NCBI GenBank assembly: GCA_017548275.1
Contig: JAFZAH010000011.1
Location: forward strand, 1 to 64,000
Length of the DNA: 64,000 nt
Source of the DNA: Prevotella sp.
GTDB lineage: Bacteria; Bacteroidota; Bacteroidia; Bacteroidales; Bacteroidaceae
Direction: 5' to 3'
The position numbers and the translations under genes are program-made. Shown piece after piece: positions 1 through 64,000 of the stretch. Within the stretch, counting starts at the first letter, position 1. Every line of letters starts with the position of its first letter. The notes under the pieces are model-generated. The model did not search any database. It saw only the letters and a list, made by a program, of their open reading frames with translations, and was not told the DNA's origin.

Positions 1-43
1 CCCGCTTGTCGGGTGCTTTGCTTTTTTGTGGACGGGCCGTTGT

Positions 44-61
44 ATTTGGTCATGACCAAAT
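44..61. other. 18-bp perfect palindrome at the end of the first gene
   Basis: ATTTGGTCATGACCAAAT is a perfect inverted repeat whose last base is also the last base of the stop codon of the gene at 61-3978. No T-run follows on the minus strand, so it does not look like a standard intrinsic terminator. It could be an operator for something upstream of the window or a simple RNA hairpin. Confidence 0.4.
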
Positions 62-3000
62 CATGGCTCGGATGTTGTGTTATTGGTGCTGTGGAGGATG
101 ATGTTTGCGATGCCAGTCAAGTCGGCGACATCGACTTCACCATCGGGACCACCATCGTCAGCACCAGCCACGTCGGCCACCTCGAGAATGAACACTTCAG
201 GTGTCTGGCTCAACAAGTATATTGCCAACACGGTGAAGTCAGCCACATCAACCTCGCCATCGCCGTTCACGTCGCCGGGGAGTACTTTCTCCAGAACGTA
301 GGCATTGTCTGTGGAGTCGCCCGATGACAAGTTGACGCTGCCTGCGACGCTGAGGGTTCTGTAACCTGCGGCCTCAACAGTCACGGTGTAGTCCTTGTCG
401 GTTTGCACCACCGCCACATCAAACGTGCCGTCTTCGCCTGTGACGGCAGCGTATTCAACATCGTTCGCGTCGTTTCTCAGCGTCACTTTCGCACCTGCTA
501 CGGGTTCCTCGCTCGTATTATTCACAGTGCCTGAGAAATGGCTTGCGGCAGCCAAGGTGAAGTAAGCCACGGGCGTGCCGTAGTCTTGTGTCCAAGTGGT
601 GGCAGACGCTTTCTTGTAGTAGGCTTTCTGAGCATCGCTTGTCGTATTGTCGTAATAATAGTTGGTCGAAGCCCAAGTGCCATTGCCATTGTTCTCTACA
701 TATACGCGGATACGCGATGTGCCGTCATAGACGATAGGTACGGCAGACAGGTCAAGAACGATGTCGTCGGCGGTGTTGGCACTGACTCCGTCATAGATGA
801 CAAATTCCTGCATCTGGGATTTGTCGATAGCGCCGGGGGTAAAAGTGACAGAGGCATCCTCCAGGGCAATCCACACGGTCAAATTCACTTTGTTGAATTC
901 TTTTGTGGCGCCGTTGGGACTTCTCTTGAACGTAATCTTGGTGATTTTCGAATTGGCGTTTACATCAAAGGCGGCCAACATGGCGGGAGTGTAAGCGAAA
1001 TCGGTCATCACAAGCCCTGTGTCGGCATCATACCAGTAGAACGGGGTTTTGTTGGATTGGCCGTCTTCGTTACCCACCTGCACCTCGCCACCTGCACCTT
1101 CGGCGGCAACAGTCAGTTCGTAAGCATCGGTCTGTACCGTGGCAGTAGGTCCGGTCAATGCGATATAACAATCGGTGAAAGTACCGGCCTCGTGAGGAGT
1201 GAAGGTGAAGGTCAACATGACGCTCTCCATCGGGGCAACCTCAACCTTCTCGGCAGTGGCCACGGCTTTTCCGTTCACATATAGCGTGGCGGTATAGTCA
1301 GCGGCGGTAAGGGCGGTCTGGTTGTAATTCTTGGCAGTTACCGTAGCGGTGTACAGGTTGTTGGTAGTGGCTGTGGCGGGGGTATTGAACGACTCGATGT
1401 AGAAGTCAACGCCCTCGGTCAACTGAATATCTTTCTCCACGCTCGCACCATTGAACGACACAGTCAGTGCTTCCTCGCTCATCGGGAAACAGTTCTTCTC
1501 GCTGTAGTCATAACTGATGGTGTAGGTCTTGGTGTCCTGCATTACGGCGAAATTGAAATGGCCCTCGCTGTCGGTCTGACCGCTATAACTTACGCCATCG
1601 GCTGCCGTCAGCGTGATGGTGGTGTTGGCGACAGGCGATATGCTCTGGTCGGCGTTCTTGATGGTCATGGTGCCACTGAAATAACTGGCCTCCTTGTCAT
1701 AGAGCAACACGATCCAGGGGAGATACTGACTATCACTGCCGGAATATTGGCTGCTCCAAGAACTATAGGTCTTATACGAAGTGCCACGGGTGGAGGTATA
1801 AGCGAAGTTCACCGTGCTTTGTGCCACGTCTTGCACGCACTGGGCGTGGAAGCGCAGGTTGGTGCCGTCATAGACGAGCGGCTCGGCAAAGTTGATGGTC
1901 ATGATGTCCACCTGCCCCGACTCTCCATAACTGCCTGCTTTGGCGAAGGTGTAATCTCCATCGTAAACCTTGGTGAGTCCGGTCGTATTCGACAGGTCGT
2001 CTTCGGGGTCTATACCAGTGGTTTGGGTTTCCACGGTGCTGTTGCCCACCCACAATTGCACGGGAGCGGTAACCGCGTTGTTGGTGTTGAAGCCTTTGAA
2101 CACCACGCCCTTGATGGTCGTGCCACTCCTGACGCCCAATGCTTGCAGGTCGGCGGCTTTCCATATCATGTCGGAGAAACTGCCGGTGTTGCTTGTGCAA
2201 ATGGGGAACGAACTGGCATAACTGTTATAAGAACCAACCACCAATTCACCCTTTGGCTGCTCCTCGCCGATAGTGATTTCCATTTCGTCGCTCCGGACGG
2301 TAGTGCCATCGGCCAGCGTCAACTCGATATAACTTGCGAAGGTGCCCGCCTCCTTTGGCATATATGTGAAACTGTAGGTCTTGTCGGTGCGCGTTGGCAG
2401 GCTTTGCGAAGCGGCCTCTTCCACTGCCTTGCCATCGATGTAATATTTGGCTGTGGCATTCTCCGTGGCATCCAACAGGTTCATCACCTTCCACGATGCG
2501 CTGAGGTTGCTGTTCACCTCGCCTTCGGCAGGAAGGTTCTCTTCGCGGCTCATGATGTCATGTGCCACATCGACGAGTTCAAAGCCGTAGAGGTTGTCAA
2601 CCAATGCGCCACCGTTGAAGGCAATATAATAGTTACCCTCCTCGGCAATGGTGAAATTGAATTCCGAGAAATCGTAAATGCTGGAGGAACTGCCACCCAC
2701 TTGCGGACCCGTGTAATCTTCATCCTCAATGGTCTTTACAGTAGTCCAGTTCTTGCGGTCAGTAGAAATCATCACGGTCAGCGTGACGCCGAAGAAACTC
2801 TCACCATATTTGGCGGCATCGAAGTAGAACACCTCACCGGCAACGGCGTGCAGCAGCGGGGTGATGAACAGCGGGTTGGTGCCCGGCGAATAACTGGTCG
2901 GCTTGATGTAATAGCCGTGGTCTTGCAGATGGACGTAACTGTCCAACTTATATTCACTGAAGTAGCATCCGCTCGGCCAACTGTTGTCCTCGAAGTCCCA

Positions 3001-3978
3001 TGACCAGCGCGGATTGGCCTCCTCCACCTTCATGGACACCTTCGATGTCTTCACCGACGCGCCGTCGGGGAACACTATTTCAACGTAACTGGTGTGACGG
3101 CCGCGTACGGTCGGAGTGTAAGTGAAGGTGAAGGTAGCAGAGGCGTTCACGTCCAAAGCCACGGCCTCTGCACTGGCCACTTCCACATCGTCGAAGTAAT
3201 ATTTCACGGTGTATCCGCCGGCTTCCTCGGTAATGCCTTGGTTCAACACAGTGATGCTGGCCTCATAAGGCTCATTGATGGTGGCTTGCGCGGGCAGATT
3301 TGTCTCCGTAATTGTGAAGTTGTGGTCACTGCTCACACCAGCCTCTATCCACAGGAAGGGAGAGGATACCAAACTGAAAACACCGGCGTTCATACGCCAC
3401 ATGGTGTTCTTGAAGGCGGTGTAAGAGGATTTTGCGCAATACACATTCAACACACGGTTCAACACGGCATCGCTCTCAGGCTTCACCACCATCACACGCA
3501 GGTTATTGCCCGTATAACGGAAACTGCCGGGAACAGAAAACTCCATAACAATTCCGTCATCGCCTGGTTGTGTCACGGTGTAGTCACCATCGTAGATGAG
3601 CGTCATACCCAACTCGTCGGGGTCGGCCATGTCGTAGTTGTAAGTGGAGCCGTCTTCCTCATAAATTTGGGTAGCAGGGGCATCATCGGTGGTGTTGCCA
3701 ATCCAAACCATCACAGGAATGGTACCTGTCTCGCCAGTGTAGGTGCCTTTGAAAACAATACGTTTGATGCCAGAACCTTCTTCCAGACCGGCTGTGGTGA
3801 GGTCGGCCTTCTTGTAGATGGTCTCAGAATAACTTTGCGTGCCAGTGGCGGCAATCAGACGGTTGCTGTACGTCGTCTGCTGTGTCGCATCACCCACAAA
3901 GAGAAGGTCTTGCGCCCACACCTGCCCGTATCCGAGCAGCGTGAGCATCATGAGTAACAATAAATTGAGTTTTTTCAT
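61..3978 (-). CDS. Large secreted multidomain protein with C-terminal dockerin-like repeats
   Basis: 1305 aa. The N-terminus is a signal peptide ending near VWAQ. The body has repeated beta-rich segments: three similar modules open with a stretch like VGDATQQTTYSNR/VGSYNSYASSFP/VGNEDGQSNKTPFYW followed by a 'WIGNTT/WVGNST' pattern, separated by CARDB-like Ig modules (PAxATxNxxYxATVxVxNxG) and carboxypeptidase-regulatory-like modules (FSGTVNNTSEEPVAGAKVTL). The last 70 residues carry two EF-hand-like loops (DVNGDGEVDVADF; the second has a short insertion, GPDGEVDVADL), typical of type I dockerins. It lacks the sorting tail found on its upstream neighbours. It is the last gene in the run that starts at the cobalamin riboswitch, 130 bp after the previous one, so co-transcription is possible but unproven. 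The substrate or ligand is unknown; surface adhesion or assembly is a guess. Confidence 0.8.
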   Translation of the reverse strand: MKKLNLLLLMMLTLLGYGQVWAQDLLFVGDATQQTTYSNRLIAATGTQSYSETIYKKADLTTAGLEEGSGIKRIVFKGTYTGETGTIPVMVWIGNTTDDAPATQIYEEDGSTYNYDMADPDELGMTLIYDGDYTVTQPGDDGIVMEFSVPGSFRYTGNNLRVMVVKPESDAVLNRVLNVYCAKSSYTAFKNTMWRMNAGVFSLVSSPFLWIEAGVSSDHNFTITETNLPAQATINEPYEASITVLNQGITEEAGGYTVKYYFDDVEVASAEAVALDVNASATFTFTYTPTVRGRHTSYVEIVFPDGASVKTSKVSMKVEEANPRWSWDFEDNSWPSGCYFSEYKLDSYVHLQDHGYYIKPTSYSPGTNPLFITPLLHAVAGEVFYFDAAKYGESFFGVTLTVMISTDRKNWTTVKTIEDEDYTGPQVGGSSSSIYDFSEFNFTIAEEGNYYIAFNGGALVDNLYGFELVDVAHDIMSREENLPAEGEVNSNLSASWKVMNLLDATENATAKYYIDGKAVEEAASQSLPTRTDKTYSFTYMPKEAGTFASYIELTLADGTTVRSDEMEITIGEEQPKGELVVGSYNSYASSFPICTSNTGSFSDMIWKAADLQALGVRSGTTIKGVVFKGFNTNNAVTAPVQLWVGNSTVETQTTGIDPEDDLSNTTGLTKVYDGDYTFAKAGSYGESGQVDIMTINFAEPLVYDGTNLRFHAQCVQDVAQSTVNFAYTSTRGTSYKTYSSWSSQYSGSDSQYLPWIVLLYDKEASYFSGTMTIKNADQSISPVANTTITLTAADGVSYSGQTDSEGHFNFAVMQDTKTYTISYDYSEKNCFPMSEEALTVSFNGASVEKDIQLTEGVDFYIESFNTPATATTNNLYTATVTAKNYNQTALTAADYTATLYVNGKAVATAEKVEVAPMESVMLTFTFTPHEAGTFTDCYIALTGPTATVQTDAYELTVAAEGAGGEVQVGNEDGQSNKTPFYWYDADTGLVMTDFAYTPAMLAAFDVNANSKITKITFKRSPNGATKEFNKVNLTVWIALEDASVTFTPGAIDKSQMQEFVIYDGVSANTADDIVLDLSAVPIVYDGTSRIRVYVENNGNGTWASTNYYYDNTTSDAQKAYYKKASATTWTQDYGTPVAYFTLAAASHFSGTVNNTSEEPVAGAKVTLRNDANDVEYAAVTGEDGTFDVAVVQTDKDYTVTVEAAGYRTLSVAGSVNLSSGDSTDNAYVLEKVLPGDVNGDGEVDVADFTVLAIYLLSQTPEVFILEVADVAGADDGGPDGEVDVADLTGIANIILHSTNNTTSEP

Positions 3979-4108
3979 AATAATGTATTTTGAAAATTAA
4001 AAATAATACTTTCGCAAATTATGATGAGAAGTTATCAATCGTAGTTAAAACAAGGAGTTAAGAAGAGCCAAATGTCTTTGAGACATGTTCTTTTTGCAAT
4101 GATTCTGT

Positions 4109-7100
4109 TCAACGCTCAATCTTTCTCCAGCGCCCGTCTTTCGTCTTTACGATATAGAGGCCATGCTGTAAGAACTGTTCCAATTTCCGGCCGTCAAGCG
4201 TATAGATGCTTTCGATGTCGTCATCAGCAAGCGTAAAATCATCGATACCTGATGGCACGGTGATTTCCACACGAACCTTGACAAATTGAATATTGCCGCG
4301 CTGCGTGCCTTGCAGCACCAGTTCGAACGGCTCGGTGTAACCGCTCACACGGAGCGTTCCCTCGGGAGTCAGTTCCAAGGCACTGAGCACCTCCTGATCA
4401 GGCTCATCAGCGAAGTCATAGACGATGCGGCCCTCCCCTTCGGTGAAATCGAACAGGCTGGAGAGCGCCAGTTCATCCTCTATTACCACGGTTCCGGCAT
4501 CCTTGATGTCGCGCTCGCCGTTGAAGTCATCCATGCAGAAATAGCCAGGCGTGGTCATGCCATATTGGTTGGAGCGGCTGCTCTCTATCTGGAAACTGAC
4601 GGTGCTCACCTCGCCCAAGGGTCTCAAATCTACCCATTGCCAGGAGTCGAGGCAGTAATGCTCCGTCTCGTCTGCATCACGGAAATCAGCCAGATAATAG
4701 GCCAGGTCGCTCGTACTGCCGTCGGTGTGTTTACCGGTGACGACCATTCGCAGGTAGTCGCCCGTGCGGAAGGCACCTGGTGTCATGCCGTCGCCGTTGA
4801 AGATGGCATCGACAACCCATGCCTCGTTGGTAACATAGAACCCGTTTATCACGTCGGCGTCTTTGTTCATCACATGGATGCTCCCACCATAGGGATACAC
4901 TACCGCATAGTTCTCGCTGCCGTTATGGCCTCCTCCCACAGCATTATTGAATTGGTCGGGATACATCTGCACATAGTCGGTTTCAGTGCGGTTAGCATAT
5001 GCGAACTCGCTCCAATAGTTCCATTCGGGCATGTTGGTGTTGTCGAACAGGTAACTGCCGCTGACGAAGGAGCCACTCATGTCAGTGCCACACCAATAAC
5101 TATCCTCGGGAAGGTAGAGATTTTCGAATGTGGCAGCGACTGCGCCACCGGTGACGATGAGACGCACGGTGTCGCGGCATTCCATGCCATTGACATCGAC
5201 AACGATTACTTGCCAGTCATCACATTCCAACGGTGTGGCCTCAACAGAGCATGTGAACGTAAGGTCGTCAACGGTGTTGTCGGCAGCGTCTTCAATTTCG
5301 ATATCGTTCTCGCCCATCAACTCATGTTTGCCGTTGAGCCATGTCACATAGTAGGGAGCCTGACCTTTGACAATGGTGGCGGTGAGGGTGGTCGACGCGC
5401 CCTGTTCCACAGTCGTCACACCACTGACGGTCACCTCCGGCGCCTCCAACTCCACGACAATATTGCCTTCAGCCACAAATGCATCGGTACTGTAAAGGAT
5501 GCTCTCGGTGCCCCGCAGACTGCGCAGCACCACGAAGGCGCGGTAAGTTTTGCCGGTCTCCAACCCCGCGGCTGCGAAGGTGTTTTCACTGTCTTTGTGC
5601 AGTGCCACCGTCTGACCTTTGGTCAGCACCTTGTCAATAGCGGGTGTCGTGCTGCCTGCAGAGATGAGCACGAAGGCTTCGCAGTTCATATCGGCATTCA
5701 GTATGATACGGGCCGTGGTGTCGGTAATATCCGTCACGCCTGGATAGCCGTCGTTCATAACAGGCGCGCGGTCGTCGGCTTGGTATTCATAGGCACCGAG
5801 TGTGGGCTGTGCGCCTCGCTCTATGCCGCATATGTCAGTGCTTACCCATGACAGAGGTTCGCCACTCACCAGGGAACCGGCATCAGCGGGCTCGAGAATC
5901 TCATCGTGCAGGAATGTCACCTCCTCGTCGATACCGTCGGTTTCACCAGACTGCTCTACCCATGCGGCATGAGAGCCATAACCCGTTCCGCCGATATAAG
6001 CGAAGCCGTTGCCGTTGGTATGGTTGGCCTGATGTCGCCATGACACCGAGCCAAGATAACTGGCATTGCTTATATAGTAAACATAACCGCTACTGTTGTT
6101 TTGTAACACGTTGTTCACCATTTCCACTCCATTGCCCATCCTGTCGTTCAACCAGAAGACGGCTCCGCTCTTTCTGCCTTTCACTACAATGGTGTTGTGG
6201 GCGATGCGCAGGTGGCTCGAACTGCTGTTGACCACCATGCCATAATCAATGTTGCTGACACCTTCGACCACCACCTCGTTGTTGAACACGTTGACAGGAC
6301 AACTCTCTGTGCCGTTGACCAATCTGATATGCATGCCGGTAACCTCGCCGCTGCTGCTGATATAGAAATGGTTGCCCTCTATCACTGCGCTCTCATCGTA
6401 GGTGTCGCGCACCTGGAAATCGATGCCTCGGTAATTGTTGCCTGCCTTTTGCGTGCGCACAGTGTTGTTACGCACTTTCACACCGCTCTCTTCCATCACA
6501 TATATGCCCTTGCTGCCCTGGTCAACGAAGGTGTTGTTCTCAATCACACCGCCACGCTCTTTGGGCAAGACCACATAGCCGGTACCACCCATGCGGATGC
6601 CGATGTATCCGCCTTCAAGCAGACAATTGGTGACAGCCATGAAATCGTTGTTGCGGTTGGTCACATTCTCGGCATAGGTGTTGATAAGTTTGATGTCGCT
6701 CACATTATAACTCGAACTTGAGGCACAGTGGATATGACAATGGTCGATGGTAACGTGCCGACTCTCGCCGGTGATGTGCACCACTCCCGGGAATGTCAGG
6801 TCGGTGGTGGTGATGTCGAGACCGCGAAGCGTCACATAGTCGCAATGTGCGACGGTGAACACGCCAAATTCCTTCGACATTTTGTCATCACTGTACGGAG
6901 GCTCGTCATAGTGGTCGAAATAGATTTTCACATCTTCCCAACTGCCTGTCTGACTCTCGATGGTCAATGGATTGTTGGCTGAGGCGCCGGGGATATGGGG
7001 AACCTTCACCGTCTCGTTGTAGATGCCGGGAAGGATGCTGATGGTTACAGGACCGCTGATGCCACTGCTCACTGCATCGACAGCGGCCTGTATCGTGCCA

Positions 7101-10100
7101 TAGTCGCCGCCACGACCCACTGTCAACGTGCCTTTGAATCCTTCTTCCACCGTCATCGTGGCCGGTGTTACTTCACTCAGGTTATACGTGGTACGGTCGG
7201 TGGTGAGCAAGGTGGGGACAATGCTCAATTCGCTTCCGGCAGGGGCCTCCCCGTTTATATCAACAGCGATATGGAAATAGTAGGTGCCGTCTTTCTCAAA
7301 GGGATAATTGCCTGTGACGACCGACAGGTTGTCCGTGGACTCGCCGAAGAGAGATGTGGGTGAGAAAGCGTCGTCAGTGCCGGTGGTATAGACAGCCACG
7401 CGCCCGATATGATCAGTACCCGTGACATCGAAGTCAATCTGCTGAAGGGTCATCTTGTCGCCCTCGCCGGAAACACTCACGCCAATGGTATAGAGCAAAA
7501 CGTCGGTAGAGCCTTGCAGCACGGTGGCAGGAGTCTGATTATCTATGCTCACTTGGGTGATTTCCTGCCTTTCCACGGAGTAGGCACTCACATCGATGGC
7601 GAAACCGTCAGGCCGGGTAAACGAACTCTTCACGACAAAACGGGCGGTCAACTTGCCGTCGTCGGCACTACTCACGAAATAATCGGCCTGAGCATTGGCT
7701 CCGCTCAATGCTACCAACAACTGCTCCTCTGACACTGCACCGCCATTGTATATATAGAGGGTGTCCTTGGTTCCCAAGGAGAGTTGCTGGAAATCGAAAC
7801 GAATCAATTCTCCCTCGGTTCGCGGGTAGAAGGTCACGCTGCCGTTGAAATTCTTCGTGGCTTTGCCGTCTTCGCCGCCGTCGTCATAGAACAAGATGTG
7901 CTGACCGTGACCCACGCCAATCTCGCCGTTGTCGCCCTGTGCTATCAGGTAGATGTCCCTAAGGGTGCGCGCACCGTCGGGGTCGCCGTCGCTGACATCA
8001 ATGTCGTTGCCGCCGGCGTTGATACTTACCACACAGGCATCTATCACATCTTCGCCCAGTGCGTCATCACTCACGTCGGCGCGCAGACGGAAGAAATTGC
8101 TGCCCTCCTGCAACTGCAAGGGGGTGTCAAGTGTCAGTGTTGTGGTCTCGCCCTCAATGGTGGCTGTGCCTATGGCGGGAGTGGTCACCTCGCCGTCGTT
8201 ACGTCCTAAGTAGTATAGTGACAACTTTGACAGCGGACTGTTTTTCGTGTCGATGTTAATGCTGTTCAGACTGATAACGCTCAGGTCGCCCATGGCGGTG
8301 ATATTCAGTGTGAGCAGGTCAACATCCTTGGCGTGGTTGGGCACGATGTCGGTAGTGGTCTGCGTCACTTCCACCTTGTCAACGGCCATCGGACGTGAGA
8401 GGTATTCGCTCACTTCGGCTTGCCAACCCGTGCTGTTGTAGTTCCAGTCATTGGGGCAGAAGAGGATGGTCAATGAACCATCTGAGGCGGTACTGCGCAC
8501 GATGTGGCCGGGACCGACATCCTTGTCGGCCACGTCTTTCAACTCCCACAGCACAGGGCCGTTGGCATTTGAGCCGCTGATAATCTTGAATGTCGATTTC
8601 ACGCCACCGATATAACTGGTGGTATATTGTAAGCCGAATTCGCTGAAGTCAATCTGGCATACCATACCTTCATGCTTGGGATGGAATATGGTGATGCGCT
8701 CGTCGTTGCCGGCTTCATACAGGTGTTGATACTCGCTCATGTCGCGGGTGCGGAAATGCAGGCTGCCGTTCACTGTGCGGTTTTGTGTGCCTTGGTTGGC
8801 ATAGCAATATACCGTATTGTTGACCTCGCGGCTGCCGGCGGGATTGCCGTCACTGACAGTGGTTGATGTGCCGCTCAATGTAACGGCAGTGAGGCCGCCA
8901 TCCACGGTGGTGCCTTCCACGGCGCCGTCGCTGATATCGTAGGTGAGGAAGAAATAGTTGACACCCTCGTAAAGGGTGACGGGATTGTCGGGCGTGATGG
9001 TGAAGTCATCTGCCGAAACGGTGGCGGTGCCCACCAATTGCCCTTTTTCCTTGTTGCTGATGCCTGCGAAATAAAGTTTTGCCGCGGCGATGTTCTGCCA
9101 TGTGCCGGCCGTGGTGAAGGTGAACTGGTCAGCGGTCAATGCGGGTTCGGTGTCTTTGGTGATGACATTGAACAGAAGGATGGGCTGCCCTTTGTCGTCG
9201 GCACAGACACTCTCTAATGTGGGATGCTCGGCTGCCACATGGTCGAGCGTCATGGGTTGAGGCACAAATTGGGTCACCAATGCCTCTATTCCGTCTGCCG
9301 TCTGCTGTGTGCCGTTGTTGCCGAGAAAAACGGTAAGCGAGCCGTCAGAGGCACTGCTGCGGACCACACAGGTCTCTCCGTGGCGCAACGTCTTGAGCAA
9401 TTGGCTGCTCTTTTTCTCACGGCCGTTATACACCTCGATGTATTGGTAATAAATAGAACCGTTGGCCAAGGCTATCTTTTGGAAGTCAACCTGAATCTTT
9501 TTAGACGGATCTTCAGGAACAAAAGTAACACTGCCGTTGAATCCGGCGGTGATTTCCCCGTCTTTGCCTCCGTCATCGTAAAGCATAATGGGCACATCGC
9601 CTACGGTCACCTCTTGTCCTTGGGTGTCCATGATGATGATGGCGGGAGTGGTGATGGTAACGGGTGTCCCTTGTTCAAGCGCCAATCCGTCAGGATGTTG
9701 TTGGGTGGTCACACGGGTGACTTCCACTTGTGTGTGGCTGCCTATAGGCGCATCGTCAAGGAGGTCGCCCACGAGGGTGAACAGGTTGGTGCCATGGTGC
9801 AACTGACGGTTCAGTGTGAAGGTGTAACCCTGTCCGTCGGCCGACGGTGAGGTGCCGATGAGTTCAGTGCCGGAACCGCCATCTCCTTCATACAAGCGAA
9901 GTTTCGTGGCGTCAAAGGCGTTTTCATCAATGCTCATGCGATAACTCAGAGAAGTGAGTCTGTCCGCATGTTCTGCTCCCTCGGTATCAATGATGACACC
10001 GGCCAACGTCAGGTTCTTGCGCATCGTGGGACTGCCACTGACAAGGCTGTAGTCGGTGCGGGCTTCGTGAATCACCATGTCTTGGCGCTCTATACATCTC

Positions 10101-10624
10101 ACCTTGGCGGTCCAGCCCTTGGCACTCTTGGCGTAATGCCAAATCAAGCCGACGGAGAGAATACCATCGTCGGTGGTGCTCACATAGACTTTGTTGGTGT
10201 AGGTTCCGTCAAGCACAGCCATCACATCACCGTCAGGTAACATGTCAGTGACCTCGCTGGGTTGACCGGGCCACTCAAAGGCAGATGTGGGGTCGGGATT
10301 GCCGTTGAACACGCGAACCTCGCCGGGATAATCAGCCCATGACCTGTTATCGTTCTGAATGTCGAGATTCAAAAAAGTGAGTTCGATAGCCATGTCGCTC
10401 TGCATGGGACGGAAAACCGTGAGCGATTGGGCATTGTTAAGGTTTGACTGCGCAATGTTGCCTGTTCCGCAGTGGTCGTAAAACAAAATCTCCTGTCCTG
10501 GCAACACGTCAATCACCTGCTCGCCAAATTGTAGTTGGTTGACGACAGTTTGCGACAGTGAGGCCAATGGCAAACCAGCCACAACCATCACCATCAATGA
10601 GATGAATAGTAAGTGTTTTTTCAT
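4109..10624 (-). CDS. Giant secreted protein: CUB-like repeats, right-handed beta-helix, DUF4465-like region, sorting tail
   Basis: 2171 aa with a signal peptide (ends near ASLSQ). Visible organisation: several CUB-like units in residues 30-1100, each with an 'ILFYDDGG..DG..T..FNGSVTF' opening and a 'RSSASDGSLTVFL'-type end; linking beta modules of the 'EGxNxFxLxxDVSDDA' type; a right-handed beta-helix at about 1165-1610, beginning at GGDYGTIQAAVDAV and rich in N/V ladders; a fibronectin-like stretch; a region at about 1830-2040 (ATFENLYLPEDSYWCG ... FCMDDFNGE) that I read as DUF4465-like; and a C-terminal tail (IYTLDGRKLEQF...GLYIVKTKDG) typical of Prevotella secreted proteins. It starts 45 bp after the preceding gene in the B12-riboswitch run. 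I infer a surface or secreted role, possibly cobalamin-related, from the DUF4465-like part and position; the function is not established. Confidence 0.8.
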   Translation of the reverse strand: MKKHLLFISLMVMVVAGLPLASLSQTVVNQLQFGEQVIDVLPGQEILFYDHCGTGNIAQSNLNNAQSLTVFRPMQSDMAIELTFLNLDIQNDNRSWADYPGEVRVFNGNPDPTSAFEWPGQPSEVTDMLPDGDVMAVLDGTYTNKVYVSTTDDGILSVGLIWHYAKSAKGWTAKVRCIERQDMVIHEARTDYSLVSGSPTMRKNLTLAGVIIDTEGAEHADRLTSLSYRMSIDENAFDATKLRLYEGDGGSGTELIGTSPSADGQGYTFTLNRQLHHGTNLFTLVGDLLDDAPIGSHTQVEVTRVTTQQHPDGLALEQGTPVTITTPAIIIMDTQGQEVTVGDVPIMLYDDGGKDGEITAGFNGSVTFVPEDPSKKIQVDFQKIALANGSIYYQYIEVYNGREKKSSQLLKTLRHGETCVVRSSASDGSLTVFLGNNGTQQTADGIEALVTQFVPQPMTLDHVAAEHPTLESVCADDKGQPILLFNVITKDTEPALTADQFTFTTAGTWQNIAAAKLYFAGISNKEKGQLVGTATVSADDFTITPDNPVTLYEGVNYFFLTYDISDGAVEGTTVDGGLTAVTLSGTSTTVSDGNPAGSREVNNTVYCYANQGTQNRTVNGSLHFRTRDMSEYQHLYEAGNDERITIFHPKHEGMVCQIDFSEFGLQYTTSYIGGVKSTFKIISGSNANGPVLWELKDVADKDVGPGHIVRSTASDGSLTILFCPNDWNYNSTGWQAEVSEYLSRPMAVDKVEVTQTTTDIVPNHAKDVDLLTLNITAMGDLSVISLNSINIDTKNSPLSKLSLYYLGRNDGEVTTPAIGTATIEGETTTLTLDTPLQLQEGSNFFRLRADVSDDALGEDVIDACVVSINAGGNDIDVSDGDPDGARTLRDIYLIAQGDNGEIGVGHGQHILFYDDGGEDGKATKNFNGSVTFYPRTEGELIRFDFQQLSLGTKDTLYIYNGGAVSEEQLLVALSGANAQADYFVSSADDGKLTARFVVKSSFTRPDGFAIDVSAYSVERQEITQVSIDNQTPATVLQGSTDVLLYTIGVSVSGEGDKMTLQQIDFDVTGTDHIGRVAVYTTGTDDAFSPTSLFGESTDNLSVVTGNYPFEKDGTYYFHIAVDINGEAPAGSELSIVPTLLTTDRTTYNLSEVTPATMTVEEGFKGTLTVGRGGDYGTIQAAVDAVSSGISGPVTISILPGIYNETVKVPHIPGASANNPLTIESQTGSWEDVKIYFDHYDEPPYSDDKMSKEFGVFTVAHCDYVTLRGLDITTTDLTFPGVVHITGESRHVTIDHCHIHCASSSSYNVSDIKLINTYAENVTNRNNDFMAVTNCLLEGGYIGIRMGGTGYVVLPKERGGVIENNTFVDQGSKGIYVMEESGVKVRNNTVRTQKAGNNYRGIDFQVRDTYDESAVIEGNHFYISSSGEVTGMHIRLVNGTESCPVNVFNNEVVVEGVSNIDYGMVVNSSSSHLRIAHNTIVVKGRKSGAVFWLNDRMGNGVEMVNNVLQNNSSGYVYYISNASYLGSVSWRHQANHTNGNGFAYIGGTGYGSHAAWVEQSGETDGIDEEVTFLHDEILEPADAGSLVSGEPLSWVSTDICGIERGAQPTLGAYEYQADDRAPVMNDGYPGVTDITDTTARIILNADMNCEAFVLISAGSTTPAIDKVLTKGQTVALHKDSENTFAAAGLETGKTYRAFVVLRSLRGTESILYSTDAFVAEGNIVVELEAPEVTVSGVTTVEQGASTTLTATIVKGQAPYYVTWLNGKHELMGENDIEIEDAADNTVDDLTFTCSVEATPLECDDWQVIVVDVNGMECRDTVRLIVTGGAVAATFENLYLPEDSYWCGTDMSGSFVSGSYLFDNTNMPEWNYWSEFAYANRTETDYVQMYPDQFNNAVGGGHNGSENYAVVYPYGGSIHVMNKDADVINGFYVTNEAWVVDAIFNGDGMTPGAFRTGDYLRMVVTGKHTDGSTSDLAYYLADFRDADETEHYCLDSWQWVDLRPLGEVSTVSFQIESSRSNQYGMTTPGYFCMDDFNGERDIKDAGTVVIEDELALSSLFDFTEGEGRIVYDFADEPDQEVLSALELTPEGTLRVSGYTEPFELVLQGTQRGNIQFVKVRVEITVPSGIDDFTLADDDIESIYTLDGRKLEQFLQHGLYIVKTKDGRWRKIER

Positions 10625-10669
10625 ATCTTTAGAAATTTGTGTTCAGTCCTTTCTGTTAGCAGCATCGTT

Positions 10670-11749
10670 TTAATCATCCTTTGCCACCTTTCTCACAGTG
10701 CCGTCCTTCTGACGGACGATGAACAAACCGCGTTGTGGGAAATTATACTGGCGGCCGCTGAGGTCGTAATACTCGACATCTTTTCCTCCAAAGTCGATGT
10801 CACGAATTCCCGTGATCGCTTTCACGGAGGCTGACAGGTGCAAGTCCTTGGCTCCCATCACCTCGGTAGAAGTCTCGCCCAGCCAACCGCATTGTTGGTT
10901 CTCGGCCGTATAGACGCGCACAAAGTCGATGCCGTCGAGATGTATCGGCTGGCGGGCGGCATCAACAGCCCAATCGATGTCAAAACCGTTGGCCTGCCAG
11001 TCATAATCGTTATTTGCTCCCAAGTTGGCTTGGTTATCGACATATCCCCAGTCGAACGGGTGCAATTCCCATTTTTCAGGACTCACGCTTACCTGAATGC
11101 CGTTTTTCGGTAGCAGGGTGCCGCGATAAGTTTGCGTGCCTTCCATCCACAAAGGGTAATACTCTTGTTCGTGATATTCGTCTTGACGGAGAATGGAGCC
11201 TTCGCCGCCTTGGTTGTCGGTCCAGGAGATATCGCCCATGGGATTAGGCTGGTAAGTCACTTCATAGTCGTAAACCGCATCGGTGCAACTGCCCGCCAAC
11301 TCATACCACGGGTCGTCGGGAAGACCGTTGCCGTTCTCATCGACACTCACCATCACGATGCCCGGTTCGCTGCTCAGCACCAGACGGGTGCCATCGCTTT
11401 GCTTGGTGCTGAACGTATTGCCCAAAACGCAGAAATCGCGTTGCCCGACCTCGTTGCTTACGCGGTGGTCAAAATGGAAGATGACCGAACCGCCAAAACC
11501 ACCCAGACTAATCATTCCATGGCCGCTCAGGTACACATCGCCGGCTATGGCCGAGGTGCATTTGGAAGCCATGACTGCCGCATCATCGCCAGACGAATAA
11601 ACGGGCATGTCGTTAATGAACTGTCCGGGTGCGGGACGGTATTCGTCAACCGCCTGCAGCCATGCGCTGTAGCCCTCATAACTCTCCTGACCATAGGCCA
11701 TACCGCCTACAGTCATCACCGCCATCATGAAAAGCAATATCTTTCTCAT
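10670..11749 (-). CDS. Secreted cell-surface protein of the cobalamin uptake operon
   Basis: 359 aa with a signal peptide (MRKILLFMMAVMTVGGMAYGQ) and a C-terminal sorting-like tail (YYDLSGRQYNFPQRGLFIV). The middle is beta-rich with aromatic and acidic stretches, including a calcium-loop-like DENGNGLPDDPW. Proteins of this kind, usually called just 'cell surface protein', often sit beside btuG-like genes in Bacteroidetes; that is from general knowledge, not from a search. It begins 27 bp after the btuG-like stop, so the same transcript is likely. The exact molecular function is unknown; a role in binding or presenting corrinoid at the surface is inference from context. Confidence 0.75.
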   Translation of the reverse strand: MRKILLFMMAVMTVGGMAYGQESYEGYSAWLQAVDEYRPAPGQFINDMPVYSSGDDAAVMASKCTSAIAGDVYLSGHGMISLGGFGGSVIFHFDHRVSNEVGQRDFCVLGNTFSTKQSDGTRLVLSSEPGIVMVSVDENGNGLPDDPWYELAGSCTDAVYDYEVTYQPNPMGDISWTDNQGGEGSILRQDEYHEQEYYPLWMEGTQTYRGTLLPKNGIQVSVSPEKWELHPFDWGYVDNQANLGANNDYDWQANGFDIDWAVDAARQPIHLDGIDFVRVYTAENQQCGWLGETSTEVMGAKDLHLSASVKAITGIRDIDFGGKDVEYYDLSGRQYNFPQRGLFIVRQKDGTVRKVAKDD

Positions 11750-11776
11750 ATCTGTTCTAATCCGTTTATTATACTC

Positions 11777-12922
11777 TTATTTTTTCAAAAACGCCGCGTG
11801 TCCGGGAATGTCGCCTGTGGCGGTGTCCCACTTATAGTTCCCCTCTTTGTCGAAGCAGAACAGCGAGCCACTCGACACATAATTCGTGGCATCCATGATG
11901 TACAGATCATGTGTTTGCGGGTGTACCTTGATACCGTAGGGAGTGCGAATCCTGCTATCCTCCGGCAAGGTGATATGACTCTTCGTGAGCACCTCCAACG
12001 TCTTTAAGTGGAGTATGCCATAGTTGTTCTGTTTCTTTCCCCCTATAGTCTCGCTGCCGTAGAAATACAGACTATCGCCGCAGATGTCGAGGTCGGCCAC
12101 GGGGGTGTCTATCTCCTTGCTCACAGCCATGACGCCAACGCTGTTGGGCTCCAACAAATACAGACGCGACGGTAAACTCTCGTAATCACCGCGGGAGGCT
12201 ACCCACAGACGGCCATACCGGTCGGCACGGATTCGGAACAGGTTGGGGGCCACGTCGATATGGCGCTCAACGGTAAACGTGGAGAGATCAACTACACTCA
12301 CCCTGTTGTCATAACCTAAGCCCTCGGTGGCATTGTACCCGCCACTGTTGGCTACGTAGAGTTTTCCTCCGACAATGGCCAGTTCGTCGGGTTGATAACC
12401 CACATTCACCGTGCCAACCACCTCCAGGTTGGTGGTATCTACCTTATACACACTGCCTAAAACAGATTGGTCATTCACTGTCCCCACATAACTGCTCACA
12501 TAGGCAAAACCGTCGGCAAATGCCATATAACGGCAGTTGGGAATATCCACATGGCCTATACTCACGGCAGTGAAGGCATCGGCCACCTCCACCTTGTTGC
12601 TGCAGTTGATGACCATCCACAGACGGTGGCCATAGATGCCGATGTCATTACCCACATCGCCCAAATTCATTGTCACAGAGGGGTTGCGCGAGGGGTAGAT
12701 GTTGCGGTGGTATTCGCCAGTGGTCAGGTCGAGATAGTCGAGCGTGGCTTTGTTCGATCCCATGTTACCCTCGTTGAGCACATACATGCCGATATACTCA
12801 GAATCATCTGCCGTCACATCCCCGGTGTCGTCGGTCATGGGATAGTATATCAGTTCCTCGTCGCGACAACCGACAAGCAACAGTATGAACAGCAACAGAT
12901 ATGTCAGGGTACTTTTCTTCAT
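11777..12922 (-). CDS. btuG: BtuG-like surface lipoprotein (YncE-type beta-propeller, DUF5074 family)
   Basis: 381 aa. A lipoprotein signal with lipobox LLVGC puts the lipidated cysteine at residue 19. The mature part has repeated propeller blades (YVLNEGNMGSNKATLDYLDL, MGSVYKVDTTN-like strands, VVGTVNVGYQPDELAI, GGKLYVANSGGYN, VSVVDLSTFTVERHIDV). This matches the BtuG family, outer-membrane lipoproteins that capture vitamin B12 and sit over a BtuB channel in Bacteroides. Its ATG overlaps the TGA of the btuB-like gene by 4 bp (ATGA), so the two are translationally coupled, and a cobalamin riboswitch precedes both. The role is inferred from family plus context; ligand affinity is not readable from sequence. 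Confidence 0.85.
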   Translation of the reverse strand: MKKSTLTYLLLFILLLVGCRDEELIYYPMTDDTGDVTADDSEYIGMYVLNEGNMGSNKATLDYLDLTTGEYHRNIYPSRNPSVTMNLGDVGNDIGIYGHRLWMVINCSNKVEVADAFTAVSIGHVDIPNCRYMAFADGFAYVSSYVGTVNDQSVLGSVYKVDTTNLEVVGTVNVGYQPDELAIVGGKLYVANSGGYNATEGLGYDNRVSVVDLSTFTVERHIDVAPNLFRIRADRYGRLWVASRGDYESLPSRLYLLEPNSVGVMAVSKEIDTPVADLDICGDSLYFYGSETIGGKKQNNYGILHLKTLEVLTKSHITLPEDSRIRTPYGIKVHPQTHDLYIMDATNYVSSGSLFCFDKEGNYKWDTATGDIPGHAAFLKK

Positions 12923-14922
12923 AACGACAATTCTAAACTAATCGCGTAGTTGCGCTTGGGCATGGGGTAGTTTACGATGACATCGTAATCTTGACTGAGC
13001 AGGTTGTTCACCTCCAACGTGGCTTTCCAATGTGTACGACCCATTTGGTGCTCGTAGGTCAGGCCCAAATCGCTCGTGTACCATGGTTCCATATGGTTGT
13101 AGATGATGTTCTCGGGTTCATTGTATCGTTCACCGGCGTAGATTAAACTGTAGTTCACCCCCCACCTTTTCCATGTGGCGCCCATGATAAACGAACCGCT
13201 GTGCCAAGGGATATAAGGCAGTTGGTCGTTGTAATATGGTGTGTCGGGGTCGGTCACGTCGCGTGCATCTTGGTATGTATATTGTACACGGCCCGTCAGC
13301 AACAGATCAGGAAGGGCAGCAATAGTGGCGGAGGCGGAAAAGTCAACGCCATGAATCTTCACTTTGCCCATGTTCAGCATGGTCCAGTGGAACTGCTGGC
13401 CCTTGGGGTAAGCCACTATTTTGTCGGTGACATGGTTGTAATAACCGTCAAGTTGGAAAGCCAACTGCTTCAGGAGGCCGTGCGACCAACTTTTGTCATA
13501 CATCAACCCCACATCATATTGCGTGGCGCGTTCGGGCCGCAACGAGGCATTGCCTATGTCGGTGTAGTAGAGGTCATTGAACGTTGGCATACGGAAACTC
13601 TCTTTCACATAGGCACGCACCGACAGGGCATGGTCGTTGAAGGGGAAGACATTGACGAATAAGGCAGGGGTGAAGCGACCTCGGTCGTTGGTGCTGTCGT
13701 CCAAACGGGCGTGGTCATGGATGAAACTGTAGAGGATGCTGGCCTGGGCTTTCACGCGCCAGAAATCGATGCCGGTAGCCAACGAGAAAAGGTGTGACCA
13801 GCGGACAGGACGGGCAAATCGGTAGGTGGTGGCTCCCAATTTGTTGTAACGCATGTCATAACTTGCAGAAACGCTCCAGCCACGTGCCAGTTCATACACA
13901 TGCGACGTGGTCAGGTAATACTCTTGTTGGTAATACTTGTTGTCAACGGGTAATTGCGTGATGTCGTTGTTCTTATAATGGGTGCGGTAATAAGCCCACT
14001 TGCCCATGATACGGGTGCTGTACCGGTCGCCTATGCTCTTCTGCCATGTGCCTTGGAAAAAGGTGTTCAGGTCGCCTTGCCGCTCGCCACGGTGCCACAC
14101 GTTGTTGACAATCGCACCGGGAATGCCGCGGTCGCTGTTATACAGGTAGCCTTTCACATGCCAATAACCCTGGTCGATAACACCGTGAAGGTTGGCTTCC
14201 ACACGCTCTGCATGAATGTCGCCGTTTTGGCGGATTGCAGTGGTGTCCCAAGCAATGCTGTGGTCAATGTTGAAGCGGCGGTAGCGGAACTTATACTTTC
14301 CACTCGCGGTAAGAAAACCTGCGGAAAACGAAGAACTGACATAGTCGCTCACCTTTTGTTCCCACAAGGCGGTAGTGCGGAACATATCGCTCGAGCCATA
14401 AGTGGCCTTGAAACGCAAATGGCGCTGCTCACCGTATTGGAAACGGGGGCGACGGGTGCGGATATACACGCTGCCGGCATTGCCGAAGTCGCTGGCGGTT
14501 TGGAAAATGGCACTCTTCTGACCATTGTACAACGTCACCTCTTCGACATTGTCCAATGAAAACTGCCCAAGGTCGATTTGCCCGTTCTGGGCATTACCCA
14601 ACTCAATGCCATCGTAGTAAATACCCAAGTGGTGGGTACCCATCGAACGAATGTTTACGGTTTTGATGCCGCCCACACCGCCATAGTCCTTCAATTGAAT
14701 ACCGGAGAAATAACGCAAGGCATCGGCGATGCTGTGACTGCTCATACGTTCCAACTCTTTGCCTTTTAGTTTTTGGGAAGGCACCACCTCGCGGAAAGTG
14801 AGTTTGCCGACCACCACCACTTCACCGATGGTGTCAACGGTCATGGGCGACACGTCGGTATCTTGGGCAAACAGCAAGTCTGTCCAGACAATAATGACCA
14901 GAAGAAAAGCGAGCCGCTTCAT
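12919..14922 (-). CDS. btuB: BtuB-like TonB-dependent cobalamin receptor
   Basis: 667 aa from the ATG at 14922, which opens a clean signal peptide (MKRLAFLLVIIVWTDLLFAQ). A longer frame to 14979 would run through the riboswitch expression region and is unlikely. A TonB-box-like segment (DTIGEVVVVGK) is followed by a plug domain (KGKELERMSSHSIADALRYF, VNIRSMGTHHLGIYYDG, NAQNGQIDLGQFSLDN) and a 22-strand-type barrel ending in a terminal aromatic-type strand (MPKRNYAISLELSL). It would import corrinoids across the outer membrane. Identification as cobalamin-specific rests on the upstream B12 riboswitch and the coupled btuG-like gene. Confidence 0.88.
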   Translation of the reverse strand: MKRLAFLLVIIVWTDLLFAQDTDVSPMTVDTIGEVVVVGKLTFREVVPSQKLKGKELERMSSHSIADALRYFSGIQLKDYGGVGGIKTVNIRSMGTHHLGIYYDGIELGNAQNGQIDLGQFSLDNVEEVTLYNGQKSAIFQTASDFGNAGSVYIRTRRPRFQYGEQRHLRFKATYGSSDMFRTTALWEQKVSDYVSSSFSAGFLTASGKYKFRYRRFNIDHSIAWDTTAIRQNGDIHAERVEANLHGVIDQGYWHVKGYLYNSDRGIPGAIVNNVWHRGERQGDLNTFFQGTWQKSIGDRYSTRIMGKWAYYRTHYKNNDITQLPVDNKYYQQEYYLTTSHVYELARGWSVSASYDMRYNKLGATTYRFARPVRWSHLFSLATGIDFWRVKAQASILYSFIHDHARLDDSTNDRGRFTPALFVNVFPFNDHALSVRAYVKESFRMPTFNDLYYTDIGNASLRPERATQYDVGLMYDKSWSHGLLKQLAFQLDGYYNHVTDKIVAYPKGQQFHWTMLNMGKVKIHGVDFSASATIAALPDLLLTGRVQYTYQDARDVTDPDTPYYNDQLPYIPWHSGSFIMGATWKRWGVNYSLIYAGERYNEPENIIYNHMEPWYTSDLGLTYEHQMGRTHWKATLEVNNLLSQDYDVIVNYPMPKRNYAISLELSL

Positions 14923-14940
14923 CCAATAACATCGTTTATA

Positions 14941-14966
14941 TGCTGCGCTAACCCAAGAGCGCAACA
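14941..14966 (-). other. Hairpin between the B12 box and the btuB start (riboswitch expression platform)
   Basis: On the minus strand TGTTGCGCT and AGCGCAGCA form a 9-bp stem (one G-U pair) closing a short CTTGGGTT loop, directly downstream of the B12 box and 20 nt before the ATG at 14922. There is no T-run, so control of translation initiation or a kissing-loop partner is more likely than transcription termination; this is inference. Confidence 0.5.
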
Positions 14967-14974
14967 TGTATCTT

Positions 14975-15140
14975 GGCAAAGGCAGGTCTTCTGACTTCGT
15001 TGACCGTTGCGAACGCCTTCCCGATGTTCATCAGTGGCTCGTTGTTCGCAACGATAATGTCAACTCACAGCAGCCGGACTGTCCGGGATTTTCACCCGTG
15101 TTCCCTTGTTCATCACGTATAGTGAACCAATTGCCATGTT
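14975..15140 (-). promoter_or_regulatory. Cobalamin (adenosylcobalamin-type) riboswitch aptamer
   Basis: Reading the minus strand, the conserved core GGGTGAAAATCCCGGAC is followed by GTCCGGCTGCTG and, after a variable arm with the stem GTTGCGAAC.../...GTTCGCAAC, the B12 box GAAGTCAGAAGACCTGCC at 14998-14981. These are the hallmark elements of the cobalamin riboswitch. It lies between a promoter at 15148-15181 and the btuB start at 14922, so B12 should repress btuB and its downstream genes. Confidence 0.93.
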
Positions 15141-15147
15141 GATGCTG

Positions 15148-15181
15148 CAAAGATAATAAATATTTGTAATATCAATACAAA
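15148..15181 (-). promoter_or_regulatory. Promoter of the cobalamin operon
   Basis: On the minus strand TTTG (15181-15178) and TATCTTTG (15155-15148) are separated by 22 nt, fitting the Bacteroidetes -33 TTTG / -7 TAnnTTTG pattern. It starts just ahead of the riboswitch. The stretch 15182-15322 between it and the next terminator holds nothing I can identify. Confidence 0.65.
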
Positions 15182-15322
15182 ATGGGGCTTTTTTAACATG
15201 GAAAGACATGGGTTATACTTTTCCACGACCCCTGCCGAAACGCCTTTATTTGGAAGTTCCCACTCATAGCAGAACACCTCGCCCTTGGTTTGGTATAAGT
15301 GGGTAAAAAGGATAAAAAGAAA

Positions 15323-15350
15323 AAGTCATTGACCTAATAGCCAATGACTT
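15323..15350 (-). terminator. Intrinsic terminator downstream of tRNA-Gln
   Basis: AAGTCATTG and CAATGACTT form a 9-bp stem; on the minus strand it is followed by TTTTTCTTTTT. It lies 14 nt after the 3' end of tRNA-Gln. Confidence 0.75.
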
Positions 15351-15363
15351 GATTTTTAAGAAG

Positions 15364-15434
15364 TTGTCCAAGGCGGATTCGAACCACCACAAACAGAACC
15401 AAAACCTGTTGTGCTACCATTACACCATTGGACA
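15364..15434 (-). tRNA. tRNA-Gln (anticodon TTG)
   Basis: The minus strand folds into a full cloverleaf: acceptor TGTCCAA/TTGGACA with discriminator A, D arm GTG/CAC, anticodon stem ACAGG/TCTGT with loop TTTTGGT (anticodon TTG), and T loop TTCGAAT. CCA is not encoded. The gene is flanked by its own promoter and terminator and looks like the normal housekeeping copy. Confidence 0.93.
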
Positions 15435-15532
15435 ATCATTTTCTTGAGGTTGATGGTGAAAAGGTTCGTGTGCTAAGCAAAAACCGCAGACAACCAACAT
15501 TCTTCCTCAAAAAATGCGGGTGCAAAGGTAAT

Positions 15533-15540
15533 GGTTTTTT
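15533..15540 (-). promoter_or_regulatory. -7 box likely serving tRNA-Gln
   Basis: Minus-strand TACCTTTG matches TAnnTTTG. It lies between the tyrS stop and tRNA-Gln, giving a leader of about 100 nt. Confidence 0.5.
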
Positions 15541-15568
15541 ACGCCATCACCAAATTTTTCCGCATTTT

Positions 15569-16870
15569 TTATTTCACGGTTACTAAATAATAATTTTTCT
15601 TGCCGCGCTGCACAAGCAGATATTTGCCGTCAATCAGGTCGTCGGCAGTCACGGGACGGTCGAAGGCGGAAAGTTTCTCCTTATTAAGCGACACACCGCC
15701 GCCCTGCACCATCTTGCGCATCTCGCCACGGCTGGGGAAGACGGCCACATCCTCGCGGGTGAACAATTCCACGGCAGGTGCTCCGAGTGCCTCTTTCGGC
15801 AGTTCGAAATGGGGCACACCCTCGAAGATGTCGAGCAACGTCTGCTCATCCAGTTTCTCTAACGCCTCTTTGGTCGATTTGCCAAACAGGATGCCTGAGG
15901 CCTCGATGGCCATCTCCAAGTCCTCTTTCGAGTGAACCATCGTGGTCACTTCCTCTGCCAAACGGCGCTGCAACACGCGGCGGCCCGGATCTTGACGGTG
16001 TTCCTCCACAAGCGCGTCGATGACCTCTTTCTCCAACGATGTGAAAATCTTGATGTAACGCTCTGCGTCATCATCACTCACATTAAGCCAGAACTGGTAG
16101 AACTTATACGGTGACGTGCGTTTCGGGTCTAGCCAAATGTTACCGGTCTCGGTCTTGCCGAATTTTTTGCCGTCGCTCTTGGTGATAAGCGGACAAGTCA
16201 ACGCGAAAGCCTCTTCCTCATTGCCCAAAGTGCGGCGGATAAGTTCAGTGCCGGTGGTCATGTTGCCCCACTGGTCATTGCCGCCCAACTGCAGTTTGCA
16301 GTGCTTGTTCTGATACAGATAGAGGAAATCATAACCTTGCAGCAACTGGTAGGTGAACTCGGTGAATGACAATCCGTCGCGGGCGGTACCGTTCAGTCGC
16401 TGCTGCACGCTGTCTTTCGCCATCATATAGTTGACGGTGATATGCTTGCCCACCTCGCGTGCGAAATCGAGGAAGGTGAAATCTTTCATCCAGTCATAGT
16501 TGTTCACCATCTCGGCGGCATTCTCGCCTTGAGCCTCGAAATCGAGGAATTTCGCCACCTGACGTTTGATGCACTCCTGATTGTGGTAGAGCGTGTTGCT
16601 GTCCAGCAGGTTGCGCTCCTGGCTCTTGCCTGATGGGTCGCCAATCATACCCGTGGCACCCCCAACGAGGATGATGGGTTTGTGTCCGCAGCGCTGCAAA
16701 TGACGCAACATCATGATGCCGCACAAATGGCCGATATGGAGCGAGTCGGCAGTGGGGTCAGTGCCCAGATAGGCTGTCACCATCTCACGTTGCAACAGTT
16801 CTTCCGTACCCGGCATGATTTGTGCCAGCATACCACGCCACTTTAATTCTTCTACAAAATTCTTTCTCAT
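15569..16870 (-). CDS. tyrS: Tyrosyl-tRNA synthetase
   Basis: 433 aa, the usual length for the bacterial TyrRS. The class I catalytic signatures are present: a HIGH-like site ([12 protein letters not shown], residues 37-48) and a KMSKS-like loop ([14 protein letters not shown]). The binding motif GGNDQWGN and the C-terminal S4-like RNA-binding segment ([19 protein letters not shown]) are complete. It charges tRNA-Tyr in the cytoplasm. It lies 230 bp from the yidD stop and is probably transcribed separately. Confidence 0.97.
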
Positions 16871-16897
16871 CGTATGTTGTTTTTATATATATATTTT

Positions 16898-16977
16898 AGG
16901 AGTTCAGGAGTCAGGAGTTCAGGAGTTCAGACAATACCACTCTAATGGTTTAGGGTAGAGGGTTTAGGGTTTAGTGT
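16898..16977. repeat. Intergenic 'ggagttcagg' repeat block
   Basis: Tandem GGAGTTCAGGAGTCAGGAGTT-type units (about 8-10 bp period) followed by a core AGACAATACCACTCTAATGG, then a TTTAGGG run. The same core recurs at 38070-38124 and, inverted, at 46420-46535 and 56014-56066. It sits upstream of tyrS and encodes nothing visible. Confidence 0.7.
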
Positions 16978-17035
16978 TCTATTAGCGAAGTAATCTCTTG
17001 CTCCCTGCCACTTGCCCCTTGCTCCTTTTGTATTT

Positions 17036-17074
17036 ACTCCCCTCGCCTTTCGGAGAGGGGCCGGGGGTGAGGCT
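17036..17074. repeat. GC-rich palindromic intergenic repeat, copy 1
   Basis: CCCCTCGCCTTTCGGAGAGG followed by GGCCGGGGGTGAGGCTT: an imperfect hairpin plus a G-rich tail. Related copies lie at 20665-20700, 20779-20817, 38129-38167 and 38260-38300, and a diverged copy extends into the gene at 24779-25492. Confidence 0.75.
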
Positions 17075-17099
17075 TCTTTGGAGGGTTGTTAAGGTGAAT

Positions 17100-17366
17100 C
17101 TACGGCACGGGGTCATATCCGCTGCCACCCCACGGATGACATCTGAGCAACCGTCGAATCGCCAGATAAAGCCCCTTGAAGGGTCCGTGCTTTTTGATGG
17201 CCTGCCGTGCATATTCCGAACAGGTAGGGGTGAAACGGCATGAAGGCGGTGTAAACGGTGATATACACCGCTGATAAAAACGGATGGGCAACAACAGAAT
17301 CCATATCAGCACCTGCCGCACCGCATGAACTATCCATTTCAATGCTTTCAATATCCCCTCCATCAT
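17100..17366 (-). CDS. yidD: Membrane protein insertion efficiency factor YidD
   Basis: 88 aa. The YidD core is complete: an amphipathic N-terminal helix ([20 protein letters not shown]), then the conserved cysteine-rich part [23 protein letters not shown] and the ending [14 protein letters not shown]. It is a small membrane-associated protein thought to assist YidC-dependent insertion. The gene begins 9 bp after the rnpA stop, the standard rnpA-yidD pairing. Confidence 0.95.
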
Positions 17367-17375
17367 GATACTTGA

Positions 17376-17810
17376 TTAATCCTGCGTATCCGAAACACAC
17401 TGAGTGTTCGGATTCACCCTCTCTGCAAGACGTTCCAACAGTCCCGCCACGCGCTGATTGACCGTTGCCGAGTCACACAGGCGGTTGTCTATCCAGATAA
17501 ACGCCAAGAGCATCTGACGGTCAGAAACAGACGACAGACGCTCTAAGAGTATGTGTTTATTGTGGCGATATGCCTCGCGCAACAGTCTTTTCACCCTGTT
17601 GCGCTTCACTGCACGCTTGAAATAGCGCTTGGGCACACTGACCAAGATTTTCACTTGCGCCTCACCATCACAAAGAGCCTGTTCCACATACACCAACCTG
17701 ACAGGAAAAGCAGAGAGCGAATGGTTGTGACCGCCAAAAAGCGCATCCACCTGTTTCTTACCCGCTATCCGCTCCGCTTGAGATAATGTGAGCGAAGGCT
17801 GTGAAGGCAT
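17376..17810 (-). CDS. rnpA: Ribonuclease P protein component
   Basis: 144 aa. The RNR signature is clear (KRYFKRAVKRNRVKRLLREAYR, residues about 74-95) and the N-terminal LSQAERIAGKKQVDALF resembles the canonical start of RnpA. It binds RNase P RNA and helps mature tRNA 5' ends. It starts 5 bp after the hemD stop and continues into yidD, so it is part of the metK-DUF4271-hemD-rnpA-yidD run. Confidence 0.95.
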   Translation of the reverse strand: MPSQPSLTLSQAERIAGKKQVDALFGGHNHSLSAFPVRLVYVEQALCDGEAQVKILVSVPKRYFKRAVKRNRVKRLLREAYRHNKHILLERLSSVSDRQMLLAFIWIDNRLCDSATVNQRVAGLLERLAERVNPNTQCVSDTQD

Positions 17811-17815
17811 CGGAT

Positions 17816-18565
17816 TTATTTCTTTTTCTTTTGCAAATAAGCCTTCAGAGCACCGGTCATCGAGGGATATTCAGGCGTCGGAGCGCTCAAATCCAAACGA
17901 AGGCCAGAGGCCTCAACCTCCTTGGCGGTAGCAGGACCGAAAGCGGCGATGCGAATGTCGCCCTGATCGAAGTTCGGGAAGTTCTTGACAAGCGACTTGA
18001 TTCCTGTAGGACTGAAGAAAATCATCATGTCATAATCGAAATTCTCCACTTCCTCGGGAGTGAAATCATTGCTCACCGTGCGATACATCACACACTCGGT
18101 GTGCTGCAATTTCTTGCTGTCGAGCAACGTCTTCATATCGTCGTTGTGAACATCGCTCATGGGAACCAGATACTTCTCCGTCTTGTGCTTCACCATCGTG
18201 GGCACCAAATCGGCTATCTTGCCGGTTGTTCCATAAAACACTTTGCGCTTACGATACTGGACATATTTCTGGATATAGAGCGCGATGGTCTCTGTCACGC
18301 AGAAATACTTCATGTCTTCGGGGATGGTAATACGCAAGTCCTTCGCCAAATTAAAGAAATGGTCAATGGCATGCCGAGAGGTGAATACCACTGCGGTATG
18401 ACTCAAAATACTAACCTTCTGCTGGCGGAACTCCTTCGCCGAGATGCCTTCCACTTTAATAAAAGGACGGAACACCAACTCTATGCCGAACTGCTCGGCG
18501 ATATCGTAATAAGGCGACTTCGCGCTGGTGGGCTGGGGCTGGGAAACCAAGATCTTTTTTATCAT
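17816..18565 (-). CDS. hemD: Uroporphyrinogen-III synthase
   Basis: 249 aa from the ATG at 18565 (MIKKILVSQPQ). An upstream frame to 18598 would overlap the preceding gene; the chosen start has AGGA nearby and leaves a 7-bp gap. Two HemD-like Rossmann halves are visible: residues 1-120 with ILSHTAVVFTSRHAIDHFF, and 125-240 with FDYDMMIFFSPTGIKSL and IAAFGPATAKEVEASGLRLD. It would cyclise hydroxymethylbilane in haem and corrinoid biosynthesis. This family is poorly conserved, and the Bacteroidetes branch is recognised mainly by these motifs and by its DUF4271 neighbour. Confidence 0.85.
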   Translation of the reverse strand: MIKKILVSQPQPTSAKSPYYDIAEQFGIELVFRPFIKVEGISAKEFRQQKVSILSHTAVVFTSRHAIDHFFNLAKDLRITIPEDMKYFCVTETIALYIQKYVQYRKRKVFYGTTGKIADLVPTMVKHKTEKYLVPMSDVHNDDMKTLLDSKKLQHTECVMYRTVSNDFTPEEVENFDYDMMIFFSPTGIKSLVKNFPNFDQGDIRIAAFGPATAKEVEASGLRLDLSAPTPEYPSMTGALKAYLQKKKK

Positions 18566-18572
18566 CGATGTC

Positions 18573-19385
18573 CTAAAAATTGATTTGCAAATAATCACGA
18601 ATCACAACCAAAAAACCGAGCAATACGGCCATAGGTATCAATTCGAGCGCACAAAAGTACAAAAAAATTTGCAATAAGGCACCAAATCTTCGAAAAAAGA
18701 TAAGATATGTCTTATAGAAAGACAAGATTTTAACGAAAATGATGACAAAAAGGATATAATAAAGCACTGCCGAGGGGGGGATATTGACAAAAGGCAACAA
18801 GAATGCCAGTGGCAGGAGAAGAATGCCCATAATGGCAGCAAGCAACAGTCGCGACACGTTCCATTGTTCGATTTTTTTACCATCGAAAAACACCCAGTTC
18901 ACGAAACGGTGCATCACTCCCTTCAACACATAATAAACGGCAAACAAAACGATGAGCAGAACCAACACCACATGACGCGGGAATCTGAACGTCTCAACGC
19001 TGCCCACCGCGTCAAAATAGAAATGAGTCAGCAGACCCAGTTCAATCACCAACGCCAACCATACGAGACGACCGTATCGCAATTCCGACGGCAGGTCGGG
19101 AACAACCGACACACGGTCGGGGTTCTTGCGGAAGAAGGTCTTGCCATGACGCAAGAAAAACGCCCCCGCACGAACCTCTGTCACCAGCCATATCAGAAAC
19201 AGGACGAAGAGCAGACCCAGCAGTACCCCGTCGTTGCGGGTGGAATAAGGCACCGGGTCGGCATTCACCCCTACGGGCGTAGCCGCCGACAGCAAAGAGA
19301 TGCTGTCAGCGGCCACCGCATTCTCCGGAAGAAACACCGGAGAAAAGGACACACTGTCTGTCGTAGGGGGTTGAAAGGGTATCAT
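18573..19385 (-). CDS. DUF4271 membrane protein
   Basis: 270 aa. A soluble N-terminus of about 50 residues is followed by roughly seven hydrophobic segments (GVLLGLLFVLFLIWLV, LVWLALVIELGLLTHF, VVLVLLIVLFAVYYVLKGV, LLLAAIMGILLLPLAFLLPF, VLYYILFVIIFVKI, LLQIFLYFCALELIPMAVLLG). This fits DUF4271, an inner-membrane family regularly found next to hemD in Bacteroidetes; its function is unknown. Its ATG overlaps the metK stop (TAATG), so translation is coupled. Confidence 0.85.
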   Translation of the reverse strand: MIPFQPPTTDSVSFSPVFLPENAVAADSISLLSAATPVGVNADPVPYSTRNDGVLLGLLFVLFLIWLVTEVRAGAFFLRHGKTFFRKNPDRVSVVPDLPSELRYGRLVWLALVIELGLLTHFYFDAVGSVETFRFPRHVVLVLLIVLFAVYYVLKGVMHRFVNWVFFDGKKIEQWNVSRLLLAAIMGILLLPLAFLLPFVNIPPSAVLYYILFVIIFVKILSFYKTYLIFFRRFGALLQIFLYFCALELIPMAVLLGFLVVIRDYLQINF

Positions 19386-20647
19386 TATCCTTTTATACCG
19401 AACGCCTGACGTATCACCTCCACCTGGTCGAGTTTCTCCCAGGTAAACAGTTCCACGTCGATGGTCTTTGTCTCATGATAGAAACTGGTGAAAGTCTTTT
19501 TCACCACTTCGTTCTTGCGGCCCATGTGTCCGTAAGCGGCTGTCTCCAGATACATCGGCTGACGGAGTTTGAATTTCTTCTCGATGCCTTTGGGGGTCAA
19601 GTCGAAGTGCTCGCTAATCCATTGGGCAATCTCACCGTCGCTCATGGCCACGTGTTTGCGGCCGTAGGTGTTGACATACACACTGACGGGTTTGGCTATA
19701 CCGATGGCATAACTCACCTGCACCAGCATCTCGTCGCTCACACCGGCTGCCACCATATTCTTGGCGATATAACGCGCGGCATAGGCTGCGGAGCGATCCA
19801 CCTTGCTGCTGTCCTTGCCCGAGAAGGCACCACCGCCGTGGGCGCCTTTACCTCCGTAGGTATCGACGATTATCTTTCTGCCCGTCAAACCGGTATCGCC
19901 GTGAGGACCACCGATGACGAACTTTCCCGTGGGGTTGACGTAATAGTGGATTTTACTATTAAACAGACGCAGAACGCTCTCGCTGTGTATCTGCTCTTTC
20001 ACGCGCGGAATGAGGATGTTAATCACGTCGTCTTCTATCTTGGCGAGCATTGCCTTGTCATCGTCCATGAACTCATCGTGCTGGGTAGAAACCACAATGG
20101 TATCAATGCGCTGCGGCACATTGTCATCGCTGTATTCTACCGTCACCTGACTCTTTGAGTCGGGACGCAGATAAGTCATCACCTTGCCCTCGCGACGGAT
20201 GTCGGCAAGCGTCTGCATCAACAGGTGGGCCAGATAGAGCGAAACGGGCATGAAACTTTCCGTCTCGTTCGTGGCATAACCGAACATCATGCCTTGGTCG
20301 CCGGCACCCTGTTGTTCCTCTGTCTCACGGTCCACACCGCGGTTGATGTCGCCGCTCTGCTCATGGATAGCGGTCATGATGCCGCAGGAATTCCCGTCGA
20401 ACTGGTACTCCGACTTCGTATAACCTATCTTGTTGATGGTTTTGCGGGCGATGGTCTGCAGGTCGATGTAGGCTTCGGAATGTACCTCGCCCATGATGAC
20501 CACCTGACCGGTAGTAACAAAACTCTCTATTGCGCAGCGGGCATTCTCGTCATAAGCCAAAAACTGGTCGAGCAATGCGTCTGATATTTGGTCGGCCACC
20601 TTGTCGGGATGTCCTTCTGAGACCGACTCTGAAGTGAATAAATACAT
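19385..20647 (-). CDS. metK: S-adenosylmethionine synthetase
   Basis: 420 aa, full length. Conserved motifs: the methionine/ATP-binding [18 protein letters not shown] at the N-terminus, [12 protein letters not shown], the P-loop-like [22 protein letters not shown] and [11 protein letters not shown]. It makes SAM from methionine and ATP in the cytoplasm. It leads a five-gene minus-strand operon. A GC-rich repeat lies in its 5' leader (20665-20700) and may form a hairpin there. Confidence 0.97.
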
Positions 20648-20664
20648 ATATATAATTTTAGGAA

Positions 20665-20700
20665 AGCCTCACCCCTCGCCTCTCTCCTCGAAGAGGGGCA
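20665..20700. repeat. GC-rich palindromic intergenic repeat, copy 2 (in the metK leader)
   Basis: CCTCACCCCTCGCCTCTCTC then CTCGAAGAGGGGC, opposite in orientation to copies 1, 3, 4 and 5. It ends about 18 bp upstream of the metK start codon, so it would be in the mRNA leader. Confidence 0.65.
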
Positions 20701-20778
20701 TGATGACTCATTGAGATGAGACTGTTATTAATAATTGTTTTTTGATAATCTAAACGTCATTTATGCGGTATCCGTTCC

Positions 20779-20817
20779 CCTTCTCCCCTCCCGTGGGAGG
20801 GGTTGGGGGCGGGCTTT
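20779..20817. repeat. GC-rich palindromic intergenic repeat, copy 3
   Basis: CCCCTCCCGTGGGAGGGG hairpin followed by TTGGGGGCGGGCTTTT, directly abutting the stop codon of the M16 peptidase gene. On the minus strand it could act as a 3' hairpin. Confidence 0.65.
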
Positions 20818-23628
20818 TTATTCTTCCGGCATCATGATGACTTCCACATGGTTGCCGCCTTTGAGGATGACATTCTTCACGAATGCGGCGACGCTCTGCG
20901 GAGTCATGGCATTGACAATGTTTTTGAAGCTTGAGTGAGTGTCGATGCCAAATTCTTCATAGTTGCGAATCACACTGGTCCAGTAACCGTTCTGGCGGGC
21001 GTTGTCGTCTGCCTGCTTCAGCATCAGTTCCTTCACTTTGCCCAGCATGTCGGCATCCACTGTAGATGACAGTTTGGTCACCTCGTCGCGCATGATGGTC
21101 AGCGCCTCATCGGCCATCTCAGGCTTCACGGGGCATACGCCTATCAAGGCGTTGAAGGGCACGTCATCGCCAAGTGACACGGTACCACCGGCACCGGCTG
21201 AGTAGGCTGCACCGGCATCCTCACGGATTTTCTTCAGATAAATCATCTCCAGCACCTGTCCGGCAGCGTCGCACAACACATCGTTTTCCTGAGTATAAGG
21301 CACTTCTGTGTTATACCACAACATGCGCACATTGGCTTTCGGGGTCTCCATCTTGCGGACGAAACGGTTGGTGATGTCGCCTTTGTGATAGGTGGTGATA
21401 GGACGCCACTGGTCGCGTTTGCCGTTGTCGGGCAGCGATGCCACATATTGCTCAATCATCGGACGGAGGGTCTCCTCCTCGAAGTTACCCACAAAGATGA
21501 AGGTGTAGTCACCGGCGTTGGCGGTGCGCTCTTTCGTGATTTGCAGGATGCGGTCGTAGTTGAGTTTCTTCAGGTCATCAACAGTCAGTGAACTGAAACG
21601 CGGGTTGCGGTCGTAGAGGGTGGCACGGATGGAGTCGGAGAAGGCGACATCGGGCGAGAGGTCACGGTTCTTCAACTGTGTCTCAAGCACGTTCACCAGC
21701 ATGTTGTAGTTCTTCTCGTCTTTCGTCACTGCGGTAAACTTCAGATAATTGAGTTGCATCATCGTCTCCAGGTCCTTAGGCACGCAACTGCCCGACATCG
21801 ACTCATGGAAGTCATCCATCTGGAAACTGACGGATGCCTGTTTGCCAGCCAACGCCTTGTCGAGTTCGGTGCTGGAGAAGGCTCCCAGTCCGCTCATGCC
21901 GACCACGGTGCTGAGCAGTCCGCAGTTGGTGATGTCAGCATCGGGAGTAAGCGACGAGCCGCCCTTCGAGAAGGCGTACATACGAATTTCATCATCTTTG
22001 AAATCGGTCTTTTTCAGAATGGCGGTGGCACCGTTCGAGAGGGTCAGTTTCTTATATCCCAACTTGGTGTTCTCTGTCTCGCCGGTGATGCGTCCCTTGG
22101 CGGGCAGGGTAGCCATGAGCGGCTCTTCCTTCACATTGTCCACCCACGGGGTCAGTTCCTCACCGCGCACCTTAGCGACTGCCTGATGCAGGGCCTCGCG
22201 TGTGGGATAGACGGCTCCTTCTTTCTCATTGTTGAAGTTGAGGATGACCAGGTTGGTATCGCTGTGATGTACCAATTCGGGCAGCACCTGGTTGATGATT
22301 TCAACGGGCACCTGAGGTGTGACCATGTCCATCAGTTGTTTCTCTGTCTCGAGCGAGGGTATCGGCTCATTGGCGAGGAAGTGGTCGCGGTACTCATTGC
22401 CGAAGAGGGCATTTTCGCGTTTGTTGCGGTTGGTGTAAGCCTTGTCCAGACGGCTCAGGTATTCAGCGCGCGCACGGGCATATTCTGTGGCGGTGAAACC
22501 ATGGCGCAGAGCACGTTCCACCTCGCGGTAGGCGGCAGAGATGGCTTCAGCGGTCTTACCTTCTTTGGGCAGAATGGACAACTCAAAAGCATCTACCGTC
22601 TTCGAGAGGAGATAGGTGCCGTCACCCGCACTGGCTTGCAGGAAGGGACAATCTGCCTCTTGACCCACCTCGTTCAGACGGTCGGAGAGCATACGGGCGA
22701 CCATACTCTTGGCATAACGACCCACGAGATACATCAAGTCGCCTTTCACGCTGTCGGGCTCTGCCTCGTGCTTCCACATCACCTCCACAAGGTTCACCTG
22801 TTGTTCCTTGTCCTTGTCTATCACCACGATGGGCTCATAATTGTCGGGCACAGGTTCAGCCACCACTTGGGCCGCATTGGGGACCACAGGAATACCGCTG
22901 AACAACTCCTTAATCTTGGCCTCGGTGCGGTCCACGTCGATGTCACCCACCACGATGATTGCCTGGTTGTCGGGACGGTACCATTTCTGATAATACTTAC
23001 GCAGCACCTCGGGGGCAAAGTTGTCGACAATCTCCATCTTGCCGATAGGCATACGCAATCCATACTTTGAACCCGGATAGAGGGCTTCGAGATTACGTTC
23101 CAGCATACGCTGTGTGGCCGAAGAGCGCAGACGCCACTCCTCGTGTATCACACCACGCTCTTTCTGTATCTCTTCCTCTTCGAGCAGCAGTCCGTTCGAC
23201 CAGTCTTTCAGAATGAGCAGACAGGAGTCAAGGGCTGTGACACGGGTGGAAGGCACGTTACAGACTCGATAAACGGTCTGGTCGATGCTGGTGTAAGCGT
23301 TCAAATCACCACCGAACTCCACACCGAGTGAACGGCAGAACTCAATCAGTTCGTTGCCTTTGAAATGTTCTGAGCCATTGAACGCCATGTGCTCCAAGAA
23401 GTGAGCCAGACCGCGCTGGTCATCGTTCTCCTGAATACTTCCCACGCGCTGGGCTATGTAGAAGTTCACGCGATGCTCAGGATAACCGTTCTGACGTACA
23501 TAATACGTCAGTCCGTTGTCCAATTTTCCCGTTCTCACCGCCTCGTCCTGAGGGATGGGATACGACTGCGCCTGGGCTGTGCCAGCCAGCACCAACAGCG
23601 CCATTAAGACAAGATTTCTAACTTTCAT
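20818..23628 (-). CDS. Secreted M16 family zinc metallopeptidase (pitrilysin-like)
   Basis: 936 aa from the ATG at 23628, chosen because it opens a signal peptide (MKVRNLVLMALLVLAGTAQA) and lies 37 nt after a -7 box; the longer frame has no signal. The zinc site HFLEH is at residues 76-80, with the downstream acidic ligand region about 75 residues later. Two M16 repeats are visible, the second beginning near YKKLTLSNGATAILKKTDF and lacking an HxxEH. This is the usual active/inactive pairing of M16B/C proteases. It is probably periplasmic and degrades peptides; its specificity is unknown. Confidence 0.9.
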   Translation of the reverse strand: MKVRNLVLMALLVLAGTAQAQSYPIPQDEAVRTGKLDNGLTYYVRQNGYPEHRVNFYIAQRVGSIQENDDQRGLAHFLEHMAFNGSEHFKGNELIEFCRSLGVEFGGDLNAYTSIDQTVYRVCNVPSTRVTALDSCLLILKDWSNGLLLEEEEIQKERGVIHEEWRLRSSATQRMLERNLEALYPGSKYGLRMPIGKMEIVDNFAPEVLRKYYQKWYRPDNQAIIVVGDIDVDRTEAKIKELFSGIPVVPNAAQVVAEPVPDNYEPIVVIDKDKEQQVNLVEVMWKHEAEPDSVKGDLMYLVGRYAKSMVARMLSDRLNEVGQEADCPFLQASAGDGTYLLSKTVDAFELSILPKEGKTAEAISAAYREVERALRHGFTATEYARARAEYLSRLDKAYTNRNKRENALFGNEYRDHFLANEPIPSLETEKQLMDMVTPQVPVEIINQVLPELVHHSDTNLVILNFNNEKEGAVYPTREALHQAVAKVRGEELTPWVDNVKEEPLMATLPAKGRITGETENTKLGYKKLTLSNGATAILKKTDFKDDEIRMYAFSKGGSSLTPDADITNCGLLSTVVGMSGLGAFSSTELDKALAGKQASVSFQMDDFHESMSGSCVPKDLETMMQLNYLKFTAVTKDEKNYNMLVNVLETQLKNRDLSPDVAFSDSIRATLYDRNPRFSSLTVDDLKKLNYDRILQITKERTANAGDYTFIFVGNFEEETLRPMIEQYVASLPDNGKRDQWRPITTYHKGDITNRFVRKMETPKANVRMLWYNTEVPYTQENDVLCDAAGQVLEMIYLKKIREDAGAAYSAGAGGTVSLGDDVPFNALIGVCPVKPEMADEALTIMRDEVTKLSSTVDADMLGKVKELMLKQADDNARQNGYWTSVIRNYEEFGIDTHSSFKNIVNAMTPQSVAAFVKNVILKGGNHVEVIMMPEE

Positions 23629-23664
23629 TGTTCTTATATTTGATATATGATTGATTTTAGGCGA

Positions 23665-23672
23665 CAAAATTA
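23665..23672 (-). promoter_or_regulatory. -7 box of the M16 peptidase gene
   Basis: Minus-strand TAATTTTG fits TAnnTTTG, 37 nt upstream of the ATG at 23628. The rest of the stretch to 23877 holds no gene that I can see. Confidence 0.55.
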
Positions 23673-23877
23673 CGCAAAAATCCCGAATTATGCACGAACA
23701 CATGAACATATTTTTAGACACAAGGACTTAAGGTCATTCAGATGGCACTTTCATGCTCTGCAATAGTTTGCCCATACTGTTTTTCCCATGTCGTCTTTTC
23801 AATAGATGTTCACACTTTAGACGCAGCAAAGCAACAAAAACTACATAAAAATATATAAAAGTTAAAGGGAAGAGGCT

Positions 23878-24774
23878 TTAGGGGGCATTGTTTCTCGGAT
23901 GGTGCTCCAAGATGGCTTTGCGGAGCGAGGTCATGTCGATATGGGTGTAAATCTCCGTTGTACCGATGTTCTCATGTCCAAGTAACGCTTGTATGACACG
24001 CAGGTCGGCACCACCTTCGAGCAGTACCGTGGCGAATGAGTGCCGGAAGGTGTGGGGCGAGATGGTCTTCTGTATGCCGGCTGCCTCGGCTAGGTTCTTC
24101 ACCATGATAAGTATCATTGTGCGGGTAAGATGGGCGCCACGGCGGTTCAAAAACACATAATCCTCTTCACCGGGTTTGATGTTCATGCGATCGCGGTCAA
24201 CAAACCATAATTTCAACTCTTTCACGGCTTTATCTGAGATGGGCACCAACCGCTCTTTACTCCCCTTGCCAAAGACACGGATAAAACGCTCATCGAGATA
24301 GAGGTTAGACATTTTCAGTTCGGTCAGTTCCGACACGCGTAAGCCGCAACTGAACAGCACTTCTACAATAGCGCGATTGCGGTGCCCCTCCCACTTCGAC
24401 ATGTCAATGGCGCCCTCTATCATGTCCACCTCCTCGGTGGAGAGCACCTCGGGCAGATGGTCGCCCGTCTGTGGCGATTCGAGCAGTTCGGTGGGGTCGT
24501 CTGTGATATAACCGTCGATAAGCAGGAAATGATAGAAAGCGCGCACTCCGCTGAGAATACGGCATTGCGAACGGGCACCTATGCCCAAATCATGCAACGA
24601 GGCGGCAAACTGCTGTAAATCGGCCAACGTGGCTTTCTCTGGCGCGATGCCTTGCGCGGAGAGAAAAGACAGCAGTTTATCCACGTCACGCATATAAGCA
24701 TCGAGCGTGTTGGCGGAATAATTGCGCTGCAAACGCAGATAACGGCGGAAAGAACTGATGTGTTTATCAGGCAT
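23878..24774 (-). CDS. xerD: Tyrosine recombinase XerD
   Basis: 298 aa from the ATG at 24774 (MPDKHISSFRRYLRLQRN); an 8-residue-longer start would overlap the upstream gene. An N-terminal SAM-like core-binding domain (about 1-90) precedes the catalytic domain with the R-K-H-R-H-Y set: SCGLRVSELTELK, HTFRHSFAT, GHENIGTTEIYTH. It resolves chromosome dimers with XerC. The gene sits in its usual Bacteroidales position after aroQ, not in a mobile element. Confidence 0.92.
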   Translation of the reverse strand: MPDKHISSFRRYLRLQRNYSANTLDAYMRDVDKLLSFLSAQGIAPEKATLADLQQFAASLHDLGIGARSQCRILSGVRAFYHFLLIDGYITDDPTELLESPQTGDHLPEVLSTEEVDMIEGAIDMSKWEGHRNRAIVEVLFSCGLRVSELTELKMSNLYLDERFIRVFGKGSKERLVPISDKAVKELKLWFVDRDRMNIKPGEEDYVFLNRRGAHLTRTMILIMVKNLAEAAGIQKTISPHTFRHSFATVLLEGGADLRVIQALLGHENIGTTEIYTHIDMTSLRKAILEHHPRNNAP

Positions 24775-24778
24775 GATA

Positions 24779-25492
24779 TTACAGGTTGTTTCCTTCACTT
24801 TCAGGGGAAATACGGGGAAGACGCCGGATGAGTGTCAATCCGTCACGGACGGGGACGATGACTTTTTCCACACGCGAGTCGGCTGCCACATAGTCATTGA
24901 ACCGGCGGATGCCTTGCGTCTGTGCGTCATGGTCATAGGCCGGGTCGGTGATATGACCGTCCCACAACGTGTTGTCGGCAATGATGAAACCGCCGGGCCT
25001 CACCACGCTCAGGGCCATCTCGTAGGTCTCCACATAGGAACGCTTGTCGCCGTCGATAAACACCATGTCAAACAGGATGTCCAAACGGGGCGCCTCGGTG
25101 ATAGCGTCACCGATAATAAATGTGATGCGGTCGGCAACGGCTGACGCCTCTATCCACGGACGGGTGAAATCTTCCAACTCATCATCAATCTCAAAGGTAT
25201 AGAGATGTCCGTCGCCCTCCAAACCCTCGGCCATACTGATGGCGCTATAACCGCTGAAGGTGCCCACCTCAAGGATGTTGTGCGGACGAATCATCCTAAC
25301 CAGCATCTTCAGCAAACGGCCTTGCAGATGACCGCTTGCCATGCGACCGTTGAGCAAATGCACATTCGTGGCACGCCACAGACGATACAGGTAGTCGCCC
25401 TCAGGGTCGATATGGTTAAGGAGATAATCCTCCCCCTGTCCTCCTCCTAAAGAAGGAGAAAACGCACTTGGGCCTTTTTGGGGAGAATCCAT
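24779..25492 (-). CDS. SAM-dependent O-methyltransferase (class I, caffeoyl-CoA type)
   Basis: 237 aa. The methyltransferase core shows the SAM loop ILEVGTFSGYSAISMAEGL, the acidic YTFEIDDELEDF, and the metal/substrate strand DMVFIDGDKRSYVETYE with PGGFIIADNTLWDG. This fits the catechol/caffeoyl-CoA-like O-methyltransferases; the substrate is unknown. The first 20 residues (SPSLGGGQGEDY) look non-native: the DNA there contains a diverged copy of the GC-rich palindromic repeat. Either the true start is downstream at a non-ATG codon, or the repeat has become coding. It lies between aroQ and xerD. Confidence 0.88.
   Translation of the reverse strand: MDSPQKGPSAFSPSLGGGQGEDYLLNHIDPEGDYLYRLWRATNVHLLNGRMASGHLQGRLLKMLVRMIRPHNILEVGTFSGYSAISMAEGLEGDGHLYTFEIDDELEDFTRPWIEASAVADRITFIIGDAITEAPRLDILFDMVFIDGDKRSYVETYEMALSVVRPGGFIIADNTLWDGHITDPAYDHDAQTQGIRRFNDYVAADSRVEKVIVPVRDGLTLIRRLPRISPESEGNNL
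25423..25460. repeat. Diverged GC-rich repeat inside a coding start
   Basis: TCTCCTTCTTTAGGAGGAGG followed by ACAGGGGGAGGATT on the minus strand resembles the GC-rich intergenic repeats of this window, and would encode the N-terminus of the O-methyltransferase. Confidence 0.5.
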
Positions 25493-25528
25493 CGCTAACT
25501 CTCTAGAAATGTGTTGTTTACTCCACTC

Positions 25529-25960
25529 CTATTTGGAGGGAGCGAGATTCTTAACACTCTCTATCGCCAGCCGGTAACTGTCAAGACCGAAACCGCAAAT
25601 CACACCATGGCAGGCACTGCTAATCATCGAGTGATGGCGGAAGTCCTCGCGCTGATGCACATTAGAGATATGCACCTCGATGACCGGAGCCTTGATGGCG
25701 CGGATGCAATCATGCAACGCCACACTGGTATGGGTATAAGCGCCGGCATTGAGGATGATAGCGTCAACCGTGAATCCGTCTGCCTGCATGCGGTTGATGA
25801 GTTCGCCCTCGACATTGCTCTGGAAATAGCGAATCTCCACGTCAGCATACTGTTCACGCAACTTCGACAGGTAGTTATCAAACGACTCGCTGCCATAGAT
25901 ACCGGGTTCGCGCTGACCCAAAAGATTCAGATTGGGTCCGTTTATGATAAGAATAGTCAT
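25529..25960 (-). CDS. aroQ: 3-dehydroquinate dehydratase, type II
   Basis: 143 aa from the ATG at about 25960 (MTILIINGPNLNLLGQREP), matching the usual 140-150 aa of the family; an upstream GTG frame is unlikely because a promoter-like box lies inside it. Motifs: the NGPNLNLLGQREPGIYG start, catalytic Tyr in GIYG, FQSNVEGELIN, LNAGAYTHTSVALHD and EVHISNVHQREDFRHHS. It dehydrates 3-dehydroquinate in the shikimate pathway as a dodecamer in the cytoplasm. It is the first gene of a run with the O-methyltransferase and xerD. Confidence 0.95.
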   Translation of the reverse strand: MTILIINGPNLNLLGQREPGIYGSESFDNYLSKLREQYADVEIRYFQSNVEGELINRMQADGFTVDAIILNAGAYTHTSVALHDCIRAIKAPVIEVHISNVHQREDFRHHSMISSACHGVICGFGLDSYRLAIESVKNLAPSK

Positions 25961-25988
25961 GGGTTGAAAGAATTGTACATTTTCGCTG

Positions 25989-26056
25989 CGAAGATACTGC
26001 TTTTTATCGGAAAATCCAAACACATTTTGCTATTCCAAATAAAAATTGTAACTTCG
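25989..26056. promoter_or_regulatory. Divergent promoter region between aroQ and rbfA
   Basis: Minus-strand TATCTTCG (25996-25989) and plus-strand TAACTTCG (26049-26056) each resemble TAnnTTTG with one change and each is followed by CAGC. They would serve aroQ and rbfA. The AT-rich CAATTCAC/CATTCGTC direct repeats downstream (26080-26160) form the rbfA leader. Confidence 0.4.
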
Positions 26057-26172
26057 CAGCCGAAATCACAAAAATCAATTCACAATTCACAATTATTCAA
26101 TTCACAATTATTCAACACGAAGCGACAATTCAACATTTGTCATTCGTCATTCAACATTCGCAAGGTAAATAT

Positions 26173-26508
26173 ATGCAAGAAACAAGACAAAACAGAATTG
26201 CAAGGTTATTGCAAAAAGAACTGAGCCTCATCTTCCAATCACAGACGCGCATGATGCACGGAGTGATGGTCAGTGTGACCAGATGCCGCATATCACCCGA
26301 TCTGAGCATCTGCACCGCATATCTCAGCATTTTCCCGTCGGAAAAGGCTGAGGAAATCATCGGCAACATTAACAACAACGCGAAGACCATCCGATATGAA
26401 TTAGGTACGCACGTGCGCAATCAGTTGCGTATCATTCCCGAACTGCGCTTCTTTGTAGATGACTCGCTCGACTACATCGACCATATCGATGAACTGCTGA
26501 AAAAATGA
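26173..26508 (+). CDS. rbfA: Ribosome-binding factor A
   Basis: 111 aa from the ATG at 26173 (MQETRQNRIARLLQKELSLIF). A 12-residue-longer frame exists but would encode AT-rich repeat. The KH-like RbfA fold is recognisable: N-terminal RQNRIARLLQKEL, the central strand SVTRCRISPDLSICTAYLSIFP, and the ending LRFFVDDSLDYIDHIDELLKK. It helps 30S maturation around the 5' helix of 16S rRNA. Its stop overlaps the next start by 4 bp (ATGA). Confidence 0.93.
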   Translation: MQETRQNRIARLLQKELSLIFQSQTRMMHGVMVSVTRCRISPDLSICTAYLSIFPSEKAEEIIGNINNNAKTIRYELGTHVRNQLRIIPELRFFVDDSLDYIDHIDELLKK

Positions 26509-27740
26509 ATTTCCCGTTCTACATAGCACGGCGATACCTGTTCTCAAAAAAGAGCACACATGCCATCAACGTCATCAGCGGCATCTCCGTAGGAGGTGTG
26601 GCGGTGGCGACCATGGCATTGGTGGTTACGCTGAGCGTGTTCAACGGTTTTCATGACCTCGTGGCGTCGTTCTTCACTGCTTTCGACCCGCAAATAAAAG
26701 TGGTGCCGGCCATGGGAAAGTCTGCCCCTGCCGATGACCCCATACTGACCGAGATACGGTCGCTGCCGCAAATAGATGTCGCCACGGAATGCGTGGAAGA
26801 CATGGCACTGGCGGTCTATGACGGACGACAGGCGATGATACGCGTGAAAGGCGTGGACGACAACTTCGACGAACTGACCCACATCAAAGAGATTCTCTAC
26901 GGCGACGGCACGTTCCGACTGCATGCCGCCAACCTGCAATACGGTACACCTGGCATACAACTGGCATACGAGATGAAACTGGGCGCACACTGGCCGGGGT
27001 ATCTCCATGTGTTCGCTCCCAAACGCGAAGGACAACTGGACATGAACAACCCTGACGCGGCGTTCGTATCGGACTCTCTCCTGTCTTCAGGTGTGGTGTT
27101 CTCCGTGAAACAGACTAAATATGACCACGATTACATCATCACACCCGTGGCGTTCGCACGCAATCTCTTCGGGCAACAAGGCATGATCACTTCGTTGGAA
27201 CTGCGTCTGAAACAAGGCAGCAGTTTCGACTCGGTGAAAGACAACATCAAAAAAATCGCCGGCGACAAGTATCAAGTGCTTGACCGCGACGAACAACAGG
27301 CCGAGACGTTCAACATCATGAAGATTGAGAAACTGTTGGCCTATATTTTCCTGACATTTATTCTGATGGTTGCGTGTTTCAACATCATCGGGTCGCTGTC
27401 TATGCTCATCATCGACAAAAAAGACGATGTGGTCACACTGCGCAACCTCGGTGCCTCCGACAAGCAGATATCGCAGATATTCCTCTTCGAGGGACGTATG
27501 ATTGCTGTGGCGGGTGCCATCACGGGTATTATCATCGGACTGCTCCTTTGTTGGGCACAAGAGGCGTTCGGCATCGTGCGACTGGGCGACAGTAGTGGCA
27601 ATTTCGTGGTCGATGCCTACCCCGTCAGTGTCCACTTCTGGGATATCGTCATCATCTTCTTTACCGTCATCGCCGTGGGCTGGCTCGCCGTCTGGTATCC
27701 TGTCAGATATATGAGCAAAAGATTGTTGAATGACGAGTGA
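26505..27740 (+). CDS. ABC transporter permease, LolC/LolE-like
   Basis: 411 aa. Four transmembrane segments in the FtsX/LolE arrangement: one near residues 20-50, a periplasmic MacB-PCD-like domain at about 50-265, then three segments (LLAYIFLTFILMVACFNIIG; MIAVAGAITGIIIGLLLCW; WDIVIIFFTVIAVGWLAVW). The coupling helix region LRNLGASDKQISQIFLFEGR is well conserved. The family extracts lipoproteins from the inner membrane or moves other substrates. No ATPase partner is adjacent. It is translationally coupled to rbfA. Confidence 0.88.
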   Translation: MNFPFYIARRYLFSKKSTHAINVISGISVGGVAVATMALVVTLSVFNGFHDLVASFFTAFDPQIKVVPAMGKSAPADDPILTEIRSLPQIDVATECVEDMALAVYDGRQAMIRVKGVDDNFDELTHIKEILYGDGTFRLHAANLQYGTPGIQLAYEMKLGAHWPGYLHVFAPKREGQLDMNNPDAAFVSDSLLSSGVVFSVKQTKYDHDYIITPVAFARNLFGQQGMITSLELRLKQGSSFDSVKDNIKKIAGDKYQVLDRDEQQAETFNIMKIEKLLAYIFLTFILMVACFNIIGSLSMLIIDKKDDVVTLRNLGASDKQISQIFLFEGRMIAVAGAITGIIIGLLLCWAQEAFGIVRLGDSSGNFVVDAYPVSVHFWDIVIIFFTVIAVGWLAVWYPVRYMSKRLLNDE

Positions 27741-27784
27741 AGAGTGACGAATAACCGTTTCGCAATATAGAACGAATAAATGAA

Positions 27785-27851
27785 GAATGACGAATTGCCT
27801 ATGTTTGTGACAATTCGTCATTCTTTATTCGTCATCGGCCGCAGCCGAATC
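27785..27851. repeat. Palindromic repeat, left copy flanking the ATPase gene
   Basis: GAATGACGAATTG and CAATTCGTCATTC form a 13-bp perfect inverted repeat with a 13-nt loop, followed by TTTATTCGTCATCGGCCGCA. A nearly identical copy, in direct orientation, lies at 29257-29321. The region also lies 3' of two convergent genes, so it may act as a terminator. Confidence 0.85.
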
Positions 27852-27874
27852 TTTCCACATTCGTCATTAGAAAT

Positions 27875-29155
27875 TCAAATAGTTCCTAACAACCACTTCC
27901 ATACAGGAACAACCTCAATGTTGATACCGTCTTCTATTATCTGCTTTTCTGTATCCCTTGTAATGATAACACCTTGATACTGCTTAAATGCTTTCAAGAA
28001 TTTAATGAGTCCACCTACTTCTCGTTCATATGTGTTAATATCATCGATGCTATAGGATACCTGTATAGCTTTGTTGGCCTCTGGTATGCAGAAATCTACT
28101 TCTACACCTCTATTATAATAGAATAGACGCCGCTCTTCTGCCGTATTGTGATAGTGTTTGTCCAAATGAATAGCAACGATATTCTCCAACAATTTGGTTT
28201 CTCCGTCGGTAAGGAAAAGGTTCAATATACCATTATCGGCATAATAACGCTTTACTATGGTCTGTTGTTCGGTCAGCGGTGAGACGAGGTTAGGAATGGA
28301 GAAAATGAGATAGGCGTCCTCCATATAGTCGAGATAGTCTTTCAATATCATAGGACTGATACTTTCGCCCGTTGACTTGATAATGTGCTCTAAACGCTTC
28401 AGTGTTGTCGGTTGCATCACACTATCGGCCAGTTTCCTTGCCAGTAATCGGAATATTCGCGGATTACGAATCTTGTTGCGTTCCACGATATCTCCCATCA
28501 GAATTTTCTGATAGAGCGAGGTGAGCCATTCCCTTTTATCCGTCTTGTCGAAAGACTCGGCAAAACCTCCGTTATAAAAATACTCATAGAAATGAAGGAT
28601 TACCGCCAACCGTTTATCGGGCTGGAATTCCCAATTCTTGTCAAGGCAAACACCATAATACATCAAATACTCTTCAAAAGAAAAGGGGTAAATCCGGCGC
28701 TGGATGTAACTGCCGCCCAACGTAGATGCAATCTCACGGCTGAGCATTTTAGCATTGCTACCCGTAATCATGACATGGTATTTCTCCTCAGCCAACCGGC
28801 GTGCAAATTTTTCCCATCCCATAACATTCTGTATCTCATCAAGATAAATGAGAGGGTGCTTTTGGTCATACATTTCCCAATACGCCTCGAGCAATAATCC
28901 AAGTTCTTCGCCACGGATGGAGGCTAAACGTTCATCATCAAAATTAACATACAGAATATCCTCCACATTGACCTGCCCGGAAGAGAGTTTCGCCTGTATG
29001 TCTTGATAGAGCGTATACGACTTTCCTGCCCGGCGAATACCGATGAGAACATAGCAGGTGTGTTCATCGAAACTCTCAGCCCTTTGCATCAGTTTGGTTA
29101 TACCTATTTTCTGTTGTTTCTCACCTATGACTGTCTTGATAACTTTCTTATTCAT
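27875..29155 (-). CDS. AAA ATPase with DUF4143 domain
   Basis: 426 aa. Walker A GIRRAGKS (residues 39-46) and Walker B LIYLDEIQ lie in the AAA_14 domain. A sensor-like segment ITGSNAKMLSREIAS and the linker GGSYIQRRIYPFSFEEYL follow. The C-terminal DUF4143 has a PD-(D/E)XK-like piece (GVEVDFCIPEANKAIQVSYS). Such proteins are widespread and variable in gut Bacteroidetes; their function is unproven and a nuclease or selfish role has been suggested. It is a solitary gene between two copies of a palindromic repeat, suggesting it is accessory to the chromosomal backbone. Confidence 0.9.
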   Translation of the reverse strand: MNKKVIKTVIGEKQQKIGITKLMQRAESFDEHTCYVLIGIRRAGKSYTLYQDIQAKLSSGQVNVEDILYVNFDDERLASIRGEELGLLLEAYWEMYDQKHPLIYLDEIQNVMGWEKFARRLAEEKYHVMITGSNAKMLSREIASTLGGSYIQRRIYPFSFEEYLMYYGVCLDKNWEFQPDKRLAVILHFYEYFYNGGFAESFDKTDKREWLTSLYQKILMGDIVERNKIRNPRIFRLLARKLADSVMQPTTLKRLEHIIKSTGESISPMILKDYLDYMEDAYLIFSIPNLVSPLTEQQTIVKRYYADNGILNLFLTDGETKLLENIVAIHLDKHYHNTAEERRLFYYNRGVEVDFCIPEANKAIQVSYSIDDINTYEREVGGLIKFLKAFKQYQGVIITRDTEKQIIEDGINIEVVPVWKWLLGTI

Positions 29156-29178
29156 ACAATATTCTAAAGTTTACTTTG

Positions 29179-29186
29179 CAAATGTA
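29179..29186 (-). promoter_or_regulatory. -7 box of the ATPase gene
   Basis: Minus-strand TACATTTG fits TAnnTTTG, 23 nt upstream of the ATG at 29155. It lies inside the unit bounded by the two repeats. Confidence 0.55.
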
Positions 29187-29256
29187 GTAAAATATTCTCA
29201 ATTATACTTTATAATTTTGTATAAATGTTTGTTTTTGAGCAAATTTAACGAATAAG

Positions 29257-29321
29257 GAATGACGAATTGCCATGTTTGTGACAATTCGTCATTCTTTATT
29301 CGTCATCGGCGCAGCCGAATC
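29257..29321. repeat. Palindromic repeat, right copy flanking the ATPase gene
   Basis: Matches the left copy at 27785-27851 apart from two single-base gaps; the 13-bp inverted repeat is intact. It lies between the ATPase promoter and the murI stop. Confidence 0.85.
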
Positions 29322-29344
29322 ATTCAAAATTCCTCATCCGAAAT

Positions 29345-30187
29345 TCAAAATTCAGAAAACTCCACGTGCTCCACATTGACATCCTCATGGAGGAAGATTT
29401 GGGCCTGCTCCTTAAAGGTCGTGGGGTTTTCCGTGGTGAGGTAACGGGCGGTGCCTCCATGTGAACAGAGGGCATCCATCTCCGGGTGACGCTCCAGATA
29501 TTGGCGTAAACTGCCTGCCACATATTCTCCTTGAGGAATGATGCGCACGCCCGACGGCAGATACTTCACTATCTTGGGCATAAGCAGCGGATAATGAGTA
29601 CAACCCAAAACCAATGCATCTATCTCAGGGTCTTTGCGCATGATTTCGTCGATGCATTTCTTCACGAAATAATCAGCGCCGGGACTGTCGGCCTCATGAT
29701 ATTCCACCAACGGCACCCAAAAAGGACACGCCACACCCGTCACCTGAATGTCGGGGTGCAACTTGCGTATCTCCAAATCATAACTTTGGCTCTTGATGGT
29801 TCCCTCGGTGGCCAGCACACCCACGTGACGCGACGTGGTAAGCGAACCGATGACCTCGGCCGTAGGACGGATGATGCCCAGCACGCGGCGGCGGGCATCC
29901 CACTGCGGCAGGTCTTGCTGTTGAATGCTGCGTAAGGCCTTCGCCGAGGCAGTATTACAACCTAAAATCACGAGATGACAGCCCATCTCAAAGAGTTTGA
30001 GCACCGCTTGACGCGTAAACTCATAAACTACGTCGAACGAACGCGGACCATACGGCGCACGGGCATTATCGCCCAAATACAGATAATCGTATTCGGGCAA
30101 CATCTGGCGGATGCCATGAAGGATGGTCAGACCGCCATAACCACTGTCAAATATGCCGATAGGACCGGCTGTCGCGGGTAATGTCAT
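29345..30187 (-). CDS. murI: Glutamate racemase
   Basis: 280 aa. The MurI signatures are complete: FDSGYGGLTIL, LGDNARAPYG, the first catalytic cysteine in LGCNTASAKAL and the second in LGCTHYPLLMP. It supplies D-glutamate for peptidoglycan. Its start overlaps the stop of the third ompH gene by 4 bp (ATGA), making it the last gene of the bamA/ompH run. Confidence 0.96.
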   Translation of the reverse strand: MTLPATAGPIGIFDSGYGGLTILHGIRQMLPEYDYLYLGDNARAPYGPRSFDVVYEFTRQAVLKLFEMGCHLVILGCNTASAKALRSIQQQDLPQWDARRRVLGIIRPTAEVIGSLTTSRHVGVLATEGTIKSQSYDLEIRKLHPDIQVTGVACPFWVPLVEYHEADSPGADYFVKKCIDEIMRKDPEIDALVLGCTHYPLLMPKIVKYLPSGVRIIPQGEYVAGSLRQYLERHPEMDALCSHGGTARYLTTENPTTFKEQAQIFLHEDVNVEHVEFSEF

Positions 30188-30684
30188 TGCAGATAATCCT
30201 GTATCAATTCGTTGATATCCTCACCCATCGAGGGGTCAACATACTGCAACTGCTCACCGTCGGTATTGAGAATAAACGAGAAACCGTATTCCTCGCCTAT
30301 CTCCTTGACCGCGGCGGCCAGTTTCTTCTTCAACGGCTCCATCGCATCGCTCTCTGCTTGCTGCAACAACCGTTCGGCCTCACGCTTGAAACTGATGTTT
30401 TTCGTCATCAGTTCCTGCAACTCGCTCTGACGCTTCTGCAAGATGGTCGGAGCAAAATCGCGCTGGCCGTCAAGAAACTCCTCGTACTTCTTGTTGAACT
30501 CGTCCTCCACACGCTGGGTCTCCGCCTCATATTGTGCTCTGAGCGATTTCAGGGCCGTCTGCGCCTTCTGATAATCGGGCATGGACAGGATGGCTTTATC
30601 ATAACTGAAATAGCCTATCTTGACCTGAGCGCCGGCACCAAGCGAAAACAGGAGGGCGAACAGTAATAGAGTCAATTTTTTCAT
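30184..30684 (-). CDS. OmpH/Skp family periplasmic chaperone, third copy
   Basis: 166 aa with a signal peptide (MKKLTLLLFALLFSLGAGAQ). The body is Skp-like: a short beta start (VKIGYFSYDKAILSMPDYQKAQTAL), a long charged coiled-coil (residues about 45-125), and a returning beta part (YGFSFILNTDGEQLQYVDPS). It would hold unfolded outer-membrane proteins. Its stop overlaps murI. Confidence 0.9.
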   Translation of the reverse strand: MKKLTLLLFALLFSLGAGAQVKIGYFSYDKAILSMPDYQKAQTALKSLRAQYEAETQRVEDEFNKKYEEFLDGQRDFAPTILQKRQSELQELMTKNISFKREAERLLQQAESDAMEPLKKKLAAAVKEIGEEYGFSFILNTDGEQLQYVDPSMGEDINELIQDYLQ

Positions 30685-30762
30685 GTCACGTATTTTAAAG
30701 AAACAGAGAAACGGGGTATGTAGAATATGCCCCGTATCTCTGTCATCTTATGCTATGATTGA

Positions 30763-31260
30763 TTATTTCATCTTCAGCAACTGTGCCTTCACATCAGAAG
30801 TCACGTCCTTGCTGATATCTGTGTTGATATAAGGCACGCTGCCCGTCTGCATGATGTACACATAGCCGCCGGCCTTACCTACAGCCTCGATAGCCTGCAT
30901 CACTTTCTGGTAAATCGGCTGCATCTTATCGTTCTGAGCCTTTTGGAAAGCCTGCTGGTTCTGCTGAGCCTGCTCGGTTATCTTCTGGTACATCTCCTGC
31001 AACTTCGCCTCAGTCTCCTGCTGCTTGGTGGCATTCATTGTGCTCTTGTTCTTGTCATAAGCCTCGGCCTGACGCTGCAACTCAGCCTGAGAGTCAGTCA
31101 ACTCCTTCTCATACTGTTTGCCAAGTTTCTCAAGTTCTTGTTGCGCTGTGGTAAACTCCGGCAAAGACTGGATAACTTCCTCGGGGTTCACATGTCCGAA
31201 CTTCTGAGCCATCATGGTCATCGGCACGAACATCATCATAATCAAAAATAATTTTTTCAT
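30763..31260 (-). CDS. OmpH/Skp family periplasmic chaperone, second copy
   Basis: 165 aa with a signal peptide (MKKLFLIMMMFVPMTMMA) and the same layout: FGHVNPEEVIQSLPEF, an A/Q/E/K-rich coiled-coil (about 45-120) and a C-terminal beta segment (GGYVYIMQTGSVPYINT). It lies 52 bp after the first copy. Three consecutive paralogues suggest divided labour or dosage. Confidence 0.9.
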   Translation of the reverse strand: MKKLFLIMMMFVPMTMMAQKFGHVNPEEVIQSLPEFTTAQQELEKLGKQYEKELTDSQAELQRQAEAYDKNKSTMNATKQQETEAKLQEMYQKITEQAQQNQQAFQKAQNDKMQPIYQKVMQAIEAVGKAGGYVYIMQTGSVPYINTDISKDVTSDVKAQLLKMK

Positions 31261-31312
31261 TGTCTTCTTAAAAGTTTAATTTTTTAATTTTGTTTTCTGA
31301 TTTTTCTATTGT

Positions 31313-31834
31313 TTAATTCGAGTATCCCAGTTTCTCCAGCACCTCATTGCTGATGTCAATCTTCGGAGAACCGAAGATGATGCCGGTGTCGCTGGCACGG
31401 TCAAGAACGAGAGAATAGCCGCGCATCTCGGAGATGTCCTTTATCACATTATATATCTCCTCCTGGATGGGGGCCATCAAACTCTCGCGTTTCTTGAAGA
31501 GTTCACCCTCAGGGCCAAAATATTTCTTCTTCAACTCGCTGGCCTCTTTCTCCTTATTCATGATATCCTCCTGCTTTTTCTTCTTCTGCTCTTGCGAGAG
31601 GAACACCACTTCGTTCTGGTAATTCTTATACATGGTGCCAGCTTCGGTGGTCAAGGCCTCCACTTCAGCCTGCCATTTCTTCGACACCTGATTGAGTTGC
31701 TCGTTGGCGCGCTCATACTGAGGCACATGTTTCAGGATATAGTCCATGTCAACCAGTGCAAACTTCTGTGCGTTGGCGGCCATAGCCATCAGGCACATCA
31801 GGCACACCATCATTGCTTTTTTCATATTCTTCAT
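31313..31834 (-). CDS. OmpH/Skp family periplasmic chaperone, first copy
   Basis: 173 aa. The ATG at 31834 is preceded 8 nt upstream by AAGGAG, an unusually good Shine-Dalgarno for this genome, which decides against the internal Met at 31825. Signal peptide up to AANAQ, then FALVDMDYILKHVPQYERA, a long coiled-coil and the ending GYSLVLDRASDTGIIFGSPK. It lies directly after bamA. Confidence 0.9.
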   Translation of the reverse strand: MKNMKKAMMVCLMCLMAMAANAQKFALVDMDYILKHVPQYERANEQLNQVSKKWQAEVEALTTEAGTMYKNYQNEVVFLSQEQKKKKQEDIMNKEKEASELKKKYFGPEGELFKKRESLMAPIQEEIYNVIKDISEMRGYSLVLDRASDTGIIFGSPKIDISNEVLEKLGYSN

Positions 31835-31932
31835 GTCTCGTTCTCCTTTTTATGATTGGTTGTTACACATTTCCTTTGACGTACCACCGTGCCCGTGGTT
31901 ACACGCTGAGTGCGTTTTTTAATAATTTTTTG

Positions 31933-34563
31933 CTAAAATTCCTGTCCGAGCACAAAGTGGAATTGGCTGCCGCCACGCTTATATTCACCGCCGTCGAGCA
32001 CACGGTCAAAACCGTAAGCCCAGTCGATACCCATCAGACCCACCATCGGCAGGAAGATACGCACACCGACACCGGCACTGCGTTTCATGTTGAACGGGTT
32101 GAAGTCGCTGGCGTTCGTCCAGGCGTTACCTGCCTCGAGGAATCCCAAACCGTAGATGGTGGTGTTGCCCAGCATCAGCGGATAGCGCAACTCGAGCGTC
32201 ATGCGGTCATAGGCATAACCTGGCTGGTAGTATGACGTGAGCGATCCGTTCTCATAACCACGCAAACCGATGGTCTCTTCAGCATAGCCGCTGGAATAAC
32301 CGCTCATGCCGTCACCACCCACATAATAGGTCTCAAACGGTGATTTCTTGTATTTGTTGAATGATCCGAGGATACCAAACTCCACGCGTGTCATCAGCAC
32401 AAGACACTTCACGTCGTTCGTGAGCGCTGTGAAGGTACGGGCTTTGAACTTCCACTTGTGATACTCCACCCAGCGGTATTTCTCCTGCTGCTCCTTCGCG
32501 TAATTGGGCGACTGGGGGTTGTTGGCCAGGTTGGCGTAGTCCTTGTTGTCCCACTTCGACCATGGCGGCGTGATTGACAACGATGCCGTAAACTCACTAC
32601 CCTTGCGCGGGAAATAGGGGTTGTCGGTCGAGGCGCGATTGAGCGAGATATTCAGGTTCAGGTTGTTCGAGTTACCGTTGCTCATGAGGAAGTAACGCCA
32701 GTTCTTCAGCATATAACGGGTATAGGCCAGTTGCACTGAGAGCGAGAAGTAATCGTCGGGCCAGCGCAAACGCTTACCCCACCCCATCGAGGCTCCTAAC
32801 AACTGCACATACTTGTCGGGGTCGTAATAACTTTCGTAGTTGTTATAATAGTTATAGTTGCCATAGCCGTACATATAGTACTGCATATTGCGCATATAGC
32901 CACTATTATAATAGGTGTTGGAGATGTCGGTCTGTTTGGAATAATACAAGCCAACGTTGAACTGGATGGGTCGCTTACCGCCAAACCATCCTGTGGAGTA
33001 GGATATGTTACCCGAATAGTAATAACGGCCGTTACTCTGGAATCCGAGCGACAACTGCTCACCGTCGCCGATAGGCATGATGCCGCGGTGCTCCTTGTTC
33101 TTGTTGAACAGGTTGGCCATGGAGAAGTTGTTCAACTTCAGTGCGATGCGGCCGATGATACCTGTCTGTCCCCAACCCAACGAGAACTCTATCTGGTCAT
33201 TGGATTTCTGCTCCAGGTTCCAATTGATATCCACAGAGCCGTCTTCATAGTTGGGTTGAACATCGGGGTTCACCTTCTCGGGGTCGAAGTGACCCATCGA
33301 GGCAAGTTCACGGGCCGAACGCATCAAAGCATCTTTCGAGAAGAGGTCGCCCGGCTTCGTACGCAACTCACGGCGTATCACATTCTCATAAAGACGGTCA
33401 TTACCATTGATACGTACACGGTTGATGTGGGCCTGTGTGCCCTCGCTGATACGCATCTCCAGGTCAATGGAGTCGCCGATGATGTTCACCTCTGTGGGGA
33501 AGAGTTGATAAAAGAGGTAACCGTGGTTCCAATATTCATTACCCACAGCGTCCTCGTCCTCCGTGAGTCGTTTGTTAAGCAGTCTCTGGTTATAGACGTC
33601 GCCTTTCTGCATACCCAGTTTCCGGCTCAGGTATTCTGTGGGATAGACGGTGTTGCCCACCCAGGTGATGTTGCGCAGATAGTATCTCTGGCCCTCTTCC
33701 ACCTTCACATAGACATTGACGTGCTTTTCATCGAAGTTCCACACGCTGTCTTCAATGATGGTAGCGTCACGATAACCATACTCGTTGTATTTCTCTATCA
33801 GTTTCTGCTTGTCTTCTTTCCAGCGTTCAGGGGTAAATTTCTTAGACTTAAAGAAATTGGAGAGTTTGCCCGCCTCGTGGGTCTTGCTAAATGCGCCTTT
33901 TGAAAAAAGGGAGCCTTTAATCTTGCGGTTAGAGAGTTTCTCGTTGCCATCGATGATAATCTCGTGCACCTTCATCTTCTCTTTCTTGTCCACATCCACA
34001 TCAAGAATCACCTGACCGGGATTGGCCACGTCGTCACGCTGACGAATCACAATATCTGCGTTTTTATAACCTTTGTCATCAAAATAGCGTTTTGCCAGGA
34101 TTTTTGCCCTGTCGATGATATTGGGAGTCACTTGGCCGCCCAGCAGGAGACCCAGTTTCTGCTCCATATCCTCGCGCTCCGACTTCTTCAATCCTATGTA
34201 ATTGATGTTCGACACACGTGGACGGGCTTTCAGGTCAATGTGAAGATAAATCTGGTCGCCCACAATCGAATCGGCGAGGATGGACACGTCTGAGAACAGA
34301 CCGTGACGCCAATAGCGCTTCACAGCATCGGTAATCTCATTGCCGGGGACAGTCACCTCCTGACCTATACGAAGGCCGGAGATACCTATCAGCACATAAT
34401 CATCGTATCCGTCGATTCCTGACACTGTCAGACCGGCCAAAGTGCATGTGCGCGGGGTGCCGGCATACGAGATATCAGGCTTTACTATCTTCACCTGGGC
34501 ATGGAGCGTGCCGCACCAAAGCAGCACGGCCGACAGCCATAGTATCTTCTTACTTACAATCAT
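31933..34563 (-). CDS. bamA: Outer-membrane protein assembly factor BamA
   Basis: 876 aa with a signal peptide (ends near TLHA). Five POTRA-like repeats occupy about residues 30-430 (e.g. ISNINYIGLKKSEREDMEQKL; VHEIIIDGNEKLSNRKI; HINRVRINGNDRLYENVIRRE). A 16-strand barrel follows, with the surrogate VRGF-like IGLRGYENGS and ending GGSQFHFVLGQEF. It inserts beta-barrel proteins into the outer membrane. Genes for uppS upstream and OmpH chaperones downstream match the common Bacteroidetes order. Confidence 0.96.
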   Translation of the reverse strand: MIVSKKILWLSAVLLWCGTLHAQVKIVKPDISYAGTPRTCTLAGLTVSGIDGYDDYVLIGISGLRIGQEVTVPGNEITDAVKRYWRHGLFSDVSILADSIVGDQIYLHIDLKARPRVSNINYIGLKKSEREDMEQKLGLLLGGQVTPNIIDRAKILAKRYFDDKGYKNADIVIRQRDDVANPGQVILDVDVDKKEKMKVHEIIIDGNEKLSNRKIKGSLFSKGAFSKTHEAGKLSNFFKSKKFTPERWKEDKQKLIEKYNEYGYRDATIIEDSVWNFDEKHVNVYVKVEEGQRYYLRNITWVGNTVYPTEYLSRKLGMQKGDVYNQRLLNKRLTEDEDAVGNEYWNHGYLFYQLFPTEVNIIGDSIDLEMRISEGTQAHINRVRINGNDRLYENVIRRELRTKPGDLFSKDALMRSARELASMGHFDPEKVNPDVQPNYEDGSVDINWNLEQKSNDQIEFSLGWGQTGIIGRIALKLNNFSMANLFNKNKEHRGIMPIGDGEQLSLGFQSNGRYYYSGNISYSTGWFGGKRPIQFNVGLYYSKQTDISNTYYNSGYMRNMQYYMYGYGNYNYYNNYESYYDPDKYVQLLGASMGWGKRLRWPDDYFSLSVQLAYTRYMLKNWRYFLMSNGNSNNLNLNISLNRASTDNPYFPRKGSEFTASLSITPPWSKWDNKDYANLANNPQSPNYAKEQQEKYRWVEYHKWKFKARTFTALTNDVKCLVLMTRVEFGILGSFNKYKKSPFETYYVGGDGMSGYSSGYAEETIGLRGYENGSLTSYYQPGYAYDRMTLELRYPLMLGNTTIYGLGFLEAGNAWTNASDFNPFNMKRSAGVGVRIFLPMVGLMGIDWAYGFDRVLDGGEYKRGGSQFHFVLGQEF

Positions 34564-34594
34564 TGTTATATTTTTTCAGACAACGTCTGATGGT

Positions 34595-35347
34595 TTATTC
34601 TTTTTTGTTCGCTTTTGCCTGGTCCATACTCGCCACATTCTCCACACCTCCGAAACGACGCTTGCGGTGCTGGAAATCGGCTATGGCGGCATGTAAGTTC
34701 TCTTCATCGAAATCGGGCCAGTAGGTGTCGCAGAAGTATAACTCTGAATACGCTATCTGCCACAACAGGTAATTGGAAACGCGCAACTCGCCGCCGGTGC
34801 GGATGAGCAGGTCGGGATCGGGCATGAAACGGGTCTCAAGATGACGCGAGATTTCCTCCTCGTCAATCTGCGACACATCTGTCTTGCCCTCTTTCACCTC
34901 GGCCGCTATCTGGCGCACAGCCTCGGTAATTTCCCATTTCGACGAGTAACTCAGCGCCACAACCATCGTCATGGTCTTGTTCGCGGCGGTATGGTCCATT
35001 GTCTCTTGCAATTTCTCTTGCACCTCGACGGGCAGACGCCCCATGTCGCCGATAACACGGAAACGGACGTCGTTCTTCATGAAAATCTCATCTTCCAGAG
35101 AGGTCAGCACCAGCCCCATCAGGGCTGCTATCTCGTCGGAAGGACGGTTCCAGTTCTCTGTTGAGAATGTGTAGAGCGTGAGATATTTCACACCCAGACG
35201 CGTACACTCCTTGGTGATGCGCCTGACGGTATCCACACCAGCCTGATGGCCATAACTGCGGGGTTTGCCCTGAGCCTTGGCCCATCTGCCGTTACCATCC
35301 ATGATGATGGCTATGTGTGCCGGTATCCGGCTCATATCTATTTCCAT
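34595..35347 (-). CDS. uppS: Isoprenyl transferase (undecaprenyl diphosphate synthase)
   Basis: 250 aa from the ATG at 35347; 35362 and 35335 are possible alternatives. Longer frames run into a Pro/Arg/Lys-rich stretch ([16 protein letters not shown]) made of short DNA repeats, which is unlike the family. Motifs: catalytic Asp in [32 protein letters not shown], and [19 protein letters not shown]. It makes the C55 lipid carrier for peptidoglycan and surface glycans. It lies 31 bp upstream of bamA. Confidence 0.95.
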
Positions 35348-35369
35348 AGTTTCTCTGTTCATTTTCCGA

Positions 35370-35425
35370 ATCTTACGGGGTATCCGGACCTTACGGGTTT
35401 TCCGGGGCTTCCGCGGGATAATCCC
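35370..35425. repeat. Short tandem GC-rich repeats upstream of uppS
   Basis: Iterated CTTACGGGGTATCCGGAC / CTTACGGGTTTTCCGGGG units upstream of uppS. In one frame they read as a Pro/Arg/Lys-rich extension of uppS. Confidence 0.55.
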
Positions 35426-35470
35426 CAATCGGCAAGAGTAACCTCTCACCTCTTACCTCTCACCTCTCTA

Positions 35471-36151
35471 TCACTCGTCATCATTGTGGCAGGTGCGGCA
35501 TTTCGCACTGAAACTGTAGGTGAGCGTCACTTGCAGCATGCCGTAGCAGTCGGTGTTCTTAAACAACCCGCTGCTCTTGATGCCGTAAGGGTCTTTCGAA
35601 CCGTCAAGTTCATCACTCATCGACAGGTGCATGGCCCACTCCACTCCGACATTCATGCGGTCGGCCACTTTGTATTTCACGCCGAAACCTATCGGCATAT
35701 TGGCGGTGAACACGTTCTTGCCCGTGTGGACGTATGTCATGCCCAAACCGCCGAACACGAAAGGAACCAAAGGCTTGGCTCCGCGATATTCGCGACCCGT
35801 GCCGTAAGGCCACAGGTTATATTCATAGGTCACACTCAAATCGACCAACGAGTTGTCAAACTCATACGCATCGGGATGAGCGTCGGGATAATAAGTCTTA
35901 ACGTCGGCCGACGAACCTTTCAACTTACCATAACTCAGGCTTAACTTCATGCCGTGATATGGGTTGAAATTACGTCTGAACACCGCCGACGCCATCGGCT
36001 GCAGGTTTTTGACCAGACTGCCGTTGTAATCGCCCGTATAATTGACCAGACCGGCACCGCCACCTATCTCCATACGGTACTCCACATCGCCCTGCGCACG
36101 CACGGTGGCAAAGCAAAGCAGCAGCAACAGTGTCAACAGGTGTCTCCGCAT
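35471..36151 (-). CDS. DUF6089 outer-membrane beta-barrel protein
   Basis: 226 aa with a signal peptide (MRRHLLTLLLLLCFATVRA). The rest is alternating beta-strands with glycine-rich turns (EIGGGAGLVNYTGDYNG, AVFRRNFNPYHGMKLSLSYG, PFVFGGLGMTYVHTG, VGVEWAMHLSMSDEL), typical of a small barrel in the DUF6089 family found beside uppS/bamA in Bacteroidetes. Function unknown; assembly or envelope-related by context. It begins 12 bp after the DUF6242 gene. Confidence 0.82.
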   Translation of the reverse strand: MRRHLLTLLLLLCFATVRAQGDVEYRMEIGGGAGLVNYTGDYNGSLVKNLQPMASAVFRRNFNPYHGMKLSLSYGKLKGSSADVKTYYPDAHPDAYEFDNSLVDLSVTYEYNLWPYGTGREYRGAKPLVPFVFGGLGMTYVHTGKNVFTANMPIGFGVKYKVADRMNVGVEWAMHLSMSDELDGSKDPYGIKSSGLFKNTDCYGMLQVTLTYSFSAKCRTCHNDDE

Positions 36152-36163
36152 GATTCTCCGGTC

Positions 36164-37555
36164 TTATTTGAACTCTCTTTGTATGGTGTCCCAGCCAAGG
36201 TCGTTCAACCGGCCGCGCCACACCTGACCGCTGCCTGATGTGACTATCCAAATGAAATGGTCAGCATCGACGGTCATGGCAAATGCACTGTTGCAACTGA
36301 AACCCTCGGGCAGCACAAACCGGCTGTCGGTTATCCAGTTGAGACCGCAGTCGAGCGTGTAGTAGAATTGTGTGAACGGTCTCCAACCATATCCTATCCC
36401 CTCGGCTCCCAATGCGAGGAACCCGTCACAGTACTTGATAACTGCAAGATGGTTCTGGCGTGGCAGTTTGTGGTTGGAGGGCTCAGCGGTGCAGAACATC
36501 CACGGACTCGTTTCGTCGGTGGTGATTCGCACCCAAGAGGCACTGTATTGATCGTTTGGATAATCAGCCTCGCTGCGGTTACCCGTTAACAACAGACGGG
36601 AAATGCCGGGGTCAGTCTTCAGCGGTTCAGTGCACAACGAGAGGTCACGTACGGGCAGAAGCGCCTGACTGTCGTCAATCGCTGACGCCGTCCAAGAGGT
36701 ACCGTCGGGCGAACACATGATACCATCGGCGGTCAAACCGTAAAGCATGCCATCGGCTGCACCCGCCAATCGCTGCACATCTGCGGCACCGACTTCGTCC
36801 CAATGGTTACCGTCGGTGGAGCGTACGAGGTTGCTTCCGTTTAACGCATAGATATATTGGCCGTCGGTAATCACATTCTGCCAAAAACCTGCCGGCAATG
36901 CGATGTCGGGCGTGGCGGCGGTCCAGGTGTCACCGTCGGTCAGTGCGGTCGAATAAATGGATTCCGTCGTGCCATCGGTGCCCGCCACATAAAGACGCTC
37001 GCCGCAAACCACGGCTTTCATGTCGGTCATCGGCTGAAACGCCTCGAACACATTCTTGGCGGTCCAGCGCAACTCACCCTCTTTCTCCTGATGCACGTTC
37101 ACGCGCACCGTATAGTCGCGTACGCCCGAACCGTCCATGGCATAAATCATGACATGGCGGGGTGAGGAGAAATCGATGGAGTCGGTGGAGTTATACACAA
37201 ACACCGTGTCGCTTATCAGACTCTTGATGCCTATACCACCGGAGTTCTTGCTCGTGATGGTACAGATAACGTGTTTCGCGTCGGTGCCGAAAGGCAGTGA
37301 GTCGGGATTATAAATCTCATGATTAATCTGGTCGATAAAGAATTTATAATCACTGCCCTTCACCGTTTCCTTATAAGTGCTGTCTGTTCCGTCAGAGGCT
37401 TTGGATGTCAAGTAACAATTGAGCGTACCCAGCGTGAACGACTGGATAGACATGTCTCCATAATAGATATAGTCATCATCATTATTGCCAAGACAAGAGG
37501 CGAAAATGATGACAGCCGACAATAGTACCGACAACCTGAAAAATAGTCTTTTCAT
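36164..37555 (-). CDS. DUF6242 lipoprotein
   Basis: 463 aa from the ATG at 37555, which gives a lipoprotein signal (IIFASC, Cys 21); an upstream frame to 37591 has none. An N-terminal beta domain (about 30-150, 'IQSFTLGTLNCYLTS') is followed by a propeller-like part with repeated 'YALNGSNLVRSTDGNHWDEVG' and 'GTSWTASAID' BNR/kelch-like units. It fits DUF6242, common in Bacteroidales; function unknown. It heads the DUF6242-DUF6089-uppS-bamA-ompH-murI run. Confidence 0.82.
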   Translation of the reverse strand: MKRLFFRLSVLLSAVIIFASCLGNNDDDYIYYGDMSIQSFTLGTLNCYLTSKASDGTDSTYKETVKGSDYKFFIDQINHEIYNPDSLPFGTDAKHVICTITSKNSGGIGIKSLISDTVFVYNSTDSIDFSSPRHVMIYAMDGSGVRDYTVRVNVHQEKEGELRWTAKNVFEAFQPMTDMKAVVCGERLYVAGTDGTTESIYSTALTDGDTWTAATPDIALPAGFWQNVITDGQYIYALNGSNLVRSTDGNHWDEVGAADVQRLAGAADGMLYGLTADGIMCSPDGTSWTASAIDDSQALLPVRDLSLCTEPLKTDPGISRLLLTGNRSEADYPNDQYSASWVRITTDETSPWMFCTAEPSNHKLPRQNHLAVIKYCDGFLALGAEGIGYGWRPFTQFYYTLDCGLNWITDSRFVLPEGFSCNSAFAMTVDADHFIWIVTSGSGQVWRGRLNDLGWDTIQREFK

Positions 37556-37686
37556 TGTCAATGATATAATAATTGCGCAATTTCGGTGCAAAAGTAATGA
37601 GAAATCCTCAAATAAACCGTCTTTTTGCCGCTTTATTATGTAAATTATGGAATAAATGAGTATTTTTAAGGTCTGTTTAGAGTTTT

Positions 37687-37725
37687 CACAAAAAAAGAGG
37701 ACGACATGAATCGCTCATCCCGGCC
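37687..37725 (-). terminator. Hairpin with T-run after the small ORF
   Basis: On the minus strand AGGA...ATGA pairs imperfectly with TCAT...TCCT across an internal loop and is followed by CTTTTTTT. It comes 15 nt after the stop of the 31-codon ORF. Confidence 0.5.
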
Positions 37726-37739
37726 TCCTGAAAACATCT

Positions 37740-37835
37740 TTAACGATGACTTGTCTTTACCAAAGTAGTGACGCTTAATATCGTCATCAAAGCAGTAAAG
37801 ACTAACATCAAAGTTGTTTCTGAATCTAATAACAT
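37740..37835 (-). CDS. Possible 31-aa single-span membrane peptide
   Basis: ATG to TAA, 31 codons, with one hydrophobic helix (TLMLVFTALMTILSVTTLV) and a charged end (VKTSHR). A hairpin with a T-run follows. It is otherwise an isolated small ORF in a 700-bp gap between pckA and the envelope operon. Small hydrophobic peptides like this include type I toxins, but no antitoxin RNA is evident. I do not recognise the sequence. Confidence 0.45.
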   Translation of the reverse strand: MLLDSETTLMLVFTALMTILSVTTLVKTSHR

Positions 37836-38016
37836 AATCTTTACCTTAAAAAAATCTATCAAACTACTAACCTAATGAAACATGTATTCTCACGAACACG
37901 GTGCAAAGGTACTGCGTTTTCCCCTCTGTCACAACAACTTCACCACACTTTTTGGCCAAATCGTCAATATTTTTGATGTAGGTCAAATGAGGTCTTATCT
38001 TCGGGTGTTAAAATCG

Positions 38017-38064
38017 GAAGTTAAAGAAGTTAAGGAAGTTATCGCCCACTGCGTTCGCTAACAT
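38017..38064. repeat. 'gaagttaaagaagttaagg' intergenic repeat, copy 1
   Basis: GAAGTTAAAGAAGTTAAGG followed by AAGTTATCGCCCACTGCGTT and CGCTAACA. The same string with minor changes is at 46149-46195. Confidence 0.75.
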
Positions 38065-38069
38065 TACTT

Positions 38070-38124
38070 AGGAGTTCAGGTGTCAGGAGTTCAGGAGTTC
38101 AGACGATACCACTCTATTAGCGGG
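38070..38124. repeat. 'ggagttcagg' intergenic repeat block, second site
   Basis: GGAGTTCAGGTGTCAGGAG then TTCAGGAGTTCAGACGATAC and CACTCTATTAGCG; nearly the same as 16898-16945. Confidence 0.75.
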
Positions 38125-38128
38125 CTAT

Positions 38129-38167
38129 CTACTCCCCTCGCCCCTTGGAGAGGAGTTGGGGGTGAGG
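38129..38167. repeat. GC-rich palindromic intergenic repeat, copy 4
   Basis: CCCCTCGCCCCTTGGAGAGG followed by AGTTGGGGGTGAGGTTG; nearly identical to copy 5 at 38260-38300. Confidence 0.8.
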
Positions 38168-38198
38168 TTGTGGGAGACTAGACTCTTTCAAAAAACAC

Positions 38199-38231
38199 AA
38201 CAGCAGAGGTACCATCGGTATCTCTGCTGTT
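38199..38231 (-). terminator. Intrinsic terminator of pckA
   Basis: AACAGCAGAG and CTCTGCTGTT form a perfect 10-bp stem with a 13-nt loop. On the minus strand it is followed by GTGTTTTTTG, about 70 nt after the pckA stop. Confidence 0.8.
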
Positions 38232-38259
38232 ATTGTTTGTCGTTATTTGACAGGTAATC

Positions 38260-38300
38260 ACTCCCCTCGCCCCTTGGAGAGGGGTCGGGGGTGAGGCTTT
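38260..38300. repeat. GC-rich palindromic intergenic repeat, copy 5
   Basis: CCCCTCGCCCCTTGGAGAGG then GGTCGGGGGTGAGGCTTTTT, adjoining the pckA stop codon. Confidence 0.8.
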
Positions 38301-39923
38301 TTACAGTTTCGGACCTGCTGCCACGAGAGCCTTACCGGCTTCGTTGCCCTCGTATTTCACGAAGTTCTTGATGAAGCGGCTGGCCAAATCTTTGGCTTTC
38401 TCGTCCCATTCGGCACGGTTCTGATAGGTGTCGCGAGGATCGAGGATGCCCCATGCCACGCCGTCCAACTCTGTGGGCACTTCGAAGTTGAAGTACGGGA
38501 TGCGCTTGGTGGGAGCCTTCAGGATGGCACCGCCCAGGATAGCGTCGATGATGCCGCGGGTATCCTTGATGCTGATGCGCTTGCCAGTGCCGTTCCAACC
38601 TGTGTTCACCAGATAAGCCTTGGCACCGCTCTTCTCCATGCGCTTCACCAGTTCCTCAGCATACTTGGTAGGATGCAACTCGAGGAAAGCCTGGCCGAAA
38701 CAAGCCGAGAAGGTGGGAGTGGGCTCAGTGATACCGCGCTCAGTACCTGCCAACTTAGCGGTGAATCCGCTCAGGAAGTAATATTTGGTCTGCTCGGGGT
38801 CGAGGATAGACACAGGAGGCAGCACGCCGAATGCGTCAGCGCTCAGGAAGATGACATTCTCAGCGGCGGGACCGGCGCTCTTGCCGTAGATGGGCTTCAC
38901 AATCTTCTCGATGTGCTCGATAGGATAACTCACACGGGTGTTCTCGGTCACGCTCTTGTCGGCGAAGTCAATCTTGCCGTCTTCTGCCACGGTGACGTTC
39001 TCCAACAGTGCGTCGCGACGGATAGCGTTGTAGATGTCGGGCTCGCTCTCTTTGTCGAGGTTGATAACCTTCGCATAGCAGCCGCCCTCGAAGTTGAACA
39101 CGCCATTGTCGTCCCATCCGTGCTCGTCGTCACCGATAAGCAGACGTTTCGGGTCGGTCGAAAGAGTGGTCTTGCCTGTGCCGGAGAGACCGAAGAAGAT
39201 AGCGGTGTTCTTGCCTTCCATGTCGGTGTTGGCAGAGCAGTGCATGGCTGCGATACCCTGCAACGGCAGGAAATAGTTCATCATCGAGAACATACCTTTC
39301 TTCATCTCACCACCATACCAGGTGTTGATGATGCACTGCTCGCGGCTGGTGGTGTTGAATGCCACACAAGTCTCGCTACGCAGACCCAGTTCCTTGTAGT
39401 TCTCCACGACGGCCTTAGAGGCATTGTAGATAACGAAGTTGGGCTCGAACGACTCCAGATCCTCTTCATTAGGCTGGATGAACATGTTCTTCACAAAGTG
39501 AGCCTGCCAAGCCACCTCCATGATGAAACGCACAGCCAGACGGGTGCCTTCATTGGCTCCGCAGAATGCGTCAACCACATAGAGTTTCTTGTTACAAAGT
39601 TCCTTCACGGCGATTTCCTTCACCTTGCCCCAGACCTCTTCGCTCATGGGGTGGTTGTCGTTGGGATAAGCCTCGGTGGTCCACCACACTTTGTCGTGGC
39701 TCTGGGCATCGTCAACGATGTATTTATCTTTAGGCGAACGACCGGTATAGATACCAGTCATCACATTCACGGCGTCAAGTTCTGTCACCTGACCCTTGTC
39801 AAAACCAGTAAGACCTTCTTTGGTCTCCTCCTCAAACAAAACCTCGTAAGAAGGATTGTAAAGCACTTCGGTAGTACCGGTGATACCGTACTTCTCCAAA
39901 ACTGACTTGTCAAACTTTGCCAT
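38301..39923 (-). CDS. pckA: Phosphoenolpyruvate carboxykinase (ATP)
   Basis: 540 aa, full length. Signatures: the N-terminal [15 protein letters not shown], kinase P-loop [15 protein letters not shown], the metal-binding [21 protein letters not shown] and the C-terminal nucleotide-site [21 protein letters not shown]. It interconverts oxaloacetate and PEP; in succinate-producing Bacteroidales it often runs in the CO2-fixing direction. It is monocistronic between its own promoter (40042) and terminator (38199). Confidence 0.97.
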
Positions 39924-40041
39924 TTTTCTCGTATGTATTTAATTGTGAATAATATCCTAAAACGTGCTTAAAATGAAGTTACTCCGTCCAAAAATATATG
40001 CTCAATTTCACTTTTAACTTTTCACTTCTTAAAAACCGCTG

Positions 40042-40049
40042 CAAAGTTA
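40042..40049 (-). promoter_or_regulatory. -7 box of pckA
   Basis: Minus-strand TAACTTTG fits TAnnTTTG and is followed by CAGCGG. It would give a 5' leader of about 115 nt before the ATG at 39923. Confidence 0.5.
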
Positions 40050-40180
40050 GTAAAAAATCATCGCATAAAGTGTATTTGCACACCAAAAAAACGATGTGCA
40101 ATACGCGTTTTTTGGTTAAACTTTATAAAAATCTACTGACAGGACCGCATTTTGTCACACGCAGTTTACAAAAAACATTA

Positions 40181-40257
40181 TCTTTGCATTCTAGAATATC
40201 TAGAATAATCTAGAACATCTAATCTATCAACTCCCAAACAACCAAACGACCAAATCC
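40181..40257 (+). promoter_or_regulatory. upp promoter and repeat-built leader
   Basis: Plus-strand TATCTTTG starts near 40181, with a TTTG about 24 nt upstream. The leader then consists of iterated TCTAGAATA / TCTAGAATAA / TCTAGAACA units and a CCAAACAACCAAACGACCAA run up to the ATG at 40258. The CTAGA iterations could be an operator; the second run resembles that in front of the gene at 52804. Confidence 0.5.
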
Positions 40258-40914
40258 ATGAATATCATCAACCTGTCTGAACAGAACAGCATCCTCAACC
40301 TCTATATGGCTGAGTTACGTGACAAAAGTTACCAGCGTAACCGTATGTTGTTCCGCCACAACATCGAGCGGGTGGGACAACTAATGGCTTTCGAACTGTC
40401 GAAGACCTTAGAATATAAGCCCAAAACGGTGACGACACCCCTCGGGACGTCGGAGATATACCTGCCGAAGGATGACCTGCTCATTGCTACCGTGTTACGT
40501 GCTGGCCTGCCGTTCCATGAGGGTTTCTTGCGGGTGTTCGACCATGCCGACAACGCCTTTGTGTCGGCATACCGCATGTACACCAACCGCGAACATACCG
40601 AGGTGGGCGTGCATGCCGAGTATATGGCTTCGCCGAGCGTGAAAGGTAAGACATTGCTGATTGTCGACCCCATGCTGGCCACAGGAGGTTCGATGGCCGC
40701 CGCCATTGAGGCTCTGTTGAAGACCGGAAAACCCAAGCGGATACATATCGCCTGCGTCATCGCTGTGCAGGAGGGTTTGGATGTGATAAAGACTGTGTTG
40801 CCCGACGATGCCACCGTCTGGTGCGCCGCCATCGACCCGGGCATGAACGAGCACAAATACATCGTCCCCGGTTTCGGCGACGCCGGCGACCTCTGCTACG
40901 GCGAGAAGTTATAA
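40258..40914 (+). CDS. upp: Uracil phosphoribosyltransferase
   Basis: 218 aa. The type I phosphoribosyltransferase PRPP loop VDPMLATGGSMAAAIEAL is intact. TVLRAGLPFHEGFLRVFDHAD and the C-terminal uracil-binding YIVPGFGDAGDLCYGEK fit Upp. It salvages uracil to UMP. Monocistronic on the plus strand. Confidence 0.95.
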   Translation: MNIINLSEQNSILNLYMAELRDKSYQRNRMLFRHNIERVGQLMAFELSKTLEYKPKTVTTPLGTSEIYLPKDDLLIATVLRAGLPFHEGFLRVFDHADNAFVSAYRMYTNREHTEVGVHAEYMASPSVKGKTLLIVDPMLATGGSMAAAIEALLKTGKPKRIHIACVIAVQEGLDVIKTVLPDDATVWCAAIDPGMNEHKYIVPGFGDAGDLCYGEKL

Positions 40915-40928
40915 GATTTTCATCTTTC

Positions 40929-41155
40929 GCAATCTCCGCTTGCTCCGTAGATAGAGGGAGTTAGATGAAGATAGAAGGAGATAAAAGACATTAGTTTTGC
41001 CGCAGAAATGCCACAGACAGAGTATTGTCTTCTATCTTCCGCCACTAAAGCGGCGAGTAATCGAGTGCAATCAAACTTGTTTGAATTGCTAAGCGAAAGC
41101 CGGTTCAACGAAGTAAAAGCAGCTATCTCCCTTTATCTTCCTATATCTTCTTAAC
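40929..41155. repeat. Intergenic region with inverted GATAGAAGGAGATA-type ends
   Basis: Left: AGATGAAGATAGAAGGAGATA (40963-40983 region); right: TATCTCCCTTTATCTTCC with TATATCTTCTT (41131-41153 region). The two ends are imperfect inverted repeats, bracketing about 140 bp with no credible gene. It resembles a small MITE-like element upstream of the LRR gene. Confidence 0.45.
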
Positions 41156-41168
41156 CGAATCTTGAATT

Positions 41169-42461
41169 ATGAAGAAATTGTTTACCTTGGGGCTGGTGCT
41201 CTGCGCATGTTTGCAGGCATTGGCGTATGAATGGACCGACAGCGATGGTATGATTTGGTCTTTCGATATCAGCGGCACGAAAGCGACAAATATCAAACCC
41301 GCAAAACTCATCTATGGCGATGTCGTCATCCCTTCGACTGTATATGTAGATGATACAGAATATACCGTGGTGAGCATCGGTGGAAACGCATTCTCATACA
41401 AGGGTCTGACGAGCGCAGTCATCCCGGAAGGTATTACGAGCATCGGCGATTCCGCGTTCTACACTTGTTCTCATATGGCAAGTGTGGCCTTTCCCTCGAC
41501 CTTGACAACCATCGGCATTAGGACCTTTGCCCGCTGCTCAAGTCTGTCGGAGGTGACCATCCCGAAAAGCGTGAAGGGAATCGGTCTCAATGCATTTGCT
41601 GATTGCTCAAGTTTGAAAAAAGTAATTGTGCCCAATATCAAGGCATGGTGTAAGGTTAATTTTGCTAATTCTCAAGCCAATCCTTTACATAATGGCGGGC
41701 GGATTTATCGCAATGAGTCTTCAGAAATAACAAAGTTAGTTATCCCCTCAGGGGTGTCGAGCATCAGTCCTTATGCGTTCCAAAACTGTTTGGGTCTGAA
41801 GAGCATAACCCTCTCAAATGGAGTGAAAACCATCGGTGATTACGCTTTCTCCAACTGCACCAATCTGACAAACCTGTCTCTTCCTTCAAGTGTTACTAAA
41901 ATCGGCAGTTTTGCTTTCTACCATTGCTTAAAACTGACAAGTCTGACCATACCCTCCGGTGTGACGAGTATGGGTGAAGGTGTGTTTTGTGATTGTATCG
42001 GCCTGACCTCTGTAGATATTAAGGAGGGAGCCACGACAATAGGTGATGCTGCGTTCTCCTACTGCGAGAATATTGCAACCCTGACCATTCCCTCTAGCGT
42101 GACTTACATCGGACTCGAAGCATTTGACCGTTGTGACCATCTGCTTGTCATTTATTGTCATATCGTGAACCCGCCGGAAATCGATGTCCATGCGTTCTCT
42201 CAAAGCCGATGGGCCACACTCTATATTCCCTACGGCTGCAAAACAACCTACCAGAATATGGAAAATTGGTGTCTTTTTAAGGAAATCATCGAGATGGATG
42301 CTCCAGGAGAGGATTTGGGTGTCATCACAAACATGGTTGATTATACTACCGATGATACCAAGGTATATGACCAGAACGGCCGACGCCAACCGACAATGCG
42401 CCATGGCGTGAACATCATCAAGATGAAGGATGGATCTACGAGAAAAGTCCTGATGAAATAA
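41169..42461 (+). CDS. BspA-like leucine-rich repeat surface protein
   Basis: 430 aa with a signal peptide (MKKLFTLGLVLCACLQALA). Residues about 65-345 contain roughly ten LRR_5 (BspA/TpLRR-type) repeats of about 23 residues with the pattern 'LTSVxIPxGVTSIGxxAFxxC' (e.g. GLTSAVIPEGITSIGDSAFY; LTSLTIPSGVTSMGEGVF). The tail KVYDQNGRRQPTMRHGVNI with KMKDGSTRKVLMK matches the sorting-like tails in this window. Such proteins act as adhesins in related oral and gut bacteria; the partner here is unknown. Confidence 0.88.
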   Translation: MKKLFTLGLVLCACLQALAYEWTDSDGMIWSFDISGTKATNIKPAKLIYGDVVIPSTVYVDDTEYTVVSIGGNAFSYKGLTSAVIPEGITSIGDSAFYTCSHMASVAFPSTLTTIGIRTFARCSSLSEVTIPKSVKGIGLNAFADCSSLKKVIVPNIKAWCKVNFANSQANPLHNGGRIYRNESSEITKLVIPSGVSSISPYAFQNCLGLKSITLSNGVKTIGDYAFSNCTNLTNLSLPSSVTKIGSFAFYHCLKLTSLTIPSGVTSMGEGVFCDCIGLTSVDIKEGATTIGDAAFSYCENIATLTIPSSVTYIGLEAFDRCDHLLVIYCHIVNPPEIDVHAFSQSRWATLYIPYGCKTTYQNMENWCLFKEIIEMDAPGEDLGVITNMVDYTTDDTKVYDQNGRRQPTMRHGVNIIKMKDGSTRKVLMK

Positions 42462-42585
42462 GAGAGCGGTTATCCAGGATACTTGTATACGCCAGCGACA
42501 ACCTGCAACAGAATGGCTACGTCCCGAAAAAAACGACCTTTATTGTTGTCATGCCACCTCCTGAAGAGGGACTTGAGTTGAGACT

Positions 42586-43593
42586 TTACTTCACCTCCCA
42601 AGTGTCATTGGTTTCGAGCAGTTCCATGAAGTTGTGATATTTCTTCTGGGCGCTGACCTGGGCAATCTGCTCGTGTACGGCGGCCTCGTAGGTGGGGGCA
42701 GCCACGTCACGAATCACGCCGAGAGCCACGGGGAAACCGTTCTCCGGATCCATCATGGCGAGTTTCAGTTGCAGGGTGTTGTCCTCGCAGTGAGCGTCAT
42801 GAACAAGGATATCGTCCATTGTGATACCGTCCTCGCCAATCTTCACCACCTTCAGGCCGAAGCCCTCCTGCACCAGACCGAACTCATTGTTCTCACCGAA
42901 CACGAGTTTCTCGCCGTGACGCACGTAGATGGCGTTCTTCTTACGGCCCTCTTTGTTATAGACCGAGTCGTGGGTGCCGTTGTTGAAGATGACGCAGTTT
43001 TGCAGTATCTCACACACGGCGGCTCCCTTGTGCTGGTAGGCTGCCTTGAGGATATCGACCGTTCCCTGCGCATCGGTGGCCACGGCACGGGCGAAGAAAC
43101 GACCGCGTGCGCCAAAGCACAACTCTGCCGGACGGAAGGGGTCTTCTACGGTGCCGTAGGGGCTTGACTTCGACACGAATCCGCGGGGACTGGTCGGTGA
43201 GTACTGACCTTTGGTCAGACCGTAGATGCGGTTGTTGAGCAATATCATGTTGAGGTCGATATTGCGACGCATGGCGTGGATAAAGTGGTTACCACCGATG
43301 GCGAGTCCGTCACCGTCGCCCGATACCTGCCAGATGGTCAGGTCGGGGTTAGCCACCTTAGCGCCCGTGGCGATGGCTGCCGCACGACCATGGATGGTCT
43401 GCATGGCGTAAGTATTGACATAATAGGGCAGACGGCTGCTGCATCCTATACCCGAGATGACCGCCATCTCATGTGGTGCCACACCCACCTCGGCCATCGC
43501 CTTATGCAATGAAGCGAGGAAGAAATGGTCGCCGCACCCCGGACACCAACGCGGCTGACCTTTTTTATAATCGGAAGCCTGAAATTCTTTCAT
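42586..43593 (-). CDS. korB: 2-oxoglutarate (2-oxoacid):ferredoxin oxidoreductase, beta subunit
   Basis: 335 aa. The TPP-binding domain carries CPGCGDHFFLASLHKA at the start, SGIGCSSRLPYYVNTYAM and the metal/TPP motif VSGDGDGLAIGGNH with a downstream NN. It pairs with the alpha subunit at 44256-46103 to convert 2-oxoglutarate plus CoA to succinyl-CoA, or the reverse, using ferredoxin. In most genomes the two genes are adjacent; here an unrelated gene and repeats lie between. Confidence 0.93.
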   Translation of the reverse strand: MKEFQASDYKKGQPRWCPGCGDHFFLASLHKAMAEVGVAPHEMAVISGIGCSSRLPYYVNTYAMQTIHGRAAAIATGAKVANPDLTIWQVSGDGDGLAIGGNHFIHAMRRNIDLNMILLNNRIYGLTKGQYSPTSPRGFVSKSSPYGTVEDPFRPAELCFGARGRFFARAVATDAQGTVDILKAAYQHKGAAVCEILQNCVIFNNGTHDSVYNKEGRKKNAIYVRHGEKLVFGENNEFGLVQEGFGLKVVKIGEDGITMDDILVHDAHCEDNTLQLKLAMMDPENGFPVALGVIRDVAAPTYEAAVHEQIAQVSAQKKYHNFMELLETNDTWEVK

Positions 43594-43616
43594 ACTATTT
43601 TATTATTTACTGTTGA

Positions 43617-43700
43617 TTATTTTTCCCACTGCGAATTTTACGAATTGAACGAATTATTCACTTGCTGATATTTTCGAATTAGGCGAATTGGTTATAGTAG
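43617..43700. repeat. Iterated GAATT/ACGAATT repeats, 3' side of the GxxExxY gene
   Basis: Loose tandem units such as GCGAATTTTACGAATTGAAC, GAATTATTC and TCGAATTAGGCGAATTGG. They mirror a denser block at 44130-44252. Confidence 0.6.
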
Positions 43701-43724
43701 CGTACACTCAAAACCGAATTTAGG

Positions 43725-44123
43725 TTATTGACGTAAACGGTTGGGATATCTCTCAAACCGTAATGACAATTCTCCGAAGTTGATGAGAATAGACAGTTCG
43801 TAACCAGACACTTTCGAATAGTTGATGGCTTGTGAACGACACATATCATCAAGTTCTCTCAATGCTTTCAATTCAACGATAATCTTATCATAACAGATGA
43901 AATCTGGAACATACTTGGTAGGTAACTCCACACCTTGATAAACAACTTTTAATTCTGTTTCTCTCAGATAAGGTATGCCTCTTTTCTGCAATTCCACTTC
44001 AAAAGCGTCTTGATAGACTTTTTCTGAGAAGCCACACCCCAACAAACGATGCACTGTCATAGCGGCACCGACAATTGCATGCGATTCTTCAGGAAAGACT
44101 AAATCCGCTTTGTAATATGCCAT
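43725..44123 (-). CDS. GxxExxY family protein
   Basis: 132 aa. The signature is clear: LLGCGFSEKVYQDAFEVEL (GxxExxY), RGIPYLRETELKVVYQG and a PD-(D/E)XK-like core DFICYDKIIVELKAL. The family is common in Bacteroidetes and repeat-flanked copies are frequent; its role is unknown, and a nuclease fold is suggested by the D...E-x-K. It lies between korA and korB in the same orientation, flanked by AATTCG-type repeats, and could have been inserted there. Confidence 0.88.
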   Translation of the reverse strand: MAYYKADLVFPEESHAIVGAAMTVHRLLGCGFSEKVYQDAFEVELQKRGIPYLRETELKVVYQGVELPTKYVPDFICYDKIIVELKALRELDDMCRSQAINYSKVSGYELSILINFGELSLRFERYPNRLRQ

Positions 44124-44129
44124 CTCTGA

Positions 44130-44252
44130 TTATTCGTATAATTCGCCTATGACACTTAATTCGTGAAATTCGTAGTCGATGATGCTTTCATTCGTGAAAT
44201 TCGTAATCAATAACTCTTAATTCGTTGAATTCGTATAATTCGTAGTCATTGA
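44130..44252. repeat. Iterated AATTCGTGAAATTCGTA repeats, 5' side of the GxxExxY gene
   Basis: About three units of roughly 30 bp, each with AATTCGTGAAATTCGTAGTC or AATTCGTATAATTCGTAGTC and ending in a short variable part. They sit between the GxxExxY start and the korA stop. Confidence 0.7.
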
Positions 44253-44255
44253 CAC

Positions 44256-46103
44256 TCACTTTAGAAGTTGCTCGAACGAAGAGACTAGTTCTGACACTAC
44301 GAACGGTTGTCCTTTGACTTCGTTGTACTGGTAGGGGACGAAACCGTCGACTTTGGTGCGCAGATATGCGGCGAACTGACCGAGATTCTGTTCGGCCACC
44401 ACCAACTTCGGGTAACGTTTCAGCACCTCAGCCGTATTGGCAGGCAGCGGGTTGATGAACTCGAAGTGGGCGTGAGCCACCTTGTGACCCTTGGCGCGCA
44501 ACTCCTCCATAGCAGAGTAGAGATGGCCGTAGGTGCCGCCGAAACCGACAATCAGCAGTTCGGCATCGTCCACATCGCCGGTCACCTCCACGTCGGGCAC
44601 GGGGATACGCGCCACCTTCTCGGCACGCAGATGACACATCTCGTTGTGGTTCTCGGGCTCGGTGCTGATGGCACCGGTCTTACCGTCCTTCTCCAGTCCG
44701 CCGAGGATATGGGTGTAACCCTCCTGACCGGGGATGGCCCAATAACGCACCAGCGACTCCTCGTCGCGGCGATACGGGGTGTAATTGCCCTTCATCTCTT
44801 CTGTAGCGTAGTGCGGACGTATCTCTGGCAGTTCGTCGATATTCGGCAGTTTCCATGCCGCGGAACCGTTAGCCACAAACGCGTCGGTGAGCAATACCAC
44901 AGGAGTCAGGTGCTCCAAAGCCATCTTCGCTGCAGCATACACCGCGTCGAAACAGTTGGTGGGTGATGTGGCGGCTATGACGGGCATCGGCGACTCGCCG
45001 TTACGGCCGTAAAGCACCTGCAACAGGTCGGTCTGCTCGCTCTTTGTGGGCAGACCCGTCGAGGGACCACCGCGCTGCACATCGATGATGACCAGCGGCA
45101 ACTCGTCGATCACAGCGAGGTTCATCGCCTCTGATTTCAGACAGATACCGGGACCGGAGGTCGAGGTGGCTGCCAATGCGCCGGCGAACGAAGCGCCGAT
45201 AGCAGAAGCGCAACCGGAAATCTCGTCCTCGCACTGCACAGTCATCACACCACATGACTTGTGCTTCGACAGTTCATGCAGGATGTCGGTGGCGGGGGTG
45301 ATGGGATAAGAACCGAGGAAGAGACGCAAGCCGGCTTTCTCTGCAGCGGCTATCAGACCGTATGCCGTGGCTTTGTTGCCCGTGATGTCCATATAGCGGC
45401 CCTTCACCTTCGTTTTCGACTCTATGCGGTAGGTGGCAGGCACGGAGGCATGTACGTTATGCCCATAGTTATAACCGGCCTGCACCACTTTGATGTTATT
45501 CTCTGCGATGGCAGGTTTCTTGGCGAACTTCTCGCGCAGGAAATTGGCCACAAGGTCCAAGTCGCGGTTGAACAACCAACACACCAGACCCAGTGCGAAC
45601 ATATTGCGGCACTTGAGGATGGCTTTGTTGTCCATGCCACTATCGGCCAGACAGTCTTTCACCATCGTGGTCAACGGGCATTGCACCACGCGGTCGGGAT
45701 CGATGCCCATCTCACCGAGATAGTCGTCGGTGGCGAACTGCGCCTTCTTCAGGTCGTTCGGACCGAAACTGTCGGTGTCGATGATGATGGTGGCCTGGGG
45801 TTTCGAATACTTGTACTGTGTCTTCAGCGCGGCGGCGTTCATCGCCACCAGCACATCGCACAAATCGCCGGGAGTATAGACTTTTCCCTCGCCGATATGT
45901 ACCTGAAATCCGCTCACACCCGTCAGCGAGCCTTGCGGGGCGCGGATGTCAGCGGGATAGTCGGGAAACGTAGAAATGCCATTGCCGACGGTTGCCGACA
46001 CGGTTGAGAAGATGTTACCCGCCAGTTGCATGCCGTCGCCGGAGTCGCCGGAGAACCGCACCACTACCTGGTCGAGTTCTTTCACTTCCAAATTTTCTGC
46101 CAT
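44256..46103 (-). CDS. korA: 2-oxoglutarate (2-oxoacid):ferredoxin oxidoreductase, alpha subunit (gamma-alpha fusion)
   Basis: 615 aa. The N-terminal ~190 residues are the gamma domain (VVRFSGDSGDGMQLAGNIFS ... AALKTQYKYSKP). From about 205 the alpha domain follows (NKATAYGLIAAAEKAGLRLFLGSYPITPATDILHEL; VQCEDEISGCASAIGASFAG; RGGPSTGLPTKSEQTDLLQVLYG). The C-terminal ~150 residues are a transketolase-like domain (LLIVGFGGTYGHLYSAMEEL). It needs the beta subunit (42586-43593) for TPP binding. Confidence 0.94.
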   Translation of the reverse strand: MAENLEVKELDQVVVRFSGDSGDGMQLAGNIFSTVSATVGNGISTFPDYPADIRAPQGSLTGVSGFQVHIGEGKVYTPGDLCDVLVAMNAAALKTQYKYSKPQATIIIDTDSFGPNDLKKAQFATDDYLGEMGIDPDRVVQCPLTTMVKDCLADSGMDNKAILKCRNMFALGLVCWLFNRDLDLVANFLREKFAKKPAIAENNIKVVQAGYNYGHNVHASVPATYRIESKTKVKGRYMDITGNKATAYGLIAAAEKAGLRLFLGSYPITPATDILHELSKHKSCGVMTVQCEDEISGCASAIGASFAGALAATSTSGPGICLKSEAMNLAVIDELPLVIIDVQRGGPSTGLPTKSEQTDLLQVLYGRNGESPMPVIAATSPTNCFDAVYAAAKMALEHLTPVVLLTDAFVANGSAAWKLPNIDELPEIRPHYATEEMKGNYTPYRRDEESLVRYWAIPGQEGYTHILGGLEKDGKTGAISTEPENHNEMCHLRAEKVARIPVPDVEVTGDVDDAELLIVGFGGTYGHLYSAMEELRAKGHKVAHAHFEFINPLPANTAEVLKRYPKLVVAEQNLGQFAAYLRTKVDGFVPYQYNEVKGQPFVVSELVSSFEQLLK

Positions 46104-46148
46104 AATTGTGTTTTATTATATGATTTGATGTGAATTTTACCCTGAAGG

Positions 46149-46195
46149 GAAGTTAAAGAAGTTAAGGAAGTTACCGCTCGCTTCGTTCGCTAACA
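46149..46195. repeat. 'gaagttaaagaagttaagg' intergenic repeat, copy 2
   Basis: GAAGTTAAAGAAGTTAAGG, then AAGTTACCGCTCGCTTCGTT and CGCTAACA, matching 38017-38064 with few changes. It lies upstream of korA. Confidence 0.75.
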
Positions 46196-46419
46196 AGTTA
46201 AAGACAACAGTCTGTTGAGCGGCAATATAAGGGCGTACCTCTTAAATCGGCTGCAAAGGTCGAAAAATAATTTGACGTGGCAAAATGTTTTAGCATAAAA
46301 ATACGGTTTATGCATAAATTATCACAATTTACTGCATTTTTATAGAAAATCACCGTTCTGAAACCAAAACGGTGGTTGTAAATTCACAATTGACAATTGC
46401 AATTGACAATGCACAATTT

Positions 46420-46535
46420 ATACGCTAACGGAGAACTATTGTCTAAACTCCTAGACTCCCAAACTTCTAAATTCCCAAAAAACTATTGTCTAAACTCCTA
46501 GGCTCCTAAACTTCTAAACTCCAAAAAACCAAACT
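46420..46535. repeat. 'ggagttcagg'-family repeat block, inverted, upstream of korA
   Basis: CGCTAACGGAGAACTATTG then TCTAAACTCCTAGACTCCC, repeated about 50 bp later. It is the reverse complement of the block at 16898-16977. The rest of 46196-46419 is AT-rich with CAATTGACAATTG runs and no gene. Confidence 0.65.
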
Positions 46536-46548
46536 CCAAAAACAAAAA

Positions 46549-46568
46549 ATCCCCTCTTTTGAGGGGAT
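46549..46568 (-). terminator. Intrinsic terminator of the nucleoside kinase gene
   Basis: ATCCCCTCTTTTGAGGGGAT: an 8-bp stem with a 4-nt loop, followed on the minus strand by TTTTTTG, 6 nt after the kinase stop. Confidence 0.8.
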
Positions 46569-46573
46569 CAAAA

Positions 46574-48247
46574 TTAATACTTGAACGAACTTCCACCGAT
46601 GAACTCGCGCAAGAGTGAGGTGGGCGGCAATTTCGTGATAGGGATGGGCTTGATATACCGTAGGAACTTCAGCAGACGGTAGGCCTCGGAATATTCATCT
46701 ACATTCTGCGGCACCAACTCCAGCAGTTGCTCGGCCTGCTGCTTGATAACGGCCAACTCATAAATCATGGCGGTGTTGAACATCTCGTCGGCATTCTCCT
46801 GATACGGGAATATCCACTTCTGTTCGCCACGCCTCACCGACGGCCAGCGGCGGATGGTTTCCTCGGCGGTCACACCACGGTATTTGGCATCGCGGATGAT
46901 GCGGCGCAACAGACGGTTGTCAGTCGTGGGGATGTAATTATGGCGGTCGAGCAGGATGGTGGTCAGCGCAGACGCATACACACGGAATTTCTGCTCGTCG
47001 GGCACCTGACTGGTCAATTCGGGATTGAGCGCATGAATGCCCTCGATGACGAGCACCTCATCTTCCTTCAGACGCAGTTTCTTGCCGCTGCGCTCGCTCT
47101 TGCCCGCCTGGAAATTATACTTCGGCAGTTCCACCTCGTCGCCCCTCAGCAATGCGTTAATCTGGTCATTGAGCAACGGCAGATTGAGCGAGTAGAGGCT
47201 CTCGAAATCGTAATCACCGCTCTCGTCGCGGGGTGTCTCCTCACGGTTGACGAAATAGTCATCAAGCGACACCATTACCGGGCGAAGCCCATTGCACGCC
47301 AATTGGACCGACAGGCGTTTGCAGGTGGTGGTCTTACCGCTCGACGACGGACCGGCTATCAGCACCACCCTCACTTCTTTGCGGTCGGCTATCATCTCTG
47401 CAATGCGCGCTATCTTCTTCTCTTGCAGCGCCTCCGACACATTCACTATCTGCGACGCATAGCCCGCCATCACCGCCTCGTTGAAATCGCCCACGGTAGA
47501 GACACCCAGAATGTTCTGCCAGCGGTGATGCTCCTTGAAAATACCGAACATCTTGTCCTGACGTATCAACTCACCCAGTTTCGAGGGGTCCTCACGCGAG
47601 GGTATGCGCAGCAAGATGCCGTCGTAGTATTTCACCAGACCATACAGATAGAGTTGGTTGGTCTTGGGCAGAAGCGAACCGTAATAATAGTCGGCATAGC
47701 CGTCAATGTCGTAATAGGTGGTATAAAGCCGGCCGGCGGTGCGCAACAGTTTGACCTTCGACGAGGTGCCGCGCTCCTCAAAGATGCGGATGGCCTCCTC
47801 GGTGGGGCACTCATATTGCTTCACGGGATGGCCCTCGGCGATAATCTCGTCCATACGCTGGTGCAACTGCTCCACCACCTCCTCGGTCACGGGCTGCCCG
47901 ATGTGCAGGTCGCAGTAATAACCATTTGACACGGGGATGTCAATCACCACACTGCCCGTGGGGTAAAGGTCGTGCACTGCCTTGCACAACACGAAAAACA
48001 ATGTGCGGGTGTAAGCACGGTTGCCCGAAGCCGATGTCATGTCCAAAAACTCCACGTCTTTATTGCGAAAAACGGTAAACCCCATGTCAACCACCTGATT
48101 GTTTACTTTCGCGTTGACCGGTCCGTAACGCATATCGAGACCAAAGCCTTTAAAAATTTCAGAAAGTGTACTTCCTTTGGGGAAGTTTTGAGTTTTTTTA
48201 TTATTTTTGCAGCGGATTTGTACTACCTCTTCCATTTCTATTTTCAT
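46574..48247 (-). CDS. Nucleoside (uridine-type) kinase with N-terminal TGS-like and tRNA-synthetase-like domains
   Basis: 557 aa. An N-terminal TGS-like part (VQIRCKNNKKTQNFPKGSTL, about 1-70) and a threonyl-tRNA-synthetase second-domain-like stretch (DLHIGQPVTEEVVEQLHQRM, about 110-210) precede a P-loop kinase (VVLIAGPSSSGKTTTCKRLS near residue 300; YDFESLYSLNLPLL). This fused arrangement is common in Bacteroidetes and Clostridia. It likely phosphorylates a nucleoside; the role of the synthetase-derived parts is unknown. It is monocistronic. Confidence 0.9.
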   Translation of the reverse strand: MKIEMEEVVQIRCKNNKKTQNFPKGSTLSEIFKGFGLDMRYGPVNAKVNNQVVDMGFTVFRNKDVEFLDMTSASGNRAYTRTLFFVLCKAVHDLYPTGSVVIDIPVSNGYYCDLHIGQPVTEEVVEQLHQRMDEIIAEGHPVKQYECPTEEAIRIFEERGTSSKVKLLRTAGRLYTTYYDIDGYADYYYGSLLPKTNQLYLYGLVKYYDGILLRIPSREDPSKLGELIRQDKMFGIFKEHHRWQNILGVSTVGDFNEAVMAGYASQIVNVSEALQEKKIARIAEMIADRKEVRVVLIAGPSSSGKTTTCKRLSVQLACNGLRPVMVSLDDYFVNREETPRDESGDYDFESLYSLNLPLLNDQINALLRGDEVELPKYNFQAGKSERSGKKLRLKEDEVLVIEGIHALNPELTSQVPDEQKFRVYASALTTILLDRHNYIPTTDNRLLRRIIRDAKYRGVTAEETIRRWPSVRRGEQKWIFPYQENADEMFNTAMIYELAVIKQQAEQLLELVPQNVDEYSEAYRLLKFLRYIKPIPITKLPPTSLLREFIGGSSFKY

Positions 48248-48265
48248 TTTTTGGTTAAGATGGGC

Positions 48266-48273
48266 TAAAGGTA
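48266..48273 (-). promoter_or_regulatory. Possible -7 box of the nucleoside kinase gene
   Basis: Minus-strand TACCTTTA differs from TAnnTTTG only in the last base, about 18 nt upstream of the ATG at 48247. Confidence 0.35.
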
Positions 48274-48322
48274 CTCATTTTTTTTGATATCGGAGACAAT
48301 ACAACAAAAAAAAGAATAATTT

Positions 48323-50029
48323 ATGTCGATTTGGGTAATTTTTAAACTTATCGGTTCGCTGGCACTGCTCATGTACGGTATGAAATCCATGAGTGAGAGT
48401 TTGCAAAAACTGGCGGGACCGCAACTGCGCCATGTCCTCGGCGCTATGACCACCAATCGCTTTACCGGAGTGCTCACGGGTATGTTTGTCACGGCTGCCG
48501 TACAGTCGTCAACAGCCACCACGCTGATGACCGTGTCGTTTGTCAACGCAGGACTGCTCACGCTGCTGCAAGCCATCTCCGTCATCATGGGCGCGCACAT
48601 CGGTACCACGGTCTCAGCATGGATTATGTCGCTCGGGTTCTCGTTCAACATCACCGACTTCGTCTATCCCGCATTCTTCCTCGGCATTATTCTTATCTAT
48701 ATGAAGAAGCGCCGTATCATCGGCGACTTCCTCTTCGGTGTGGCATTCCTCTTCCTCGGACTGGGCACTCTCAGAGAGACGGGATTCCTGCTCGTGGAAG
48801 ACCCGGAGACCAGCCAAACCATCAGCGCGTTCTTCCAAAACTTCAATGAACCCACGTTCTGGAACAAACTCTTCTTCCTGCTCATGGGTACGATTCTCAC
48901 CCTGTGTGTGCAGTCATCGGCGGCCATCATGGCCATCACCATGATGCTGTGCTCCACGGGCGTACTACACATCGACCAGGGCATCATGCTCGTATTGGGC
49001 GAGAACATCGGCACCACCATCACAGCCAATATCGTGGCGGCAACAGCCAATGTGCAGGCACGAAGGGCGGCATTCGCACACTTCACCATCAACGTCATCG
49101 GCGTGACGTGGGCGCTCATCGTATTGAAACCATTCTTCAACCTCGTGTGCAATTTTGTGGGATTCGACCCAACAATGTCTTCTTCCGCACCCGGTTTTGC
49201 CATCAAGGCATCGATGGTGCTCGCCACATTCCACTCTGCGTTCAACGTGACCAACACCATCCTCCAGATAGGATTCGTGCAGTATATCGAACGGTTTGTC
49301 TGCTGGGTCATCAAACCCAAGAAAGTGGATGAGGAAGAGGATGTGCGCCTGCACTTCATCACCGCCGGCATCATGAAAACACCCGAACTCTCCGTGCTCG
49401 AGGCGCGCAAGGAGATACGGCTCTTCTCGCAGCGCATACAAAAGATGTTCAACATGGTGCGCGAACTGGTCGAGGAGAGAGACGACACCAAGTTTGTCAA
49501 ACTCTTCACGCGTATCGAGAAATACGAGGGCATCAGCGACAACATGGAGATAGAGATAGCCAAATACCTGAACAATGTGAGCGACGCCCACCTCAGCGAT
49601 GACACCAAGTCGCAGATACGTGCCATGCTCCGTGAGATTTCAGAGATAGAGAGTATCGGCGACGCCTGTTACAACATCGCACGGACACTCAACCGGCGCG
49701 TAAAAGGCAAGGAGGATTTCACCGGCGACCAATATGAGCACATCCATCAGATGATGGCGCTCACCGACGACGCGCTCACCCAGATGAACGTGATGCTCTC
49801 CAACCGCCGCGAAGCACTCGACATCAATAAGTCATTCAACATCGAGAACGAAATCAACAACTACCGCAACCAGTTGAAGAGCCAGAACATCAACGATGTG
49901 AACGACCACAAATACACTTACGCCATCGGCACCATGTACATGGACCTCATCAGCGAATGCGAAAAACTCGGCGACTACGTCGTCAATGTGGTCGAAGCAC
50001 GCATGGGCGTCAGACAGAAAGACGCGTGA
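48323..50029 (+). CDS. Na/Pi cotransporter family protein (NptA-like) with PhoU-like C-terminus
   Basis: 568 aa. Two inverted Na/Pi repeats in the first ~330 residues, each with the QSSxA/T motif (AAVQSSTATTLMTVSFVNAG; LCVQSSAAIMAITMMLCSTG) and GENIGTTITANI / GAHIGTTVSAWI. The C-terminal ~220 residues are a soluble helical PhoU-like domain (LFSQRIQKMFNMVRELVEER; EIESIGDACYNIARTLNRR). It imports phosphate with sodium at the inner membrane. Confidence 0.93.
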   Translation: MSIWVIFKLIGSLALLMYGMKSMSESLQKLAGPQLRHVLGAMTTNRFTGVLTGMFVTAAVQSSTATTLMTVSFVNAGLLTLLQAISVIMGAHIGTTVSAWIMSLGFSFNITDFVYPAFFLGIILIYMKKRRIIGDFLFGVAFLFLGLGTLRETGFLLVEDPETSQTISAFFQNFNEPTFWNKLFFLLMGTILTLCVQSSAAIMAITMMLCSTGVLHIDQGIMLVLGENIGTTITANIVAATANVQARRAAFAHFTINVIGVTWALIVLKPFFNLVCNFVGFDPTMSSSAPGFAIKASMVLATFHSAFNVTNTILQIGFVQYIERFVCWVIKPKKVDEEEDVRLHFITAGIMKTPELSVLEARKEIRLFSQRIQKMFNMVRELVEERDDTKFVKLFTRIEKYEGISDNMEIEIAKYLNNVSDAHLSDDTKSQIRAMLREISEIESIGDACYNIARTLNRRVKGKEDFTGDQYEHIHQMMALTDDALTQMNVMLSNRREALDINKSFNIENEINNYRNQLKSQNINDVNDHKYTYAIGTMYMDLISECEKLGDYVVNVVEARMGVRQKDA

Positions 50030-50058
50030 TTGTTTAGTAGATAATAAGCAGTTAAAAT

Positions 50059-50113
50059 AGTTAAGCCAAATGAACTGTATAGGATATTGATGTACAGGAC
50101 ATTTGGCTTAACT
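50059..50113. terminator. 14-bp inverted repeat between convergent genes
   Basis: AGTTAAGCCAAATG (50059-50072) and CATTTGGCTTAACT (50100-50113) are perfect inverted repeats with a 27-nt spacer, between the convergent ends of the Na/Pi and sirtuin genes. A bidirectional terminator is most likely, though no long T-run follows. Confidence 0.5.
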
Positions 50114-50134
50114 GCTGCCTAAGGGCCGACTCCA

Positions 50135-50830
50135 CTACTCCGGACGAAGTATCTCCATCAATTCGCGCATTCCCTCAGATGCGCCTTTTTGGATGTGGGT
50201 CACGCCCGAGCGATGGCCCATATCAGCCGGGTCTATCAGATAAACAGGACATCCGTGCGGAGCATAATGCAGCAGGCCGGCGGCGGGATAGACTACCAGC
50301 GAGGTGCCGATGATAATCAGGATATCAGCCTGGCTCACTTCGACCACGGCATCCTCAATCTTAGGTACCGCCTCGCCGAAGAACACAATGAAAGGACGTA
50401 GCAGCGAACCGTCGCCGGCTTTTTCGCCGGGTGCCACATCGGGGTTCTCGGGTGTCAGGACCTTATGATAACGTGGGTCATCGACATTGCGCGACGAACA
50501 AACCTTCATCAACTCGCCATGCAGATGTATCACTTTCTTGCTGCCCGCCATCTCATGCAGATTGTCCACATTCTGCGTCACTACCGTCACATCATAATTG
50601 TCCTGTAATTTCGCCACCAGGCGATGACCTTCGTTAGGCTGCGTGTTGGCGCATTTGCGGCGCAACATATTATAAAACGCATTCACATATTCAGGGTCGT
50701 CCAACCACGCCTCATGGGTGGCTACACGTTGCACGGGATAATTCTCCCACAATCCGTCGGCATCGCGGAAAGTCTTCAGACCGCTCTCCACCGACATACC
50801 TGCTCCGGTTAAAACTACGATTTTCTTCAT
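50135..50830 (-). CDS. cobB: NAD-dependent protein deacylase (sirtuin), apparently zinc-less
   Basis: 231 aa. Motifs in order: GAGMSVESGLKTFRDADGLW, TQNVDNLHEMAG, the catalytic HLHGEL, then FFGEAVP and GTSLVVYPAAGLL. The four zinc cysteines of typical sirtuins are missing: the segment VCSSRNVDDPRYHKVLTP holds one. A CobB-like tyrosine in AFYNMLRRK is present, but the arginine three residues later in CobB is Leu here, with Arg one further on. It would remove acyl groups from lysines; substrate preference is uncertain. Confidence 0.88.
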   Translation of the reverse strand: MKKIVVLTGAGMSVESGLKTFRDADGLWENYPVQRVATHEAWLDDPEYVNAFYNMLRRKCANTQPNEGHRLVAKLQDNYDVTVVTQNVDNLHEMAGSKKVIHLHGELMKVCSSRNVDDPRYHKVLTPENPDVAPGEKAGDGSLLRPFIVFFGEAVPKIEDAVVEVSQADILIIIGTSLVVYPAAGLLHYAPHGCPVYLIDPADMGHRSGVTHIQKGASEGMRELMEILRPE

Positions 50831-50974
50831 GATTGATTATTTTATTGGGTTATTATTGGCTAATTGGACTCATAAGGTTGATAAGACCCATGGCTAATAG
50901 TGCTCTTATTCCTTAACAAAGTACAAAAATAATCTTTTTTTAGTAAATATAATAAGGTAATTACAAAAAAATCG

Positions 50975-50982
50975 TACCTTTG
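50975..50982 (+). promoter_or_regulatory. -7 box of the FKBP cluster
   Basis: TACCTTTG fits TAnnTTTG, 39 nt before the ATG at 51022, and lies at the beginning of a longer frame; this supports the downstream start. Confidence 0.6.
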
Positions 50983-51021
50983 CAGCCAAAATTCGAAATA
51001 AAAAGGAAAAGTATCAGAAAA

Positions 51022-51627
51022 ATGGACAAAGTAAGTTATGCATTAGGACTTGGCATCGGACACCAATTGGTGCAGATGGGTGCCAATGACCTGAACATCG
51101 ATGATTTCGCCGAAGCCATCAAAGACGTGATTGCCGGCAACGAATTGAAAGTGTCGCACCGCGAAGCGCAAGGCATCGTCGAGGAGTATTTCCGTAAAAA
51201 AGAAGCAAAAATGAGCGCCGAGCGCGCCGCCAACGGAAAGGTGGCAAAAGAGGCAGGTGAGAAATACCTCGCCGACAACGCCACAAGAGAAGGCGTCATC
51301 ACGCTGCCCAGCGGACTGCAATATAAAGTGCTGAAAGAAGGTAACGGCAAAAAACCGAAAGCCACCGACACCGTATTGTGCCACTACGAGGGATTCCTCA
51401 TCGACGGCACTGTCTTCGACAGCAGTGTACAGCGCGGTGAACCCGTGGAGTTCCCCCTCAACCAGGTCATCACAGGTTGGACAGAAGGTCTGCAACTCAT
51501 GCAGGAGGGCGCCAAATACCGCCTATTCATCCCCTATCGTTTAGGTTATGGCGAGGGTGGCGCAGGTTCTTCCATCCCCCCGTATTCGGCACTCATCTTC
51601 GACGTGGAACTCATCGAGGTGAAATAA
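51022..51627 (+). CDS. FKBP-type peptidyl-prolyl isomerase, cytoplasmic (copy 1)
   Basis: 201 aa from the ATG at 51022 (MDKVSYALGLGIGHQLVQMG), just after a promoter. It has no signal peptide. An N-terminal helical dimerisation domain (FKBP_N, about 1-95) is followed by the FKBP core (DTVLCHYEGFLIDGTVFDSS; TGWTEGLQLMQEGAKYRLFIPYRLGYGEGGAGSSIPPYSALIFDVELIEV) with the usual aromatic pocket. It would assist folding at proline bonds. Confidence 0.93.
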   Translation: MDKVSYALGLGIGHQLVQMGANDLNIDDFAEAIKDVIAGNELKVSHREAQGIVEEYFRKKEAKMSAERAANGKVAKEAGEKYLADNATREGVITLPSGLQYKVLKEGNGKKPKATDTVLCHYEGFLIDGTVFDSSVQRGEPVEFPLNQVITGWTEGLQLMQEGAKYRLFIPYRLGYGEGGAGSSIPPYSALIFDVELIEVK

Positions 51628-51639
51628 CTCTTCAGGAGT

Positions 51640-51742
51640 AAAGGAGTGAAGGAGTGGAGGAGTGAAGACAATAGTCCACATACTCTCAGTATTCCCAGAA
51701 CTCCCAGAACTCCCATAACTCCCAGAGTTCCCAATATTCCCA
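51640..51742. repeat. Iterated GGAGTGAAGG / CCCAGAACTC repeats between FKBP genes
   Basis: AGGAGTAAAGGAGTGAAGGA, then GACAATAGTCCAC, then CCCAGAACTCCCAGAACTCC units. Part of the same intergenic repeat family as 16898-16977. It does not show a promoter. Confidence 0.6.
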
Positions 51743-51773
51743 TTAAAAACCAATAAAAAAATCAACAATAACA

Positions 51774-52715
51774 ATGAAAAAAATTCTTCTTTTCGCTGCC
51801 ATCGTGATTTCGGCAGCATTCGTATCATGCGGAAAATCGGCAAAGGCCGACTTGAAAAATGATGTTGACTCCGTCAGTTATGCCATTGGACAACTCAACG
51901 GTTCTCAACTCCAAGGTTATGCCATCAAGCAGATGGGCGTCGACTCTCTTTACTTTGATGAACTCCTTAAAGGTATGAGCGACGCTATCCTCGCCAGTGG
52001 CGACAAAAAGAAAGAGGCTTACCTGAAAGGTATTACCATGGGACAGCAAATGGCTGAGGGACTCAACCGACAGATTTTCATGGGCGACTCCGTCAAGCAC
52101 CTCTCATACCAGAACCTCATGGCCGGCATCTTGGCTGGTGTTTCTGGCGACACAACCGTCTTCAACCTCGCCATTCTGGAACCGATGATTGACCCGATGG
52201 TCAAAAAAATCCAGGAGGAAATCATGGTCAAGAAAACGATGGAGTTAGAGAAAGAGAACGCCGTGAAATTTAAGGACAACAAAGAGAAAAGCGAGAAATT
52301 CATTGCTGAGAATGCTAAGAAAGAGGGTGTGAAGACCCTGCCTTCCGGCGTCCAGTATAAAGTGCTCAAAGAGGGAACCGGCGCCAAACCCAAAGACGGC
52401 GACAATGTGAAGGTGAACTATGAGGGCAAACTCATCGACGGCACGGTGTTCGACAGTTCTTACGAGCGCGGACAGGCCGCTCCCATGAGCCTGGCTAAGG
52501 GCGCACTGATTGACGGTTTCCGCGAGGCTCTGCTCAACATGCCCGTTGGCAGCACTTGGGAAGTGTATATCCCCGCCGACAAAGCATACGGAGGTCGCCA
52601 GCAAGGTCCCATCCAGCCCTTCTCTGCATTGATTTTCAAAATCGACCTGCTGAGCATCGACGCTCCCGCACAACCTGCTGCTGCTCCCGCTCAGCCCGCA
52701 CAGACAAAGAAATAA
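51774..52715 (+). CDS. FKBP-type peptidyl-prolyl isomerase, lipoprotein (copy 2)
   Basis: 313 aa. Lipoprotein signal MKKILLFAAIVISAAFVSC puts the lipid on Cys 19. Two-part structure: FKBP_N-like helices (about 30-190, longer than in copy 1) and FKBP core (NVKVNYEGKLIDGTVFDSS; PMSLAKGALIDGFREALLNM; STWEVYIPADKAYGGRQQGP), ending in a Pro/Ala-rich tail. Outer-membrane or periplasmic chaperone of the Mip/FkpA type. Confidence 0.92.
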   Translation: MKKILLFAAIVISAAFVSCGKSAKADLKNDVDSVSYAIGQLNGSQLQGYAIKQMGVDSLYFDELLKGMSDAILASGDKKKEAYLKGITMGQQMAEGLNRQIFMGDSVKHLSYQNLMAGILAGVSGDTTVFNLAILEPMIDPMVKKIQEEIMVKKTMELEKENAVKFKDNKEKSEKFIAENAKKEGVKTLPSGVQYKVLKEGTGAKPKDGDNVKVNYEGKLIDGTVFDSSYERGQAAPMSLAKGALIDGFREALLNMPVGSTWEVYIPADKAYGGRQQGPIQPFSALIFKIDLLSIDAPAQPAAAPAQPAQTKK

Positions 52716-52803
52716 GTTTCTTTGGAGTTGAGGAGTGTAATAGTTCCGGGAGGTTAATCTCCCTAAACGACCAAACGACCAACTCCCCAAACGACCAGAA
52801 AGA

Positions 52804-53526
52804 ATGAAAAAACTCATCCTTTGGGCACTCGTCATCATGGCGGGTGCTTCTTTCAACACACTGACAGCAGGCGACAATCAAGTGACCCGCAACACACAGT
52901 CGTCCGCACTCGTCACCCCAGACGATTCCGTCAGTTACTCGATAGGATTGGGCATCGGTCTCCAACTCAAACAGATGGGTGCCGAAAACCTCGATGTGGA
53001 GGCGTTCGCCAATGCCATTAAAGACATCTTCGCCGACAACACACCTAAAATCTCGCTGCGAGACGCTCAGCGCATCTCCAACAATTACTTCAAACAAAAA
53101 GAAGAGAAGATGAAGGCCGAACGTGAGGAGAAGGCGAAGGCTGCCAAAGAGGAAGGCGAAAAATTCCTCAAGGAGAATGCCAAGCAAAAAGGTGTCATCA
53201 CGCTGCCCAGCGGACTGCAATACCGCGTGCTCAGAAAAGGCAAAGGTCCCACCCCGAAAGAGGATGACATGGTGACCGTGAAATACGAGGGACGACTCAT
53301 CGACGGCACCGTCTTCGACAGTTCTTACAAACGCACACCGCAAACCAACGATTTCCGGCCCAAACAACTCATCAAGGGATGGACCGAGGCGCTTATGCTC
53401 ATGCCCGTGGGCAGCAAATGGGAAATCTATGTGCCGCAAGAACTGGCTTACGGTGAACGACAGGCCGGTAAGATTCCCCCCTACTCCACCCTCATCTTCA
53501 TCATGGAACTTGATGCGATTAAATAA
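52804..53526 (+). CDS. FKBP-type peptidyl-prolyl isomerase, periplasmic (copy 3)
   Basis: 240 aa with a signal peptide (MKKLILWALVIMAGASFNTLTA). FKBP_N-like helices (about 35-125) and an FKBP core (MVTVKYEGRLIDGTVFDSS; KGWTEALMLMPVGSKWEIYVPQELAYGERQ). It follows copy 2 with 88 bp between them, including CCAAACGACCAACTCCCC-type repeats just before the start. Same cluster as copies 1 and 2. Confidence 0.92.
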   Translation: MKKLILWALVIMAGASFNTLTAGDNQVTRNTQSSALVTPDDSVSYSIGLGIGLQLKQMGAENLDVEAFANAIKDIFADNTPKISLRDAQRISNNYFKQKEEKMKAEREEKAKAAKEEGEKFLKENAKQKGVITLPSGLQYRVLRKGKGPTPKEDDMVTVKYEGRLIDGTVFDSSYKRTPQTNDFRPKQLIKGWTEALMLMPVGSKWEIYVPQELAYGERQAGKIPPYSTLIFIMELDAIK

Positions 53527-53571
53527 ATTCGAATAACGATATTATTTCATATTTCGCATTTCGTATTTAAA

Positions 53572-53604
53572 ATCCCCCGTTTTTCACAAAAAACGGGGAT
53601 TTTT
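53572..53604 (+). terminator. Intrinsic terminator after the FKBP cluster
   Basis: AATCCCC(C)GTTTTT and AAAAACGGGGATT form a strong stem around a CAC loop and are followed by TTTTG, about 45 nt after the stop of copy 3. Confidence 0.85.
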
Positions 53605-53628
53605 GTTGCACAAATCAATTATTATGCC

Positions 53629-53636
53629 TACATTTG
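53629..53636 (+). promoter_or_regulatory. -7 box of the Lrp/AsnC gene
   Basis: TACATTTG fits TAnnTTTG, 29 nt before the ATG at 53666, supporting that start over the upstream frame. Confidence 0.6.
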
Positions 53637-53665
53637 CTTTCAAATTGTCAAACATCATCTCAAAT

Positions 53666-54139
53666 ATGGAAAAAATAGACAACCTCGACAGGAAAATTCT
53701 GGGCATACTATCAAAAAACGCTCGCATACCGTTCAAAGACGTGGCGGCGGAGTGTAACGTGTCGCGCGCAGCCATACACCAGCGTGTGCAACACCTCATC
53801 GAAGACGGTGTCATCACTGGCAGCGGATTCAACGTCAATCCCAAAAGTCTCGGCTATAGCACATGCACCTATGTCGGCATCACACTCGAACGCGGCAACA
53901 TGTATAAGAGCGTGGTGGAAAAACTCATACACATCCCCGAAATCGTGGAGTGTCACTTCACCACAGGCTCATACACTATGCTCGTAAAACTGTACGCACA
54001 AGACAACGAGCAACTCATGGACCTGCTCAACAACCAACTGCAGTCCATTCCCGGCGTTGTGGCTACAGAAACACTTATCTCACTCGAACAAAGCATCAAG
54101 CGCGAGATACCCGTAAAAACACTGATTAACGAAGAATGA
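53666..54139 (+). CDS. Lrp/AsnC family transcriptional regulator
   Basis: 157 aa from the ATG at 53666 (MEKIDNLDRKILGILSKNAR); the longer frame begins before the promoter. An N-terminal winged HTH (about 1-60, DVAAECNVSRAAIHQRVQHL) and a RAM/ligand domain (about 65-150, TYVGITLERG; EIVECHFTTGSYTMLVKLYA) are complete. It is likely an octamer that senses an amino acid. It may regulate its downstream neighbour, a peptide/amide-hydrolase fusion, 25 bp after its stop; that is inference. Confidence 0.92.
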   Translation: MEKIDNLDRKILGILSKNARIPFKDVAAECNVSRAAIHQRVQHLIEDGVITGSGFNVNPKSLGYSTCTYVGITLERGNMYKSVVEKLIHIPEIVECHFTTGSYTMLVKLYAQDNEQLMDLLNNQLQSIPGVVATETLISLEQSIKREIPVKTLINEE

Positions 54140-54164
54140 CCATCATCATCAACGCACCTGATAT

Positions 54165-55988
54165 ATGGAATCGTTTAATCTGAAAGAACATCTCAACGAC
54201 ATTTACTCTGTCTTTCCCGAAGCCATGCATAAACCCGTCATCGGCATCACTGCCAACTTCTCGAAGGGTGACGCATGCCTTAGAGACAAATATTACGAAC
54301 AGGTGACGGCTGCGGGAGGCACACCTGTCATCATACCGCCCGTCAATGATAAGAGTGTGATTGTCAATACACTGGAACATCTCGACGGGTTGTTGCTCAC
54401 CGGCGGGGGCGACATCAACCCTCTTTGGACCGGCGAGGAACCGACGCCCCAACTCCATAGCATCAACGCCACACGCGACCTGCCCGAACTGCTCATCACA
54501 CGGTTGGCTTACAACCGGCAGATTCCCATCCTCGGCATATGCCGCGGTGTGCAGACCATGGCGGTGGCTCTCGACGGCAGCGTGGTGCAAGACATCGCAA
54601 CAGCCATGGTTGCCAACGATGACGACGACAAGAAGAAAAACAACAAGAAAGTCAAGGACGACACCACGATGCAACCGCTTATCAAGCACAGTCAGGACGG
54701 CGACCGCAACCTCTTCTCACACTCGGTCAACATCGAGAAAGGCTCTATGCTGCATGAGATTTACGGTGCAGAGCGCATCTTTGTCAACTCCTTCCATCAT
54801 CAGGCTGTGGCAAAACCCGGCCCGCACTTCCATGTCACCGCCACAGCGCCCGACGGGGTCATCGAGGCAATGGAGAGCAGCGAGTACAAGCCCATGATGG
54901 GTGTGCAGTGGCATCCCGAGTGGCTCGAGGAGGAAGGGCTGAAACTGTTCAAATGGCTCGTGCAGCAAGCCAATAATTTCTATGTGGCGAAACGTCTGCA
55001 TCAGCGAGTGCTCACGCTCGACACCCACTGCGACACACCCATGTTCTTCCATCAGGGCATACGTTTCGAACAACGCGACCCGAGGATTCTCGTCGATCTG
55101 CACAAGATGTCGGAAGGACGGCAAAACGCGGTTATCATGGCGGCATACCTGCCACAGCCCAAAATGGGCGAGGCATTTGCCTCGAAGGTGGCGTTCGATG
55201 TGAAAAGCCCCAAAGAATATGCCGACCTCATCTTCGACAAAATAGAGGATATTGTCAAAGACAACTACCGGTATATCAGTATCGCACGCACACCCGCCGA
55301 ACTCTATGACGACAAGCGCAAAGGACGCAAATCCATCATGCTCGCCATCGAAAATGGCATAGCGCTCAACCACGACATCGACAACATACAGCACTTCGCA
55401 CAGCGGGGTGTGGTCTATATCACCCTCTGCCATAACGGCGACAACGACATCTGCGACAGCGCGAAAGGCAGCGAGACCCACCACGGCGTGAGCAAATTTG
55501 GACAACAGGTCATCGAGGAGATGAACCGACAGGGCATCATGGTCGACCTGAGCCATGCCGCAGAGAGTAGTTTCTACGATGCCTTGGAGATGAGCAAGAC
55601 ACCCATCGTGTGCAGTCACTCCAACTGCAAAGCATTGTGTGACGTGCCGCGAAATCTCAGCGACGACCAGATGCGGAAACTCGCCCGGAAAGGCGGCGTG
55701 GCACATATCACGCTCTACGGAGGATTCCTGTGCAAACAAGGCGAGGCCACCATCCTCGACGCGCTCAAACACCTGGAACACGCCATCGGCATCATGGGCA
55801 TCGAACATGTTGGCCTGGGTACTGACTTCGACGGCGACGGTGGCGTGAGAGGCATCGCCGACTCGTCGGAACTCATCAATTTCACACTCCACCTGCTACG
55901 GCGCAAATACAGCGAGCGCGACATACAAAAAATATGGGGCGGCAACTGGCTCCGCGTCATGGCACAAGTGCAGAACATGAAAGAGTAG
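54165..55988 (+). CDS. Fusion of class I glutamine amidotransferase-like hydrolase (peptidase C26) and membrane-type dipeptidase (M19)
   Basis: 607 aa. Residues about 20-265 form a C26/PuuD-like domain: GGDINPLW, nucleophile Cys 126 in GICRGVQTM, His 250 in GVQWHPEW. Residues about 283-600 form an M19 dipeptidase: His 288 and Asp 290 in LDTHCDTP, the bridging Glu in AIENG, the His ligands in DLSHAAES and CSHSN, and GTDFDGDGG. No signal peptide is seen. The domains are joined directly, giving one cytoplasmic protein that could cleave gamma-glutamyl amides and dipeptides. Substrate unknown. Confidence 0.9.
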   Translation: MESFNLKEHLNDIYSVFPEAMHKPVIGITANFSKGDACLRDKYYEQVTAAGGTPVIIPPVNDKSVIVNTLEHLDGLLLTGGGDINPLWTGEEPTPQLHSINATRDLPELLITRLAYNRQIPILGICRGVQTMAVALDGSVVQDIATAMVANDDDDKKKNNKKVKDDTTMQPLIKHSQDGDRNLFSHSVNIEKGSMLHEIYGAERIFVNSFHHQAVAKPGPHFHVTATAPDGVIEAMESSEYKPMMGVQWHPEWLEEEGLKLFKWLVQQANNFYVAKRLHQRVLTLDTHCDTPMFFHQGIRFEQRDPRILVDLHKMSEGRQNAVIMAAYLPQPKMGEAFASKVAFDVKSPKEYADLIFDKIEDIVKDNYRYISIARTPAELYDDKRKGRKSIMLAIENGIALNHDIDNIQHFAQRGVVYITLCHNGDNDICDSAKGSETHHGVSKFGQQVIEEMNRQGIMVDLSHAAESSFYDALEMSKTPIVCSHSNCKALCDVPRNLSDDQMRKLARKGGVAHITLYGGFLCKQGEATILDALKHLEHAIGIMGIEHVGLGTDFDGDGGVRGIADSSELINFTLHLLRRKYSERDIQKIWGGNWLRVMAQVQNMKE

Positions 55989-56013
55989 GTTATTAGAGGT
56001 AAGAGATTACTCC

Positions 56014-56066
56014 ACCATTAGCGTAGTATTGTCTGAACTCCTGAACTACAGAACTCCTAAACTCCA
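56014..56066. repeat. 'ggagttcagg'-family repeat, inverted, before the M28 gene
   Basis: ACCATTAGCGTAGTATTGTC, then TGAACTCCTGAACTACAG and AACTCCTAAACTCC: the reverse complement of the 16898-16945 pattern. Confidence 0.7.
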
Positions 56067-56074
56067 AAATTAAA

Positions 56075-57094
56075 ATGAAATATTCAATCATTTCTTCCAT
56101 CATAGCGGTTACGGTCATCATCCTGTTCACCGCTGCCAGTTGTAAAAAAGGAAACAATCCGCAAGGTCAGCAAGACGACAACACGACCAACGTGGCTGCG
56201 ACCAACGTGCCGGCCTTCGATGCCGATTCCGCCTACGCGTTCTGCGCGGCACAATGTGACTTCGGACCGCGCACGATGAACAGCCAGGCACATGACGACT
56301 GCGCCAAATGGATTGTCAGCCAGTTCGAGAAATACGGCTGCACCGTGACTCAGCAGAAAGCGGTTTTGCGCGGATATGACGCCACACCCCTGCAAAGCAA
56401 CAACATCATCGCGTCGCTCGGGGCTGACAGACCCAATCATATCCTGCTCTGCGCACATTGGGACAGCCGTCCATGGGCCGACAACGACCCCGACAGCACC
56501 AACTGGCGCAAACCCGTCTTGGCTGCCAACGACGGTGCCTCGGGCGTGGCGGTACTGCTCGAAGTGGCACGCGTGCTGCAAAACGACACCACACTCAAGG
56601 TGGGCATCGATTTCGTCTGTTTCGATGCCGAGGACTGGGGCGTGCCACAATGGAGCGGACTGCCAGGGGAAGACTCATGGGCACTCGGTTCACAATACTG
56701 GGCGAAAAACTACCAGCGGCCTACATCACATCAAGTACTTTACGGCATACTACTCGACATGGTGGGCGGCGAGAACGCCACCTTCTATCAGGAGATTTTC
56801 TCCAAGCAGTTGGCACCCGCTATCGTGGATAAGGTTTGGGCGGCGGCTCGCGCAGCAGGTTACAGCAATTATTTCCCCATGCAGCAGGGCGGTGGCATCA
56901 CCGACGACCATATCCCGGTCAACAAACATGCCAACATTCCCACCATCGACATCATTCCTTACTATCCCAACGATGACGGCAGTTCGTTCGGTCCCACGTG
57001 GCACACCGTCAACGACGACATAAACCACATTGACCGAAACACGCTCAAAGCCGTAGGACAAACCATCCTCCAAGTGCTGTTCAGCGAGCAATAA
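56075..57094 (+). CDS. M28-family glutaminyl-peptide cyclotransferase-like lipoprotein
   Basis: 339 aa. Lipoprotein signal (ILFTAASC, Cys 23). The single-zinc M28 fold with LLCAHWDSRPWADND, NDGASGVAVLLEVARVL, FVCFDAEDWG and the C-terminal DIIPYYPNDDGSSFGPTWH / HTVNDDINHI matches bacterial type II (animal-like) glutaminyl cyclases rather than ordinary aminopeptidases. It would form N-terminal pyroglutamate on exported proteins, which suits signal-peptidase sites of the A-Q type seen on many secreted proteins here (e.g. QAQ/WAQ). It is 86 bp after the fusion gene. Confidence 0.85.
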   Translation: MKYSIISSIIAVTVIILFTAASCKKGNNPQGQQDDNTTNVAATNVPAFDADSAYAFCAAQCDFGPRTMNSQAHDDCAKWIVSQFEKYGCTVTQQKAVLRGYDATPLQSNNIIASLGADRPNHILLCAHWDSRPWADNDPDSTNWRKPVLAANDGASGVAVLLEVARVLQNDTTLKVGIDFVCFDAEDWGVPQWSGLPGEDSWALGSQYWAKNYQRPTSHQVLYGILLDMVGGENATFYQEIFSKQLAPAIVDKVWAAARAAGYSNYFPMQQGGGITDDHIPVNKHANIPTIDIIPYYPNDDGSSFGPTWHTVNDDINHIDRNTLKAVGQTILQVLFSEQ

Positions 57095-57116
57095 CCACTT
57101 CCCTCATATCACTTCT

Positions 57117-57167
57117 ACCGACGGTTCTCTCCGTGTGCTGCCACACCAGAAGAACCGCCGGTTTTTT
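57117..57167 (+). terminator. Intrinsic terminator after the glutaminyl-cyclase-like gene
   Basis: ACCGACGGTTCT and AGAACCGCCGGT pair around a second stem GTGTG/CACAC; a TTTTTT run follows. Confidence 0.85.
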
Positions 57168-57186
57168 ATGTAGATATTTAGGATCA

Positions 57187-57280
57187 GCGGCTAAATGTGG
57201 GTCAAAAAGCATAGATTTAGCTGATTCTAAAAATAGACAAGCGGCTAAATGTGGGTTAAAAAGCATAGATTTAGCTGATT
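57187..57280. repeat. Two 40-bp direct repeats (GCGGCTAAATGTGGGT...)
   Basis: Copies at 57187-57226 and 57241-57280 match except for one C/T change and are separated by 14 bp, giving a 54-bp period. Each has GCGGCTAAATGTGGG then AAAAAGCATAGATTTAGCTG. On the minus strand they would read as a repeated MLFxPHLAA peptide, but I see no supported gene. Confidence 0.8.
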
Positions 57281-57317
57281 TCCGCCATAGTCTTGCGTGT
57301 TTTTCTGGAGAAATGGG

Positions 57318-57325
57318 TATATTTG
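57318..57325 (+). promoter_or_regulatory. -7 box of the HhH/beta-barrel gene
   Basis: TATATTTG fits TAnnTTTG, 24 nt before the ATG at 57350; the longer frame starts before it. Confidence 0.6.
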
Positions 57326-57349
57326 CATGAACTATTTAACAATCGGCCG

Positions 57350-59449
57350 ATGAAAAACCGCTTATTTCTACTGCTTGGCCTTATGGCATTCGGAGTGGTG
57401 CTGCCTGTCGGTGCGCAGACGGACGGAGAAATGCCGCCGGCATTGCCTCAAGAAACACAGGTGGAAACGCCTATGGAGGCGCAATCGGTGCATCCGTGGC
57501 AACCGCTGTTGGATGAGATGACCACACTCGATGACACCGAACAGACTGGTTGGGAGGAGATGTTTGATGTGTTATGCCAACTGGAGGAACACCCGCTCAA
57601 CATCAACAGTGCCAGCCGCGAGCAGTTGGAACAAATTCCCTTCCTCAACGCCCAACAAGTGGAGGACATCCAGGCCTATATCTATCAGTATGGCGCCATG
57701 AAGTCGCTGGGAGAACTGGCGATGATTGAGTCTGTCGATTATTATACCCGCCGGTTGCTTTCTTATTTCGTAGTAGCAGCAGAGCCGGAGCATAAAGAGA
57801 CTTTGCGGTGGAGCGACTTGCAAAAATACGGCCGTCATGAGGTGTTGCTGACGGCAAGGGTGCCGTTTTACGAACGCCGGGGCGACAAAGAGGGTTATCT
57901 GGGCGACCGCTATGCCCACACCCTGCGCTATCGTTTCCAATACCATGACCGGGTGAGCGCCGGACTGATAGCCGACCAAGAGGCGGGTGAACCTTTTTTC
58001 AATAAGCACAACCGTCTGGGTTATGACTTCTATTCTTTTTACATCAACGTGAAACGGCTGGGACCCGTCAAGCAGTTGACCGTAGGCCGTTACCGCATCG
58101 CCTCGGGTATGGGGTTGGTGCTCAACAACGACTTCGGCTATGGCAAACTCTCTGCCCTCAACTCGCTGGGAAACCATGGCGACCAAATCCGTCCGCATGC
58201 CTCACGCTTCGACCGCGACTATCTGCAGGGGGCTGCCGTCACCGTCGAGGCGTGCAAAGGACTGGACATCACGGCTTTCGTCTCCTACCGCGGTATCGAT
58301 GCCACACTGACCGATGACGGGCGCGGCGTGGCAACCATCCTGCGCACCGGCTATCACCGCACGTTGACAGAGATGAACAAGAAAAACAATGTCAACGAAC
58401 TGTTGACAGGAGGCATGGTCAACTACCGTCTGGGCGGTTGGAACATCGGCGCCACAGCCACCTACGACGCATTCGACCGGCCGTTGCTGCCCGACCGAAG
58501 CGTCGCCTACCGGAAAAACGCGCCCGAGGGCAAGTCGTTCTTCAACATAGGTGCGCACTACGGATATACAGGCCACCGCATCATGTTCAGCGGCGAGACA
58601 GCCACGGGTGACAACGGCGGCATTGCCACCGTCAACGCCATCACTTACCAGCCGTCATGGGCACTGTCGCTCATGGCATTGCAGCGTTATTATGCGCCCC
58701 GCTACCATTCGCTTCACGCCAACAGTTACAGCGACGGCAGCAACGTGCAAAACGAGAACGGCGTCATGGCGGGCGTGAAGTGGCAACCTGCCCGGCAGTG
58801 GCAGTTGCTGGCATATACCGACTACGTCTATTTTCCCGAACCCACCTATCAGGTGTCACGGCACTCGTCGCACGCATGGGATAACCTGTTTCAGGCGGCA
58901 TATCACGGCAGTCGTTTCAGCGCTTCCGCCCGTTATCGCATCCGTTATCGGCAGCGCGATTTCTCCGAATACAACGCCGCAACGAAACAAGACGAGGTAA
59001 AGGGGTTGACCAACCAGACGGTGCACCGTTGGCGCCTGACCGCCGGATATGGCACCACGACATGGAAAAGCACGACACAGGCCGACATGACCCTGTCGCA
59101 ATTTCATGGCAACCGCTTCGGCTGGATGGTCAACGAGACGGTCAGTGCCACGCCATGCCGTTGGTTGCACCTCGACGCGTCGGCAGGGTATTTCCGCACC
59201 GACGATTATGAGAGCCGCATCTACACTTATGACACGGGTATGCTCTACCAATACACGTTCTCGTCATTCGACGGAGAGGGTATCCGTTACAGCGTGATGG
59301 CACGTGCCGACATCAGCACCCGCTTGCTCTTCATCGCCCGTCTGCAGACCGTCAATTATTTCGACCGCAGCACCATCGGCTCAGGTCTGCAAACCATCAA
59401 CCGCTCCTCACGCACCGACCTGCAACTGCAATTAAGGTGGAAATTTTAG
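57350..59449 (+). CDS. Outer-membrane beta-barrel protein with helix-hairpin-helix domain
   Basis: 699 aa from the ATG at 57350, which opens a signal peptide (MKNRLFLLLGLMAFGVVLPVGAQ). A ComEA-like helix-hairpin-helix region (about 75-140; HPLNINSASREQLEQIPFLN, GELAMIESVDYYTRR) is followed by an antiparallel beta-barrel (YRFQYHDRVSAGLIADQEAG ... LQLQLRWKF, ending in a terminal aromatic). The combination is known as a hypothetical Bacteroidetes family. HhH domains usually bind DNA, so a DNA-related role at the outer membrane is possible, but this is inference. Confidence 0.85.
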   Translation: MKNRLFLLLGLMAFGVVLPVGAQTDGEMPPALPQETQVETPMEAQSVHPWQPLLDEMTTLDDTEQTGWEEMFDVLCQLEEHPLNINSASREQLEQIPFLNAQQVEDIQAYIYQYGAMKSLGELAMIESVDYYTRRLLSYFVVAAEPEHKETLRWSDLQKYGRHEVLLTARVPFYERRGDKEGYLGDRYAHTLRYRFQYHDRVSAGLIADQEAGEPFFNKHNRLGYDFYSFYINVKRLGPVKQLTVGRYRIASGMGLVLNNDFGYGKLSALNSLGNHGDQIRPHASRFDRDYLQGAAVTVEACKGLDITAFVSYRGIDATLTDDGRGVATILRTGYHRTLTEMNKKNNVNELLTGGMVNYRLGGWNIGATATYDAFDRPLLPDRSVAYRKNAPEGKSFFNIGAHYGYTGHRIMFSGETATGDNGGIATVNAITYQPSWALSLMALQRYYAPRYHSLHANSYSDGSNVQNENGVMAGVKWQPARQWQLLAYTDYVYFPEPTYQVSRHSSHAWDNLFQAAYHGSRFSASARYRIRYRQRDFSEYNAATKQDEVKGLTNQTVHRWRLTAGYGTTTWKSTTQADMTLSQFHGNRFGWMVNETVSATPCRWLHLDASAGYFRTDDYESRIYTYDTGMLYQYTFSSFDGEGIRYSVMARADISTRLLFIARLQTVNYFDRSTIGSGLQTINRSSRTDLQLQLRWKF

Positions 59450-59522
59450 GGATGAATTTTAGGAAATATTGCATAAAAACGAAAAAAATATCCATCTACG
59501 CAAAAAGATTTCGTTCTTATAT

Positions 59523-59858
59523 CGTATCTTTGCACCCGGTTTAACAAAAATCCATCAAAACAATCAAGAATTCTATAACGGTATGATACTGTTTGTATTT
59601 ATATCGCAACTATGGAACAAGATGGGTTTCGCACAGGCAAATCTTAAACGCCTCCCGTCTTCACCATCGTTCATTCAGGGCGACCGACGCTTTGAACGGG
59701 ATTGTTATAAGCATACAATCAGCATACCAACAACAACCGGTATAGGATTCCCACGTCAAACAGAGCATAGTTATTTCTTCTGTGCATCATAGGATGCAAT
59801 AGACAAGCAAGAGATAAAGTGACAGTTGGAATATCCTGACCGGAAATTCCAACTTTTT
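59523..59858 (+). other. Promoter-to-terminator unit without a recognised gene (possible small RNA)
   Basis: TATCTTTG near 59525 fits the -7 box and is followed by GCACCCGG, the same sort of start as the tRNA array promoter at 61464. A hairpin AGTTGGAAT/ATTCCAACT with TTTTT ends the unit at 59824-59858. The ~300 nt between contain one 69-codon frame (59584-59793, MILFVFISQLWNKMGFAQ...) that I do not recognise. A structured RNA, or a short peptide gene, would both fit. Region 59859-59966 is the leader of the next gene. Confidence 0.45.
59824..59858 (+). terminator. Intrinsic terminator of the orphan unit
   Basis: AGTTGGAAT (59824-59832) and ATTCCAACT (59846-59854) form a 9-bp stem with a TTTTT run. 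Confidence 0.75.
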
Positions 59859-59966
59859 CGTTTAGCCAAATGAGCAGAGTGATGCTTGCATCGACTCTTT
59901 CATGGCGAGAAAAAGTCGAATGTAATTCAACTTTTTATTTTTCAAGTTTTTAATGAAGAAACAACC

Positions 59967-60380
59967 ATGCCTGCGAATAAGAATGCCTTAATCAGGTACA
60001 AGACTATAGACAGATGTCTGAGAAACAGATATAGGAGGTGGACCCTCGACGACCTCGTGGATGCGTGCTGCGACGCGCTCTACGACATGGAGGGCATCAC
60101 CAAGGGCGTATGCGCCAGGACCGTACAGATGGACATCCAGATGATGAGGTCCGACAAATTGGGTTACAATGCCCCTATTGTGGTGTATGACAAAATCTAC
60201 TACACATACGCCGACCCCGACTACTCCATCACGGAGATGCCTTTGTCGATGGATGACTGCAAACTCATCAAGGAGGCCATCACCCTGCTCGGCGACATGG
60301 ACAACCCCGATGCCGCCAGGGCAAAGACCATCCTTGCAAAAGTAAAAAACAGGCTGACATCCATCCTGAATTTCGTATAA
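59967..60380 (+). CDS. HTH protein resembling the N-terminus of WYL-domain regulators
   Basis: 137 aa from the ATG at 59967 (MPANKNALIRYKTIDRCLRN). The sequence NRYRRWTLDDLVDACCDAL and KGVCARTVQMDIQMMRSDKLGYNAPI matches the winged-HTH start of Bacteroidetes WYL regulators, but the protein stops where their linker begins (AITLLGDMDNPDAARAKTIL), with no WYL domain. Every one of its 10 arginines is AGA or AGG, whereas neighbours favour CGC/CGT, which suggests foreign origin. A terminator follows. It lies directly beside the tRNA array, in opposite orientation. It may be a truncated regulator or a distinct short family. Confidence 0.75.
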   Translation: MPANKNALIRYKTIDRCLRNRYRRWTLDDLVDACCDALYDMEGITKGVCARTVQMDIQMMRSDKLGYNAPIVVYDKIYYTYADPDYSITEMPLSMDDCKLIKEAITLLGDMDNPDAARAKTILAKVKNRLTSILNFV

Positions 60381-60415
60381 AAGGCTTCCTTTTTAACTTG
60401 AAAGGAAGCCTTTTT
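60379..60415. terminator. Bidirectional terminator between the HTH gene and the tRNA array
   Basis: AAAGGCTTCCTTT and AAAGGAAGCCTTT form a strong stem around TTAACTTG; the plus strand continues TTTTTG and the minus strand TTTTATAC. It overlaps the HTH stop codon and lies 1 nt from the last tRNA. Confidence 0.85.
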
Positions 60416-60416
60416 G

Positions 60417-60489
60417 TCTGGATAGCGAGACTCGAACTCACTCCTCAAACTCCCAAAGTTCGAATGCTACCATTAAACACCATATCCAG
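60417..60489 (-). tRNA. tRNA-Pro-like (anticodon TGG), divergent
   Basis: Acceptor CTGGATA/TATCCAG with discriminator A; D arm with GTG/CAT; anticodon stem CGAAC/GTTTG with loop TTTGGGA (anticodon TGG); T arm GTGAG/CTCGC with loop TTCGAGT. The D arm (ATGGTGT...AATGGTAGCA) looks like the tRNA-Gln at 15364, not like standard tRNA-Pro, so function and charging are uncertain. Confidence 0.75.
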
Positions 60490-60501
60490 AAGTTGTATTT
60501 G

Positions 60502-60574
60502 TGGCCCGTGAGAGTTTTGGACTCCCGATAGCGACAATCAGAACGTCATGTTCTAATCCTGCTGCTATCGAGCC
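60502..60574 (-). pseudogene. Degenerate tRNA-like element (formal anticodon TGA)
   Basis: The minus strand aligns with the neighbouring tRNA-Arg: acceptor GGCTCG/CGGGCC (7th pair A-A), T stem GGGAG/CTCTC. But the T loop reads TCCAAAA instead of TTCGAAT, the anticodon loop CATGACG has no T before the anticodon, and there is no normal D stem. A long hairpin (GATAGC...GCTATC plus ATTAGAAC/GTTCTGAT) dominates. It is either a decayed tRNA or a tRNA-like RNA. Confidence 0.6.
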
Positions 60575-60579
60575 GAGAG

Positions 60580-60652
60580 TGCTCCAAGTTGGATTCGAAC
60601 CAACGACCCGTTCATTAAAAGTGAACTGCTCTGCCAACTGAGCCATTGGAGC
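60580..60652 (-). tRNA. tRNA-Lys (anticodon TTT)
   Basis: Acceptor GCTCCAA/TTGGAGC with discriminator A, D stem GCTC/GAGC, anticodon stem GTTCA/TGAAC with loop CTTTTAA (anticodon TTT), T arm GTTGG/CCAAC with TTCGAAT. A regular cloverleaf. Confidence 0.93.
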
Positions 60653-60658
60653 ATTTTG

Positions 60659-60732
60659 TAGTCGGTACGAGCATCGAACTCGTATGGGCAGATTGAAAAT
60701 CTGCAATCCTAATCCATTTAGATGAACCGACC
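60659..60732 (-). tRNA. tRNA-Glu (anticodon TTC)
   Basis: Acceptor GGTCGGT/ACCGACT (G-T at the first pair), D stem ATCT/GGAT, anticodon stem GCAGA/TCTGC with loop TTTTCAA (anticodon TTC), T arm CGAG/CTCG with TTCGATG. Its 5' end abuts the first unit of the 71-bp repeat. Confidence 0.85.
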
Positions 60733-60938
60733 GAGCAGCGAGAGCCATCATGCTTGCACGAATGGCCGAGTCGCGAGGGAGGAAGACCACAAGTCAACCG
60801 ACCGAGCAGCGAGAGCCATCATGTTTGCATAAATGGCCGAGTCGCGAGGGAGGAAGACCACAAGTCAACCGACCGAGTAGCGAGAGCCATCATGTTTGCA
60901 TGAATGGCCGAGTCGCGAGGGAGGAAGGCCATAGGCCA
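60726..60938. repeat. Three tandem copies of a 71-bp repeat inside the tRNA array
   Basis: Units begin at 60726, 60797 and 60868 (a fourth partial start at 60939), each with ACCGACCGAGCAGCGAGAGC, CATCATGTTTGCATAAATGG-type hairpin (GCCAT/ATGGC) and CCGAGTCGCGAGGGAGGAAG. Period 71 bp is close to a tRNA length. The first unit overlaps the 5' end of tRNA-Glu. It has no CRISPR spacers, and the plus-strand frame through it looks fortuitous. Confidence 0.9.
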
Positions 60939-60952
60939 ACCGACCATTTAAG

Positions 60953-61025
60953 GGAGTTTGACAGGTTTCGAACCTGCGTAAACAAGTGCCACAAACTTGC
61001 GCCTAACCACTCGGCCACAAACTCC
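60953..61025 (-). tRNA. tRNA-His (anticodon GTG)
   Basis: Encoded G-1 pairs with discriminator C73, the tRNA-His hallmark; acceptor GAGTTTG/CAAACTC, D stem GCC/GGC, anticodon stem CAAGT/ACTTG with loop TTGTGGC (anticodon GTG), T loop TTCGAAA. Confidence 0.9.
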
Positions 61026-61031
61026 GTGTAG

Positions 61032-61103
61032 TTGCTCCAGATGGATTTGAACCACCTCTAACAGATTTAAAATCTGCTGTGCTGACCATTACGCCATGGG
61101 GCA
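61032..61103 (-). tRNA. tRNA with anticodon TTA (putative ochre-reading, Gln-like)
   Basis: Acceptor TGCCCCA/TGGAGCA (one C-A mismatch), discriminator A; D arm ATGGCGTAATGGTCAGCAC; anticodon stem GCAGA/TCTGT closing the 7-nt loop TTTTAAA, so the anticodon is TTA, which reads UAA; T stem GGTGG/CCATC with loop TTCAAAT. The D arm and anticodon stem align closely with the tRNA-Gln at 15364 (ATGGTGTAATGGTAGCAC, ACAGG/TCTGT). Whether it is charged or active is unknown. Confidence 0.75.
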
Positions 61104-61109
61104 TTGTCG

Positions 61110-61192
61110 TTCGGAAGGCAGGACTCGAACCGGCGATGTCGTTAGATGACGGATTTACAGTCCGCTCTCGTAGCCGCTGGAAGCACTTCCGA
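61110..61192 (-). tRNA. tRNA-Tyr (anticodon GTA)
   Basis: Acceptor TCGGAAG/CTTCCGA, discriminator A, anticodon stem GCGGA/TCCGT with loop CTGTAAA (anticodon GTA), long variable arm, T loop TTCGAGT. The D arm is a little unusual, but the class II form fits. Confidence 0.9.
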
Positions 61193-61199
61193 GTATATT

Positions 61200-61274
61200 G
61201 TGGAGCCTCGTGGAATTGAACCACGTTCTCAGGATTTTCAGTCCTGCGCATACACCAAGTCTGCCAAGTCTCCA
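61200..61274 (-). tRNA. tRNA-Phe-like (anticodon GAA)
   Basis: Anticodon stem GCAGGA/TCCTG with loop CTGAAAA (anticodon GAA), T arm CGTGG/CCACG with TTCAATT. Acceptor TGGAGAC/GGCTCCA has one A-G mismatch, and the D arm (GGCAGACTTGG) looks more like a Leu tRNA. Divergent but plausible. Confidence 0.75.
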
Positions 61275-61280
61275 GTTTTG

Positions 61281-61353
61281 TGACTCGTGAGAGATTCGAA
61301 CTCCCGACACCGACGTTCGTAGCGTCGTACTCTATCCACTGAGTTAACGAGCC
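61281..61353 (-). tRNA. tRNA-Arg (anticodon ACG)
   Basis: Acceptor GGCTCGT/ACGAGTC (one G-T), discriminator A, D stem ACTC/GAGT, anticodon stem CGACG/CGTCG with loop CTACGAA (anticodon ACG), T loop TTCGAAT. Confidence 0.93.
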
Positions 61354-61361
61354 AATTCCAG

Positions 61362-61447
61362 CGGAAGCAGGAGGATTCGAACCTCCGGAACCGGGACGGT
61401 TCAACACGTTAGCAGTGTGCCGCTTTAGACCTCTCAGCCATACTTCC
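61362..61447 (-). tRNA. tRNA-Ser (anticodon GCT)
   Basis: Acceptor GGAAGTA/TGCTTCC, discriminator G (as usual for Ser), long variable arm, anticodon loop CTGCTAA (anticodon GCT) with an A-C mismatch at the bottom of the stem, T loop TTCGAAT. First gene of the array. Confidence 0.9.
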
Positions 61448-61463
61448 TTATGGATTACCGGTG

Positions 61464-61471
61464 CAAAGATA
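61464..61471 (-). promoter_or_regulatory. -7 box of the tRNA array
   Basis: Minus-strand TATCTTTG fits TAnnTTTG and is followed by GCACCGG; it starts 17 nt before the first tRNA. The stretch 61472-61680 holds AT-rich sequence without a gene. Confidence 0.65.
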
Positions 61472-61690
61472 TGATGGGCGAATGAAGTCTTTTTTCGTTT
61501 TAGATATTTTTTTATTGGTATCCGGTATAATTTTCTCAACTTTGTGGGATTATATGTGAATACTGGTTATTTGTGTGCTTTGGATTGGTATTTATTTCTA
61601 GGACGTCGGGGAGTTGGCTGACACCCTTGAGATCCTTAAAGGAGGGAGTGATCATTGTGAATTGTCAATTGTGAATTTTGAATTGATTTT

Positions 61691-61721
61691 TTTGGATAAT
61701 CCGAAAATTTCGTTATCTTTG
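61691..61721 (+). promoter_or_regulatory. Promoter of the C10 peptidase gene
   Basis: TTTG (61691-61694) and TATCTTTG (61714-61721) are 19 nt apart, an excellent match to the Bacteroidetes -33/-7 pattern, 17 nt before the ATG. Confidence 0.75.
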
Positions 61722-61737
61722 TCAAAAAATATTTGAT

Positions 61738-63999
61738 ATGCGTAAAACAGTGCTTTTGATAATCTGTTTGTGCTGGTGGTTGACGGGTGCGGCACAGACG
61801 GTCAGCGTGAGCGAGGCGTACCAAAAGGCGCAGGCGTTTATGGGCGAGAAAGGGAAGCAAGTGGCAGCGAACGCGCACAGGGCTCCCGGCACCCACGGTC
61901 AAGAAGCGGCTGCATACTATGTGTTCAACGCCACCGGCGACGGGGGCTTCGTGCTAGTGTCGGGCGACAGCCGGGTGGGCGACATTCTCGGCTATTGCGA
62001 CGAAGGCTCGTTCAATGAGGAGCAGTTGCCCGACAACATGCGTGCATGGCTGCAAGGCTATGCCGACCAAATCGAGGCACTGCGACAGGGACGTAAGGTG
62101 GTTCCGGCTCAGGTGCCGACTCACGCCGCCATCAACCCGATGATTACCTCTCGATGGGATCAGGGTTCGTCACAGGGCGACGCCTACAACCGTCAGTGCC
62201 CCAAGATTGACGGCAAGTACTGCATGACGGGTTGCGTGGCCACATCGATGGCGCAAGTCATGCGCTACCACCGATGGCCCAAATCGTCAACAAAGAAAAT
62301 ACCCTCATACGAGTCGAACGAGACGTTGGGCACCCTCAGCGCCTTGTCGGCCAGGACCTTCGATTGGGATAACATGCTCGACACTTACCAAGGCGGCGAA
62401 AGTACCACACAAATGAACGCCGTAGCGTGGCTGATGCGATACTGCGGTCAGGCTGTTAAGATGGACTACGGCACCAAGTCATCGGCTGCTTACTCTGACG
62501 ATGTGGCGATGGCACTGCGCGAGTATTTCGGTTATGATGTCAACACCCGTTATGTGGTGCGTCTGGACTACAGCGCCGCAGGATGGGACAATCTGATATA
62601 CAATGAGTTGAAAAACAGTCGCCCCGTGTGTTACAACGGTTCATCGACGGGCGGCGGCCACTCTTTCGTGTGCGACGGCTATGACGGAAAAGGTTTCTAC
62701 CACATCAACTGGGGTTGGGGCGGCAACCATGACGGTTATTACAAAATCACACTGCTCAATCCCGACGGCGGCGGTACAGGCAGCAGCGGCACCGAAGACG
62801 GTTACACGATGAATCACGGTGCGGTGGTGGGTATCCAAAAAGACACCAGTTTCGACGATGACAAACGCATCCTGACGTTAGCCGACTTCAGTTATAGCGG
62901 TTCGACCATCAATGCAATTTATTGGAACAGGACCGGCATGAGCGGCACCTTCCAGTACGGACTGGTTTATCAGAACGTGAATAACACTGATGGCACGTTC
63001 CAATTGCGCTATCAAACAGATGACTTCAACCAATTCGTGCAGCGCACCTACAGCGACGATGTGAACACCATGAATTTAGCCGACGGCACCTACCGTTTCT
63101 ATCCTTTCAGCCGGATCGACGGCTCCGACTGGTATCGTATGCAGGGCGACTACGAGACCTATATCGAGGTGGTGATGAAAAACGGCCAGAAACAGTCGAT
63201 GTCGCGCCACCCGAAGGGCAACCTGCATGTGAAAAGCGTCACCTGCACAGGCAATAAGATTGTGGGCATGCCGCAGGAGGTAAAAATCACGGTCAGTAAT
63301 ACGGGCGATGAGTTCAACAACGTGTTCTACCTCTTCGCCTCAAAGACCAACGAGAAAGGCGAGTGGATCAGCACGACCAACATGGTGATAGAGGCGGGCG
63401 CCACCGAAGAGGCAACCCTCTATTTCACCCCCGAGAGCACCGGCACATGGAATCTGTGGATAGATATCGATGAGATGGGAGAGAACAACATCGGACCCTA
63501 TCAGGTGACCATCAACAGTGCGCCTACGGGTGACAGCAATCTGGCACTGACCAAATACACCATCGATGCTATATCAAGCGGAGCGGATATCCATGCCACT
63601 GTAAAGAACAACGCCTCGCAAGGGTATTACCGGCCAGTGGCGTGCGCCATCTTCACTCCCGGAAGCAACACCAGCATCATGGTGACCAAATCGGGCAACC
63701 TCAACCTCGCTGCGGGGAAGACGGTCAACCTGGATTTTCATGTCGAGGGACTGACATCGGGCAAACAATATTATGCCATGCTCGCACTGTATCCGCAGCA
63801 TACCGCCACTAGTTTGGCTGTCTTCGGCAACCGCATGTATTTCGTGCCTACCGTCACGGGCATCGACCAAATTACCACCGACCCAACACCTATGGAAGAA
63901 GGGGGTGACTACTACACCCTCGACGGCCGCAAACTGGACAAACGACCCACACAGAAAGGCGTGTATATCGTGAACGGGAAGAAGATGGTGATTAAGTAA
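61738..63999 (+). CDS. Secreted C10 family cysteine peptidase (streptopain/interpain-like) with sorting tail
   Basis: 753 aa. Signal peptide (MRKTVLLIICLCWWLTGAAQ), an inhibitory Spi-like prodomain (about 20-125, AFMGEKGKQVAANAHRAP; GGFVLVSGDSRVGDILGYCD) and a catalytic domain with Cys 166 in YCMTGCVATSMAQVM and His 308 in GGGHSFVCDGYDG, plus HINWGWGG. Beta domains follow (about 385-690), one CARDB-like. The C-terminal tail YYTLDGRKLDKRPTQKGVYI with VNGKKMVIK resembles those on other secreted proteins in this window. The whole gene fits, ending one base before the window edge. It is likely a host-protein-degrading virulence-type protease; the target is unknown. Confidence 0.93.
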   Translation: MRKTVLLIICLCWWLTGAAQTVSVSEAYQKAQAFMGEKGKQVAANAHRAPGTHGQEAAAYYVFNATGDGGFVLVSGDSRVGDILGYCDEGSFNEEQLPDNMRAWLQGYADQIEALRQGRKVVPAQVPTHAAINPMITSRWDQGSSQGDAYNRQCPKIDGKYCMTGCVATSMAQVMRYHRWPKSSTKKIPSYESNETLGTLSALSARTFDWDNMLDTYQGGESTTQMNAVAWLMRYCGQAVKMDYGTKSSAAYSDDVAMALREYFGYDVNTRYVVRLDYSAAGWDNLIYNELKNSRPVCYNGSSTGGGHSFVCDGYDGKGFYHINWGWGGNHDGYYKITLLNPDGGGTGSSGTEDGYTMNHGAVVGIQKDTSFDDDKRILTLADFSYSGSTINAIYWNRTGMSGTFQYGLVYQNVNNTDGTFQLRYQTDDFNQFVQRTYSDDVNTMNLADGTYRFYPFSRIDGSDWYRMQGDYETYIEVVMKNGQKQSMSRHPKGNLHVKSVTCTGNKIVGMPQEVKITVSNTGDEFNNVFYLFASKTNEKGEWISTTNMVIEAGATEEATLYFTPESTGTWNLWIDIDEMGENNIGPYQVTINSAPTGDSNLALTKYTIDAISSGADIHATVKNNASQGYYRPVACAIFTPGSNTSIMVTKSGNLNLAAGKTVNLDFHVEGLTSGKQYYAMLALYPQHTATSLAVFGNRMYFVPTVTGIDQITTDPTPMEEGGDYYTLDGRKLDKRPTQKGVYIVNGKKMVIK

Positions 64000-64000
64000 A

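Follow-up and report, generated by a model that had tools for sequence, protein, structure and literature searches.

A glutamine-type tRNA with a UUA anticodon, a candidate ochre suppressor, in a small accessory tRNA array of Prevotella sp.

Introduction

Dense clusters of extra tRNA genes, which are redundant with the tRNA genes of their hosts and occur in chromosomes, plasmids and phages, have been described as tRNA array units, and the passages of the source that bear on their definition set the limit at no fewer than 20 tRNA genes in one region (Morgado and Vicente 2018, PMC5966550). For the tRNA arrays of Acidithiobacillus the corresponding part of another report describes horizontal acquisition (PMC5468388). 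The array considered here is located in a 64,000-nucleotide stretch of Prevotella sp. DNA, the whole of which was analysed and is further called the window. As far as these descriptions go, it is similar to the array units in its redundancy with the other tRNAs of the genome, but instead of at least 20 tRNAs it contains nine called ones, and 1 to 11 were counted across 43 array loci. Tran et al. 2015 is reportedly also a source on tRNA array units. Compared to the units as they are outlined in the passages concerned, the array is set apart by a recurring short protein of winged-helix type, by a common promoter element and by tRNAs of the Gln type with changed anticodons.

In Escherichia coli, ochre suppressors of the supB type are laboratory mutants of a housekeeping tRNA, in which the anticodon of tRNA-Gln is converted from UUG to UUA by a G36 to A substitution. 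The same conversion by the same substitution is seen in the tRNA described below, but here it is found in a wild genome and in an accessory tRNA.

Two other comparable systems belong to phages. Sets of phage tRNAs were proposed to evade anticodon nucleases of the host, and the model, in the part of the paper devoted to it, predicts changes in the loops (van den Berg et al. 2023, PMC10264068). Like these sets, as they are presented there, the array studied here consists of diverged duplicate tRNAs that exist beside a complete host set; unlike them it is bacterial rather than phage-borne, and its anticodon loops differ in just four of eight compared pairs. With stop-reassigning Prevotella phages and crAss-like phages, so far as the accounts of them reach, it shares the expected reading of a stop codon as an amino acid (glutamine in the crAss-like case), but no recoded genes were found in the window, the array is bacterial and the anticodon is UUA.

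Results and Discussion

The UUA tRNA gene and stop codons of the window

A Gln-type tRNA with a UUA anticodon had been noticed in the original prediction as a candidate natural ochre suppressor with the anticodon arm GCAGA-TTTTAAA-TCTGT. Both the assignment and the arm were borne out: ARAGORN called tRNA-Stop(tta) at positions 61031–61103 of the window, and the Rfam tRNA model matched positions 61032–61103 with 54.1 bits (E 7.7e-09, gathering cut-off 29). The gene, for which the prediction had given no strand, is on the minus strand, and its tRNA-Gln(UUG)-type body was recognized by tree and alignment. Thus, at the sequence level it is a complete tRNA (61032–61103) with an anticodon that should pair with UAA. 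Pairing of the stems by hand revealed a C-A mismatch 4-69 in the acceptor stem, shared by both of the closest Gln relatives, and a C-A mismatch 11-24 in the D stem, which neither of them has; brackets in the ARAGORN output mark only pairs that form, so a count of mismatches made from the brackets is uninformative.

Since the gene is one of nine tRNAs called in a row, and a search pattern combining the Gln-type body with a YYA anticodon matched only 2 of 398 genomes of the genus (G000, by the UUA gene itself, and G427), its appearance by chance can be set aside. The figure 2 of 398 is a lower bound, because the control pattern with Gln anticodons found matches in just 27 of 60 genomes and therefore misses many Gln tRNAs.

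For a genome with TAA as a stop, a candidate natural ochre suppressor is by itself an unusual find. Among 35 non-overlapping ATG-started open reading frames of at least 200 codons in the window, 21 end with TAA, 9 with TGA and 5 with TAG, so that TAA is, as had been stated before, an ordinary stop here. Nothing pointed to an alternative code within the 64,000 nucleotides, where genes use both TAA and TAG as stops. Given that 26 of these 35 frames are closed by TAA or TAG, strong suppression at all times would carry a cost, and this speaks for a suppressor that is weakly or only conditionally active.

Composition and redundancy of the array

The array is a single run on the minus strand, composed of nine tRNAs called by ARAGORN and one decayed tRNA. 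It begins with tRNA-Ser(GCT) (61361–61447), followed by tRNA-Arg(ACG) (61280–61353), tRNA-Phe(GAA) (61200–61273), tRNA-Tyr(GTA) (61109–61192), the UUA tRNA as the fifth, tRNA-His(GTG) (60952–61024), tRNA-Glu(TTC) (60658–60732), tRNA-Lys(TTT) (60579–60652), the decayed gene (60501–60574) and, as the last one, tRNA-Pro(TGG) (60416–60489). The decayed gene was called neither by ARAGORN nor by Rfam; in alignment it resembles the array tRNA-Arg(CCG) of G018, with 53 identical aligned positions. Low Rfam scores were obtained for tRNA-Tyr (34.9 bits) and tRNA-Pro (31.4 bits). Between tRNA-His and tRNA-Glu there are three tandem copies of a hairpin-forming 71-nt repeat (60725–60945, from the sequence and its alignment). 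One similar copy is present at the equivalent place in the arrays of G018, G207 and G121, and no further copy was found in the rest of the window or in the compared loci of the same genome. A perfect 14-bp inverted repeat resembling a terminator (60379–60414) separates the array from a convergent protein gene. At the promoter end the array is adjoined by a gene for a C10 family cysteine peptidase with a Spi-type inhibitor domain (61738–63999).

The draft genome comprises 3.22 Mb in 56 contigs, with a completeness of 87%, and the search gave 53 tRNA matches in it. The array is redundant, since its isotypes have separate genes elsewhere in this genome: Ser(GCT), Arg(ACG), Phe, Tyr, His, Glu(TTC), Lys(TTT), Pro(TGG) and both Gln types were all found there. 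From these counterparts the array tRNAs are diverged, with identical positions numbering, for instance, 44 of 75 for Pro, 48 of 75 for His and 56 of 74 for Lys. Anticodon loops, if compared with those of counterparts bearing the same anticodon, differ in four of eight pairs, each time by one base.

Origin of the UUA anticodon

The DNA search with the UUA tRNA gave matches in 10 of 299 genomes of the genus, its own included. In seven of the nine others the match lies within a run of 3 to 11 called tRNAs, and the remaining two are a single tRNA near a contig end and a lone tRNA-Gln in G162 (locus L088). In the tree of Gln-type tRNAs the UUA gene clusters with array tRNA-Gln(TTG) genes of G404 and G396 (support 0.76 and 0.91, obtained with short sequences), which, like the UUA gene, directly precede tRNA-His. 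In alignment the difference from the array tRNA-Gln(TTG) of G404 amounts to 4 substitutions and 1 indel, the G36 to A change being among the substitutions, while 13 mismatches and 3 gaps separate the UUA gene from the housekeeping tRNA-Gln(TTG) of its own genome (15363–15434). Hence the tRNA-Gln at 15364, to which the gene had been likened and from which it was supposed to originate by an anticodon change, was rejected as the source. The likeness is real though loose. Judging by the alignment and the tree, the UUA tRNA is apparently derived from an amino-acid tRNA, the tRNA-Gln(UUG) of an accessory array, by the anticodon change G36 to A. Near the housekeeping tRNA-Gln a cobalamin riboswitch was registered by Rfam (14964–15147, minus strand).

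Other anticodons are also carried by bodies of this type. Gln-type tRNAs with CCG or TCG anticodons were found in arrays of G018, G138, G207, G121, G103 and in the record MT837178.1. Together with a member from G427 they form one clade with support 0.99 (G103 was left out of the tree). The G427 member is an array tRNA with the stop anticodon TCA, while the rest of the clade has TCG or CCG, and TCA differs from TCG by the same substitution, G36 to A. Stop anticodons are present in 2 of the 43 array loci.

Gln-type bodies with the Arg anticodons CCG and TCG were noted at loci L081, L083, L084, L067, L080 and L235, making up a recurrent anticodon-switched lineage. Several of these tRNAs have, by hand reading, U73, which is unusual.

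Promoter element of the arrays

Upstream of the first tRNA of the window array the sequence pattern revealed the element ACGAAAAAAGACTTCAT in the position of the -33 box (61482–61498, minus strand) and a -7-type box TATCTTTG (61464–61471, minus strand), which starts 24 nt before this tRNA. The motif TTGCTACGAAAAAAGGCTTCAT is common to the upstream regions of many arrays and is followed about 10 nt further by a TAnnTTTG box. Canonical tRNA genes of the same genome often have, as judged by eye, a TTTGG-type -33 box and then the same kind of -7 box.

The combination of element and box was registered in 32 of 43 array loci versus none of 69 upstream regions of the genome's own canonical tRNAs, where 32 of 43 is a descriptive value, since many of the arrays counted had also served to compose the pattern, and the 69 regions include inner operon genes and overlapping loci counted repeatedly, so that about 44 of them are distinct. 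The 43 loci, with 1 to 11 tRNAs each, were chosen by ourselves; one contains a single tRNA (L236), and in 11 pairs of loci half or more of the tRNA sequences are common to both members. The 11 loci that did not match comprise three with hardly any upstream sequence or none (L110, L163, L183), four in which a variant of the element was recognized by eye (L121, L123, L147, L172), and L106 to L109, for which the search started at an upstream tRNA-Asn.

In its own genome the element has one exact copy, at the array, and one match with two mismatches elsewhere, the total of two being equal to that given by the reversed pattern at no more than two mismatches. Across the genus 57 of 398 genomes match with up to two mismatches, and the reversed control also matches a number of genomes. 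Eleven places in the genus have at most one mismatch: eight are at arrays, and three, all with the exact element, are without an array (G414, G229, G393). The core of the element resembles the arms of terminators, and some of the half-matches are such arms (L239, L240). The suggestion that the suppressor is conditional, made in the original prediction, is indirectly supported by a promoter element that was not found upstream of the canonical tRNAs of this genome.

A short protein linked to the arrays

The convergent gene (59967–60380, plus strand) encodes a protein of 137 amino acids. According to homology, domain scan and structural model it is similar to the N-terminal winged-helix part of transcription regulators with WYL domains. 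Its identity to this part of full-length homologues reaches at most 74% (62% for the homologue from the same genome, less for others), but unlike them it ends at about 137 residues, without the WYL and WCX domains, which were both found in all three full-length homologues scanned, whereas no WYL or WCX domain of Pfam was found in the short protein. Searches of the latter against Pfam, PADLOC, NCBIfam and PHROGs gave nothing significant, and the best PDB sequence match had E 0.04. The model (mean pLDDT 80) has the order helix-helix-helix-strand-strand with additional C-terminal helices. Foldseek gave no match for it at E ≤ 0.001, with the WYL regulators DriD and PafBC appearing at E of about 0.4. 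Taken together, sequence and model suggest a protein resembling the N-terminal winged helix of full-length WYL proteins, to which it is homologous, and ending before the WYL domain. The gene is preceded by a hairpin with a T run, noticed by eye (59910–59936, plus strand), which may be a leader or a terminator; such hairpins precede the gene in many closer relatives as well (by eye).

The short protein is present in 9 of 13 compared loci, the window included, and is 76 to 99% identical between them. Of the four loci in which it is missing, three are truncated at a contig end (L068, L086, L087), and the fourth is the locus of the lone tRNA-Gln, L088. Neighbouring genes are common to L082, L083 and L084 and, separately, to L069 and L080; otherwise there is little in common between these groups and the window. 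Among the 30 best loci of the genus search, 19 have two or more called tRNAs, two have one and nine have none, and all four full-length proteins of this set belong to the nine loci without tRNAs.

A scan of GTDB contigs gave 568 confirmed loci, and among the best 80 of them 38 encode short forms (up to 140 amino acids) and 39 full-length ones; three were left out of the comparison, one being of middle length and two open-ended. At least two tRNAs within 2 kb were found for 24 of the 38 short forms and for none of the 39 full-length forms in these best 80 loci. Counting only convergent tRNAs downstream gave 22 of 38 versus 0 of 39 (Fisher p 2e-9, calculated for loci that are related and thus not independent). 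Conversely, 14 of the 38 short forms are without two tRNAs within 2 kb and 16 are without two convergent ones downstream, and some of these 16 have tRNAs 2 to 3 kb away. The 24 tRNA-linked short forms come from Prevotella, Paludibacteraceae, Salinivirgaceae, Muribaculaceae, Bacteroidaceae and unplaced Bacteroidales, while one is labelled Saccharibacteria (L163), which is perhaps a binning error. At the sequence level, a small tRNA array with its own promoter element and a short winged-helix-type protein forms a recurrent module of Bacteroidales. In the open-licence literature no description was found of such a module or of a chromosomal suppressor tRNA in Prevotella.

In two genomes a full-length WYL homologue is located near the short protein (4984–5394 and 6462–6893 in L245, contig G404:C3, and on the one contig of L135/L155), which suggests a local duplication or a functional pair.

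Gain and loss of the module, plasmids and phages

In G018 the protein gene and the array lie, as judged by eye, between an ATPase-like and a methyltransferase-like gene. In G393 and G414 both flanks can be aligned to those of G018 and the promoter element is kept, but about 1.8 kb with the protein gene and the array are missing. Such alignments indicate that protein gene and array are presumably gained and lost as a unit in Bacteroidales. On a plasmid of Segatella hominis, NZ_CP137560.1, there are six tRNAs of an array, together with the promoter element and a short protein of 77% identity.

Genes around the window array are ordinary bacterial ones. Among viral contigs of IMG/VR no relative of the short protein was confirmed, and neither the array promoter nor the arm pattern of the UUA tRNA found a match. 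The pattern of the Gln-type body matched one contig, with a related array tRNA at a prophage end. In the phage collection the DNA search gave 94 records, none of them covering 80% of the query, and among the 20 listed most matches are to single tRNAs. Matches of the array tRNAs to single phage tRNAs are loose, as in the case of tRNA-Phe of phage cr112_1 (74%). The protein matched four fragments of 4 to 17 kb labelled 'Bacteriophage sp.'. The best of these records, MT837178.1, which is flagged UNVERIFIED, contains 9 array tRNAs together with the short protein, but genes next to them also occur on the G045 chromosome, and the record looks bacterial.

Phages as the main home of the arrays were rejected, given the empty IMG/VR scans for protein, promoter and arm pattern and the single prophage-end contig. 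The earlier proposal that the tRNA belongs to an element with another code gained no support from the IMG/VR contigs, where the protein had no confirmed relative and promoter and arm pattern no match, or from genes of the window, which end at TAA normally.

In the contig with the prophage end (L247, IMGVR_UViG_3300028591_000993, 5054–8322) an integrase-like gene was noticed by eye. Array-type tRNAs at the end of this stretch suggest that phages may use arrays as sites of integration.

Possible roles of the UUA tRNA

On balance we favour, with some reservation, the interpretation that a genuine UUA tRNA of the tRNA-Gln type belongs to a conditional accessory array and acts there as a weak suppressor tolerated as a by-product. 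Its anticodon would have arisen from UUG by the G36 to A change, and the array with the short winged-helix-type protein would be a module gained and lost in Bacteroidales. Because the array has its own type of promoter, it is probably switched on only in some condition, and the linked short protein is its likely regulator. When expressed, the UUA tRNA could be charged by GlnRS, the gene of which is present in the same genome (686 bits), probably at reduced efficiency, and would then read UAA, and UAG by wobble, as glutamine at a low level, as expected from suppressor genetics. The array as a whole may most likely serve as a reserve of diverged tRNAs for a stress that removes the normal ones, for instance tRNA cleavage during phage attack, and the suppressor would most likely be a tolerated by-product of a change in a dispensable tRNA. 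Since anticodon loops differ in just four of eight pairs, the reserve idea gains no specific support from them, and these differences neither support nor exclude it.

The main rival is decay of the array copy in the window, which under relaxed selection would be wearing out, with the UUA anticodon as a neutral step on the way to a pseudogene and no role in decoding. The decayed tRNA at 60501–60574 and the new C-A mismatch in the D stem of the suppressor, registered by hand, fit decay as well as the favoured interpretation; the repeat copies within the array, the low Rfam scores of tRNA-Tyr and tRNA-Pro and the rarity of stop anticodons among the array loci point in the same direction. Nine tRNAs of the array are, however, still called, its promoter element is intact and the suppressor is only 4 substitutions and 1 indel away from the nearest relative, so we regard decay as rather unlikely, though with a weight that has to be reckoned with. 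A sequencing or assembly error at position 36 of an ordinary tRNA-Gln(UUG) might be suspected in a draft of this fragmentation and completeness, where the key difference is one base. But there are three other substitutions relative to the nearest relative, and G427 independently has a stop anticodon in a Gln-type array tRNA whose clade otherwise has TCG or CCG, which leaves such an error very improbable. Slightly less credit still is given to a role of the UUA tRNA in a phage or mobile element with an alternative code, where UAA or UAG would specify glutamine. Such a role is made conceivable by alternatively coded Lak phages with Prevotella as their host and by crAss-like phages in which TAG is translated as glutamine (PMC8346664, PMC9523058), and likewise by the loose matches to single phage tRNAs such as that of cr112_1. 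However, in the parts of those reports devoted to recoding it is TAG, not TAA, that is concerned; IMG/VR yielded a single related tRNA, located where a prophage contig ends, with no confirmed relative of the protein and no match for promoter or arm pattern; the phage records matching the protein are short fragments, the best of which shares genes with a bacterial chromosome; and TAA is used as a stop by genes of the window.

The suppressor alone may be a product of drift, the surrounding module being the more interesting result. An improbable but more far-reaching interpretation is that the module is a switchable second tRNA set with a dedicated regulator, in which the switched Gln-type anticodons (UUA, UCA, CCG, UCG) deliberately alter decoding. 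Were it true, stop codons and arginine codons would be partly read as glutamine when the array is on, and the altered decoding could spoil phage proteins or help the cell to survive the loss of tRNAs. In any event, a recurrent compact module makes the question of what redundant and diverged tRNA sets are kept for testable in named carriers, such as Prevotella ruminicola KHT3 (L124) and Segatella hominis HDD12 (L250), whose arrays have no UUA gene.

At two loci, L134 and L136, a tRNA-Val with the AAC anticodon, which is unusual for bacteria, is located near the gene of the short protein, and in L134 the tRNAs Tyr-His-Arg are duplicated in tandem.
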